Part shown: positions 1 to 64,000 of the stretch, one piece after another
Position numbering within the stretch: position 1 is the stretch's first letter
Layout: each line of letters opens with the position of its first letter
Source: Syncephalis fuscata
Taxonomy: Eukaryota; Zoopagomycota; Zoopagomycetes; Zoopagales; Piptocephalidaceae
Direction of reading: 5' to 3'
Assembly (NCBI GenBank): GCA_025786725.1
Contig: JAHLTZ010000026.1
Coordinates: 62,001 to 126,000 of the forward strand
Length of the DNA: 64,000 nucleotides
Notes under the pieces: model-generated
Database searches by the model: none
What the model was told of the DNA's origin: nothing
What the model saw: only the letters and a program-made list of their open reading frames with translations
Program-made: the position numbers and the translations under genes

Positions 1-1471
1 AGAAAAGAAAGAAAAAGGCTAAAGACACGGCTTTATTTGTAGCATCAGGCATTGTCTGGCAAATGCTGTCCACGCTGTAACGAGAATGCGTGGTATACAA
101 TCCCTGGACATTGCCTTTGTCTGTTTCAATGGCCCATTTCTTTTTAGTCGCCTAAACTTTTTGTACAACGCGTTAATTATTGGACAATGAAGTCAATAGA
201 ACATGCGTTGTATCACGCTGCTTTCTATGGCCCAAAATAGGCGATGATCCAGGGCGTCATGTTAAAATCGTTTGCCTTTTTTTTATAATTTTCTTTTATA
301 GTATATCGTTAAAAATCTAAACGCTTTATTATACCGTTCATAAATCCTTATTACCATAATGATATAAAGTATCATAAGCATTAACATTGTGTAGATTATC
401 AAACAAGTTACTGGTTTCAACTTTGATTTCGTATAACATCATCGACCTTATTCGTAATATTATTGCTACTGTATTTCAATTACTATCTATTCTCACATTG
501 CTAGATAAAGTACTATTTCTGAAATAAATATGTTTATACAATTCGAATTACACGGACTAGTATACTCATTAATAGCATATAGCTATAAAAACAGACTCAG
601 CCACAAATGTATGATTGAATTTTATTATGATGAATAGCACAATGCTATAATTATAAACATGTACAAAAACGTGCATACTTAAAGCCAGTCAGCCTTGAAT
701 ATCATATTCTATGCACTGTTCCATTTTTAAACAGTGTAACCGTCAGCTATACGGCTATTTTAATAAACCAAACGAGCAAACAAAGCGATTGGCTAAAACT
801 TTATGTATTCGTTACTGTTTTAATAATACTGGTATGTCTAATAAATACGTCATCAAAGCTAGTACAACGTCAGTTACATTTTACCTGTGTTGCATAAATC
901 TATTATAGGTATAACTGCCAGTTGACATCATTACACCATATTAATAGAATTAATGGCAATCCGGTTAAACTAAAAAGTATTGTAGTTATCAAATAATGCA
1001 AAAATATTCTAAATTAGTATAGAAATTTCTGATTCTTGTACATTGTTCGTATAGTTACAACGATTATCAATACAAGCTACAACACGATTTGAACGCCAAT
1101 TAGAATATCAATATACTTGATTCTATAACGTTATTATCAATTACTTTATAAAAAACTAATAAAATGTTAATTAATTATAATATACTAATTTAGAATGTAC
1201 AAAATAGCCCAATATACATATTTATTAATAGTTAGGCGGTACACTTTTACGAATAAAAGTGTTTATACAAAATTGATTATGCAAAATGAAATTGATGGAA
1301 AAAAATGTTAAGATCACTCGCTGTCCTTTGTTGAAACGGTGATGGTGGTCGTAATTGTGGTTCTTGTATCTTTACCACAACTTGTGTAATTGATCGCTGT
1401 ACCATAAACTGCTCTATCGTTTGTTACTTCTGTTTCTAATAATTGACCTGCAAAGCTATCATCATTGTCGT
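1..1471. other. AT-rich stretch without recognisable gene
   Basis: I see no conserved coding segment here. The only longish frame (711-908) has no recognisable features and a composition like the surrounding AT-rich DNA. The stretch lies downstream of the minus-strand gene that ends near 1472. Confidence 0.5.
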
Positions 1472-3235
1472 CTAATGTATATAACCATTGGCTATTTCTT
1501 CTTTCAAGTCATTATTCGATTTACATACATTGCTGGTAGAATACTCATGCTGTCTTTTTCCTACAACTTTAGATGGGTAATCGTCATGACTGTTATTAAT
1601 CAAACATGGAGACGTTGAAACACGTCTTAATTGCTGATGCAGTTCGTGGCCATGAAGAGCCCGCCTATCATTGGTATAACTTGTGATAGTGCTAGATGAT
1701 GTAGCAGTTGTCGCTGTCGCTGTTGTTGCCGCTGCTGTAGCCATCGTTATTGTTTCAATGGTCGGTGGATCTTCTTGAATTAATACATAACCAGCACAAA
1801 TGGTTACCTATGGCAAAAACAGTTTATTATTATTATTATTATTATTATATAATATTATTAATTATAATAGCTTACTACTAGAAACAGGATCCAATTGGTA
1901 GCAACATATTCACTAATACCGGCAATATTAACTTCAATCTCCTCGACTATTATTTAAATAGTAAACATTAATTATATATGTCTATTCATTTAACACTGAT
2001 GTTTACCTGGTTCTGCAGTAAATAAAAGTGCCCCATTGCGTGATAGAGATTGATGCAAATGTTGTAGAAATAAATGACTAGCCTCTACTACTCGCTGTCT
2101 ATTCCATAGTAGCGTATCTTCAGCTTTCATCGATACTAGCGGTACAGCATGTGAAAATTTATCCACAACTACCGATAAGACAAGTTGCGAGTTTTGTTGA
2201 CGAACACGCTGTGCATCTTCCTGCCGCAACTCTTCATCCAATCGACGTAGATCATTATCTTCAACGCGATCCTTTGAATCAGATGGCAGCACTAGTAAGA
2301 CAAGTCGGCGTACGGTTGGCAGTCCCGCATCTTTCATCTGCCGTGCATGCTCACTTGCTGCATAATATAGCTAAATGATAAATTTAATTAACTATTAGTA
2401 TTGATATTGCTACAAGGCAACATTACACACCTCCATAACTGATCGACAATGACCCGTCTCTTTGGCCATACGGCAATTAATGTAGCATCATCGTAATCAT
2501 TTGCCAAATTTAATGTATTTGCCAACGATTGAGCTTGTAGTAATAATTGTGGCGATGTGTCATACTTTTTCCGTTATTTGATTCATTTGAAAGTGGATCA
2601 AAGGGCCATTGAAACCGACAATGATGTTTAGTGGACAGTGGCCAATAGAATGCCGGTCCCACCTGAGACACCGAACTTGTCGGTATATCTTCTATTTGAT
2701 TCGCGGTATCAGGTCATAAGCGGCATTTCTATCAATAAAAACCGTAAATGAATTAACCGTATCACTACTCTCGATGGATTCATCGTCATTATTGTCATTG
2801 GATAATGTCTTATAGTTTTGGTGGGGACGACGACGATGACGGTCACGATAATTATAGAATGCATTTTTCAGTTTAGTTGTAGTACCAGCTATTAGCGCCG
2901 TTGTAGATAGAGCAAATTTTCAATGGCTTGTTGCTGTTGTTGTTCTTGTTTAATACACTGTTGCATTAATAGCACTCTATTAGGTGTAGTAGTAAATAGA
3001 GTAGCCGTTGAACTCGGGGTAAAATAATCAAATGTAAGCCATTCAATCAAGTGACATCATCGCTCATACTTGTCATAATAGTATCATTTATACTATTATC
3101 CAACAATAAAGGCGACACATCCTCTACTGTAATAGTCAATCGACTTTTAGTAACAGCTTGCGCCTGATATGCAGTAGTAACGTGCAATAGTGTCGTCAGT
3201 GTAAATAGCACCACCGCTACTACTATACAAAACAT
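1472..3235 (-). CDS. Putative type I membrane protein, unknown function
   Basis: I do not recognise this family. The chosen start (3235) opens a signal peptide (MFCIVVAVVLFTLTTLL) followed by a long lumenal region containing a Gln run, an RHRRRPHQ segment and an acidic helical stretch (about 2340-2007). Spliced exons then give a single transmembrane helix (NWILFLV joined to VTICAGYVLI) and a Thr/Ala-rich cytoplasmic tail ending at 1472. Two introns are supported by GT/AG ends: 2006 to about 1953, and one ending just upstream of the exon at about 1797; another lies near 2430-2380. The frame is broken by apparent one-base losses near 3052, 2925, 2712 and 2575, beyond each of which a coherent frame resumes, so assembly errors are likelier than a dead gene. 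An upstream in-frame ATG at 3304 is possible but would bury the signal peptide. Confidence 0.45.
1824..1862. repeat. TTA trinucleotide run inside an intron
   Basis: About eight TTA units, inside the last intron of the minus-strand membrane protein gene, just before its acceptor. Confidence 0.7.
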
Positions 3236-4000
3236 GATAACTTTCGACGTGTGAATAGATATCAAGCGCTCACTATCTCCAAACACGGTTATTAACAGTG
3301 ACACTTTGTTGATTCGGCTAACATAACACCGTGCCCATCCATAAAATAAAAATAAAAATAATTAAATATTCAAGAGTATAAACGTAGCTGTTTTCTAACG
3401 ACAATAGGCAAGCAATACGCCAACAGTAAAATGATGAACCGATAAAAGACCAATATAGATAAAACGCAATAGAAAGGCTTGGGTAAAAGCATAGTACTTT
3501 TCTGAAACCTTGCTTTTCATCGATTGGTACACGATTCGTTAAATTCTCTTTCATGCAGTCCTATTTTATTGCTCCATAGTATAGGAATAAATAGAGATAG
3601 TTGATCGCCAATGCCATGCTATTGTTACATTATGTCGTGGTTGCAAGTCTATTCTTTATTCATTTCTGCAATTAAAAAAATAAAGATGATAATTTTTGAC
3701 AAAAGACTTGCGCGACAATACAAACCAGAAAAAAAATAAATGCGCGCGAATCAAGGTCATTCTGTGTGTTGTGTGTTTGTGTAAGAGAAAAGCGTGTAAT
3801 CGATGGAGTAAGTAAGAGTGAAGTGAGCGTAAGTAAGAGAAGTGGTAGAGTGAGTGATAGAGATAAAGAGAAAGGAGTAGGAAACTAATAATAGACTTTA
3901 ATCGATAATAGATAATTAAAATCTTTGACAGATACGCTTCTTCAAAGCGAAAGATATAGCAATCAATCATTCAAACCCATCGTGAATACATCGCTATGGA
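3236..4000. other. Intergenic, promoter of the membrane gene and 3' flank of importin beta
   Basis: There are minus-strand genes on both sides. It contains purine/pyrimidine-biased stretches (3780-3900, repeated AGTGAG/AGAGA on plus). Two short minus frames (3318-3554, 3656-3970) look like translated low-complexity DNA and were not called. Confidence 0.4.
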
Positions 4001-7000
4001 TTATTCTCGACAAGCTCGTTTCACCATTTCACGCGCCCATCGTGCAACATTTCTGGCAGCTTAGTAGCATATCGACTGGAACGGCCGTCACGTAGACATT
4101 GCTGTACCCAAGGTGCAGTTAGTGCCAGTGTTAGTTCGCCTTCTGGATAAGTTTCGGCCAAATCGCCTAATAATCCAACAAGGCCGCCTAGTACTTGTGG
4201 AGATCGGTTGGGTGTATTGTAGATTTCTTCCATGTTAAGGAAAATGCCTGGTACATATTGAATAAGGCCATCGGTAGCATTGGCGGCCTTAAGACCCTGT
4301 GTAATGCCGATATATGCCTCAAGAATGCCACTACGTAGTGCATTGCCGTATTCAACCATCTCGTAGTTGGTTGGTTCTATTTGATATTGGCATGCTAGCT
4401 GGATGGCTGTCATGACATTGGCCAAGAAGGGTGTGAATTGCGCGTTAATAGCGAGGGCAATATCGCCGACACAGGCTAGTACGGCTGGTTTGACTGCCGT
4501 GTTAACATTAGAACTGTAGAGCATTTGGCCGAGTAGTTCCATAAATGAATTGCAGAATGGGACCACCTGTTCGCCTAGAGCACGGCACAGATCACCTACC
4601 AGACCAATGGCAATCAAGCAAAGTTGGTGTTCATCGTGCTTCTGTAGTGCTGTACACAAGAATGGCACAAATGATTCGACATAACGTGCGAAATCAACCT
4701 CCAAAGCGGCAGTCAAGGCGCTAATGCATAGGAAAACATCCTCGGTCACAATGGAGGAACGGCCAGTGTTGACCTGCAGATGCGCAGCAAAATGGTCATA
4801 AGACGATCGGATACAGGTACGATGTCCTTGCTGAGGCGGCGCGTGATAGAGGTAAGTACCGAGCATACGTTCGACTGCAGCTCCGTGTATGCAGCACGGT
4901 CATCGGCATTGACAATCTGTTCCTGCAAGTCAAAGGTTGTTTCGAGACGAGTGAGCATGCCATCGGCAATGGCTAGAATAGTGTTGAAGCAGTCGCGTGG
5001 TGCAGATGCAATGATGCTTGAAAGCGCTTCGTAGGCTGATGTACGTGCATTATTTTCATTATCGGTACGGTCACCAACTTGAGTCAATGCCGTGGTGATT
5101 CCTTCAAAGTATTGGGAGAGTGGATACGTTTCAAGTACATCTATATCATCGCCCAATTGCTGTCCCAAATTCATGAGCGACCAGCTACAATTGGCAATAA
5201 TCTTGGGTGAGTCGCTTAATCCGGCCACTAGAGCAGCCACAAGTGGATGCAACTGAGTTTCCAGATTGATCGTTTGAATAAGTAATTCACACACACGGCC
5301 AAGTGTCCAGGCTGCCGTGTCCTTCACCTGGATTACTGGATCTTTAACCATTTCGATTAAAAGAGGGAAGGCTTGCGCCACCAATGGAGCAAGATTTTCA
5401 GGCTGTGGACCATCAAGAATAGAACCGAATGCCATTACTGCTGCTTCACGGCCGTGCCAGTTCTCATTGCGAATATTACTTTCGATAAATGGAATAACAG
5501 GTGGCACAATATCGCCGCCTACACACTGGGCAAGCAGTGCGAGACAAGTGGCTGCAGCCATTGATACATTCCAGTCATCGTCGTCAGCATCCTCTTCCTA
5601 TAACCGGTAATAAAAGCGTGTTAATATCATTTAAAGTTAAGTGCAATTACGTGCTTACCTGTTTTGTAAGCAATAAAAGCAATACTGGCAATACTTCAGG
5701 TAGTGCCTTCTTAGCAAATTGCATGCTTTCACGTTGTGGCTCATCGCCGAGTTCTTGAGCTTCAAGGGCCAAATCGGTTAACTCAATCTCTTCATCACAA
5801 ACAGTAGACCAGAATTCAATGGCTTGTAAAGCAACTCGTTCATCGTCGTTCTTCATGCCCATAATTGTAAGGGAGTAGAGTGCCTGTTCCATGTACAGGC
5901 CCATACGATCATAGTAAAGCTGCATGATACGCACCATCGTCTCAAATGCTGCCACTTTAACTCGATCATCTGCACTTTGTGTGGCCTCACACACCAATTG
6001 CATGATGTAATTACGTTGGCCCTATAAAAATTATTATTATTAATAAATATACTATTACACCGATGAAACAACAACAACAACAACAACTTACTTCATTATC
6101 GAAATTAGAGCGTACAAATTCCAAAGAATTGTAAAGCGCATTAATTGCGGCCAATCGGACCTCTTGACTAATTAAATATTAACAAATAAACATCAATAAA
6201 TAAACATTATTATACAAGTATACTATACTTACTCAGTTTCTTGTTGATTAGCACCTTCAGCAACAGCCGTTAGAATTTGACTTGATTGCGCAGCGAGAAT
6301 GGATGGATCCTAGTACATTAGTTGTATCCACTGATTGTTATTACCAAATTCAATAAATACCACATCAATCTACTTACAATTGCCTCGCATACATAACCAA
6401 TTGCTTTAAGAGCCGATTTTTTCAACGAAGCATTATTACCACCTGAAATACTGGCCAATAGCTGCTGAATAAGCTCTAACCACTGTCCCATAGGAATTTC
6501 AATGGACGCAATAGCTGCAACGACCTAGAAATGCATCATCATCATCAATCCATAATGTAAGCTATCGTTAATTATAAACAATTTCGCTATTTACCTGAGC
6601 TACATTGTTACCAACAAAGCTATTGGGTGTTGCAAGTGTTTGCAAAACCTATAATACAAATTGATAAGCCATACTTATTTAACATCATCTATTTCACATG
6701 AAAATAGACATTATAGATCACCTACCATTTGTTTAATTTGCTGGCGTGTATTTGGGTCGATGGACATCCACTTTTCGGCCAGTTCTTGTCGCCGAGGTGC
6801 TTCCTAATTTCATGCAATGCATGTGTCAGTGTGTACAGTGCAAATTGTGTCCACTACTCGTTTACATACCCGTGCCGTCATCGTATTCTTGAGCGCCAAC
6901 GCAGCCGCTGTACGCACATTAGCCTCACTGGCTTCGTTGGCCATTTCCTGACAGAGCATGACCGTATACGTCGGCTATTAAAGAGAACACCATGTAGAAA

Positions 7001-7304
7001 TCACAATAATCGCTATAGATTAGCTTCTGGATACATACATGTATATTCTATGGCTCGTTGACCAAAAAAACTGATCATGCCGTCTACTTACAAAGCTTTC
7101 CCGCGAGGCCGACTCTAATTGCAGGGTGGCATTTTCGCGGAGCTGCGCATCTATTAAAATATAGTTGAAACGATGGTGGGGTAGTAATAATGTAATAGTA
7201 GGCGGTCAGATGAGTTACTAGACGATCTAGGCCGACTACGATCGAGCCGGTAACAAACACCTACCCGCAGATAATGTATTGAGAAGAATGTCGCTAAACG
7301 ACAT
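4001..7304 (-). CDS. KPNB1: Importin subunit beta-1 (karyopherin beta 1)
   Basis: This is the nuclear import receptor made of HEAT repeats; it binds importin alpha and RanGTP. Ten exons are supported: the start codon at 7304 (MSFSDILLNTLSAD), then exons 7150-7092, about 6972-6871, 6802-6727, 6650-6597, 6525-6379, 6310-6234, about 6164-6091, about 6022-5658 and about 5597-4001. The order of conserved segments matches the animal protein: VRTAAALALKN, the EEDADDDDW acidic patch, NWHGREAAVMAFGSI, WTLGRVCEL, QDWLMTILLRI-type repeat, LVGDLCRALG, GDIALAI, LEAYIGI, and the C-terminal ARNVARWAREMVKR. Two one-base losses break the long last exon, near 4767 and near 4058; in both cases the expected continuation is in the -1 frame and homology resumes at once. 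The gene is therefore probably intact in the organism. Confidence 0.95.
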
Positions 7305-7963
7305 GGTGAACAACTACACAACGAAAAGATGCTGGGCTGCTACTACTACTACTACGGAGTGAACAAGCGGGCGAAGCGAGAAAAAAAAGGAAAAGTGGTA
7401 GAGAAATTGCGTCAGAGTCGTCTGTGTGTGTGTATGATGGCGTTGGTGGTGACTGAGTAGGCGTCAACTATATCTACACCACTTGTCGTTTTCTCTTTCT
7501 CTCTCTTCTGTTTAAATGAATAGAAAATAGCTTTTGGCTTTTTATCGTTTATTAGTTAATAATTATATATTTATTATCAATAAAATGAACCATCTTAACA
7601 ATGATTATAATAGCTGTAATAGCAATATTAATAAGGACACTAGTAATTGATGAGTCAAATGGTATCAGTATTATGTGACAATAATCATCATCATCATCAA
7701 TACTGTTCCATACTATTCGTCGTTCTTCTATCAAACACTACAAAGTCGTTATCTATCATTTTGTGTAGATACATCTTTTGTAATAACAGCTTGTACGCAG
7801 CATATTCATGTGTAAGAAAGAAGGCCGACATAAATAGAATTTTTTTTACTTTTTAAATAGCATTTTATTATTTGACTAATTTGGAAATTCGATGATATAC
7901 ACGTTAATAAGTGCCTTTATTATCGTTTATTTAACAATACACAGTTTATTTAATTATTGATTA
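7305..7963. other. Intergenic region with importin beta promoter and simple repeats
   Basis: Just upstream of the importin start are a plus-strand TAC trinucleotide run (about 7341-7355), a purine-rich stretch and CT-rich tracts (about 7490-7510). The remainder is AT-rich, with short ATC/ATT repeats around 7680. No coding segment is recognised. Confidence 0.4.
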
Positions 7964-10426
7964 TTATTTATGATTATTTGAGTTTGACAAGTGCATATTT
8001 TGCCATGCTTGATCTAATTGTGCTAAATCTTCAGTACTAGTATTTATATCCAGATCTATATCCAGATCTATATCTACGTATTGCAATTTAGTAGGTACAC
8101 TGCTGATGCCTAATGTATCGTTTGGCGATGATATTGTTACAAGTTGGTCGGATACCGTTATTGGCTCTTTGTTGGATGCATCGTCTACACCAACTATAAA
8201 AATAAGATCTTGAAGCGTACAACAGTTTAGCATTAGCATAACATGTTCTATTGTATCTAAACTCGTTTGTTCCAAGTGTCGTATTTGATTAAATGGTAAT
8301 TCAGAAGAGAACATCATTGAAGTAGATGGCGTAACTTGATGATCTATACTATTATAACCATAATCCTCATATTCTTCTTCATATTCTTCTTCCTCATCAT
8401 CATCTTCCCATTCACTTTCACTATTTGGACGTGATGATTTACTTCTTTTGCGACTGATTGGTTTCAACTTTGGTCTTTCCAATCTATAATATTGATCATT
8501 GTTATTACTTAATACGCTATTGTAATAAAATGTACATACTTTGTTGTAACTTTTTGTAAATTAGCTCTTAATGACAAGAGAGTTTGTACAATGGACGGTG
8601 GTAATTGTGCACCGGGCTGAAAGCATAAATAACACAAGGCAATTTGACAAATCAATAATGCTATTATTTAGAATCATTAATAATTAATCAAATAGTTTAA
8701 TAAATACTTTGTTACAAGCTTACCTTCTGCTCCTTCATCTGGCTGTTGATAGGTACGTTGACGAACATTGGTGGCTGTTTTATGAGTGGCAGTTAGAAGA
8801 AATCGTGGCCACCAGGATTTTCTCGGTTGCCATACAGTATTCCAGACAGATAAATTTTGTTTTTTTCTAAATGATCAATTGTTAAATATACAGGTGTATG
8901 TCCATTGACTTGTCTGCTTACCTGGCGTAGAGTCCTGCTTTGATTAGTTGACAGCACATCCAGTTTGACCAATCGCCGCTTTCTATTCGGTCGAATAGTC
9001 GGTCCAGCAATACTGCTAATTGATCCAGATTAGTTTCTGGCATATCTAATAGCAAAATAAATAAGATTTAATGTAAAAAGCTAATTGTAACTCACCAATC
9101 CATGTCCATTCTAAATCAACCCATATTTTGAAAAGATAAATTGGTGCAGTTGGATCGATAGTAAAGTATTCATTTGCTACTTCTATTAATGTCATTGGAT
9201 TATGTAGTCGTGCTAGACTATCTGCACTACTATTATAATGAATGCTATCGTCGTCAATAGATAATCCTGTTGCCGTCACGGTTGATGGTGTATCCAGTGC
9301 ATCATTCTCATTGTCATTGTCACTATCCTCACTATCATCGTGTCCAATAGTATTTGTATTGGTGCGAGAATCTTGATCATCCAATTGAGGCGCACGTTTA
9401 AATATTTGATAAGAAAAGTAGAATTCAGTTCTTAATCTAACGTATACACAATTACATTGTTAGTAAGTTTAAGTTCTTTTTTATAATACTATCTATACAC
9501 CTACCGATGTAGCTCCAGTCTATTCGGGTAACGTTTGCATAGTCTATACATTAATCGCTCGGCTTTGACAAGCATTCCATTGTGCAGTAATAGCTATTGT
9601 GGCATTTGTATCATGCTTATTAATTAATATACATAAAAACTAACCTCCAAATAATAAGGCAAGCAGTTTAATAAAATTTCGTTATCCATTTTTGAGGCTT
9701 TTGTAAAATATCTTATAGCCGCCATACTAGCCATACGTGCACTGTGAATTTCCTTTTCTACATAAAATATAAGAACACATTATATTACAATGTTTAATCA
9801 AAGTTACTTACCGCGTCTTTTCGTATCCCAAATACTAAACTGAATCATGCCGGCATAAAAGTGAAAAAGTGGATTATCGCGATAAGGGTTTAAATGGATA
9901 CGACTAGTGTATTGTTAGAAACATGGTAATAATAAATGTATACTCATTTAACAAACAAACTAACCTAATCAATTGATCATAGGCTGCAGTAACGTTATTT
10001 CGTTGTAAAGAATTAAGTATTAGCTCCATAAATGCAGTTTCTCGCTATTTTATATAGCTATTAATGCATATTTGTATAACAATCATGTCTATGGCTTACA
10101 TGTTGAACTGATTTGGCCGAAAGTGCCAACAAATACTTTGTTACCAAGTCATTATGTCCTAATCTACGCAACACTTCTACCAAAGGCTATTGGCGCGATG
10201 TTAGCCTAATTAACTGGCATTGTCCCATTCTACCTACCTCCCAAGGAAAAATGGGGCGAGACCGCGCAAGCAGCACAGAATGAAAGACGCTTAGTATACG
10301 TAGGGCGGTCTTCCAGTCTTGCACCAAAAGTGCTCGTACTAGTATACGATTAAGTAGCTTTATATGTAGAAAAACCACAGGCTTCAACCAGGCTGAGCCC
10401 CAGATTGGCAACAGCGTACAATCCAT
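7964..10426 (-). CDS. TAF1A: TAF1A-like RNA polymerase I initiation factor subunit
   Basis: This is probably the A subunit of the SL1/TIF-IB-type factor that recruits Pol I to rDNA. I join eleven exons; the first is about 10426-10249 and the last about 8483-7964. Recognisable segments in order are the N-terminal helical repeats (RALLVQDWKTALRIL), LNPYRDNPLFHFYAGM (compare the WDPFVKSYVEMLEF type region of animal TAF1A), LLHNGMLVKAERL, a variable acidic insert (about 9384-9200), and WNTVWQPRKSWWPRFLLT, which matches the diagnostic RKNWWP region. The C-terminal extension is strongly acidic (EWEDDDEEEEYEEEYEDY) and contains a short DLDIDLDID repeat. The splice near 8730 needs either a weak GTAACA donor or a missing base to stay in frame. 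The identification rests on motif order; a TPR-like protein of another family is the alternative. Confidence 0.68.
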
Positions 10427-11705
10427 ACAGTCGAGTTGAAAGAGGAGAGAAAAGAAGGCTTTGTTATTGGTTGTTAACCAAATAATAAAGTTAAAATAAA
10501 AGAAATAAATGCAACCAGATTGCTATGCCCATTTTTGGTAATACTCATTTCACTTCCTTTTTCCTAACACTTTTAACACAATTAAACATCCATCCATCGC
10601 TATTTCATGCGCATTGTAACATGTATAATATTACATTCTCAAAATAAACCATTTTAAGTTTAGTAATTTGCTTTATTATTATTAATTTATCAATTAAATC
10701 ATTTTCTATTTATTAGTATTTCGTTTTTTGTAATGACATTCACCGCAACTAAACACTCTTTAATGATGTTTTTTATAACTGTTTCCTTAGTAGTTTGTAT
10801 TTGTTTTTTAATAAAAAACGTTTATTTCAACATTAGCTACTGCTTCAATACTATTATTACTAATTTTCACATAACATATTTTGTATTGTTTTTAAATTGC
10901 ATTTACTAAAGTAATTGTTGAAAGTCTTTTAACAAATAAAATAAGATTGACATATTGTTAGTATAGCCACAATTAACTAAACTACGTAAATATGCAAAGT
11001 TTTAAATTAAAATTGTTGCATTTATTGTAATTAACTTTTTTCCCATCAGCGATTTTTAGTTTTGTAACTTTTATTATTCAACATTATTATAAATACATAA
11101 TACTGTTATTCAAATAATAATAAATATGCTAATTTAAGCTATTGTTAAAAGTCAAAGTCATTAGATACTAACAATATTTTTATTAAATTAATATTAAAAC
11201 ATTTGATTAAGCTACTATTTTTATTTCTTTTTCTTCTTTAGTTGCTTGGTCAAAGTTACATCCTTTTATTACTTTTGTTGTAGCAATGTAATTTTTTATT
11301 AAATCAAAAGCAAATCAAGTTTTGTAATAAAAAATAGCACCTATTGAGCTATTACAATTGTTAGTGTATACTAAATAATTAAATATGTACTTAATACTTT
11401 TACTTGTACATCTGTTGATTTTAATTTGAAAATGTAGCAATGTCATTTACAATTGCCAACAAGTTTAAACTCGTCAACGGCAATCCTCAGTTCTTTGATA
11501 CGGGTAAACATAGTTTTTTTAAATAGCTCAGTAGACACTGTAGTAGATTTCTGCAAAACGGTGTATTTTAATAAATAAAATCAAAAAACAATTTATTTTT
11601 GAAAATTACCCTTCTATGGTTGTGTTACAATTATTACGCACCACCATCATCGTATCCCTTATTGCTTTCTTTCTTGCTCATTTTTGTCCTTTATGTCGTA
11701 GCACA
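10427..11705. other. Divergent intergenic region between TAF1A-like and F-box genes
   Basis: About 1.3 kb of very AT-rich DNA separates the two starts, with many T-runs and TTATTA stretches. Both flanking genes must take their promoters from it. I see no conserved frame or RNA gene. Confidence 0.4.
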
Positions 11706-13361
11706 ATGGGAAAGCCTTCGCGTCTACTTCAAGTACCGCCCGAGATTGCTAATCATGTGCTTTTATATCTAAGTTGGCGTGAGGCATTGCAACTGGCTAG
11801 TATTGTGCCGTTGTATCGGCGTGTTCTACGAGGCCATCCTGGTTTATGGCGCCGTTATTATCGCGAGGAATTCTTATGCACTGAACAAGATAAAGTATTG
11901 GGTACTTACTTACAGTCTCGTATAGAAACTGAGCAACTATTAAACCCAGCAACAAACATGGATTTACTTGATACCACAAGTAATAAATTCATCGATTGGG
12001 AGCAGCTATTTCGTCGCCAAATACTACTTCACAAATGCTGGCGTCAGGGACGATATACAGTTCGTCCAATAGAATTATCAAACGACGCGTCATCGCTTAT
12101 GCAATCGGTACATCCATGCGTACTAACAAGCAATGCTGACTATTCTGTCGTTTTTCTTCGACCGGAATCGACAACAACTGGCGATGGCCAGCTTTATATC
12201 GTCTATAATACGCCCGATCCTCATCGTCGGCCAATTCAACTTGCTCCTTTAGGCCGGCCTGGCCTACTTAACAAGCTAACATTTTTTCCCATGGTTCCTC
12301 GTTTACCATGTGATAATAAAGCAATTGTACTGATTATTCGAACCAGCTCGCCTATGCAGCTATTCCTATGTGCTTGGAATCCATTAACTGGCCAACGACT
12401 AATGCAAACTAGCCTACCCGGTGTTACATCGGCCAGTATGACCGATCGACGTGAACGTTGGCTGTTACTTTCGCTAGATGGTGATCGTTGGCGTCTCTAT
12501 GATCTTAGGTCAACGATCGAAGGCCAGCCTGCTTGGTCAGCACCTACTAGTAATGGTGCCGGATTTTGTATTGGTTACGACTCTACTGCCACTGATACCA
12601 ATAGTTCTGCAAATGCTGCTATTCTCGGCGCGTCATCTTATGCCAGCAAAGACTGGGTTGAACTTGTAAAGATGTCCAAGTCACGACAACAGCCCGGCTA
12701 CCTTGTATGGCACTCGTTCATATGTTGCCATGATTCGGACGAAGGAGGCGTGGAGAATAATTCAAATAGTATTTGTTTAGCAGGTATTGTTCGCGTGGTG
12801 CGTCTATTCAATTGGAGATTGCTGCGCGATGGAGATCGGCTTGTTGTTTCAGTGCGAGGTCAGCATGGAGAGCAAGCGCTTGTTGTTGCATCGCGTTCTC
12901 AAAATTCTGTTTTGTGGAGCCGTTCTCAATGTGAAGCGCCTTCATTACCCATTTATCTACCAAGCTATGATTTTTTTGTCATGACTGGCTGGATTGAAGA
13001 ATTGATAAAAGATGATACAGGCCGCATTACCTCTCGACGCCGTACCGCGGGACATTTGGTACTAAATGCTCGCTCAGGTAGTATTCTCAACACGTTGACA
13101 AATCTCTCGTCCAAAACACTAAAGGACATTGGCCTTGGTGCTTTCTTGTTGGTACAGCCATCGGGACGTGTCTCTAATGACGATATCAGTACAAACAAAA
13201 CAGAATTACTTGACGTACGCACTAGCCAAATTGTCTCTCAGCTGAGTGGCATTTCGCCCTATGAATTTACGCAGCAAACGGCAGGGCCTACACATTTTAT
13301 AAGCTATGATAGCACTGTAAAACAGCTGTACTTGCACGATTTTGCCATGGATAGTGCGTAA
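11706..13361 (+). CDS. F-box protein, single exon
   Basis: This is a substrate receptor of an SCF-type ubiquitin ligase. From the second in-frame ATG (11706, MGKPSRLLQ) it begins directly with an F-box: LLQVPPEIANHVLLYLSW, then EALQLASIVPLYRRVL and LWRRYYREEF. I prefer this start because the upstream ATG at 11616 would add a hydrophobic leader, unusual for F-box proteins. The remaining 480 residues lack clear WD or Kelch signatures but have recurring beta-rich blocks (YIVYNTP, LVLNARSGSIL, RLVVSVRG) suggesting a propeller-like substrate domain. The F-box-then-beta-blocks architecture recurs in the decayed gene at 39205-37207. No introns and no frame breaks were seen. The substrate is unknown. 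Confidence 0.8.
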   Translation: MGKPSRLLQVPPEIANHVLLYLSWREALQLASIVPLYRRVLRGHPGLWRRYYREEFLCTEQDKVLGTYLQSRIETEQLLNPATNMDLLDTTSNKFIDWEQLFRRQILLHKCWRQGRYTVRPIELSNDASSLMQSVHPCVLTSNADYSVVFLRPESTTTGDGQLYIVYNTPDPHRRPIQLAPLGRPGLLNKLTFFPMVPRLPCDNKAIVLIIRTSSPMQLFLCAWNPLTGQRLMQTSLPGVTSASMTDRRERWLLLSLDGDRWRLYDLRSTIEGQPAWSAPTSNGAGFCIGYDSTATDTNSSANAAILGASSYASKDWVELVKMSKSRQQPGYLVWHSFICCHDSDEGGVENNSNSICLAGIVRVVRLFNWRLLRDGDRLVVSVRGQHGEQALVVASRSQNSVLWSRSQCEAPSLPIYLPSYDFFVMTGWIEELIKDDTGRITSRRRTAGHLVLNARSGSILNTLTNLSSKTLKDIGLGAFLLVQPSGRVSNDDISTNKTELLDVRTSQIVSQLSGISPYEFTQQTAGPTHFISYDSTVKQLYLHDFAMDSA

Positions 13362-16300
13362 ATAATCATCACAATTATAATTATAATAAATATTTGTAAC
13401 AATACAATAGTTTTTTTATAATTTATACATGCTTTATTATCAAACTTCATTGTCAGTAGTGCATTATAATGATATATCATTGTTTTAAATAGATTAATTC
13501 TAATTATTCATATTCTGTTTATTACGTTTTCATTAACATATTTGCTTTACGCTTTTATAAATAGCATCTGCCAACATACAATTCCAATCCAAGTCATTAT
13601 CTTTCACTTTATCTTCATTTATATCAACAGCAATTATACATTACAAAGCATGTTGACTATATATATTGTTATTTCCCTGTTGCTTGTACGTACCAATACA
13701 TTAGCTGGCACTAGACTTTATGATTGATTATTAATACTTGCTTTATCAATTTGCTTTTAAACACGCGCCGCTTCTCAAGATTCGTAAACATTATTGACAC
13801 ATTTTTGTTTTAAAGAAATAAAAACTTTTGGATAAAAGTTATGAATGCCTACTAATACTAATATGTAAATCATTATATCATTTAATGACTACACATTATT
13901 AATAAAGACTGCTTGTTTATTGGTTATTGTATTCGTTATAGATTTAGATCTATTATACTCAATTAGTCACGCACACTATAATTTCACAGTATTATTATAC
14001 ATTGCTTTTTGTTCATTATTATAATATGCTATGTTTTATTAATAAAAGCTGCCTTTTACTATTAACTATATTAGTTTTAAGTTTTAATTTGGTTATTTTG
14101 TCATATACACATATTGTATTTTATCATAATATTCATGCACTTCTTCGACTATTTATTTGAATTAATATCATTATGCTAGTTTACAACCAAGTATACAATA
14201 TAAATATAAATAAGAACAAAAGACATCAAGCCGTCGGTAGCGATTATATCAGAGCTTGAGATAGTTGGTAATTTATTATTTATCACAGTTTATGCATAGT
14301 AATATAGTATTTACAATCATGAATGTAGTAGATATTTACCAGTGTATGTTATTTATTATTAGTAACTAACCAATAAAGTTTATTAATATTTACCTTTATG
14401 ATAGCCATGGTGTTGTCTTGTTCATAAATCTAAATATGCGCTTGATAGCATTCAGCACAGCTTAGATGAAATGTTAAACAATGCTATCCAATACGTTGAT
14501 GACCTAGACTCCCACCCATCAGCGTCGGTCTATACGGCTTTAGCTATCATAATCAAGATGTGCCGTGGCTGCTGTTTTACCATTGCTTATAGCACAACAA
14601 CATCAGAAAACTATTCATCCAGGCGACATACATGACTAGATAAACAAAAACGAACAACCAATAACGCTGAGCCCATACCCACGTCTAGGCCATCTACACA
14701 CAAACAAGAAATCTAAAATGCAATAACAGCAGTGCAATAGCACACTACTGCAATATTATACAGCCAACACAACCACATTGTCATTTTTACACAGCTGAAG
14801 ATAACAACTTAGATGGCACAAGACAGTATAGCACCTTAACCAAAGTTGTGCCAATTAAGGCGCTTTAACTTCTAAAACAACAATGCCATTATGACAACCG
14901 CTTAACACCACCCACAAGCAAGGAATAGTGATATGTATATACGCACACCTGAGTGTATATACAAGCACCACCATACAATACACAGAGTGGTCTACAGCAT
15001 AGACTAGGTTGTTTGATATTGTACCATCAATGGTCTCAAGCGTTCATAACGACTGAGTACTCCTTCTAGACAGCTTAAAGTATGCCAAGCAGTTGTATAG
15101 TGTATGGCTTCACAAGCAAGCAGTTTACAGTGCGTCATATAAATATTTGAATAATACTTAGCATTACAGTCTACGAATGTACAGAATGACGGAATGTGTT
15201 AGTAATTAGTTAAAGAATAGTGTAGAAATAGAAGGCGTAGTTGAGGTTGTGGATTCAGTGAGTAATGCAAGTGCTTTATATAGGCCATTGTATGTATTAG
15301 TGTGAAAGCAGGCATGTAATACCATCCAATGAATTGAATCCATCGTCACAATGAGACAGACAAAAAAGCGGAATAAACCGGCTTAAGAAGGGAATGCTGT
15401 GTGATATCGTGTAGCGTACATGGCTAACTCACTAAGAAAGCACGTCATTGCAAGACAGAGTGCCACTTTATCCAATTGAACCGTGCGATGGTTCGGCGAA
15501 ACAAAAAATGTCCGAATGCGGATGTAGAGCTCTACTGGAAAATTGTTCAGTGTGTGTGGACAGGCAATGCCGATACGAGTTGCCTATCATGGTAGTACAA
15601 TCGCGGAACTAACTGAATCAGGTAGCTGCTTTTGAATCGGGGTAACACCTTTTTTTAATGAGCGTGCATATACTAGTGCCAGCAAATATACAAGCTAATT
15701 AGAAAGATTAGCACACTGTGTGTATTGTGTATTAGAATTTAAAAACAATTATGCTATTTACAACATCATCAGTTGATGAATATGCACGATAACTTAAAAT
15801 TAGTTAATACCTGACATATTAACCGGTATTTAGTAACCTTAAATAAAACCAAACACTTTGTTTTTCATAAACCAAATTTCTGGGGTTTTTTCAAAGTTGC
15901 CTTCCCGAGTACGTGTAACCGCCATTTACGGACAGTTTCATCCAGCTGACGACTTTCTTTGTCAAAAAGCCAACTGTTCAAATTGGAGTTTAAATTGCAT
16001 CAATGTTGCAACATCGTCCATGTTCATAATAATTTATCGCACACCATCAATAGTATATGTTTATATAATTTATATAAGCATTTGCCCATTGTGGCTACAG
16101 AATGAGGCTAATAAACACTATTTAATATTCAAATGAGCTGTTGTCTCGTATTGTTTATATCTGCAACATTTTATAAAATTGTTTGATAAACTCCGATGCA
16201 AATAATTCATCATTGGTGCGCAGATATAGTTAGAATGTTGAGACCGGAAGTGGTAAATCGCGCTAGTGTATGTGCGCGCACTGTCCGTATCCTAAGCGGT

Positions 16301-16639
16301 CGATGGCATATTGCGAACAAAACCGCAAGTCCAGTCATCAGTAGCTTGGTGGCGTATGTTTCATATACTAGCCAATTAAAAATTTTAAAATACATCAATG
16401 CCCTCAATTAGAGTTACGCAAATATTGCTCTCGCAGATATGCTCTAATCACATGCAGTGCTTGCCAGTGTAGCGATATTATCAAAAGTAAAATATATGCG
16501 TCAGCTGAAACCATATAATACTATATAAGCATTTTATTTTTTGCAAAGACGTTGTACTTGCTTTATCATATTATATTTACATTCTACCTTTGTCTTGCAG
16601 TATTTGAACAATTCTCGAATATCTAAACTTATATACATC
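13362..16639. other. Gene-poor 3.3 kb, no recognisable gene
   Basis: About 14400-15700 is visibly less AT-rich than its surroundings but is riddled with stops in all frames and gives no recognisable protein. Frames at 15858-16136 and 16196-16411 are short and unsupported. No tRNA-like fold, terminal repeat or transposase motif was found by eye. It could be decayed coding or mobile DNA, or a noncoding transcript. Confidence 0.35.
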
Positions 16640-17841
16640 ATGGACAGTCCAAACAATTTACTTAACTGTAGCAATACCACTTTGTTTTTAAATGGTTCCC
16701 CTCACATTTCATTACCACCTTCTGCTTTACCATTTGTAGCTGAGCCTGATACACACTCCGCTACAAATGCCGTTGCTTGTGAGTTATCTGCAGCGGCTCA
16801 GCAATAGCAACAATACACTTGCCCACTCTTGCTTCTTCATTTGTCGCGCCAACAACTCAGTAGGATATATTTACGAAAGACTCCCTACTGCATGGGCAGA
16901 AATGAGTGAAGCAGAGAAGGCAGAAACAGTAGGCTGGGTTGAGGTATTTGGCGTTGAAGGCATGGGTAAGTAAACACATTATTAATGAATAGTTAAATTA
17001 ACCATATATGTATAGAATTTCTGATTAAGCGGTGTGAGCTGTTTATCCTTTGCAAAAACAAAACCGAGTAAGTTATACAGCGTATGATACTGGTTTTTGA
17101 TTGTTATAGCATTGTATTATGATTTGGTATTATATAGAAAGTGTATACATACCAAGCTATTGTTTGCTTAGCTTAAATGTATTAATTACCGTACTACAAA
17201 ATATTATCGACACAATGGCTTATTTTATTTAGGACAGGCGGGGCCAGGAGACTGACCAAGTTGAAGCTTTCCATATATTCATGGTAAGTAGTTCATATTA
17301 GTATACTAAAATAACGATAACAATTATAATAATATATAGGAAAATGGCAATATGATGTTAAGAGTAAATAATGACTATACTAATCAATACTAGTGCTAAT
17401 TACGTAATTAGAATTTTATGGCTAAGATATCATAGATAAATACAATTATTGATAATTGTACAGCACCAAATATATATTTAGTAAATGGTAGAGAAATTCA
17501 ACATGGATTTTCGACTATTATCGGAAATAATAGCTATATCCGATATGAGAAGGCAATAGTAAGTTTTATTAATTCACAGCAATTAAAACTAATGATTACC
17601 ACTACCAGTACTTGTTGTATACAAAATTAAGAAGCTGAGATTGAGAATTAAAGATTAACGTTGCGATTTCAACACGGTAAGTTAATAATATCTAGTTATA
17701 ATAAATTATACCAACCAATACAATTTAGATCATCAACAGCAAATATACTGTAACGAAGCAACCACTTGGCCGGTAAGTATTTTTATAATTAAATTATAAT
17801 GTTTATAACTCCAGTTTAGTGGCGGCTTTGGTGAAGTTTAA
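16640..17841 (+). pseudogene. Multi-exon gene of unknown function, possibly decayed
   Basis: No family is recognised. Several short segments are bounded by good splice sites: an exon ending GGCATGG|GTAAGT at 16964 (YERLPTAWAEMSEAEKAE), then a 50-nt exon after TATAG (EFLIKRCELFILCK), one after TTTAG at 17233 (QETDQVEAFHIFM), one after TACAG (YLVNGREIQHGFSTIIG), one around 17640-17687, one beginning ATCATCAACAG (HQQQIYCNEATTWP), and a last one (FSGGFGEV) ending in TAA at 17841. The first exon carries an in-frame TAG inside a Gln run and needs a frame change; the exon near 17650 carries an in-frame TAA where CAA would fit. This is either a pseudogene or a gene with sequence errors. Confidence 0.35.
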
Positions 17842-18438
17842 CCATTGTCTAACAACTATATTGCCATAGATGATATACATAATTGCTTGATTTACTTTGA
17901 GTCATAATAATTGCTTGTAATAATGCAACTGTTTTTTCATAGTTTTTTATGTTTTTGTTATCAAGCTATACTATCAATAATGCATAATGGTTCAGTTTGT
18001 GTAACAGAAATTTATCCGAAACAGGCCTATTGCATTGTAATTGCCATTCAAATAAGCTACGTCATCACTTCAACGCCCATTCAATAGAAACTGCAGTCAT
18101 ATATATATATATATTATTTGTCACCAATACTGGTTATTATTACTAAGCTATTATCTGCTGCATGATTAATGAATTGGTGAGTCATGACATCCTTCTCAAT
18201 TGTTATCAATGGCAGCGCTGTTCTATTTTTAAACATAATAAATCTGATAATGACCAATAATTAAAGCAATTTATCTATTGGCTACGGTCTAATCAGATTG
18301 CTTGGAAAAACCTGTTCTTGCAGGCCGTAATTTGACCTCAAAGGCCTCTAAACTCAATAAATAGCGACGTAAATCAAGTAATTTAATAATATTCCTCACT
18401 ACTATTCACTCTCAGTTCTAAGCCTATTTGTTTTCAAT
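17842..18438. other. Intergenic, upstream of COMT-like gene
   Basis: AT-rich, with a short (AT)n run at about 18098-18114. No coding segment was seen. It probably contains the promoter of the gene starting at 18439. Confidence 0.35.
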
Positions 18439-19361
18439 ATGACTACTCACACCGAGCTAAGCCATCGTTTCCCTGGAACCAACAGTATGTATTACTATTG
18501 GCTAAAACATTCAAGATCACTAATGTCTACTTATTGATTTTATTTTATTAGAGGAGGACCGCGTGGCAAGATATGTATTGGAACTGCTACCAAAGGCAAC
18601 CCGGAAAGTGTCTACGAGACCATCGAACGCTTTGCAAGAGAAGACGAATGGCTTATAATTCTAGGAAAGGAGAAGAGCGCTTTTATTGACGAACTCATCA
18701 CCACGAACAAACCATCGGTTGTTTTCGAACTTGGTGCCTATTGTGGCTATAGTGCCGTTCGGTTTGGTAGTCTGCTTAAAAAATGTAATCCAAACGCTAA
18801 ATATTATTCATTCGAGGCCGATCCACATTTTTATGAGATTTCTAAGACAGTAGGTTACCAAAAACTATTGTACTCCAACTGAATGTAGCTAAATTCCCTT
18901 TCGATAGGTTATTGAATATTCAGGTCTGTCGGACGTTGTAGAGGTAACTATGCACGCCGCCTTTGCCAGGTAATCAATACAAATTTATTACTAATATTAT
19001 TTAAGATTACCCTTGGTCCATTTAATGAATCACTCAGCACATTCCTTGAGACTCATCCAGAGGTTAAACACGTTGATTTGGCTTTTATTGACCATGCTAA
19101 AGAGCTTTACGTTTCTGATTTGCAGCTCATTGAGAAAAGAATCTATTGGTCAAGGTAAGATTGCCGCCACTTACCATTTTTAGCTAATCATCTCATTATG
19201 ACTCACAGGGCTCAATTGTCGCAGCCGATAATATCTTGTACCCAGGTGCACCAGAATATCACGCATATGTTACGGATAATCCAGATTATGACACGACTTT
19301 GATGAAAGCTATGACGATGTTCAAAGTTGAAGATGCCGTTGCGGTCAGCGTTAAAAAATAA
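18439..19361 (+). CDS. Catechol O-methyltransferase-like SAM methyltransferase
   Basis: This is a cytosolic SAM-dependent O-methyltransferase of the COMT family, acting on catechol-type phenolics with Mg2+. Exons are 18439-18484, 18552-18849, 18908-18943, 19006-19154 and 19209-19361. Conserved blocks in order are KEDRVARYVLELLP, KGNPESVYETIERF, PSVVFELGAYCGYSAVR (SAM-binding glycine region), VIEYSGLSDVVE, LAFIDHAKE (metal-binding Asp) and GSIVAADNILYPGAP (metal-binding Asp-Asn). The third exon must use the GTAACT donor at 18944, not the apparently better one at 18970, to match the family. One-base losses are inferred near 18592 (an A run, between LLP and KGNPES) and near 19133 (before KNLLVK). 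Outside these the protein is full length for the family. Confidence 0.88.
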
Positions 19362-20290
19362 TGTAGCCGCTACTTATTATCAATAAAGCACCATTTTAGC
19401 TATATTTCTTGGCTTTTTACAGTTCTAACTCCTTGTCCATTTATACTTATGCATGTGCATTATTTATTAAAGGAGTACTATTTTTGGTCATACCATTTAG
19501 TTACACAAATCATATCAAACAACAAGATAACGGACCAGTAGGCAAGTGGCCACAAAACTATTTCTGGTGTTTAATTGGCTCGGTCTTTATTCGCCGAATG
19601 TATAGGTGCATTTTAACCGAACCTGAAAGGTAAAGCTTAGTATCAAACAGTAACGAATTTAAAATCAGATAACAATTTATACTGATTAATCAGCAAAATA
19701 CTGAGACTAAAAATTCACTATCAGTTTCCCCAATAAAATCTAGATATATCCTATTTTCAACTTTATAATAGTGGTTATAGCTTTGTTTGTTGTTTACTGT
19801 TGTGTAAAAACATAATTAATTTATTAAATATTTGCTTTGTTTTTTACCTGGTGCTATTCGTAAATCTGTCCTGTTTTTGATGTTGCATCTACGAATTTTA
19901 CATTGCTTGGCGTAATCTTTTACACTAGTTCCGACCAAGCAAAACGCCGAGGTGATGTGTCATTTACGGACAACTAGTGTCCGATCTCCGGATTTGTGCA
20001 ACTAGTAACGACAGCAATGTGCTAATTCCCAGCAATGAATTCTGGCGCATGCTTTGTAAAGAATTGTGCAGGTATTCACTTGTACATTTTCCGTTTATAT
20101 ACATAATCCGAAATACCGAGTATTGTAGTGATGCGACATTATTTATAAATACTCCTGACAAGTTTAGAATAAAAATAATCATCGCCTTTTAAAAACAAAT
20201 TTGCATTTTTTTTTACCATAGGACTATTGAGTAAACGACCCTTTTTATTTTATTTCATTATTATCGTTTATCTAGCATAAAGTGTCAACT
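19362..20290. other. Intergenic, upstream of ABCG gene
   Basis: Frames at 19409-19633 and around 19964-20192 (overlapping on both strands) have no recognisable motif and are probably chance. T-rich DNA precedes the ABCG start. Confidence 0.35.
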
Positions 20291-22501
20291 ATGGATAATA
20301 AAGCCGATTTTGCTCATACAGAAGAGTTACGTTCAATTAATATTGAACGAACAGACACACGGGCTACGCGTAGTCGGCCAACTGAAGAACTGCAGCTTGT
20401 CTTTCGCAACCTGCGCTACACTGTGCCTATTATTGATACAGCAACAAAAAAAGCCACCACAAAAACTATACTTAACGATGTCACAGGCGTTTTTAATCCT
20501 GGTCGACTAACCGTTATTCTTGGCTCGTCCGGCGCTGGTAAAACATCACTACTTAATGTACTCGCCGGTGAATCGACAACAAATGCTGGCAAGCTTACTG
20601 GCGAACTACTTGTTAATGGCCAGCTAACAACTGGTCATGAAATCCGTAAAATGGCCGGTTACGTTTACCAAGACGATATCATTTATCATACAATGACAGT
20701 ACGTGAAGCTGTTACATTTTCCGCCCAGCTACGACTACCAAAAAGTGTGGGCGATGATGCTAAACGCGAACGCGTTGAAGATTTACTCTCGTTACTCCAT
20801 TTAACAAAGGCTAGCGACACATTAATCGGCAATGATCGTATTAAAGGCGTCAGCGGTGGTGAACGTAAACGAGCCAGTATTGCCATGGAACTCGTTACTA
20901 ATCCTGGCATTCTTTTCCTCGACGAGCCAACCAGTGGACTTGATAGCTTCACTGCCCTTACTGTCATACGCATCTTAAAAGAACTTGCACAGGCTGGGCA
21001 CACAATTGTTGCAACGTTGCATCAACCTTCTTCAGAAATCTTTCATTTGATCGACGATCTAATGCTTATGTCTGAAGGCCGTGTTCTTTATATGGGCGAA
21101 GCATCGAAATCAATTGACTACTTTGCTCGTCGTGGCTATCATTGCCCACAATATTCAAACCCGGCCGATTTCTTTTTCATGTCAATCTTTCATAAATCTG
21201 ACAATGATACAGAAACGACAGCTAATAATGGCGACCAATTAACGATAGCTGCAGCAACCAATGATACAATAACCGAGGTAGCTAATTTAGCCGACAACAA
21301 ATCAACACTGGTCCGCCGTACACCGAACAGCTCGTCAGATGTTGTCGGACATATGGCACGTAAAGCAGCAGCAGCCGATATTGCTGCTGCTCATGAACGT
21401 CTTCGGGATTTACTTGATCAATGGCCGGTTTCTCCTGAAGGCGTCGATCTTCAACTAGCCGCTGATTCGCCACACTCGGGCGGTTTCTCTGATTCCAATC
21501 GTAAATATCGCAGCAGCTTTTTCGAACAATTTCCGCTTATTCTAAGAAGAGCTGCAAAGAACGTATTACGCGATAAATTTATTATAGGCGCAAAACTAGG
21601 CCAAACACTTGTATTTACAATCATTTTTGATCTGATCTACTGGCAGGTGCCAAATCGTATTCAAACATCACAAGTACAGGTAATTACTAACTAGCTATTA
21701 TATTATATAGCAAGACTAATATCTATTCTTTTTATCAGGATCGATCGGGTGTTTTATTCTTTTACGCTGCCAATCTAGTTATGTCTAATGCTATGGGTAA
21801 GCTGCTTACTTTATTTATTAATACTTTTACTAATTCATTGTTTATTAGGCGTTCTAACGGTATTCAGCATGGAACGATCAACATTTGCCCGTGAAAATCA
21901 TAGTGGACTTTATGGCTTACCAGCCTTCTTTTTCTCAAAACTTGCCGTCGAACTTCCCATTTATCTGCTTACTCCTACTCTGCTTGTATCAGCGACCTAC
22001 TGGGCCATTGGTTTAAACCACGATGTAGGCCGATTTTTCCTCGCTTGTCTCATTGCCATTCTACTTAGCGGTGCCGGCATGTCAATGGGCTTGGCCGCAG
22101 CTTCCTTCTTCAACGAACTGTCGGTTGCACTTGCCGTCGTACCTACCATCATCTTGCCTATGATGATCTTTGGTGGTCTATTCGCTAACGTATCAACAAT
22201 TCCCGTCTGGATTCGCTGGTTCAAATGGCTTAGTCTAATGAAGTATGGTTTTGTCGCGTTTGCCAAGAACGAATTCCAAGGATTAACTGTCGGCTGTGGC
22301 GACGACGTACCAGCTGCAGCGTGTATTCCTATGGATGGCCAAACTGTCATTAAAAACCTTGGTATTGAAGATCAAGGATCAGTTTGGCTTAATATTGGTG
22401 TGCTAGCTGCATGGTGGATCGGTTTTACGGCCTTCTCCTATTTCGGTTTATGGCGTATGGTACGCAGTGGACGAGGAGGACGTAAGATCAAAAAGGAATA
22501 A
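20291..22501 (+). CDS. ABCG-family (White/WBC) half-transporter
   Basis: This ATP-binding cassette half-transporter exports lipids, sterols or xenobiotics as a dimer. Exons are 20291-21679, 21739-21796 and 21849-22501, with introns of 59 and 52 nt. The order is ABC domain first, then membrane domain, the reverse layout typical of subfamily G. Visible motifs are Walker A GSSGAGKTSLLN, Q-loop YVYQDD, signature VSGGERKRASIAM, Walker B ILFLDEPTSGLDS and switch His in ATLHQPSSE. The linker is about 110 residues and Ala/Asp-rich. The membrane part carries the subfamily hallmark FFYAANLVMSN, then FSMERSTFARENHSGLYGL, and a last extracellular loop with paired Cys. The start is the ATG at 20291 (MDNKADFAHTEEL). 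The frame is clean and about 700 residues long, normal for the family. The substrate cannot be told. Confidence 0.95.
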
Positions 22502-23359
22502 TGCTTGTAAAGCTATTGCTTAATATTCTATTTTTCATTATATTTACCGCATTAAATAACATCTTAAAATAAATTTAAGTTATTGTATATCGTTATTTAG
22601 CTTTTTCTTTTTTAAAGTAGCTGTACTTAAATATAGTAATAAATAGCATCAATTATTAGCTTTGTCTACTTTTAAACTTTTTATAGCTTATAAATATATA
22701 ACTAATAAAAGTTATCTACTACTCAAATGTTTGATTATACCATCATAAGTTTTAAAATAAAGATAAGGTTGTTTGTCAAAGATTGCTCGGCATATATACA
22801 TTTGAATATTTATATAGCCTAATTCGACATAAATACATACATGATTTGCCCATCGTATAGCAAAGTATTGGTCTTTACTCTATTTTATTTTATTAATTAG
22901 TTATTTTTGTTATTATTAAAACACTATAAATTAATAAAATTAATGAATTATGGTTTGCGGTAGTTGAGCTATTACCGCTAGACATAGCAGAATTGTAATT
23001 AATGGTCGTAGAGTAGTCAATTTGTTACAGTAGTAGTTACATGGGTGGTTGAACAATCTATTTGGAATTCTTAAGTATGTACATCTCCACGTGAACAAGT
23101 TGCATGCGTTGCTTTTCTACCAATGGTTTTAGGATAATACATACACGGCCTTCTATAAAGAATTCTATACCTTATAGAATAATTTAAAAATAACGTTGAT
23201 TTCAGGTAGATTAGGCATTGTCACGCCTATCTCTTTTGTTCTGCTATTTTGCTACTCTGCTATTCTAACTTCAATCTACCATTGTGCCATTTTCTGCACC
23301 AAATAAGCCAAGCTAGCACTATTGATTCATTAAGATTTGTAGCAATACAAGTTAACAAA
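22502..23359. other. Intergenic, AT-rich
   Basis: No gene was recognised between the ABCG stop and the small secreted protein. It presumably holds the ABCG 3' UTR and the promoter of the next gene. Confidence 0.35.
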
Positions 23360-23569
23360 ATGCGTCAAGGATTATTTCTGTTATCCGTTCTTATTCTCCT
23401 TTTAATTGGCGTAACTTGCGCTCAAGACAATGAAGAACGATGTGGCATAAATAACAAATGTGGTAAAGAGGCGCGATGTTGCAATGATGGCAAATGCGGT
23501 CGTCCTCACTCTTGCAACACCGGATGTGATCCTGAAGGATCATTTGATCCAAAAGACTGTCTTCTTTAA
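23360..23569 (+). CDS. Small secreted Cys-rich, hevein-like (chitin-binding type 1) protein
   Basis: A 69-residue protein. The start is the ATG at 23360, which opens a clear signal peptide (QGLFLLSVLILLLIGVTCA). The mature part is about 45 residues with eight cysteines: RCG, NKCG, RCCNDGKCG, SCNTGCD and a final DC. The spacing C...C...CC...CG...C..GC is that of hevein-like chitin-binding modules, and the GCDPEGSFDP tail resembles the module ends seen in early-diverging fungi. The aromatic residues normally used to stack on GlcNAc are missing, so chitin binding is doubtful. It is single exon. It lies back-to-back in location, though on the opposite strand, with another secreted peptide gene ending at 24402, so this stretch may be a small secreted-protein locus. 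Alternative: a generic disulfide-rich effector-type peptide. Confidence 0.72.
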   Translation: MRQGLFLLSVLILLLIGVTCAQDNEERCGINNKCGKEARCCNDGKCGRPHSCNTGCDPEGSFDPKDCLL

Positions 23570-24401
23570 TATTCAATAGCTATTTTTACGATGGCAGCAA
23601 GCAACCAACCATTATTATGCTGTAAACACCAATTACTAGGCATATCATGGTCTGCACTTGCAAAGATTCGATAGCTATCTTGTTTATAATTTGGTTTTCT
23701 GTTCAAGTAGCTATAAAATACTTTATTTTTTTACAATAAACAGTATACAACATTGCTAGCACATATATCACATTCAGCTAAATATCAATATTATGATAAT
23801 AATTTTGTTTATTATAATAACTAGCAGCAGTTAATCATTAATCTAGCACGTTTTATTAAATTGTACTAATGTATATATGCTGTTGCGACTGAGATCACAT
23901 ATGCTTATAGCAATAAGTTTTAGGTTCTTGTGATTATTTTAAATAAAATTGATGTTTACGTTAATTCATTAATTCGCAAATAAACTGAGTTGTTACGTTT
24001 TTTAAAACCAATAAATATGATATTATCCATAGTATAGCTGCAAATGAATACCACTGATTACATTGCTAATATGCATTGTTACAATTTCCAAATTCATATT
24101 ACGAGTTGAATAAAAATAAATCGTAAACATGGTTGTGAAAACTCAGTCAATTATAGCTAAAATAAAACCATATGTTTATTACTACAAGCTAGCATAGTTG
24201 AATAGGTACAATTGAATGCAGGTTTGCTGTATATAATCGCGCTATTGGTTGAAAGCGGATAAACCAAAATATTGCTAAAATTTGATATGTGAATGGACTG
24301 AACGGCAATTGCCAATGGATTTGAGTTTTGCCGAATGTATAGCTGAATGTGTCAAACTAGTCGTCTAATCACATGCCAATACCAATGCCTTGAAAAGCCC
24401 G
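23570..24401. other. Convergent 3' flank of two secreted-protein genes
   Basis: Lies between the ends of the plus-strand Cys-rich gene and the minus-strand microexon gene. It is AT-rich with several AATAAA-like hexamers on both strands, any of which could serve polyadenylation. No frames were recognised. Confidence 0.35.
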
Positions 24402-26769
24402 TTAGACTGTTTATGAATATGCACAACATATCACATCTAGTTAGTGTATAAATCAGGAATATATAACATTGCTTACAGACTGGTAATATAAATATTAGGA
24501 CACAAACAGTGTATGATATATGCTTAGTATAGAAACAATTAATATATAATACCGCTTACATGCTATTAATAAAAAATAAACACGCACATTGAATGCTACG
24601 TGTTTAGAGTATGAAAACTAATACATAATGCCACTTACATGCTATTAATGCAAGTTATTAGATACACATAATGCACGATATATATATTTAGCGCATAGTC
24701 AGTCAATATGCAATGTCGCTTACGATCTATCATTACAAGATATCAAACATACAAGATGCATGGTATATGTTTAGAGCGGATAGTCAATACACAGTTTTAC
24801 TTACTATCTATTGATACAGGTTATTGGATATGCATAGTTCATATCACATAGTTAGCGTATAGTTAATTAATAGACTGTGTCGCTTACTAGCTGTTAATAC
24901 AAGTTGTTAAACACACAGATCGTATAATGTATGCTTAGTATATAGCTAGTGAGTATACAATGCCACTTACGATCTAACAATATAAGGTATTGGCCATACA
25001 CAATGCATGGCATGTATTAGCATGTAATTAGTAATATATAATATCACTTACTAGCTATTAATATGTGTATTAAATACACGTGGTTCATGGTATATGTTTA
25101 GTATATAGGTAGTTATTATACAAATACACTTACAAACTATTGATATAAATTATTAGACACACACAATGCATGGTGTATGTTTAGTATATAGTCACTAATA
25201 TACGATGCCACTTACTCCCTATCAATACATATTATTAAATATACATGGTGCATGGCATATGCTTAATATATAGCTATTGCATACACAATATCACTTACCA
25301 GCTATCAATACAGGATGTTGGGCATTATATGCCATGTCATATGTTTAATGTATAAATAAATGATATACAGTATCACTTACGAGCTATTAATACAAGTTGT
25401 CAGACACAGACAGTGTATGGCATGCGATTAAAGTACAACTCAATATACGATTCACTTACAAGCTATTAATCAAAATGATTGAACACACACGATAAATGCC
25501 ATATATTTAGTGTATAGTTAGGTAATGTACAATGCTATTTACCATCTATTAGCACAGATATTGCACACACACGCAATGTATGATATATTAATATTGTATA
25601 GCTAATTAACATACAATATCACTTACTTTCTATCGATGCAAATTATTAACATATAATGCACGCCATTTTTTAGTAGATAGCTAATAGTATGCAATGTCAC
25701 TTACGAGCTAATAATCCAAAGTATTGACCACATATGGCACATAGTATATGATTAGTATATAGCTATTAGTTATAGAGCACAACTTACGGGCTACATTGCA
25801 AGTTATTAAACACAAACCGTGCATCTTATGTGTTAGTATTAGTTAATTAGCATGAAATGCCACCTACTGGCTTTGATACAAGTTGTTAGACACGCACAGT
25901 GCATAAAATATGTTTAATTTTATAATTAGTTAATACACAATGCTATTTACCATCTAGTGACATAAGATTTGAATTATTGTAGCACATTTCATATGTTCAG
26001 CACATGGCTGACCAATATGGGATGCCACTTACCAGCTATTAATACAAGTTGTTAAAAGTTACAACACATGTCATATAGTTGGCGCATGTCTAATTAGTAT
26101 ACAATTCCGCTTACCTCCTATTAATAAAGCATTAGAATTACATCACATGCCATATATTCAGCACATGGCTGCTTAATAAAATACTACTTACCAACTATTA
26201 ATACAGTTGTTAGGCATAAACAGTGCATGGCATGTAGTTAAAGCATAGATAGCCAATATACAGTTCACTTACAGGCTATAATACAAGATATTAAACATAT
26301 ATGGTGCATGGCATGTATTTAATATGTAGATAATAAACATACACTGCCACTTACATGCTATTAATACAGTTAGTAAACACACATCATCACATAGCTTATG
26401 CTTAGTGTATAGCCAAGTAATATATACGCTACTTACATTCTAATGCTGTTTTATTAAACGCACACATTGCATGATATGTGTTTAGTGTATCATTAATTAG
26501 TATATAGTTATACTTACCCACTATTGATGCAAGTTATTAGACATACAAAATAAATAGCGTATAATTAGCGCATAAATGATTAGTACATAATGCTACTTAC
26601 TTTTTATTAGTGTTATTTAGTAATGTGAATAGCGTTTAACTAAATGAATAACTAGCTTTTGTAATGACAACATACCGCGACGAACTAGGACTAGTGTAGC
26701 ATTCACCATGGATGTAGTAGCCACAAAAACTACAATGATAGTACAAACGGTGGCAATAGAAAGCTTCAT
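24402..26769 (-). CDS. Secreted peptide gene built from 26 single-codon (3-nt) microexons
   Basis: The predicted spliced coding length is 177 nt from 2368 bp of DNA. Exon 1 (26769-26676, 94 nt, phase 1) encodes a signal peptide (MKLSIATVCTIIVVFVAT, likely cut after MVNA), then TLVLVRR. Then come 26 exons of 3 nt each, with introns of 70-82 nt, and a terminal exon starting at 24406 whose first bases finish a Phe codon and give TAA (24404-24402). The first intron is 155 nt. The microexon part begins VESSFGADAT, continues PQNASPGISN and ends PNNPSFF; it is free of stops, hydrophilic, and rich in Pro/Asn/Ser/Ala with one N-glycosylation sequon (NAS). RR just before it is a plausible Kex2-type processing site, so this part may be the mature secreted peptide. 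What is seen: exact AG-NNN-GT in all 26 units and a frame closing on a stop. Inference: that it is transcribed and spliced this way. No homologue is recognised. Confidence 0.8.
24407..26603 (-). repeat. Tandem array of ~82-bp intron-plus-codon units (27 units, one decayed)
   Basis: On the minus strand each unit reads GTAAGTGGCATTGTATATTA (5' part), a TACTAAAC-like motif in the middle, CATATGCCATGCA, a GTGTGT stretch, and a 3' end like TTGTATTAATAG, then three variable bases. Triplets by lower plus coordinate: 26518 TGG; 26437 AAT; 26355 CAT; 26273 CCT; 26192 TTG; 26115 GAG; 26033 CTG; 25951 ATG; 25868 CCA; 25788 CCC; 25705 CTC; 25627 AAA; 25543 ATG; 25460 CTT; 25381 CTC; 25299 CTG; 25216 GGA; 25134 TTT; 25052 CTA; 24971 ATC; 24888 CTA; 24805 ATA; 24724 ATC; 24639 CAT; 24560 CAT; 24477 TCT. 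All 26 have AG before and GT after; 19 different triplets occur. Donors are GTAAG in 23, GTAAA in two and GTAGG in one. Confidence 0.95.
26601..26603 (-). pseudogene. Decayed 27th microexon (lost acceptor)
   Basis: At the position expected for the first unit, the triplet AAA is followed by a perfect GTAAGT donor, and the distances to exon 1 (72 nt) and to the next unit (80 nt) fit the array. However, the base pair before it is AA where every other unit has AG. It should therefore be skipped, giving the 155-nt first intron. Including it would still keep the frame (adding Glu-Met in place of Val). A base-call error restoring AG cannot be excluded. Confidence 0.6.
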
Positions 26770-27809
26770 GGTAATACTAATCTGCTAAAACAAACAAGCG
26801 AGATAGACGATAGACTGTGGCTGGCAAAGAGTAGATAGTAGCGAGTATTTGGCAAACAGTAGAGTGTGATGATGAGGCCGCTGGTTGGTTGTGTGTATTG
26901 CATAGACTATTTAAATTGATGCTATTCTGGAGCATTAGAAAAATATGGTGCATGAGGTATACCTTTGAAGTACGATGCAAACCAATTAAACACATGTATA
27001 TTGGTAGAGCAGTGATATGATAGTATGTAGTCTAGCCCTTTGTTTAAACCCGTTCGGTATGTACACAAAAGATACGGGTAATAACATCCATTTTATCCAT
27101 GTGTAGCAGCAATCCATATAGCAATTTTCATAATATTGTTACACAGCTAATCATGCGGTCTAAACCAAATCTATTGGCTGACTTTGCAAAAACATAGAGA
27201 CTGCACAGCTGTGCCTTTGCTGTTGTTTTCACTGACAATCTCAATTTCCAGCATTTGCATGCACTTCAGACAACGCTAAACATCAATGCAACAGCAGTAT
27301 TGATAAGCTATATTTTTGGTTTACAAATATATATTGCAGTGCATAAATTACTAGTGATTCCTTAAACCGTAAAATACATTAATTAATTCCCACTTTTATT
27401 TGGTTTAACATGGCAACTTGACTAAAAAATAAATATTTTACTTTTGTTACTGTGTTATTACTTACTGATAAAGCCTTTATTGTTATCGATTGTTGGCATT
27501 AGTTATTAAATATTGCGCAATGGCGTTACTGATAATAAAATACTAGATTTAGCATCAGTGCCGTTGATTGCTTGCTCATAAAACAATATAAAGACACTGG
27601 ACTATACCCATCAAGTAATCTTAGTTCGACATAATCATTAAATCTACTATCTGCCATTGTAATATACGTATTTAATATTATTAAAATGGACAAGTGCACT
27701 TTTATTAAAATCACTGTTTTATACTTAAAAACTGAAGATAGTTGTAAATATTTATTTTCATATAAATGATCACATACAAGACAGGCTAATTGCCGCATCT
27801 GGCTATTAT
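26770..27809. promoter_or_regulatory. Upstream region of microexon gene and 3' flank of PAN3
   Basis: The microexon gene and PAN3 are both on the minus strand, so this 1 kb holds the promoter of the former. An AT-only box on the minus strand at about 26917-26908 (AATTTAAATA), some 140 bp before the start codon, could serve as a TATA element. No conserved frame was seen; the short minus frame at 27526-27798 is unsupported. Confidence 0.3.
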
Positions 27810-30717
27810 TTAGTGGCGTGGTGGGGGTTGCGACTGTTGTTGTGACAGTTCATCAAATGTTTGTGCTACACAGTGTTTAAGTTCTCGATACGTAACAATT
27901 AGACACGATTGTTCGTCGCGCGATACAAGCATAACCTTTTCATCTACTCCAGCGTCCAGCTAATTATAAAAACGAGTCATTAGTACAGGATTCAGCTATA
28001 ATATCATTATACCATTCGGCTTACCTTGTTGAGACAACTAATGACATGGGCCAAATCGACGACAGGTCGACCATTTTCATCCACTTGATGGAATACATAA
28101 TCACGAAATAGCTTTAATAAGTAGCGATCGCCCGTCTCAGCCCATCGAGGATCCATATCAAATCTACATTATACAGTGGTCAATTACTAAACTATCGATC
28201 AACACTATGCTTACTCGGGTCGTTCGTTGATAAAACCAAATTTACACAATAACCGTACAAGTCGACCATTCTCCAATTCACGTGTCAGTTCATTCTCTAG
28301 CTGGTCATTGTATCTAAATGCATTTTTTGTGTTAGTATGACGCTTGTTCCCCTTTATCTGTCACCGCTTACAAATGCATCGAGTTGATCTCATTTAGCAT
28401 ACGTGGGCCACATATGGTAACGACATCGTCTAGACTTTTCATGGGATATGGCTTGGTAAGCAGGTAGAGAATAACATTTTTCATATCTACTGAATACCGA
28501 CTAGAAAGATATTCTAGTGACTTGGGTATAAATCGCACGGCATTCAACGAATTGCATGCCAAAGTAAGAAGTAATTGGCCAAATTGTAGCATGTCCTCTT
28601 GCTGTAACATAAATAATCATTATTGTATAAGACATTTGTACATATAAAATGTTTAATTAATATAGCTCATAAGCTAATGACGCACCTGTGCTTGTCCTAT
28701 CATTTTGTTCGTTTCCACACCAAGTATATCGTATAAACCACAGCATCCAATACGCAATCTATAATCGGTAGATATACAAATAAATAATACTTTCTTAAAC
28801 AATACACACATATATATGTGTGTATATGTGCTATACTGACCGATTACGATTTGTCAATAGAATATTAGTAAGGTCCAGTACACGTAATGCCATACCAGCT
28901 GTATGAATAGTTTTCATAGCCGATAAAATCTGAATAACAAAACTCCATAAAAGTGATTCTGGCATATGTGTCTCTTCAAGAGAGGTGCCACGTTTAGATG
29001 ATGAAAAGTATTTTTCAAAGAGCGTAGGTGCTCGGGGAAAATAGTCATATACAATAATTAAGGCTATTTTATAAATGCATTAGAACAATCCATACTGTTA
29101 AATTAACCTACACTGATCGCCAAATACTTTGGTAGTAAACACTTCATGAACACTAATTAAATTTGCATGTCGTAAACGACGCCATGTCTCGGCCACTGCC
29201 ATACTCGACTGATGTGCCATTCGAAAACCTGGAATAATCAGTTAGATAGGCCAAAATTTGCCCAACCTATACCGCTCCTTACCTTCAATGCGACGAAGTA
29301 AATAGGAACGACCATCCATACGTGACACTGCTTTGTAGACATGTGTTGAATAGCCCACGACCTGACTTAGTCGAATATGTCGATCATCTAATGGAAATAG
29401 CGTATGATATACGTGTATTTCTGAAGGTAAATCCGGATCTCGCACTAATTTAATAAATTACAATTAGCATAATAGGCTCGAATCTACTGTTCATTACCTG
29501 TAAGATTATGTGTCAATTCTTCTTGTTTTTCCAACAATTCTCGGCGCAATACATCAGCCACAAAAAATCCATGTACTGTACGTTGGTTTGGAGCCAGACT
29601 CGGCAAATTATGTAGTGGTGCCGTATATAAATGGTGTTGTAGCTAAACTGATGCTTTAGGCACCACAAGCATTTATACAACTCCACTTACCGGTTGGAAT
29701 GCATAGCCGTCGTCTAATTCATTAGAATACATAGTCTCGCCAGCTGACATTGTACGTCGTGGTGCGACGTAATCTGCATTATTCTATTTACTTGTTAATT
29801 ATACGTAATCCGTAGTTATCCATCATCTATTGCTTACGTCATTCTCTGCAAATCCTAAACTACTCATGCCACGTGTCAGCTGTTGTGGCAATCCACTGGT
29901 GCCATTAAATGAAAGCGGGTTGGCATGCCGTGCCGGTGGCTGGTACATCCCACCTAGTACGCTAATCATGGTTTATTGTTCATATTTGATACAGAAACAT
30001 AATAGCTACCTTTGACCATATACCTGATGCGGTTGAGAATTTGGTGTTTCATACGATGAATACCCGTAGCCGCCATTAAGTGCTGCATTGCCCAGATCTA
30101 GACTGCTCATCATTTCGGCCGGCGCCGTTTGACCGCTCTGTGTAGGCGAAGCCGCTCTGTTTTGCGGCGTAAATACCGGTGATGTAGCATTAAGTCGCGA
30201 TGGCACACTATTTATAACTACTTAATCATAAAGCTATGCATTAAGTAAATGGCTTACTTGTCAGATTCCACAGATTTAGCCGGTGTTGTCTGTACAAATA
30301 TATAATAAGATGAATGCAATGATTAACTGTGATGGTAACTTACATTATGATTAAATTGACAGCCTTTGCCTTCAAATTTGCAATAGCCGTAAATATCACA
30401 TTTTTACATATCCGTGTACTTTTAGGCGTGCCAACTGAAGGTGGAGCCGTAATAATTGATGATGACTTTTCGCCATTCTCGCTGGTTGGTGCACCTGTAG
30501 CCGTTAGAGGAGGTGTACTTGGGATATCCTTTATAGCTGTGTCTTTCTCCTCTACTTCGGCCATTTCATCCATGGTAGAAGACAGTGCTACAGGAATAGA
30601 TGTCATTGAAGACACTCCTAATAGAACATATTGTTGAATAGACGTATACATATACACGCACCATACATCTACAGAATAGTAATTACCTGTCCATTCTTTA
30701 GCATTAGGCGACAACAT
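27810..30717 (-). CDS. PAN3: PAN3, pseudokinase subunit of the PAN2-PAN3 deadenylase
   Basis: This is the regulatory subunit that binds poly(A)/PABP and recruits the PAN2 nuclease for mRNA tail shortening. Exon 1 starts at 30717 ([10 protein letters not shown]). The protein then has a low-complexity segment with an N-terminal CCCH finger ([16 protein letters not shown]), a PAM2-like stretch ([14 protein letters not shown]), the pseudokinase domain ([32 protein letters not shown]), [16 protein letters not shown] and VILYLLT, a coiled coil, and the knob domain near the C-terminus ([20 protein letters not shown]). The usual kinase catalytic residues are absent, as expected for PAN3. Many introns of 50-70 nt occur. 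A one-base loss near 30397 sits inside the zinc finger; the finger is intact in the -1 frame. The stop is at 27812-27810. Confidence 0.93.
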
Positions 30718-31689
30718 CGCTTTGACAAATAATAAATAGAATAGATACGCCTTGGCTACAAATAGTTAAGAGTGTCAGGTGGTCCTTAACAATTAATAAA
30801 CCGGTGAACAATAGACTTACTTCAATCAGCACTATTTATATATTTATATAATAGTTATATATATATATACGTGGACTATCGTTCGACAAAAGGCTATTCA
30901 GTAATTGCTGATTACAGCGTTTTATTAAGTTAATAAATAGACTACAAGGCTTCTTTTTCAATACACTCACTCAGGTCAATTTTAGTAATCTGACTAGCAG
31001 ACCACCTGTCGCAGTAAAGTCGATGGAGTTAATAGGTGCAAATAACAATAAACAAACAGCGATGGTTAGTATTGGCCAAGCCCAAGGAACAGCCACCCAC
31101 CATGAACCGTTTAAAGATATTTAAGAAAGTAAAAGAAAAGGAAAGAGAGTGAGATAAACCAGAAAGTAAAAGAGTGGGATAAAAGCAAGGTTGTCAGGTG
31201 TGGACTATTTCACATAGTCAATTAATTAACATTAATTAATAGTCATAGTAATTTATTAGTAACTTATTAGTAGAACTAGTAGTAAATTGTTAATATCATG
31301 GCAATTCGTATTTGTATTAATACAATAGTTAGTATTAGTAACATCTCTATTACTATTAGCATTCTTATTATCGGCCTTCTTGGGATAATTAATTGTTACG
31401 TATTATTGTTAATTGCCATTTCTATTCTTTGTACGCTGGTTGTAGAACACCGCTACTGTGGTTATCACCGCCAGTACTGTTGCTTGTTTCGGTTCCTTTG
31501 GTAACCCCACACGCATGTATACTACTACTATTGCCTCCTTATTATTCCTCTTTATCACCCTGCCTATTCTATTTACTCCTTTCTCGGCATACATGCGCAT
31601 GCAAACGTATCTATAATATATGCTAGACGCATCGTTTCTATCCATTAAGTTATTACTCTCGTTACCAACCAACATTCAATACTTTTTCA
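30718..31689. promoter_or_regulatory. Divergent promoter region PAN3 / HECT ligase
   Basis: The two start codons face away from each other across 972 bp. It contains a (TA)n run near 30860, purine-rich DNA at 31120-31180 and a CT-rich segment at 31500-31600 just before the HECT start. The short frames on both strands at 31298-31675 overlap each other and have no motif. Confidence 0.4.
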
Positions 31690-34600
31690 ATGACTGAAAC
31701 ACAGAACTCGAACATGCCTTCATCCACCACCAATCACCACCATAACAATAGTAACAACACCAACAGTAACAATAACAACAACAGTGGCAGTGGCAGTGGC
31801 AGTGGCAGTAACAATAGTGGTGAACTTATCAACACTAACCTCCATATCCATAGTAATAGTAATAATCGTAGTGGTATCCATATTAACAATAATAGTACAA
31901 GTCGTGATATACGACTTGCACCATCAGAAAGTAACGGTGTTCGATCTCGTTGGCGTGGTCGGTCACTTCATATTCAATTGCCTCATGGAACAACAGTGGT
32001 ATCTGCACCTGTAAGTGCCAGTATTGTAGAGACTAGACGGACATCGGCGGTCTCATCTCATCATCACCACCACCACCATCCAACACCTATGACGGGTAAT
32101 CTATTGGATAGACCACCGTAAGTTGATATATTATAATATTGAACATTATCTAATACATTGCTTGATTAGACCAAATACAGCGACACCGGTTAGACTGTCA
32201 CACGTATCAGCATCGTCATCATCGGTCCCATCTGCGTATTCTCCCTATTTACGCTCAACGGCTTACAGTGCCAATGGATCACCCAGTGTTGTTGTACATC
32301 CACATACACCAACTGCCAATAACAGTAATACCACTGCTATGACCGCACAAACCACACCTTATTTATCGTCTTCACAGGTCCACCACCACCACTATCACCA
32401 CCACTATCATTTACATGTACCGTCAGGATCAGTGGCCGCATCGACATCGACTGCAGTTCAAGTATCTTCGGCCAATCCTCATACAAATAATGCGTCGTCT
32501 ATTCACAACAATGCTACAGTAACGACACCATTATATGCACCACAAGAAATGGCCCATAATACAGCTGTGCTATTAAATAGAAATGATACTGCAAATCGAC
32601 CTATTATGTATCATAGAACGCATTCGTTGTCTACTGAACATGCACAGTCATTACAGTCACCACATCAACACGCAGTATATGTAGGACATCGAGTACGGGG
32701 TGGCAGTATGCCTCATGTCTTCTCAGCACAAGAACCGATACGTCACTACACGCAACCAACGACACCGACCATTGTTATGACATCAACGGTAAATGGTGAA
32801 GCAGGATCAACATCTAGCACTACCGTCAATCCACCTTCAACACTACATGGATCAAATACTACGCCAAATGATAATGGAAACCATTCAGGATTAATGGATC
32901 ATCATCAACAACAACAGTATAGATCAGCAGGTAATCGGCATTATTGGGAAATGACAGATCAGCCATGTAAGTGGATTAATTAGTTTAATATTAATATAAT
33001 TAATTATATATAAATAATTAGTAAGATCACCATCTACAGTACAGTTACAGACCACAGGAGGACGTCGAAGATCTCATTCAGCTACTGAAGAGGATTTATT
33101 GACTATGGTTGATCGTAGACATCCATCAGTACGTAGGCATGTTTCTGGAGTACAGCAACAGCAACAGCAACAGCAACAACAGCAACAAAGACGTCGATAT
33201 GCACAACATTGTACAAAAATGGCGCGTATCGATTTAGATCATGAAAGTCATTCAAATGATACACGATCAGGTAACATGCTTAATACAGAATATAAATAGT
33301 ATTAACTAATATGAATATTAGATCCACATGTATTACTTGATTTGGAGTATATACTCACTCAAGCATCTTCAGAACGCTTATTGTTGCCTATTGATGAACA
33401 TCGACTATTTGCAGATATTGAACGACTATTTTCAAGTATTTATCAAATAACACATTTATTTTCGACACAAGAGAAATCGAGTACATCACGGCAAGATCCT
33501 ACTATATCGCTAAAGTACTCGCTTATTGAACGTACTTTTCGTATACTATGTGGTGAATCAACGATGATAAGCAATGACACTCCCAATGCTGCCATTAATA
33601 CTGTTGATACAGCCGATAAAGAAATACCCAATTCATCTGGATCTGGATCTGGATCTGGATCGACTGCTATGACTGCCGTTAATCCATTACGGCGACTTAT
33701 TGCATCAGCTTTGGGACGAGCTTTAAGTCGATTCAATTTTTGTCAAGGTCGTTTAGATAACCGAGTAATCATTGTACTAGCCGTAGTGAGCATGGTAAGT
33801 AATAGTAACTAATATTATTAGATAGTAATAATAATAATACTAACTATTAATTATAGAATCCTGATTTGCCTACACTTTTGGGACAGCACTTTTTAATTGC
33901 TTCATTTATCGATTTATGTTTACGACTTGAACCGGGACAACGTGTAGCGCTGTGCCATTGTTTAACACCTATTACGCGTGATAATTTACATGCGGAATCA
34001 AAAGCAACTACAGACCATTTATATCGGGTGGTTAAGGCGTTAAAACAACGTATTGATGACATTCTACGTAGTCCCAACGCTTTATCGCCCAACCAGGAAC
34101 CAGCGGTTTGCCACACTGTATTATGTATGGAAATATTTCGTATCCTTTATAGTGTTGTGTGATTACACGTCATATAATTAAGTAATTATGCTTAATGTAA
34201 TTGTGTAGATCGATACAACCAAGATCATGAATTATTGCCATTTGCTGACTTTTACAGTCAATCAATTAGTGAACGAATTGATGTACGAGAGGATTATCCA
34301 CACTATCGAGCACGTAGTGGGTAAGTTTACTGTAAATATCAATTATAAAATGTAATATTTAAAATGATTAGATTTTCATATTGTCACTATCCATTTGTAC
34401 TTAATGCAACGGTTAAGTGTGAAGTACTTCAAGTAGAAAATATTATTCGTATGCGCCATGAATTACAGGTAAATTAATATATAAATATACATATATATAT
34501 ATGTGTGTGTGGAATGAAATAGATAATTAACTGTAAATAATTAGGATGCCTTTTTTCGAACTTTATTTGTCGGTGTCAATAGTCCGTATTTGGTACTTGA

Positions 34601-36003
34601 AATACATCGAGAGAATATTATACGAGATACATTAAATCAGGTATGTATATACGATGGTAATAGTAGATGATTATACTAATTAAATAAATAGTTGGAATCT
34701 AAACCAGAATCTGAATTACGTAAACAGTTACGAGTTCATTTTGTAGGTGAAGAAGCAGTTGATGAAGGTGGTGTACAAAAGGAATTTTTTCAATTATTAG
34801 TACGAGAAATGTTTGATGAGAAATATGGCAAGTTTTATTAATTTAATAAAACTATTGTATTAATATAAGTATAGGCATGTTTACTTGGCATGAAGAATCG
34901 GGTAGATGCTGGTTTGCTCGTAATCCTGATGTCAACAAGGCTACACTTGATGAATATCAATTGATTGGACGGCTTATTGGACTAGCTATTTATAATGCGG
35001 TAATGCTTGATGTTCATCTACCTACAGCATTGTATAAAAAGCTACTTCGTCAGCCAGTACAATTGGCAGATCTTAAAACACTGGATCCGGTAATTAACAT
35101 AAACATTAATAATTAGTATATATGTGTATATATATACTAACTAAATTATCGTTAATATAATAGTCTATGGAACGTGGTCTGCGTGCACTATTGGATATGG
35201 ATGATGAACAATTGAGTTATATGGAACAAACATACGAAGTTGAATATGAATGCTTTGGACGACAATATACGCATAATCTACTACCCGAAGGTGCATCAGT
35301 GATGGTAACCACGTCCAATTGCCGCGATTTTGTTGATCGATATGTTACCTTTTTGCTGAATGGATCAGTCAAAGGTCCGTTTGATGCATTTAAAGAAGGA
35401 TTTGATCAAATATGCGGCAAAAGTACCATCCAAGTAAGTGAAAGACTGGATAATAAACGAATGGTAGTTTGCTAAACTTTAAAAAGATATTTCGACCTGA
35501 AGAATTGGAAATGATCGTTTGTGGTAGTCAGGAATTTGACTTCCATGCACTGGAACGAGCCACTAAATACGATGGTGGATATGAATCGACATCACCAGTT
35601 ATTCGGTAATAATAACACTGTTATAATAATTATAAATTATAAATTACTAATCATTTATTTTAACTTTTAAATTATTAGATACTTTTGGTCTGTAGCACAT
35701 GCCCTTGAAGAGGATCGTAAAAAGCAGCTTCTCTTTTTTGCCACAGGCACCGACCGTATTCCATTGGGTGGTCTAGGCAAACTGGCATTTACTATTGCAC
35801 GAAATGGTAGCGATTCTGATCGGTAAGTACTACATTTATCTATTTCATCTATAATGACACTATCTTATTATGCAATACTTAGTTTGCCAACAGCACATAC
35901 ATGTTTTAACGTATTACTTCTTCCAGACTATGGCAGTTTAGAAAAGTTGCAGAATCGACTACTAACTGCCATTAATAATTCGGAAGGTTTTGGTATGATT
36001 TAA
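31690..36003 (+). CDS. HECT-domain E3 ubiquitin ligase (UBE3A/HECTD2/Hul4 group)
   Basis: This ligase accepts ubiquitin from an E2 on its catalytic Cys and transfers it to substrate. Fourteen exons are supported, from 31690-32117 to 35883-36003. The N-terminal 600 residues are low complexity (Asn, His and Ser runs, a GS repeat, a 12-residue Gln tract at about 33155-33190, a second GS repeat at 33640-33660). The middle has helical regions ([26 protein letters not shown]). The HECT domain begins near [19 protein letters not shown], with [31 protein letters not shown], the catalytic Cys in [14 protein letters not shown], and the C-terminal SEGFGMI. The frame is clean throughout. The intron after 34827 has a GC donor (TATG|GCAAGT). 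Domain details fit the UBE3A/HECTD2 side of the family, but no AZUL zinc finger was seen. Confidence 0.93.
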
Positions 36004-36070
36004 TTAATAACGATTGATTGAACAATAATAAATCTTTTCACTCTTGTACACACACATTTATTGTTTGATC

Positions 36071-36961
36071 ATGCACTCTTCTGTAATGCTTAGACATACA
36101 GCACGACGATCGTTTACGATCAGTGCGCGTGTAGCCTCTGAAATGACCCCAGGGAGTTTGTCGTCAAAACTATTAAATGTTAGGACGGCGGGGTCAGCTG
36201 CGAATAACAATGAAGGCGCAGCTTCTAGTAATTCGTCAACGGCATCTCAGCCACGACAAACCTTTCAAGGATCGAAGGCTACCTCGAACCTATTGGTGAA
36301 TCTAAGAAAGATAAAATCAACTCGGAATCCAGCCAAAATAATCGAAAAGCATATAACAGCAGCGACATCTACGGCGGGTAAAGATGGAAAAGCAGCGACT
36401 GCTAAACCAGAAGCTAAAGCGTCACCGCCACCCGTAAAGCCAATCAGTGAAGAGGAAAAGCGAGAAATGGCAGCATTTCAAGCTGCAATGACGGCAGCCG
36501 GTCATAAATGGGCCAAGGTGTCCAAGTCGCCGGAATCATCGTCGAAAGAAAAGTCCATTGAACAAAGTGGTAAATCAAAGAACGCGTCTCAAAATGAATC
36601 AGCACTTGATGGTCGATTAAAGGAACGAGCAAGTCTTTTGAACGCAGCCAGGAAAGGTGTACCCGTTCAAATGATGCGCGTTGATGCTATTGACCTCGAA
36701 TCACCGTTTGCTATTCCATCACTACGTGATCTAATGGCAGATGCGCGTGTCAAGAGCGAAAAGGATACCGCGAGCGATTCGACTCAAGTAGCACGCCAGG
36801 ACGCACAAGAGAAATACGGCGGCGATTATAGTCGGTATATGGCAAGTACATTGCCTACACTTGCCCCTGAAGCGGCCACCACCCTATCTCGTAATGTTAC
36901 CTACTCGATACCGCAACGTGGAACACTAGCCAGTGCTATTCATCAACTTTCTTCGCGCTAA
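36071..36961 (+). CDS. Probable mitochondrial protein, unknown function
   Basis: Single exon, about 296 residues, starting only 67 bp after the HECT stop. The N-terminus (MLRHTARRSFTISARVASE) is Arg/Ser-rich without acids, typical of a mitochondrial presequence. The centre is Ala/Ser/Lys-rich and disordered; the C-terminal 110 residues look more ordered (VDAIDLESPFAIPSLRDLM; EKYGGDYSRYMASTLP). I do not recognise the family; a mitochondrial ribosomal or assembly protein is possible. The start at 36071 is the first ATG; 36086 would be equally good for import. Confidence 0.6.
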   Translation: MHSSVMLRHTARRSFTISARVASEMTPGSLSSKLLNVRTAGSAANNNEGAASSNSSTASQPRQTFQGSKATSNLLVNLRKIKSTRNPAKIIEKHITAATSTAGKDGKAATAKPEAKASPPPVKPISEEEKREMAAFQAAMTAAGHKWAKVSKSPESSSKEKSIEQSGKSKNASQNESALDGRLKERASLLNAARKGVPVQMMRVDAIDLESPFAIPSLRDLMADARVKSEKDTASDSTQVARQDAQEKYGGDYSRYMASTLPTLAPEAATTLSRNVTYSIPQRGTLASAIHQLSSR

Positions 36962-37206
36962 ACAATCCACGACTAAGGTTAAATATTTCTAATTTTAAAA
37001 GACTAATAAAAACAACTTGATCAAGTAGCGGAATAAGCTATTTAAAGTAATTTAAATAATTTGTCTTAATATATTAAAGCGAGCATGGTCATTAGTTGTT
37101 TTATTTAACTTGATCAGTTTTTGTGCTACATAAATAATTTATACTAAATGTTTGCAGATGTAGTTGTTTATTTGTAACACATAAGCTTCGTAAATACCTC
37201 TATTGT

Positions 37207-39205
37207 TTATTCGATTCGACCAACAACTGCACTTAATAAGCGATATCCAGAAGGCGTCCAACTGATAGGTCCTATTGGGAATGGCAAGTATGCTTCAACG
37301 AGTCCTAGAGCTTTACCACTACCATCTGCAGTTTATTTTCCAGTAAGGCAGGCTGGTGGGTTATAAATACGGCCAGTGTGCATATCAATAAACCAACTCT
37401 TCCCGTATTCTTCATCAAATACTGTGCATAAAGAGTCGAGAAAAGGAGCTACTTTGGAATAGGATGGACAAGCGATTGAACGCAACAAAACTCCGTTTTA
37501 AGCATTTAACACATCAAATGCTTTATCATTCTGAACGATAATCAATTTTTTGCTGTATAATTTTGTAATAATATTACTGCCAGTACTTTGGGTCCATAAT
37601 ACACGTCCTTTGTCAAAGTTGTCAATTGGTAGTAATTTGTCGTAGTCTCTGGCGTCAAATATTAATTGTGCTGCATCATTTGGTAAAGGTTTTTCTAATA
37701 CGAATACTAACAATGAAGCATTAAAAGTTTTATTATCAGTGCTTATTAATTCTTTTTCCTCCTCTTATTCTTCTTTGCTGAATACAATAACTAAACACAT
37801 CTTTTCTGTATATATCTCGACTTCAATCACAGCATTCGGACAACATGGAATGCTGACTTGACCCGATAAAATCATTTTATATTGTTATTGGTCCTTTTAA
37901 ACATTAAATACTTTTCATTGAAGGTCTAATAATCGGTTTTCACTACCAATAGCTTGCAAAGTTGAAATATCATTAGCTGTAAAGTCATGTTTATCTTAGA
38001 AAAAGTTAGCCAGCACTTTCCAAGCTAGAAATTGAAACTGATGATAAGAAGCAAATTGAGTGCACGCCTCTGAATTACACATTGTCATATTTGGGCCTTC
38101 TATCCATTTGTTTTCGTCTAAATTGAATAAATTAAATTGCTGGTATGAATTATTCCAATTAATAATTTTATAAAACATCCAATTGCTCTTAATATTAATT
38201 AATTTAGGTTGAATTAATCTTGACCAGTCATAGCCTACGAGTTAGGGGGTAAATAAAATTTGGAAATGAACTTCCAGCAGCGTTCCAGTTTATAATAAAA
38301 TCTCTTCCACGACCAATTTGATCTTTTGAATATGTAGTGGTGGAAAAAGTATTAGGACGCTTATCTAAGCAACATTAGTATTAGATTGAATTTTTTAATA
38401 TGCTGCGCTGCTACTTTAGCCAAATTGACTATCATTAATTACCTATTGGATCTCCAAAAGCCACAGAAGCTACGTCATTATACGTAAATATAGAAACGTG
38501 GGCTACAATAAACCGATTTGCTGTATGGGCAGAGTTGATTCGAATTTTACCATCAAATAAATACGGCGATAAATGAAGAGTAAGCTCTTTCCATAGCAAC
38601 TTATCGTTTCCATGTTTGTTTTTCTTGCTAGTAGTATTATGCTGAATTAACCAAAGCCTCAATTCCTGTGTGTCCTTTACCAATGCATACCAAGGATTTA
38701 TGTCGACTGGCATCAATCGAGTATATGTACTAACAGTTAGCTGACACATTTGTTTCTTAAATCGACCTGCAATCAAGTTTTGACTAGTTTGTCGCCGCCT
38801 GTAATAAGCATAGAACCATCGAGTGCTATCAAAATTAGCATCAAAATTTAAATCATTAGCAAATCTTGTATATTTATTATTGTCACTGTTGATAGTTGGA
38901 ATGTAAACCAATGATAGAACTTTTCGTATTGCCCGATTTACTTTGGACTTGGGCTTTTTTAAATTTGTCGCAGTATTGATGTGCCAATTGTACCATGTAA
39001 GCCATTCGTGTTCACGTCGATCACCTAGACAGAATGTTCGTCTATATTTCCGTTCCCAATAGTCAGGTAAATCGACTATTGCTCGATAAGTAAGCTGGCA
39101 GCTACTGGCAAAGAGTACTATTGCTTTATCTTCCATAAAGTGACACAAATGCAGTAGAATGTCGCAATTTTGCAAAAAACGTTCTCTATAGGCATCCAAA
39201 GGCAT
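37207..39205 (-). pseudogene. Decayed F-box protein gene (paralogue type of 11706-13361)
   Basis: The first part is open: MPLDAYRERFLQNCDILL, then an F-box-like region (LASSCQLTYRAIVDLPDYWERKYRRTF) and beta-rich segments. After an intron with good ends (GTAATT at about 38443, TTAG before DKRPNTFS) the frame continues through YDWSRLIQPKLINIK, FQFLAWKVLANFF, MILSGQVSIPCCP, FVLEKPLPNDAAQLIF, KLIIVQNDKAFDVLNA and SWFIDMHTGRIYNPP to a final TAA at 37207. It is interrupted by at least seven in-frame stops, mostly TAA, and one frame change near 38230. The stops lie where Gln would fit (CAA to TAA). The layout (F-box, then propeller-like repeats) matches the intact gene at 11.7 kb, but identity is low. 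Confidence 0.6.
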
Positions 39206-40383
39206 GTTTAACCAGATATAGTTGCACTGAAATCGATACGAGATAGACAAGATGAACAGTACTGGATGCAAGTAGAAGTAAAGGGCGTTGCATGTCGATG
39301 AGCTGTTTCATCCTGTTTGCTGCATATGATGGTTACACGGATTCAATATCTATTGAAGTGCAATGTAGATTGCTATTATTTTACTTATAAATAGAACACA
39401 ATCAAAATTACATAAAGCACGGTGGATTGTAGCAAGAATTAAGCATGCCTTTAAGCTATCTAATAGATTACTGACTGCCACGATGCTGCTATATTGTAGC
39501 ACAAGCTATTTGTTCAATCGCTAAATCTACATCAACACTTACACTGTCGTTGATGACATGTAATTATTCGCAATTCTGTTGTTATAAATACTAACATTTG
39601 TCAATTGCAAATAAAGCTCAGTAGTTCGAATGTTTGTATTCTTCTTTAGTTTCATTATTATTTATTTGTTAACGCCCATTTATTATCAATGCAATGACTA
39701 GTACTAGTCTTGAAATTCTCAGGAATGTACATATTGATTTCAATATAAATCATTGCTATTGTATCTAGACTTTTATCTGACTGATATTTCCGCTAAATGT
39801 CCAATGGGCCGATAATTATTAGATAGTATTTGCAAACGCACCTATCATATAAATCATTGTATAAACAACAGTGATTTAAACTGTCATCGACAGCATTACT
39901 AACATATCGACACTATTACCATATATTCAATAGGCTATTGGTATATAAACCAATATACTTTATTATACTGAATCATTGAATGTTATAAGAATCTAGTAAA
40001 TATCAGTCTAAATACCCATTCACTACAACATTTAATGTGTAAATACTACTAAATAGCATGAAATGATGATGTCATACGTATAAATCATTTTATTATTCCT
40101 AAAACAATTTAGAATAAAAATGGCAGTTCAGATGAATTAGTAAGATCAAAATAATAACATTACAATTATAAACACAATTCTCTTTATAAATATTTGGATA
40201 TTCATGGTATGTAATATATAAAAATGGCTTATTGCTTATATTAATGTTTATTTTTACTTTCTTTGGGACTACACTTATTGTCAATGGATGTCCTACCAAC
40301 TATTACACTCATTCCTATTCGTTTTAGTGTTTTGACTTGTATGAATTGTAACATCTTTTCAATTGGTTCAACTCGATTCTATC
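39206..40383. other. Divergent intergenic region, AT-rich
   Basis: Separates the decayed F-box gene (-) from PLK4 (+). No conserved frame was seen; the minus frame at 40099-40299 is low complexity. It presumably includes the PLK4 promoter. Confidence 0.35.
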
Positions 40384-42861
40384 ATGCCAGCCTCGATTGA
40401 AGTAAGCTTGCTGTATTATGAGTCAAGGGTTGCTATAACGCTAGTTAATAGGATTTCCAACTATTACGCGTGCTTGGTAATGGAAGCTTTGGTGCAGTTG
40501 TAGAAGCTGTTGGCAAACGCGACAAACTGGCTAATCGTCATGTTGCCGTAAAAATGGTAAGTCGTGCCAACTAGCTTGTAGATATAGTGTTAAAGATTTG
40601 GTCAGTAGATGTCCAAGAATCGCATGTCGTCCGATGGTTTAAAACGTCGCGTAGTAAACGAAGTAGCCATTCACTTACGTCTACAACATCCAGCAGTTCT
40701 AAAACTTTATGATTGTTTTGAGGATAAGCAATACGTTTACTTGGTTATGGAGCTATGTACAGCCGGGGAACTGGATGCTTTGCTTCGTCATGATAATGGA
40801 AATCGCCGTAAACTAACTGAATTGCAAACACGGCGAATTATGCAACAATTAGTAGGCGGCTTGATGTATTTACATACTCATGGGGTACTTCATCGCGATT
40901 TAAAACCTTCTAACATTCTGTTGACCAAAGAAGGCCAAGTGGTAGGTATTAGTCTAACATATATATATATATATATAATATGCTTTATTCTGTCATAATT
41001 GGTATTTATAACTTACTCTTTTGATAGAAATTGGGTGATTTGGACTTTCTGTATTATTAGAAATGGATCGATTAAACGAGGAACGAACATTATGCGGCAC
41101 ACCTAATTACATGGCACCGTAGGTATATATTGGTAGTTGTTAACGAGTATTTAATACATTGCAAATAGAGAAATACTGGCACGTCAACCTTATGGATTTG
41201 CATCGGATATCTGGTCATTAGGCTGTGTATTTGTTAAAATGTTAACTGGACGTCCTCCATTTCAAGTAAGTTCAAATAGATTTGTAAGAATAAAATGGCA
41301 TTAGTTGTAACAAGCTTAAATAGGGACGTACGCCAGAAGAAACACTTAACAATATCTGCAATGGATCAATTCAAACACTATCTTACATGTCACCTGTAGC
41401 ACAAAGTCTTGCTAAACAATTACTACAGCGAGTAGGTCACATCTACTGTTTATAATTTATTCCATTATTTATTAATTACAACAATATTAGGATCCATCTA
41501 AGCGAATATCTTTGCCATACATTTTACTTCATGAATTCTTTACAGAAACAGAGGATACTCATCCAGCTCCACTATCTAGCCAATCTCATCGACCTCCATC
41601 ACCGCCTATCCCAAGCCAAAATGAAATTAGTCCATTAGTGCCAATTAATACCGAAAGACTTCGTCCATTGAAACAAAAAACAAAACATGGCACAGTAGAG
41701 TTACTGGAAGATGGACGGCTAAAACTGGATTTACTGGGTGAGCCATTTATTATGCTCATATCTGGAGATGGACAAACGGTTAGTATCTATAGAACGGTGT
41801 TATTGATCGCTAACATTAAATGATAGATTGAATTTGTTGAACATGGTACACGACAAGCTATAGTATCAGAATTTACACTAGACAAATTGCCTGCCCAATA
41901 TCAGCGTAAATATGCTTATGCTTCAAGATTCGTTGATTTAGTGCGATCAAGAACACCCAAGGTATATAAGATGGTTGTAGATAAGACAAATATATTACTA
42001 ATGTCGGTAGATTACATTCTTTTCTTCACAAGCACAATGTAGTCTAATGGAAAATGGACCCAATGCTGATTTTGAAGTTCAATTCTATGATGGATGGAAG
42101 ATACGTTACTTGGCTCGTCGCAGTCAATTAGAAGTGACAGAAGCAACGCAACCTACCGATCAGCATTATAAACAGCATCATTCTAGAGAGCCATCAAGAG
42201 AACCCATTACACATGTATTTGACCTGCAAGAGGATCCATTAAATCTTACGCCAGCTATTGCTACACGGTTCCAACATGCTCGTGACACCTTAAGACGCTG
42301 TTTAGATGCAGAAAAGCAATCATCTAGCTATCCTGTAGTAATAAGGCGTCGTTCAACATCTATACCCGCTACAAATGGAGCGGCAGAACAGCTGCCGCCT
42401 ACTTCTGAATCACCGAGTACCACCTCAAATGACGCAAACTCACCACGAAATATAGAGTTTCACAAACCGACTACCGCTCATTCGCACCGCTTATTTACTC
42501 CGATGGAGTAAGTATTTATTGCTAATATGATGGAATGTACTAATATGTATTTAGTCATGAAGACGCATTGCCAACTACGGTATTTCTTGCTCATGTAGGC
42601 TGGCTTGTTCGATTTAAACATTATGATTTAGTTTTATTTGCTGATGGGACACAACTCCGTACACATCCCTCTAAACAAATAATCTATTGGCGAGAAAGTA
42701 TGCACACTGATGAGAAACGGTAAGTTGTATATATATATATATATACTGTAATTAGTTAATAATACATAATAATTACTAGATATGCATTAAACGAACCACT
42801 TCCTGTAGTGGTATCTGAGAAGTTAAGCCTTCTACCGCTGTTACAAAGTTTGCCTGTTTAA
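40384..42861 (+). CDS. PLK4: Polo-like kinase 4 (SAK), centriole duplication kinase
   Basis: This is the master Ser/Thr kinase of centriole/basal body assembly. Eleven exons: 40384-40401, 40452-40556, 40609-40941, 41028-41118, 41169-41265, 41324-41431, 41491-41778, 41827-41961, 42011-42507, 42555-42719 and 42780-42861. The kinase domain has [40 protein letters not shown] and [10 protein letters not shown]. It is followed by the diagnostic cryptic polo boxes: [59 protein letters not shown], and a third polo box with [22 protein letters not shown] one-base loss at about 41040 hits exactly the DFG motif: the sequence reads GATTTGG where GATTTTGG is expected. Presence of PLK4 implies an organism with centrioles. 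Confidence 0.96.
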
Positions 42862-43024
42862 TTTATATAGCAACATTAATTAAAATAAAGACTGTTTTTA
42901 ACTCTTTTTCTCCTTATTCATACTCCACCCTTACCAATAAGTATTATTCATAGCTTGTTAACTTTGATAGCATTATTTATACGCACTCGTGTGTACATAT
43001 ACCCCATTATTTCTCTGTCATACT

Positions 43025-44536
43025 ATGAGTACAGCTAATGATGATGGTGTTTCGGCTGCGGCAGTAGTCAATGCATTAGCCGGGATGGACGCGATTAGTA
43101 CGCTAACGATGCCTGACAACGGCAATAGCGATTGGGAGCCATTTCCAATTCCATTTCGCATTCTATTTCTCATCTGTTTTGCTATATGGGCCTGGGGCAG
43201 TAATGTGTCTATACTGGCCTGGACCGGTATTGATGCAGGCCGTCTACTAGCGGTTAGTGGCGAGAAAGGCCTACGCCATGTAAAAGTATATCAATTAGCG
43301 GCTGCTCTATCAACAGTGTCAGCCATAGGCTGGTGTGCCTTTCTGATAACCCAGTCCGATATGGCTATTAGCTTAGTCTATGCCGGGTTCTTTTTACTTA
43401 TTATTAATCCAATGGATGGATGGTGTCGACGGGAGCGTTTTCGCTTCTTAAAGTAAGTAACGTGTGTCATGTTGAAATAGAGTCTAGAAACGACACAGTA
43501 TTGATACTGTATACAATTTGTATTAATCGCCGTATATACTACTTTCAACAGATCTATCTGTCGTATCTTTTTTGGTGGTCTTGGAACAACGATTTATTTC
43601 TCGGATGTTATACTGGCAGATATTCTTACAAGTTTTGCCAAAGTATTCGCCGATTTATATGCTACATTATGTCATATCATTGTACTAGGTGGTATTGATT
43701 TGGCGGCACCTGGTCTAGTAACGGCCAATGCTTGTGGCTACCACTGGATTGGGCCGGGATTGACGGCGTAAGTAAATATATATTGATAAATAGCCAATTT
43801 ACTTATTATACTTATTAGATTGCCATATGCATTACGGTTTAAACAATGCTGCATCGAGTATATTCATACAGATGTTACAGCAGATCGACGACGACATATG
43901 GCTAATGCTTTAAAATATGCTTCTGCGTTTCCTGTCATATTTCTATCAGCAATTCAACAGTTGCGTCATAAAAGCCCTGCCGAGTCACATGATGATGTAT
44001 TAGCAAATCTAGTTAACGATGACATTCTACCCACTGTATGGTAAGTAAATGTTATAATTATCCTAGTTGTATATTATAATAATATATAATATGTAATATA
44101 GGTTCGCATTTGTTTTAGTTAATTCACTTTATTCATTTTACTGGGATGTAGCTATGGATTGGCATCTAGGTCAATCAGGTCCATTTACTAATACTTATAT
44201 GCCGATTGGACAATTATCGGCAATAACAACCTCTAATACCATAGCTACTTATTGGCCCGACAATTCACAACATGCCAAATTACTACGACCTATTTTACAG
44301 TTTGGCGATCCCTTTATCTATTATACGGCCATTATTATTGATTTTATGCTTCGATTCACTTGGTCGCTTAAACTATCGACCCATTTACGGCTTGATGAAT
44401 TGACCGCGGGTGGTTTATTCTTGAATGGCTCGAAATAGTACGTCGTTGGCTATGGGTCTACTTTAGACTAGAACGAGAATGGGTCGTGCGTGGATATAAC
44501 AACAACACCAATGAATCCACTCCATCATCACACTAA
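43025..44536 (+). CDS. ERD1: ERD1-like EXS-domain membrane protein
   Basis: This is a Golgi/ER multi-pass protein related to yeast Erd1, linked to phosphate export from the Golgi and retention of glycosyltransferases and lumenal proteins. Exons are 43025-43451, 43552-43767, 43819-44040 and 44102-44536. Hallmarks: FPIPFRILFLICFAIWAWGSN at the start of the membrane part (written here as a motif of hydrophobic helix one), SICRIFFGGLG, FSDVILADILTS, and the EXS signature YSFYWDVAMDWHLG, then FMLRFTWSLKL and EIVRRWLWVYFRLEREW. There is no SPX domain, unlike XPR1/Pho1. A one-base loss near 44414 (TT where TTT is expected) displaces the last 35 residues into the -1 frame. It is 163 bp downstream of PLK4 and convergent with SURF6. 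Confidence 0.85.
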
Positions 44537-44694
44537 ATGGTCAATCAACTAATCAACGAATCAGTTAATTGATTAACTAATTAACAAACTAAAACTAGAC
44601 GCTAATACTTTGCAAACAAGCATAGTCACTACTGCCATGTTATAACAATAGAATGGTTTATTAAGCATTGGAAACAATTGTAGCAATGTAATTA

Positions 44695-46441
44695 TTATTT
44701 GCGTTTAGGTGCAGCAGATTTTTTCTTCTTATTCATTGATTTGCCTTCAAAGCCTGGTCGTTGCGGTGTTTTCTTCACTTTTGATTTCAATTGTTGCTTC
44801 TTACTGCCTTTATTCTTCTTGCTATCAATACGCGCTTGAAGATTGTCATTACGCTTCTTTTGACGTTGATCCTTTTGATCCTGTATCGTCTTAGTACGTT
44901 CACTCCACTCCTTTTCGCTCTTCTTCTTTTGTTCTGCCGTGCGTTTAATCGTTTTACGTAATAGCTGCTCATCATCACGTAACTTTTCGCCTCGTGCCAA
45001 CTTGACGGCCCGTTGCCAGTGCACCTGATCCTCTAATTCAGTTGCCTTGCTTGGATCTTCTTGTTTCAACTGTTCTAACTTCTCTTTATTCTTTTCAATC
45101 TTCTGTAAGGCATGTTCTGGTCGGGTAACTCGACGCTTTTGTTCACCAAATTGAAACCGCACAAAATTAAAATCACCTTCCATATTAACACCATCCATTG
45201 ATTTCTATTAATAATAACATTAGTTAGTAACCAACCATATATTGATTAATTGACTTACTGTGTCATTAGATTGATTACTTTCTCCAAAAATAGTCTAATT
45301 TATATTATTAATTATTAATTATTAATCAACTGTATTACAACCATCTATTTACCTCTTTGGCAGTTCCATCTCCACCTTTCTTTCCCTGTTTCTTCTTTTC
45401 CAATTCCTTCTTCTTAATTTACGCTGTTCTCTTAAACGAAGCTTTTCCTCTCTACGCTCCTTTGCTGTTCCCTTTTTACAGGTGTCGTTTCTTCACCGCT
45501 ATTTGCCGTTTCCGATTCAATATGTCGCTTTTCCCGCAATGCACCAATACGAGCCTTTAATTTATCTCTTAATGCATCGATTGAACTGGTACCTGGTGAT
45601 GAATTGACACTATTAAGTATACCTGAACTAAAAGACTCATTTGCCATAGCATTTTCATCATCTTCTCCTTTAACTATTGCGTTCATACGACAAGGTTTAT
45701 GATGTAAATTATTGCTGCTGATATCTTCAGTATCGGAACTGGACATCCAAGCATCACTATCTTCGCCATTAATGGAACCAGCTGAAAATACGGGCAATAT
45801 ATCTGCTCCATCATCATCATCATCGCTGTCATCACTATCATAATCGGCATTATTCATATCAACGTCACTGTCATTCTTGATTACTTTAATTTGTACTGGT
45901 GCTTTAGTATCTTTGACTTCTTTCTTATTCTTATTAGCAGTTGGGGTAGCCAATTGATTGTTCTTCGTTCCCTTCGCTTTTTTGACTCCATTTTCTTCTT
46001 TTTCTTTTAAATGTTGAGCCTCTTGAATTTCCAATACCGACAATTGATTAGTTGGATTTAACTATTAATATAATTAATACAAGTGTTTATTAGTAGTTAA
46101 TAAAATAGCTACCTTTGCTTTTTTGGCTTTTTTGGCTTCAACTTTGGTCTGTTTACGTTTTTGATAGTCATTAGCGCTCTATAATAAATAGAATGATATA
46201 CGTTAAAAGTGAATGTTAGTTACAAGCAATAAATACAAGTATAGTACTTGCCAGTTTCTCGTTGACTTCAGCAATATAGAATTTTGGAGGAATAGTATCC
46301 AGAAGGTTGTTAAACACATTGGTATGAGCTTTTAATCGTGCCTATAGTGTCATATTTATATATATATCGGTTAAATAGATATATACTACTTAATAAGAAA
46401 CAGACCTCAAGGCCGTCCAGTGAATAGACAAACTTATCCAT
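44695..46441 (-). CDS. SURF6: SURF6/Rrp14 family nucleolar ribosome-biogenesis protein
   Basis: This nucleolar RNA-binding protein is needed for early 40S and 60S assembly. Exon 1 is 46441-46406 (MDKFVYSLDGLE). The next exon has the family's N-terminal motif DTIPPKFYIAEV; then come a basic KAKKAKK stretch, a long acidic/Ser-rich middle (about 45900-45650), IDALRDKLKARIGALREKRH, and the C-terminal SURF6 domain: RPEHALQKIEKNKEKLEQL, DDEQLLRKTIKR, KKKSEKEWSERTKTI, RPGFEGK and a Lys-rich end. One-base losses near 45475 (A run on the coding strand) and 45417 break the KERREEKLRLREQRK segment. The intron after NEKL uses a GC donor (GCAAGT). It diverges from PRKRIP1 across 203 bp. Confidence 0.92.
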
Positions 46442-46643
46442 GGTCAATCACAACCAACAAAGAATATTAAAGCGTTGTTATAAATATGTGAATTGCAAAA
46501 TAGATTTAAAAATGAAAAAAGAAAAAAAACTTTATAGTCGATTCTTTATTATGGACACATTTACTAAATAGTATTGAGTGGATTGACATTTTATTCCTTT
46601 ATATCAATCATTGATTGACACCATCTCTATTTATACTATTCAC

Positions 46644-47500
46644 ATGTCGACTAAACATCAACAGAACAACGAGACAGATGGGGCCAGGAAAGGCTTTACA
46701 CTGTATACACCTGCAGAACTACAACGGAAGCAATTAGAGAAGCTATTAAAGAATCCCGACAAGGCGATCGACCCTTTAGAGGATAAAGGCACTAAAAGAC
46801 CGCGTGAGCCTAGCGATGTTATGCGTAAAATAGGAGGTAAGCTTGTTGGTAGTTTGACAGTATAATATTCATAGTTGATATGTACGCATCTTAGGTTCAT
46901 GTGCTGGTGCAGGTAGTGGTGATTTCCACGTCTATCGTGCTACACGACGACGTGAATATGAACGTTTAGATAGAATTGAGAGTGAACAGAGAAAGGTATA
47001 GACTGAACGGCTATACGGCTATTATACAAATACTAATAGTGTAATAGGAACGGGAAGATCAAGAGTATCAAGAAAAGTTGGCTAAATTACGTCAAGAAGA
47101 CGAAGAACGAGAAGCAAAGAAACGTGCTCAGCGTCAACGTAAAAAACAAAAGCGACGTGGTAAATCAGATAACAATAACAGTCATAGTAATAATGATAGT
47201 ATAGTTGATACAACTAACAACTCGAATCAGTCTACCATTAACAATAATGATGATGATGATGACGGTGCTATGATTATTAAGAAACGAATTGCTCAACCTA
47301 ATATACCACTACCCATAGAAGAAAGTGGTTCTGACGATGATAATGCTAGTAATAACATTAAACCATTGTCATCCAATCAAACACTTAGTGTGGATTCTAA
47401 TCTATTAGAAACAAAAGACTTATCGGCTACTACCAATACATCTACAGTTAAAGCATTGAAACCAAGTGTGCTAATTGTAGAAGAGGATGGTGATTTGTAA
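46644..47500 (+). CDS. PRKRIP1: PRKRIP1-like spliceosome-associated protein
   Basis: In animals this protein binds dsRNA and PKR and is found in the catalytic (C complex) spliceosome. Exons are 46644-46836, 46895-46995 and 47048-47500. The family core is clear: [36 protein letters not shown] (core motif SAGAGSGxFHVYR), RRREYERLD, then a long charged helix with [16 protein letters not shown]. The C-terminal third is Asn/Asp-rich and specific to this organism. The frame is clean. It is convergent with the next gene, 185 bp between stops. Confidence 0.9.
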
Positions 47501-47570
47501 AGCATAATAAATAGCATATTATATATATTAACAATCTATTTTAAAATATGTGGTATGGTTGATTAACTTG

Positions 47571-47614
47571 AGTAAAATAAATAAATAAATAAATAATTAA
47601 TTAATTAATTAATA
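47571..47614. repeat. AATA / ATTA microsatellite
   Basis: Short tetranucleotide runs (AAATA, then ATTA) between the convergent PRKRIP1 and NUDT21 genes. Of no evident function. Confidence 0.7.
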
Positions 47615-47685
47615 ATAGGATGATTATTATATTTGTTTATTTCAATTTATTATTATTAACACTAGTTACTTATTAATGATTAATG

Positions 47686-48708
47686 TTAGGTGTCAAGTTT
47701 AGTTGTAGTATTGTTGTCATTATCTTCATGATGATTATCGCTGGTGTCATTGCTATTGTCATGGCCATGGTCATTACTATTATTGCTATTAACACATTCA
47801 ATATTGAATCGACTAAGAACCATGGGAAGTGCCGATAGTTGAGCACCATAACGCGATGAACTTTCATTCAACTCCATAAGTGGAACTGCGACTAATTTCA
47901 TATTACGTGGCACTGATAGTAATTCTACAGTATAAATGAATGTTTATTAGTATTATGTAGATTCAGTTTATGGCTTACTTTTCTCTGGTAGATGGACAAG
48001 ATAAAGCTTTTTCTGCTCTTTTGGTCGGCTTACATGAGGAGCAAGATAAGGATACTGGATATATATATATATATGACTATTTGTTATTTTCTAATCCTTT
48101 TATACTATTGTTCTAGCTATTTACCATATAAGTTTCAAAGTTGGGTCGCCACCATGTACAAAGACACTCTCCAATTTGCCAATCGGGATCCGGTTCCGTT
48201 AAATGATCCGGCGATAGTTGGGTCGTTAATACGCGTTTTAATCCTTCTGTATCGTTTTCATTGGGCTTCAAATAGTTACCCGGTCTAGTTAAACAGTATT
48301 AATTACGACTAACAATGATAATAACAACAATAATGGTACTTACAATTTAAAAAAAGCATTGGTTACTTGTAGCATAAGCACATGTGGATGGTTGTGTTCA
48401 TGAACCAGAATAATTGCCTCTACCGTGTGTCGCATGCCTTGCTGGCGATAATCACGTTCTAAGCGGTCCATACGGGCCTGTACCGAGCTGTCTTCCTCGG
48501 GCTGTGCATCTTTACTGCCGAATGTATAGTTTGCTAGTGAACGGTACCCGTAACACAGTGTTAAGGAATAGCTGTATTCTATAGTGTGTCTACTAAACTT
48601 ACTTACCTAATGGATAACTAACGTGTAAATAGATGCATAAATATCGCGACTTGATGAGTATAGAGGCTGTAATAGGTAGCATTTAACTTACAGAGTAAAG
48701 GAATGCAT
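47686..48708 (-). CDS. NUDT21: CFIm25 / NUDT21, cleavage factor Im 25 kDa subunit
   Basis: This Nudix-fold protein binds UGUA elements and helps choose poly(A) sites. Recognisable in order: NYTFGSKDAQ, QQGMRHTVEAIILVHEHNHPHVL, NAFFKLPGNYLKPNENDTEGLKR (degenerate Nudix box without the catalytic Glu residues, as in CFIm25), DWQIGECLCTWWRPNFE, YPYLAPHVSRPKEQKKLYLV and VPRNMKLVAVPLMEL, ending in a species-specific Asn/Asp-rich tail. Exons run from about 48708 to 47686. The first 30 residues are uncertain: the short exon starting ATGCATTCC (48708) joins out of frame with the next one unless a base is missing. Confidence 0.92.
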
Positions 48709-50869
48709 AATAGTGGCAATCTTGTGGATTCAACGACGGAGCATAAAGAAAAAGCGAATAGTGCTAATTAGTAAATATAATTTCTTATTAATATGGTTTA
48801 TAATATTTCCATATACCCTTTTAAACATTGCAGTTATTACATTTTTAATGCTGTCACTATTTACTAATAAAATATTCTATGATAACACTTATTTCTAATG
48901 TTAGATGACTTGTTTATTTTATTTAATCTTTTAATTGAACTACATTTTCGTTCTATTGAATATGGGACAAGTAATGAGTGATATCAATCATCAAATACTC
49001 GTCATCATAGATTTATTATCCAGTATGCATATCTCCACCATTCATTTATATATTATCCCATTCTGTCCCACACTATTATATATCATTCTATGACATGCTA
49101 GACACATTGTATTGCTTATATGTTCCAATACACTTTACTCACTCTTTTCATTGTGTTATATACACTATGACTTTGACATTGTTTTATATGCTTTCTACCA
49201 TATACTATTATTTTATATATCATTCTATAATCTCCTAGTCTTCCTCTATCTAAAACTGTGTTTTATTTTTGTTCTAGTTTTACTATTCATAAAGTCAATT
49301 AAGGTTGCTCATTGATCATGTATATATGTGCAACAACCATACCACTGCTAATATTTGTTCAATGTTGTATGTTCATTATATTGTATGTTATTTTATTATC
49401 TGTTAAATACGCACCATATTACAGCTGTTCTTTTGGTTCTAAGGCTACTATTAAGAAAGTTTGGTTAATTTCATTTATTTAGTCATCAGACTATATATAC
49501 TATAACTTCAGTATAGCTACTCGTTACTTTACATTATGTATTTATTATGTTGCATGTTGCTTTATTATACATTGATTATTTAGTGTCTATACCGCTGACT
49601 GTTTACTTTTAGCTCTGTTAATAATAAAAATTTAATTGTTACACCTCTTTTGCTTACTGAGTTGTATTGGTGAAACAAATGGTACAAGTATGTGTAAACC
49701 TATTGACTTATTAAAGCATTTATTAGATTGTTTATCGGTAGCTAATCATGGCGAATTAACTAAGATCAATTAACTATGACTTCATGGTAATTAATCAAAG
49801 GTGAAGCATATATAGAAATAGCAAGTTTAAAAAATATCAACATAGAAATGAAATAGCTAGAAATAAAAGCAGCGTAGATAACAATAACTCAACATCGTGC
49901 AAATACGATGATATAATGATATAATAATAATTTAATAGAATATATATACATATACACACTAAATCTACGATAATAATATTTAATTACGCAAATTTTATTA
50001 AATAATGCCATTTGACCTATATATTATAGTGTGATTAACTGTTATCCCAAACTAATACGAGAGAATGTGCCAAAGTTTATGACTACTTAATGGCCGGAAC
50101 ATTTTAAATATACATCATTTCATTAAACTTTATTTTGCACATAGATAAGATACTGTACAAATAGTGTACGTGTTTATATAATCCATTAGTTGTCTTTGCT
50201 AAACAACATTAGGCTGTTGCTGTGCATGATTGGAGCTATGCATAATAATCTTTGCTCTTTTTGCCATAAACTATTTATCTTTTGTTCAGCAATCACTCTT
50301 GCAATTAAACTAGTGTATGAATTCAAAAGTAGCGTTTGTGTTTTTTTATCATTTAAATCAGAACGTAGCAGTATGAATACAAATAAAATAAACTTTGTAG
50401 TTGAAGCGGTACTTTTTGAATGTTATCATATAGCAACTTACAAAATCACAACTTATGGCAAAAATATTCATTTATATTAATAAATACATAGTACGCAACG
50501 AAAGCTGAAAAAGCTTTAAAATTATAAATTATAACCACATATTAGTGTAATTAAGAAAATAAAATTAAAAACATCAAATTGAATGCACAATTTACATTAA
50601 ACCATATTTCCAACAATAATAATATTAAAACATGGCATAAATCATTATACTAAGCTGGAATGTAATAATAAAAGTCTATTAATTAAACGATGAATAAGCC
50701 GTCTGCTCATGCAGTTGATGAGGCTTTTTAGAATACCAATATAGCTTTTTCTTCTTCTTGCATCTTTTATAATAACAGCTCCGCTCTTCATGCCATATGC
50801 TATAACCTTACATGTCATATAGATGCAATAGCTGTGACGTCCAGGGGAAATGCTGCAACACAATACTAT
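48709..50869. other. 2.2 kb AT-rich intergenic DNA
   Basis: Highly AT-rich, with short tyrosine/phenylalanine-rich chance frames (48713-48898, 49112-49315, 50190-50480) that look like translated AT-rich DNA. No conserved gene was recognised. It includes the 3' flank of CDK7. Confidence 0.4.
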
Positions 50870-52285
50870 TTAAGTTTCCCAAATTGTTATATTGCTTATG
50901 ATATTGCCGCTATCGCTGTTATCATCATCATCGCCGTCTACAAGTAAATTCAGTTTTCTTTTAGCTTGTCCATTCCTCTCATTTTGTACATGAGTCATAT
51001 CAATCTTTGGAAGTTGCTCTGGAGGTGTCGGTCGTGGCTGATTTTGAAAGAAGAATGAAGTAAAGCCTAACAATTTATTAGCAAAACTTGCATTGTATTA
51101 CGCAAGTTTGACAAAACTTACCTGACGAGCAGTCAAGCGTTTTGTTGGATCAAAGCGCAACATTCCCGCCATCAAATCCAATGCATCTTGTCCAGCAGCT
51201 GAAAACAAAGATCTTAATGGCTGTTTTGGATAGGGACGATATTGGATGTATTGAGGTAGCTGACTAACTCCCTAAATGTATATTACTGTTAGCTACAGTG
51301 TGTACCATCTATAGCGTGTGCCGCTAAACTTACTGGCCAATCCGTCTCTGTAGGTGTACCCAGCGCCTTAAAGATAAGATCCAGTTGCTGCATCTCACTA
51401 TCTCCTGGCAAATAAGGCGTGCGCAACATCAATTCGGCAAAGATGCAGCCTACAGACCACATATCCACGGCAGCTCCATAGTCACGAGCACCAAAAAGTA
51501 GTTCTGGTGCGCGATACCATCTAATAAATACGTAAAAAAATTAGTGCAGCTACTAACAGTTAATTTCGGTATTATTACAAAGTAACAACTTGGGATGTCA
51601 TACGGCCCACTGCATTTAAATCGGCATAGTCCCGAGCAAGACCAAAATCAGCAATCTTTAGCTGGCCTGTTGAAGACAATAGTAAATTGTTTGGCTTCAT
51701 ATCCTAATTATATTACAGTCAGAATTGCGGCAGTCTATTGCTGATAAACTGACCCGGTGTACAATCCAGTTTCTGTGGCAATGATCTATCCCGTGTAAAG
51801 TCATAAGCATCCAGCTTTTAATGTTGGCCGCCGTAAATACAATTGATCGATCCTTGATAATCTGCTCCAGATCCGAGTCCAAATACTCTAATACCAAATT
51901 CAAATTACCCTTATGGGCATAAACATCTAATAGCTGTGTTTTGAATTAATAAATAAACAGCTTTAACATTTCAATAGGACCTACTTCCAATACATTTGGA
52001 TGACGCAACTCCTGCAGCGCTTTAATCTCTCGCAATGCCGACACATCCAGTCCATCTTTCTGTTGCCGTACTTTAATTTTCTTAATGGCCACCTGCCTAC
52101 TTGTTGCCAATTCAGTGGCTAATTGGCATATATATACACATAGAATTAAACTTTTAAATTCATTTACAAATAACAAGGTACTTGCCTTCATAAACAACGG
52201 CATAGGTACCTTCACCAAGCTTACGCTCTTTGCGGTAGCGTATTTCAGCCCGCCGATTTGCTGTTTCTGGCAGCTCCAGCTCCAT
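50870..52285 (-). CDS. CDK7: CDK7, CDK-activating / TFIIH kinase
   Basis: This is the catalytic subunit of the CAK complex; it phosphorylates CDK T-loops and the Pol II CTD. Exons are 52285-52186, 52118-51985, 51933-51754, 51703-51579, 51520-51334, 51272-51121 and 51066-50870. Motifs: [73 protein letters not shown]-loop [33 protein letters not shown], and the CDK7-type tail [11 protein letters not shown], then an acidic end. The first intron has a GC donor (GAAG|GCAAGT). A one-base loss near 51053 shifts the start of the last exon (ALLHF region). It diverges from the small basic protein gene across 249 bp. Confidence 0.94.
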
Positions 52286-52534
52286 TTTGCCTATTTTTTA
52301 AAACAGCCCTGTATTCAAAATATACTATGTTAAATGAAATGTCAATCGCTGCGCCGTAATAGCAATAAGCTGAGATTAGCAAGGAAAGAATGGAAATAAA
52401 CACGCCTCAATACACGGTGAGGTCAAGTCAGTGTAGAGCGAATGGCAAATCATTTAATTAACAATTGTCACATCAGCCCAAATTGTAATTATTAGCTCTT
52501 TTTCTTTTTCTTTTTTATTGCAGATTCATTAATA

Positions 52535-53110
52535 ATGTCGTCCAAGCTTGTCAAACAAACACTATTGCTATTGTCTACGAATGCTGGCCCCGATCGCAAA
52601 GAGCAAGGCAAAGGATCAAAATTAAAGCATGACTTAAAGACAAAGCTGTCCAAACGTGTAGTGCACCAGGCTAGCAAGCATGGAATCAAAAAAGAGCGAG
52701 AGCGTCAGAAAAAGCGCTGTGCTATCGGCAATTTGGAACGTGCCGTATATTTGCATCGCACAGCCGATCCACTAGGTAAGATCAGAGTACGAATTTGTTT
52801 GATTTACTAATAGTTGTGATATTTAGATCTCATTCGTAACGAGGAAACGACACAACAACAACGTTTAAAGGAGAATCTTGCTTATTTGAAGAAAAGTTCG
52901 TTTGTTAGCATTAAAGAGGCGAAACTAAGGCAACGGGTAAACAATCTAATAGCTTTAATACTATTGTCTAATTGTTTTATAATATAGGTGATGTCTCGAC
53001 TGAACGAGGAAGCAGCAGCACGACAGAATGAACGCCAGCGTAGTCGTCAACACAAACAGCAACTAGAAGCTGACGCATCTGACGAAGAATGGGCGGCATT
53101 GGATGATTAA
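52535..53110 (+). CDS. Small basic, probably nucleolar protein
   Basis: Exons are 52535-52775, 52827-52936 and 52988-53110, about 157 residues, clean frame. It is Lys/Arg-rich throughout (KGSKLKHDLKTKLSKR; KKERERQKKR), with a helical middle (LKENLAYLKKSSFVSIKEAKL) and a charged coiled C-terminus ending EWAALDD. The middle loosely resembles the RPS19BP1/AROS region with its leucine-rich LxxNLxFLxx pattern, but I would not assign it. A role in ribosome biogenesis is a guess from composition. Confidence 0.6.
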
Positions 53111-53670
53111 CTGATTTATTTTACATTATTATCTCGTTTATAAATTATACGCATTGCATTATGTATTGGAGATTTTAGTCGAATAGTTTATTACACATAG
53201 TATGATATATAGCTAAACAAGTACTAATTTGATTAGTTAAAAATGATTTAATGTTATGCAGATTAGTAATCTCAAACTATTTACATATCGTAGTTTGTTA
53301 ATTAATAGATGTATATATATATAATCATATTGTTAATGATACTGTAATATTATACTTACTGTTATGCTATCTGGTCGATTTGGCATTACTTGATAAATTC
53401 TACCACCATAAGCTATCAAGTATTCAAAATGTGTGTATTTAATAATATGGGTGTACATAATAACTGTGTGTTAATAGATTGAATCAAGTAAAATCATATT
53501 ATAATAAAGCAACAAACATTTATATTGGAAACAAAACGTTTAAATAACTACATGGCATGGCATTACTTACAAGTATCCAGTATGAAATCCCATGTTGGTA
53601 TAACACAATGTGACATATCTACATATCGATAGGCCATAAACGCTGCTTTCTTATCGTTTCATGATTCAGC
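53111..53670. other. Intergenic, AT-rich
   Basis: Contains (TA)n near 53310. No gene was recognised. Confidence 0.35.
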
Positions 53671-55697
53671 ATGTATTTTTTTATTCATTGGCAATTACTA
53701 TTGCTTCAATTATTCTGGTCTTCAATTGAATTCAACATAGCTGATGCAAAATTAACAGTTCAGTTTGCTGGAAATGCAAGCATAGCTGTTCCAACACTCA
53801 GCCATTTCCTTTATCGGCAGCCTTACTATAAATATGAAGGCAGTGGATTGATATGACCATGGGCTGGTAATCCAGAAGAAGAATGTAGCTTTAGCTTAAC
53901 TAATACGACCAATTCAAACACTATTTCCATGGCTGAAAAGGCATCATTATATTTCGACTTTGCTCTAATGCCTATTATGTCCAACTTGCTAACTAACTGT
54001 AAAACATTAGCACAGATAATTCGTACATAGAAAGTAGTCAAGCACAGATTAACACTGTTTCTAGATAGACTTAGCTGCAAAACAATTGTCAAAACAATTG
54101 GTGCAGATCAGATTTTTAGCCATTAATCTAATTATTGTGATGGGAATCTAATGGTGACGCTCATTATTGGGGACCAAATACGGATGAATACCAATTTACT
54201 AATCCTTAAAAATGCCTGATGGGCCACCTTTAATTACGATAACATTGCTAGATCAATGGGCAAATAACAGAGTACTTTAGTCGGGTGTTTTGCAAAAGAA
54301 GGCATTTCGGTTTATTGCCGAAGAAGGTAGATGCATATGGTATTAATTAATAAGCTACTTAAATAATTATTTTTACAGAACCCGGTCCATGGAATAAATA
54401 TATTTGTCATCTAGATATACTGCATATCAATGGCTTTATTATATTGTAGTAAGCTATCGTTGAATCGCTGGTATTGTTAAAATATTCATAATAATTCCAT
54501 TATAGGTTTTGGGCGCTTTACTATACGGTTATACTCGTATTGTTTTGCTAATTAAATTGAACAAGCTACTACGAGATCTTCGATTAGTCATATTTATAAT
54601 TGCGTCTATTTTCAGTATTGGTAATTAGAAAACAAATGTTACAATTTATGTCCATTTTATTAATATACCCATTATTCTAATAATATCAGTACTCATAATA
54701 CATATTATTATACCAAGTACTTTGTATAAAGGTCAAGTTATAAGTGAAGTTACCATTATGCAGTCATCAATATCATTGGATATGATTCTTTTATATTGGT
54801 GCGTCTAAATTACTATTTATTAGTGGTTTGTTAACTTTGTATAGGCCAATGTATGGCCGAACAGTATTCTCCCGTATGGTAGTGATATGTTTCCGAGGGA
54901 CTATTGCCTTTGACCTGACGCTGGAACCTGCTATATTTATACTCGACGTTGTCCGTATCAACGGAGGATTCATGCAATGGTACGCTGTTAGTCAGTCTAC
55001 TTTGGATTTATATCATACCAATATTTATTCTTATAGACTTTCTTATCTTTGGAAGTTTTGGTAAGTAATGCTGTTTTAACATAGCAGCTATATACTAATA
55101 TTCAAATAGCTATTTGGTTTGGATGGAGTGCTTGGCGAGTACGAAAACATCCTGAACCACGATCTCAATTTAGCCAGGTAAATTAGCTATACTAATAGTA
55201 AGTATATAAATGTTAATATTTGCTATTCTATTTGTTATAGCTGGCATTATTGTCTACATTATCGTCAATTACATTGTTTTTATTGGCACTGAAACTCTAC
55301 TAAACAGTCTCATTTATTTGAGATTCAAACGAAGGACCATTGGAAAAACCGTTGCCATTGCTGTTATCGGCCAGATGCTGCTTGTTGTACGTGTAGTAGT
55401 CTGTCTCGCTATATTAGGTATTCGTTGGCCACGACAGAAGACAACGTAGAACGACCTTCACCACTCAGTAGCATGCCAACCGTACGTGCAGAAGAAACAG
55501 TAAATGAAAAGTCTACTCCTGCGCCAATCAATCAAAATACCGATCCTCAATTGCCATTCACACTATCTAGTCCACCACCACGATTAAATGACCATAATTA
55601 TGGTAGTGATAGTGTTGTTTTATCAGAAACCAAATCAATTAAAGTATTACCAGCTCTTCACAAATCTAGATATCCACAACGAAGCATCTATATCTAG
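53671..55697 (+). pseudogene. Signal-peptide multi-pass membrane protein, disrupted
   Basis: It opens with a signal peptide (HWQLLLLQLFWSSIEF) and an extracellular region (YRQPYYKYEGSGL; NPEEECSFSLTNTTN; a later DAHYWGPNTDEYQF). After about 54380 it becomes a series of hydrophobic helices with splice sites between them (GALLYGYTRIVLLIKL; VIFIIASIFSI; AILFVIAGIIVYIIVNYIVF; MLLVVRVVVCLAIL), consistent with about seven transmembrane segments, then a Pro/Ser-rich cytoplasmic tail (55450-55697). The extracellular part has in-frame TGA (about 53854), TAG and TAA stops and no single clean frame; a one-base loss at about 55440 separates the last helix from the tail. It could be a GPCR-like receptor gene that is decaying, or a real gene obscured by sequence errors. 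Confidence 0.4.
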
Positions 55698-56023
55698 AAA
55701 TTAATCATTTGAATAATTGACATTACACTATATCAATTAATTCAAAGCTTTTAGCCAAGTATTTGTATAAATTATTAATAAATAATACAATAACACGTAC
55801 TTAATACACAGTATTGACGTGTTTGAATGTTACATCAAAAAGTCGAAGCCATATTTGAATTAATAGACTCAGTGGAGTTGAACACACGTGTCGGTCTAAT
55901 TGGTGGTCAGGTCATACAACACGTCTACACGTCTACACGTCCAGTCTACCTCATTCATTCCTTTACTTTCTCTCCACTCCGTATATTACAGCGTTTCTCT
56001 TGTTATTAGCTGTATCTTGCAAG

Positions 56024-57866
56024 ATGGCCGATCCAACACCTAATTCTAATCAGAACGAAAAGCAACCCGCTGAACAAAGCGCGTCAAATCCTACCGAGTC
56101 GTCGGAAACAGTACCCCCAACAGCAGACAATCCTTCAGACCAGCTAAGATCTGCCATAACCAATGATCCTGAAGCGCAAAAGAAACTGGCCGAGCTATTG
56201 TCGCATCTTCAATTGCAGTCACCGATTGGATCAGAGACTAGCAAAGAACACAAGTTTTGGAAAACACAACCAGTACCTCAACATGGTTAGTTTCTTATTA
56301 ATTAATAACAGCGAGTTAAAAGAGCCATACAATGAACTAATTTCAAATGAATATTGAATTGATGTTTAGGCGAGAAAATAACTTCTGAAGGTGCCATTGA
56401 GCCTAAAAGAAATCATGAAGAACTACGTAAAGAACCGTATCCATTGCCTACTAATTTCAAATGGTGTCTACTTGATATTAATCAGAAGGAAGAGGTAATT
56501 ACTTTGATGATGTAAATAACATGTAGCTGATTTATTCTACCATTATTCTAGATGGATGAACTTTATCAGTTACTTGCTGATAATTACGTAGAAGATGACG
56601 ATGCCATGTTTCGATTTGACTATTCACCCGCCTTTCTTGACTGGTAGGTGGCATTAGTAGATAGACATAGTGCGTAATAACCAACACATACATATCTATA
56701 GGGCATTAAAACCACCTGGTTGGGTTGAGGACTGGCACCTTGGTGTTCGAGTAGCTGGTAACAATAAACTTGTTGCTTTTATTAGTGGTATTCCAGTAGA
56801 TTTGCGTATACGCAAAGAGTACGTATACATCGATAACATGTATTGGTAGGATTGATTACTCATTATTAACATTACATAGTACGCAGCGTATCGTTGAAAT
56901 CAACTTCTTGTGTGTACACAAGAAGCTAAGAAGCAAACGATTGGCACCTGTGCTTATTAAAGAAATTACACGACGTGTTCATTTAACAGGTATTTTCCGT
57001 GCTGTCTACACAGCTGGTACTGTTCTACCTCGCCCCACTGCCACTTGCCGGTATGTTTTAAATTACAATAACATTATACAAGTATGTTTATTTTATTGAC
57101 TCGACTATTGCTATTAGTTATTTCCACCGTACATTGAATTGTAAGAAATTAGTGGATATTGGATTTTCACATTTACCACGAGACATGTCGATGAAGCGAA
57201 TGCAACTTCGTCTTTCGTTGCCCAAGGAAACAGGCATACGTGGCTTGCGTTTAATGCGCGAAGAAGATATTACAAAGGTACAAGCATTACTTAATCGATA
57301 CATGAAACGAATGGAATTTTCTGTTGTGTTTAAAACGCCTGACGAAGTGCGCCATTGGCTATTGCCACGAGATGGCGTTGTTTGGACATATGTAGTTGAA
57401 GTAGGTTTAAGCTTTACTATTAGCATTGATATGATTAATATTAATCTATTTATTAGACACCTGAAGGTACTATTACCGATGTAGCCTCTTATTATTCAAT
57501 TCCATCAACGGTAATTGGCCATGCTCACCACAAATCGATGAACGCCGCCTATCAATTCTACTATGCTTCTGATGTTGTATTCCAAGAGGAGGGTGAACAG
57601 CTATTGGGTGACCGTCTACGTGGCTTATTTAAAGATTTGTTGATTAAGGCCAAAGAGGTAAGCGACTACTAGTGTGTATACATAAACTAATAGTGTTTGT
57701 AACTATAGGCCAATTTCGATGTCTTTAACTGTCTTGATCTGTTGGATAACGAGAGATTATTGAGGAACTTAAATTCGGTCCTGGTGATGGTAATTTGAAT
57801 TACTACTTATACAACTGGCGATGCCATGATGTACCACCCAATAAAGTGGGTCTGATTATGCTTTAA
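56024..57866 (+). CDS. NMT1: Glycylpeptide N-tetradecanoyltransferase (N-myristoyltransferase)
   Basis: This enzyme transfers myristate from myristoyl-CoA to the N-terminal Gly of proteins. Exons are 56024-56285, 56370-56494, 56552-56643, 56702-56818, 56880-57050, 57118-57400, 57457-57657 and 57709-57866. Conserved blocks: [50 protein letters not shown], the NMT signature region [60 protein letters not shown], and [16 protein letters not shown] near the C-terminus. The protein ends close to KVGLIML as in the family. The N-terminal 90 residues are disordered and Gln/Ser/Pro-rich. A one-base loss near 57761 separates DLLDNERLL from [10 protein letters not shown]. Confidence 0.95.
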
Positions 57867-58192
57867 TCAGCAATCCCATTTAAATAATAATGATTAGTAA
57901 ATCTATTAAAATAAAGACGATTTCTACACTCTTTATTATTCCACTAATTAAAACTCACTTTTCAGCATAATACCATGGAATAGTAAATGTAAATAACGTT
58001 TTAATTGCGTGGATGTATTTTCAATTGCCTTAAATGGTCATTTGTCCTTAATATTACACATGTCACTCTGCTCATCTGACCTCACACAAACACACACGCA
58101 CACAAATGAATTACACACCTACTATTTACATGCAACATCCTATACGCTTTCTTTCTTCTATTACCTTCTATTCAATCAAGTGGTTACCACAT

Positions 58193-61100
58193 TTGCAAGT
58201 ATATGCGTTGCTATTATTTCTATTTCTTTATCCTACGCTTATAGCCAGCGCTGTTTTTATTATCTGATAGCATTCCTTGTATTCTCCGTTTTTTTCCTTT
58301 TGTTGTTGCTATTGTTTACGAGCTATCCTTTATTGCCTATTTTCCGTGAACGTGTGTGCGTGTCCGGAGTTTCCTTACCGCTCCGCTACTATTTGTATCT
58401 ACGGGGATAGTAGCCTATATCGTATGTTATTCTTGTCTTTTTGCTTACTCGCCTACAAGCAATAACTGCCGTGACTCTGCCCTATTACTACGGCGTTTAT
58501 TACCTATTTGTTCGTCAAGTTCATGGTAAGTAGCATTTAAACGCTCATCCATATGATTATCGTTTTCTAACCGACATGGCACTGTCGTTACTATTCGCTC
58601 CTAGGGCAATAACGTCTCGAGTGATGGCGGCGGTGGCCGAGCACATAGTGCTACCCACACGATAGCCACAACAGGTCGTATTAGTTCGCAGCCAATACAT
58701 CGTCGTACACATTCAAGCTCAAGTGGACGACTTGGTCGGTTTAACTTGTTTAACTCAAGTCGTGGCAATAGCTCGGTCGATTTGGCTCAAACCGATGCTA
58801 GTATGGCAGCCGATATGAGTATGCGTTCAAGTAGCGGTGGCCGATTACCACCAGTACCTGGACGAGGACTATTATTTTCACGTAAAATGCTACGACGACA
58901 AAGTGACGTTCCATTGTCAGTATCAATGCCATTGTCAGCTCGTGATAATCTTGATCGCGTTACTGAAGTGGTCAATGAAAATGGAGACCATGGCATTCAT
59001 AGTGGTGATGATGGCGGTCCATTGACCAGATCATCGACATCACCTCGAGATGATCCAGATTATTCATCGGGTTTTGTTCGTCAGGAACGATCGCACTCTG
59101 AAGGAGTAAGTAGCAGTTTAGTCTATTTAAATAGAACTATTAGTAAATAGTCCAATTATACATTATTACTTAAAATAATAACAACTAGACGGGAATCGTG
59201 ACCATTTCAACTCGAAGGACAACGAGTGAACGTGAAGAAGAACTGGCTATGCTACATCGTATTCGCAAGGTAAGTAATTACAGTAGTCAAGTTTACTAAT
59301 ATATATCTAATGCTTAGTTGTAGTTTTCACCATTAATACCAGATCAACCTGCTAATTACTTTAGTCTTGGCAATTGGTTAACCAATGCAGCAGGTGGAAA
59401 TCATCGCTACATTGAACCAGATAGTATGTATTAATAAACAGAATACAGTAATACACTAGATACTAACTAAGTATCAAATATTAGCGGCTATTGATGAACA
59501 AGCATTATCAGGAACATTTTTAGCTTATCGTTTAAACCAACGCGGATTATGTGAAACTATTGTAGACGTCAGGTAATTGTTTAAACCACAATATTTGATT
59601 TATTAACTTAATTACTAATTAATGAACTATAGCAAGATGTTGTTTCATCAATTAAATTGCTCAATGAGTATGCAGGCCATTCAGAGCAATTGACTGCCTA
59701 TCAGTGTCGAACAACTCGAGGTACTACAGCTATGTTTTCAAAAGAGAGTAAGTCATAGTGATTAGCCTATTTGTAGTTATATTCATTCCTACTTTACAGT
59801 TGCAGGTCTAGAAAGCCAAGTATTAAAAACCCGCGAATTAGTACACGATATTATGCAGACACTAGTCAAATTAAATGATATGCTAGGCAATAATCGCGAA
59901 TTATCTCTAGGATCGAAATCAATGCAAAAGCAATATCCGGCAGTGGCACGTGCTTTTAAGCAAACTGTTGCCACAGAACATCCAGGCGTTATTAATATCG
60001 AGAAGAAGCGATTATCTATTCAACATCGTCGATGGGATCGCTCTTCTGTATTACTTACGGTTAATCCAGTATTGGCTGAGGGAAGTACACATGTTGTTAC
60101 TGCACTAGCCGGTAATGAAACACGTCGACCATTATCACCACAACCATCAAGTGAAATGTCCTCTGCCACTGGACCAAGTATGAGCACAGCTAGATTAAGA
60201 CAATTTGTTCATCATGACAAAATAGCAGTAGTATGATGAGCCAACTGTCCCGTGAAACTACGACAGCACCTATTGCTACATCATCTTCATCGTCGCTGCC
60301 TGGTGTTCTTGAACACCATTGGGCCTCTCCACTTAGATCACCATCTTTCTGGGCCCGATCGATTACACGACGTCCTGTAGAAATGGATACAGCCGATCAG
60401 TCAGATTCAACACTTGATCTACGTCGACAAAATTCAGTACTTTCGGAAAGTTCAGTTGACTTTGATACTATGCTTCAATTGGGCTGTCGACCAACACTGC
60501 CTGAAACCCCTACGCCAAAGCGTAGTGCACCCAGTCTTGCTAATATGGCTCCACCATCATTATCACCGTCAACATCATCGGTATTAACAGCTAAAGAACA
60601 ACATGAAACACGACTAACACGCTCGTTAAATGGACCACCACCCGCATCAGTAGCTTTATTGTCAAGTAAATCATCACAAAATAGAGCAGTACCATATGAC
60701 GCAGTCAATGGACGAAACTCACTAAAAAGACAACGGGCCCGACTAACAACAGCACATACAGATGGTACATTATTTGAAGGTATTCTTCGTAAATTGAATC
60801 TATCCGCAAGTCCAGCCACTGGCAGTGTATTAGCACAAACACTCAGTGATAATACAACTGCCACAACTAATGAAAAGGCACAACGGTCATCTTCGGTGAC
60901 ATTAAGACAACGAACTTCATCGGCAGCATTACGTGGCAGTGAAGCGGCTCAATTAAATACTGCCAAACTGGCCCGTCGTCAACAAAAACAACAAAAACAA
61001 CGTAGCCAAACCAGCTCCTCTACATCAATATGTATGAATTCAAATACGACAACATTATCCTTATCCGATAGTTCTAATAACTATCAACAGGATACCAATA

Positions 61101-61273
61101 ATCATTTTAATAATATTGATAATGATACTAATGAACAACAGCAGTCATACATGTTGATGACACAACCTATAACAACAGATAAAGAATCGACAATAATTAC
61201 AACTACACCTATTTCTCGACGACGTACAAAAGGCAAAGTACGTCATGGATTATTTCCACTTATCAATGGATAA
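58193..61273 (+). CDS. Large Ser/Thr-rich protein with N-terminal membrane segments, unknown function
   Basis: No family is recognised. The 5' part has hydrophobic segments (FASICVAIISISLSYAY; YYLIAFLVFSVFFLLLLLLF; PLLFVSTGIVAYIVCYS) but no single clean frame, so the start is uncertain (58009 to 58604). From 58604 it is coherent: GNNVSSDGGGGGRAHSA, long Ser/Arg-rich disordered stretches, then a more ordered block over several exons (IPDQPANYFSLGNWL; AIDEQALSGTFLAYRLNQRG; QDVVSSIKLLNEYAGHSEQL; SQVLKTRELVHDIMQTLVKL) and a long Ser/Thr-rich tail ending KGKVRHGLFPLING. The exon ending near 59564 must use the GTAGAC donor for the frame to continue. A one-base loss at about 60232 joins two long open segments. 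Confidence 0.5.
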
Positions 61274-61721
61274 TTACACAAAAGTGTAAAGATGCAAAGC
61301 ATTCTATGTAAACAACATTATCATCATTATTGTACTCTTTTAAAAAACTTATTTGCTTCAATCCATTTTAATAAAAGCATTTCATTTTCATTAACACTTT
61401 CATTAACTATACACACAGTTAGAATACACATAACCATGACTGATACGTGTACTAATTGTTCCTGTTCCTTTTTAATAGAACAATAATATAATTGTTGTGG
61501 TTATAATAATGGTGGGATAATAATAGTAATAGTAATAGGAATAATAGGAATATTGTGGTTGTTATGATTGATAATGCAGGTAGTTAAAAATGATAAGCGT
61601 TATATAATATTAAAATGATATATATATATATAGTGTGTGTATGGATAAAAAGTAAGATATACTTTACAGGTGAATGCAAAGAATAGAAACAAATAAAAAA
61701 TAAAAATATATCTTTTTCTTT
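61274..61721. other. Convergent intergenic region
   Basis: 3' flanks of two convergent genes, with (TA)n and TAATAG repeats near 61510-61630. No gene was recognised. Confidence 0.4.

Positions 61722-64000
<2,279 letters not shown>

Follow-up and report, generated by a model that had tools for sequence, protein, structure and literature searches.

Putative arrays of one-codon exons in a large family of candidate secreted peptide genes in Syncephalis fuscata

Can a protein-coding gene be divided down to one codon per exon, and can this be kept up for dozens of exons in a row? A locus in Syncephalis fuscata (order Zoopagales) raises this question. Syncephalis species are parasites of other fungi. 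The locus lies within bases 62001–126000 of contig C179, a stretch of 64,000 nucleotides that was analysed whole and that we call the window. An earlier note on this DNA had proposed that a gene on its minus strand is assembled from 26 consecutive exons of 3 nt. We followed this proposal through the window and through the genome (28.95 Mb, 299 contigs), and we think it very probable that the window gene is one member of a large S. fuscata family of peptide precursors, which are probably secreted.

Anatomy of the window gene

We read the window gene directly. All 26 triplets are present on the minus strand, each with AG before it and GT after it, and the predicted introns separating them measure 74–82 nt, with a first intron of 155 nt and a last intron of 70 nt. 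Exon 1 (26769–26676, 94 nt) ends in phase 1. Joined to the 26 triplets and the two bases TC of the terminal exon, it yields 58 codons followed by TAA, 177 nt in total, and when reading of the triplets instead starts one base into the first of them, a TGA follows after six codons. These particulars agree with the earlier note except in one detail: the stop had been placed four bases into the last exon, and TAA actually begins at the third base of that exon. The parts of the gene, as read from the sequence, are as follows.

26676–26769, minus: exon 1, coding sequence for a putative signal peptide and a short pro-part with Arg-Arg at its end, then one base (phase 1); conserved in paralogs
26521–26675, minus: intron 1, 155 nt, containing the putative relic unit
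26601–26603, minus: putative relic microexon AAA, with acceptor TAATAA instead of TAATAG
26518–26520, minus: microexon 1, TGG
26437–26439, minus: microexon 2, AAT
26355–26357, minus: microexon 3, CAT
26273–26275, minus: microexon 4, CCT
26192–26194, minus: microexon 5, TTG
26115–26117, minus: microexon 6, GAG
26033–26035, minus: microexon 7, CTG
25951–25953, minus: microexon 8, ATG
25868–25870, minus: microexon 9, CCA
25788–25790, minus: microexon 10, CCC
25705–25707, minus: microexon 11, CTC
25627–25629, minus: microexon 12, AAA
25543–25545, minus: microexon 13, ATG
25460–25462, minus: microexon 14, CTT
25381–25383, minus: microexon 15, CTC
25299–25301, minus: microexon 16, CTG
25216–25218, minus: microexon 17, GGA
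25134–25136, minus: microexon 18, TTT
25052–25054, minus: microexon 19, CTA
24971–24973, minus: microexon 20, ATC
24888–24890, minus: microexon 21, CTA
24805–24807, minus: microexon 22, ATA
24724–24726, minus: microexon 23, ATC
24639–24641, minus: microexon 24, CAT
24560–24562, minus: microexon 25, CAT
24477–24479, minus: microexon 26, TCT
24402–24406, minus: first bases of the terminal exon; TC is the end of the last codon, TAA at 24404–24402; the 3' UTR runs to lower coordinates

Intron 1 holds a relic-like unit, TAATAA/AAA/GTAAGT (26609–26595, minus), whose acceptor has no AG; in most other family models intron 1 measures 66–74 nt, the exceptions being L002, L003 and L041. The absence of the AAA exon leaves the frame of the window gene unaffected.

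The array is repetitive. The window contains 21 copies of AGNNNGTAAGT, where 100 shuffles gave 1.68 on average and never more than 6; 18 of the 21 fall inside the microexon array, part of which (24930–25310, minus) is called as a repeat by Tandem Repeats Finder, with periods of 82 and 165. Rfam and tRNA scans of the whole window gave no match. The open frame of the window gene is weak evidence when taken alone, because 26 random codons often stay open, and it is the family that decides.

Two other genes in the window were looked at. Near the array is an ABC transporter gene (20276–22501, plus; PF00005 and PF19055 in 20276–21694), which has a seemingly ordinary short intron. An importin beta-1-like gene lies at 4021–5597 (minus; 4746–5597 scanned), and its nearest named relatives, at 56–60%, are from Coemansia and Kickxella.

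A large family in the genome

A DNA search of the genome with the window gene found at least 79 matches (40 of 355 candidates scored), and a leader query found at least 150 matching places (343 candidates). The exact pattern of leader plus Arg-Arg occurs at 159 sites, compared with 1 for the reversed control, and 84 of these sites directly adjoin the same phase-1 donor (reversed control, 0). Paired units of the form TAG-NNN-GTAAGT ... AG-NNN-GTAAGT number 2,761 in the genome and 0 in the reversed search. All of these counts include some near-identical copies, and the 159 sites are pattern counts; genes were modelled at 28 of 33 loci, the others being L043 and L045, where the peptide is free of introns, and L027, L032 and L039, which gave no model.

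The paralogs that we fetched have similar arrays with triplets quite different from those of the window gene. Two copies elsewhere that are 99% identical to the window gene retain the frame and all 26 units. A further 99% identical fragment (L004, G000:C179:35311-35850), located on the same contig at a distance of about 50 kb, covers only the last part of the query. The array of 26 triplets that had been described as a single gene stands, and what changes is its scope, which is that of a large family.

Exon 1 of the family encodes a conserved hydrophobic N terminus, a putative signal peptide on inspection of the sequence. It ends in Arg-Arg in 16 of 20 models (not in L033, L034, L035 and L036), some models carry further KR or RR across exon joins, and the motifs LAKR, SKR and PKR can be read across joins in family models.

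Exon length and splice sites

Chains of exons were assembled with a script that left exon length free between 0 and 24 nt, had no length preference and required phase 1 at the end of exon 1; its splice-site profiles were derived from AG-NNN-GT sites. In 17 models built in this manner, 485 of the 505 internal exons had a length of exactly 3 nt, and a second length-free run gave 591 of 626 in 20 models. A later run that allowed GC donors and favours 3 nt by construction gave 765 of 805 in 28 models, with a median intron of 79 nt. The longest unbroken series, in L046, comprises 49 one-codon exons.

The predicted introns have GT-AG ends with an extended donor and acceptor consensus, as spliceosomal introns do. 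AG and GT were required in the profile of these sites; donor positions 3–6, which were not imposed, are kept at 97–99%. Eleven of the 805 introns in the 28-model run begin with GC, and GC-AG introns were seen within the arrays of L046, L041, L048 and L021. In the models of L028 and L037 the second internal exon has a length of 0 nt: acceptor and donor abut, which resembles a recursive splice site; L024, to which they are related, carries a triplet at this position.

Triplet order and reading frame

In all 20 models examined without imposing the phase, exon 1 stops at phase 1 (15 models after removal of near-identical copies). We permuted the order of the triplets within runs 10,000 times, dropping runs of fewer than four triplets and the near-identical L002, L003, L022, L035 and L036, which left 602 triplets and 570 joins in 23 gene models. 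The phase-1 frame contains 1 stop in 570 joins, compared with a mean of 20.9 in the shuffles, none of the 10,000 being as low, and 37 Cys codons compared with 23.8 (P = 0.0001); these P values are too small to some degree, as some of the 23 arrays are related and not independent. The other frame that can be tested by shuffling has 45 stops against 45.0 expected and no excess of Cys (31 against 34.0). The single phase-1 stop falls at the next-to-last join of L033 and may be the real end of that gene. With cruder models, an earlier run had found 5 stops where 25.8 were expected and 40 Cys codons where 28.3 were expected.

The scarcity of stops is specific to neighbours. Across all 28 models, joins of each triplet to the next contain 3 stops in 705 (0.43%), whereas the seven wider spacings, from i+2 to i+10, contain 3.05–4.57%. 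Since stops are scarce in neighbouring joins only, selection appears to see a product in which every triplet is included in order. On this evidence from the genome sequence, the triplets appear to be coding and to be included constitutively, in the order in which the genome has them.

In half of the models (14 of 28) the frame stays open as far as the terminal exon and ends at a stop within it, in a run that imposed no terminal layout, although two of these are doubtful: L040, whose terminal exon is unlike the others, and L050, which has a 16-nt exon. The layout seen in the window gene, two bases followed by TAA, was found in 13 of the 28 models of that run. At L021, L022, L024, L028, L029, L031 and L037 the model continued to an extra exon past the terminal one, which we read as false; these seven loci do end in a terminal-exon stop in a run that searched for one, which is no test. 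L033, L035 and L036 meet a stop near the end of the array, no terminal exon was found for L038, and L041, L047 and L048 lose the frame at an exon of 2 or 4 nt. Altogether 7 of the 28 models hold an exon that is not a multiple of three (L041, L047, L048 and L050, and, after the stop, L033, L035 and L036), and such genes are either broken or wrongly modelled.

Relatives without introns in the peptide

In L043, L045, L051 and L052, the DNA reads from the leader straight to a stop, encoding a peptide without introns. The predicted microexon product of L044, which has six Cys, aligned to the uninterrupted L051 with a score of 62, compared with a maximum of 49 in 2,000 shuffles of exon order; none of the other comparisons between microexon and uninterrupted members, 12 in all, was as good, and most were weak. 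L044 scored 48 and 45 against L052 and L045, values that 1 and 3 of 2,000 shuffles reached, and for L042, L046 and L048 against L051, L052 and L045 between 14 and 729 of 2,000 shuffles were as high. When full-length L044 was used as a query it reached uninterrupted frames over nearly its whole length, the leader carrying much of the score; a genome search with the leaderless L044 peptide produced no match at E values up to 10. A Cys pattern, C-x2-C-x3-C ... C-x3-C, is common to L045, L051, the annotated protein P0127 (known from protein only) and the L044 microexon product. An AlphaFold prediction for P0127 from one sequence had a mean pLDDT of 66 and no PDB match at E ≤ 0.001, and we claim no fold.

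A profile search of about 5.8 billion proteins, with low sensitivity for short variable proteins, returned 12 matches, all from S. fuscata. Among these 12 annotated proteins, P0121 and P0122 being judged from protein alone, none was seen to follow the one-codon-exon model. The first 31 residues of P0124 are those of L023 exon 1, and its continuation differs from the array reading. P0123 contains RRAVEPLAKRA, and L029 and L031 give RRAVAPLAKRA, a string that spans modelled exons of 3, 3, 15 and 3 nt. On the same contig as P0123, which is known from protein only, an open frame of 116 codons is found at a leader site (C1:523550). With 12 annotated proteins from one search set against 159 leader sites, annotation may largely miss the family.

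Change within and between arrays

Adjacent introns within an array are similar, with a median identity of 74% over 558 pairs. In L034, a block of five units has been duplicated at 98% identity, and QSEST occurs twice in the product. Between the paralogs L025 and L030, substitutions number 1 in 94 positions of exon 1, 3 in 243 at splice sites, 294 in 1,938 in introns and 21 in 78 in triplets. Splice sites and introns are less clearly separated than this in three other pairs: L024/L028 (9 of 144 against 115 of 1,256), L024/L037 (10 of 153 against 167 of 1,340) and L028/L037 (11 of 144 against 249 of 1,248). For L001/L002, 0 of 234 splice-site and 22 of 1,975 intron positions differ, too few to decide.

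Triplets outpace introns in L025/L030 (21 of 78 against 294 of 1,938, P = 0.01), and triplet changes also exceed the intron rate in L024/L028 (12 of 48), L024/L037 (12 of 51) and L028/L037 (13 of 42). We do not claim positive selection on the triplets, because shifted units could cause this excess.

Alternative readings of the arrays

Tandem units with similar introns would be expected if the array were a noncoding satellite or one large intron, AG-NNN-GT belonging to a repeat unit that is spread together with the gene and exon 1 being joined directly to the last exon. The units are indeed tandem repeats, adjacent introns being 74% identical (median), and exon 1 and the last exon would likewise join in frame. 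But that direct join would leave almost nothing downstream of the leader to serve as a peptide, some family members encode the peptide without introns, and triplets vary widely among paralogs beside a donor that is strongly kept (97–99% at positions 3–6). Stop depletion and Cys enrichment are confined to neighbouring triplets in one frame. We consider this reading very improbable, and reject the noncoding satellite on the ground that stop depletion depends on triplet order. A coding array could also be used differently, with the triplets serving as cassette exons of which different subsets are spliced in, allowing a single gene to yield many peptides and no frameshift. Skipping any 3-nt exon preserves the frame, and some units look degenerate, such as the relic at 26603–26601 and the 0-nt exon in the models of L028 and L037. 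Yet joins that skip exons carry 3.05–4.57% stops, compared with 0.43% for neighbours, as if selection had seen the all-included product, and skipping would presumably break the Cys patterns. Selected cassette skipping is unsupported given the stops in exon-skipping joins, and we regard the reading as improbable.

A related doubt concerns the window copy itself, which might be a decaying member of a real family. It seems to be one unit short through an acceptor change, and we recognise no motif in its peptide. It nevertheless keeps 26 pairs of splice sites and an open frame, and its two 99% copies retain the frame and all 26 units; the changes at splice sites and in introns in L001/L002 (0 of 234 and 22 of 1,975) are not numerous enough to settle the matter. 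We judge decay unlikely, if somewhat less so than cassette use. The triplets could, finally, be whole codons in phase 0, reached through another exon-1 donor and giving a Leu-rich hydrophobic peptide. Stops are rare among the triplets themselves (1 of 602), their middle base is often T (285 of 431), and this is the frame that shuffling of order cannot test. Against it, all 20 exon-1 models end in phase 1, and it is the phase-1 reading that yields the surplus of Cys, the dibasic motifs and the alignment with L051. Exon-1 phase and the uninterrupted relatives lead us to reject phase 0, to which we give scarcely any credence. The proposal that the window gene is built from one-codon exons is supported by this follow-up, through the neighbour-specific depletion of stops, the excess of Cys in the same frame only, the phase of exon 1 and the relatives with intron-free peptides.

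A proposed route from array to peptide

We propose that exon 1 supplies a conserved signal-peptide-like leader, usually with an Arg-Arg of the kind that Kex2 cuts, and halts one base into a codon. The variable peptide would be carried by the tandem array, in which each unit of about 80 bp combines one intron with one 3-nt exon. All introns would be removed, each 3-nt exon completing one codon with two bases and opening the next with its third, and the frame would close in the last exon. Exon definition copes poorly with exons of 3 nt, so the splice sites are likely to be recognised across the short intron instead, and splicing would be constitutive, by intron definition, with the short introns removed one after another. 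A Kex2-like protease would then cut after RR or KR, and the peptide would be secreted. Every unit carries 3 nt of exon, so gain or loss of a unit adds or removes single residues without frameshift. A role of the peptides in contact with the fungal host is a guess from the parasitic lifestyle and from the likeness to microexon families of other parasites.

More broadly, we lean towards the view that a parasitic fungus diversifies secreted peptides by duplicating, deleting and reshuffling codon-plus-intron units, and that Cys-patterned peptides arise from up to 49 consecutive one-codon exons that the spliceosome joins in strict order. S. fuscata would then be a further independent parasite case beside schistosomes and aphids. 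If this is right, coding sequence can be split so finely that each exon accounts for a single residue, dozens of times in succession and across a family; with splicing as we propose, this would be the most extreme exon fragmentation known to us. The arrays would bear on how the spliceosome handles 3-nt exons without skipping them, would offer a visible route by which tandem repeats turn coding and a peptide is altered residue by residue without frameshift, and would suggest that microexon-built secreted proteins arose again in a parasite.

Comparison with known systems

Secreted peptides of fungi that are processed by Kex2 are characterised by repeated peptide motifs within one precursor (PMC6339444). 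A leader and dibasic sites are found in the S. fuscata family as well, which differs in its gene structure and in usually lacking peptide repeats. Plant and animal microexons reported down to a few nucleotides lie within ordinary genes; they approach the S. fuscata exons in size, and arrays are not mentioned in the accounts cited (PMC8831610, PMC8042270). Functional microexons were stated to be previously undescribed in filamentous fungi in the account of Xlr2 of Trichoderma virens, which is fungal too but concerns a single regulated exon in a transcription factor (PMC11121469).

The bicycle and megacycle genes of aphids, candidate effectors that change fast, have many small exons whose first base is codon position 2; the mean is about 17 exons in bicycle genes, megacycle genes have more than 100, and one megacycle gene encodes 2,092 residues in 118 exons (PMC9168663). 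Internal exons of the S. fuscata family start at the same codon position. The aphid genes are those of an insect and have longer coding sequence per exon, and the descriptions cited include no 80-bp tandem units or one-codon exons.

As judged from titles and the beginnings of abstracts, in a search whose scope left subscription journals mostly outside, arrays of one-codon exons were not described and no paper combined microexons with Zoopagomycota; literature on series of 3-nt exons and on Syncephalis introns, judged likewise, described no such architecture.

The micro-exon genes (MEGs) of Schistosoma mansoni are described as encoding secreted parasite proteins in series of short, mostly in-frame exons that are hard for automatic annotation, with exons of 6–81 bp (3–81 in the abstract), mostly 15 bp, 10–20 of them per gene, and introns of 0.1–5 kb (PMC10526429). 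The profile search of about 5.8 billion proteins, whose sensitivity for such short variable proteins was low, matched S. fuscata proteins and brought out no sequence relation to MEGs or bicycle genes. The S. fuscata family differs in being fungal, in its tandem-repeat introns of about 79 nt and in its exons, which are 3 nt long in 485 of 505 cases when length is left free and stand up to 49 in a row. It resembles MEGs in that probable secreted proteins of a parasite are encoded in serial short in-frame exons. The one-codon-exon architecture may be categorically new, and it may be the far end of the micro-exon gene kind.
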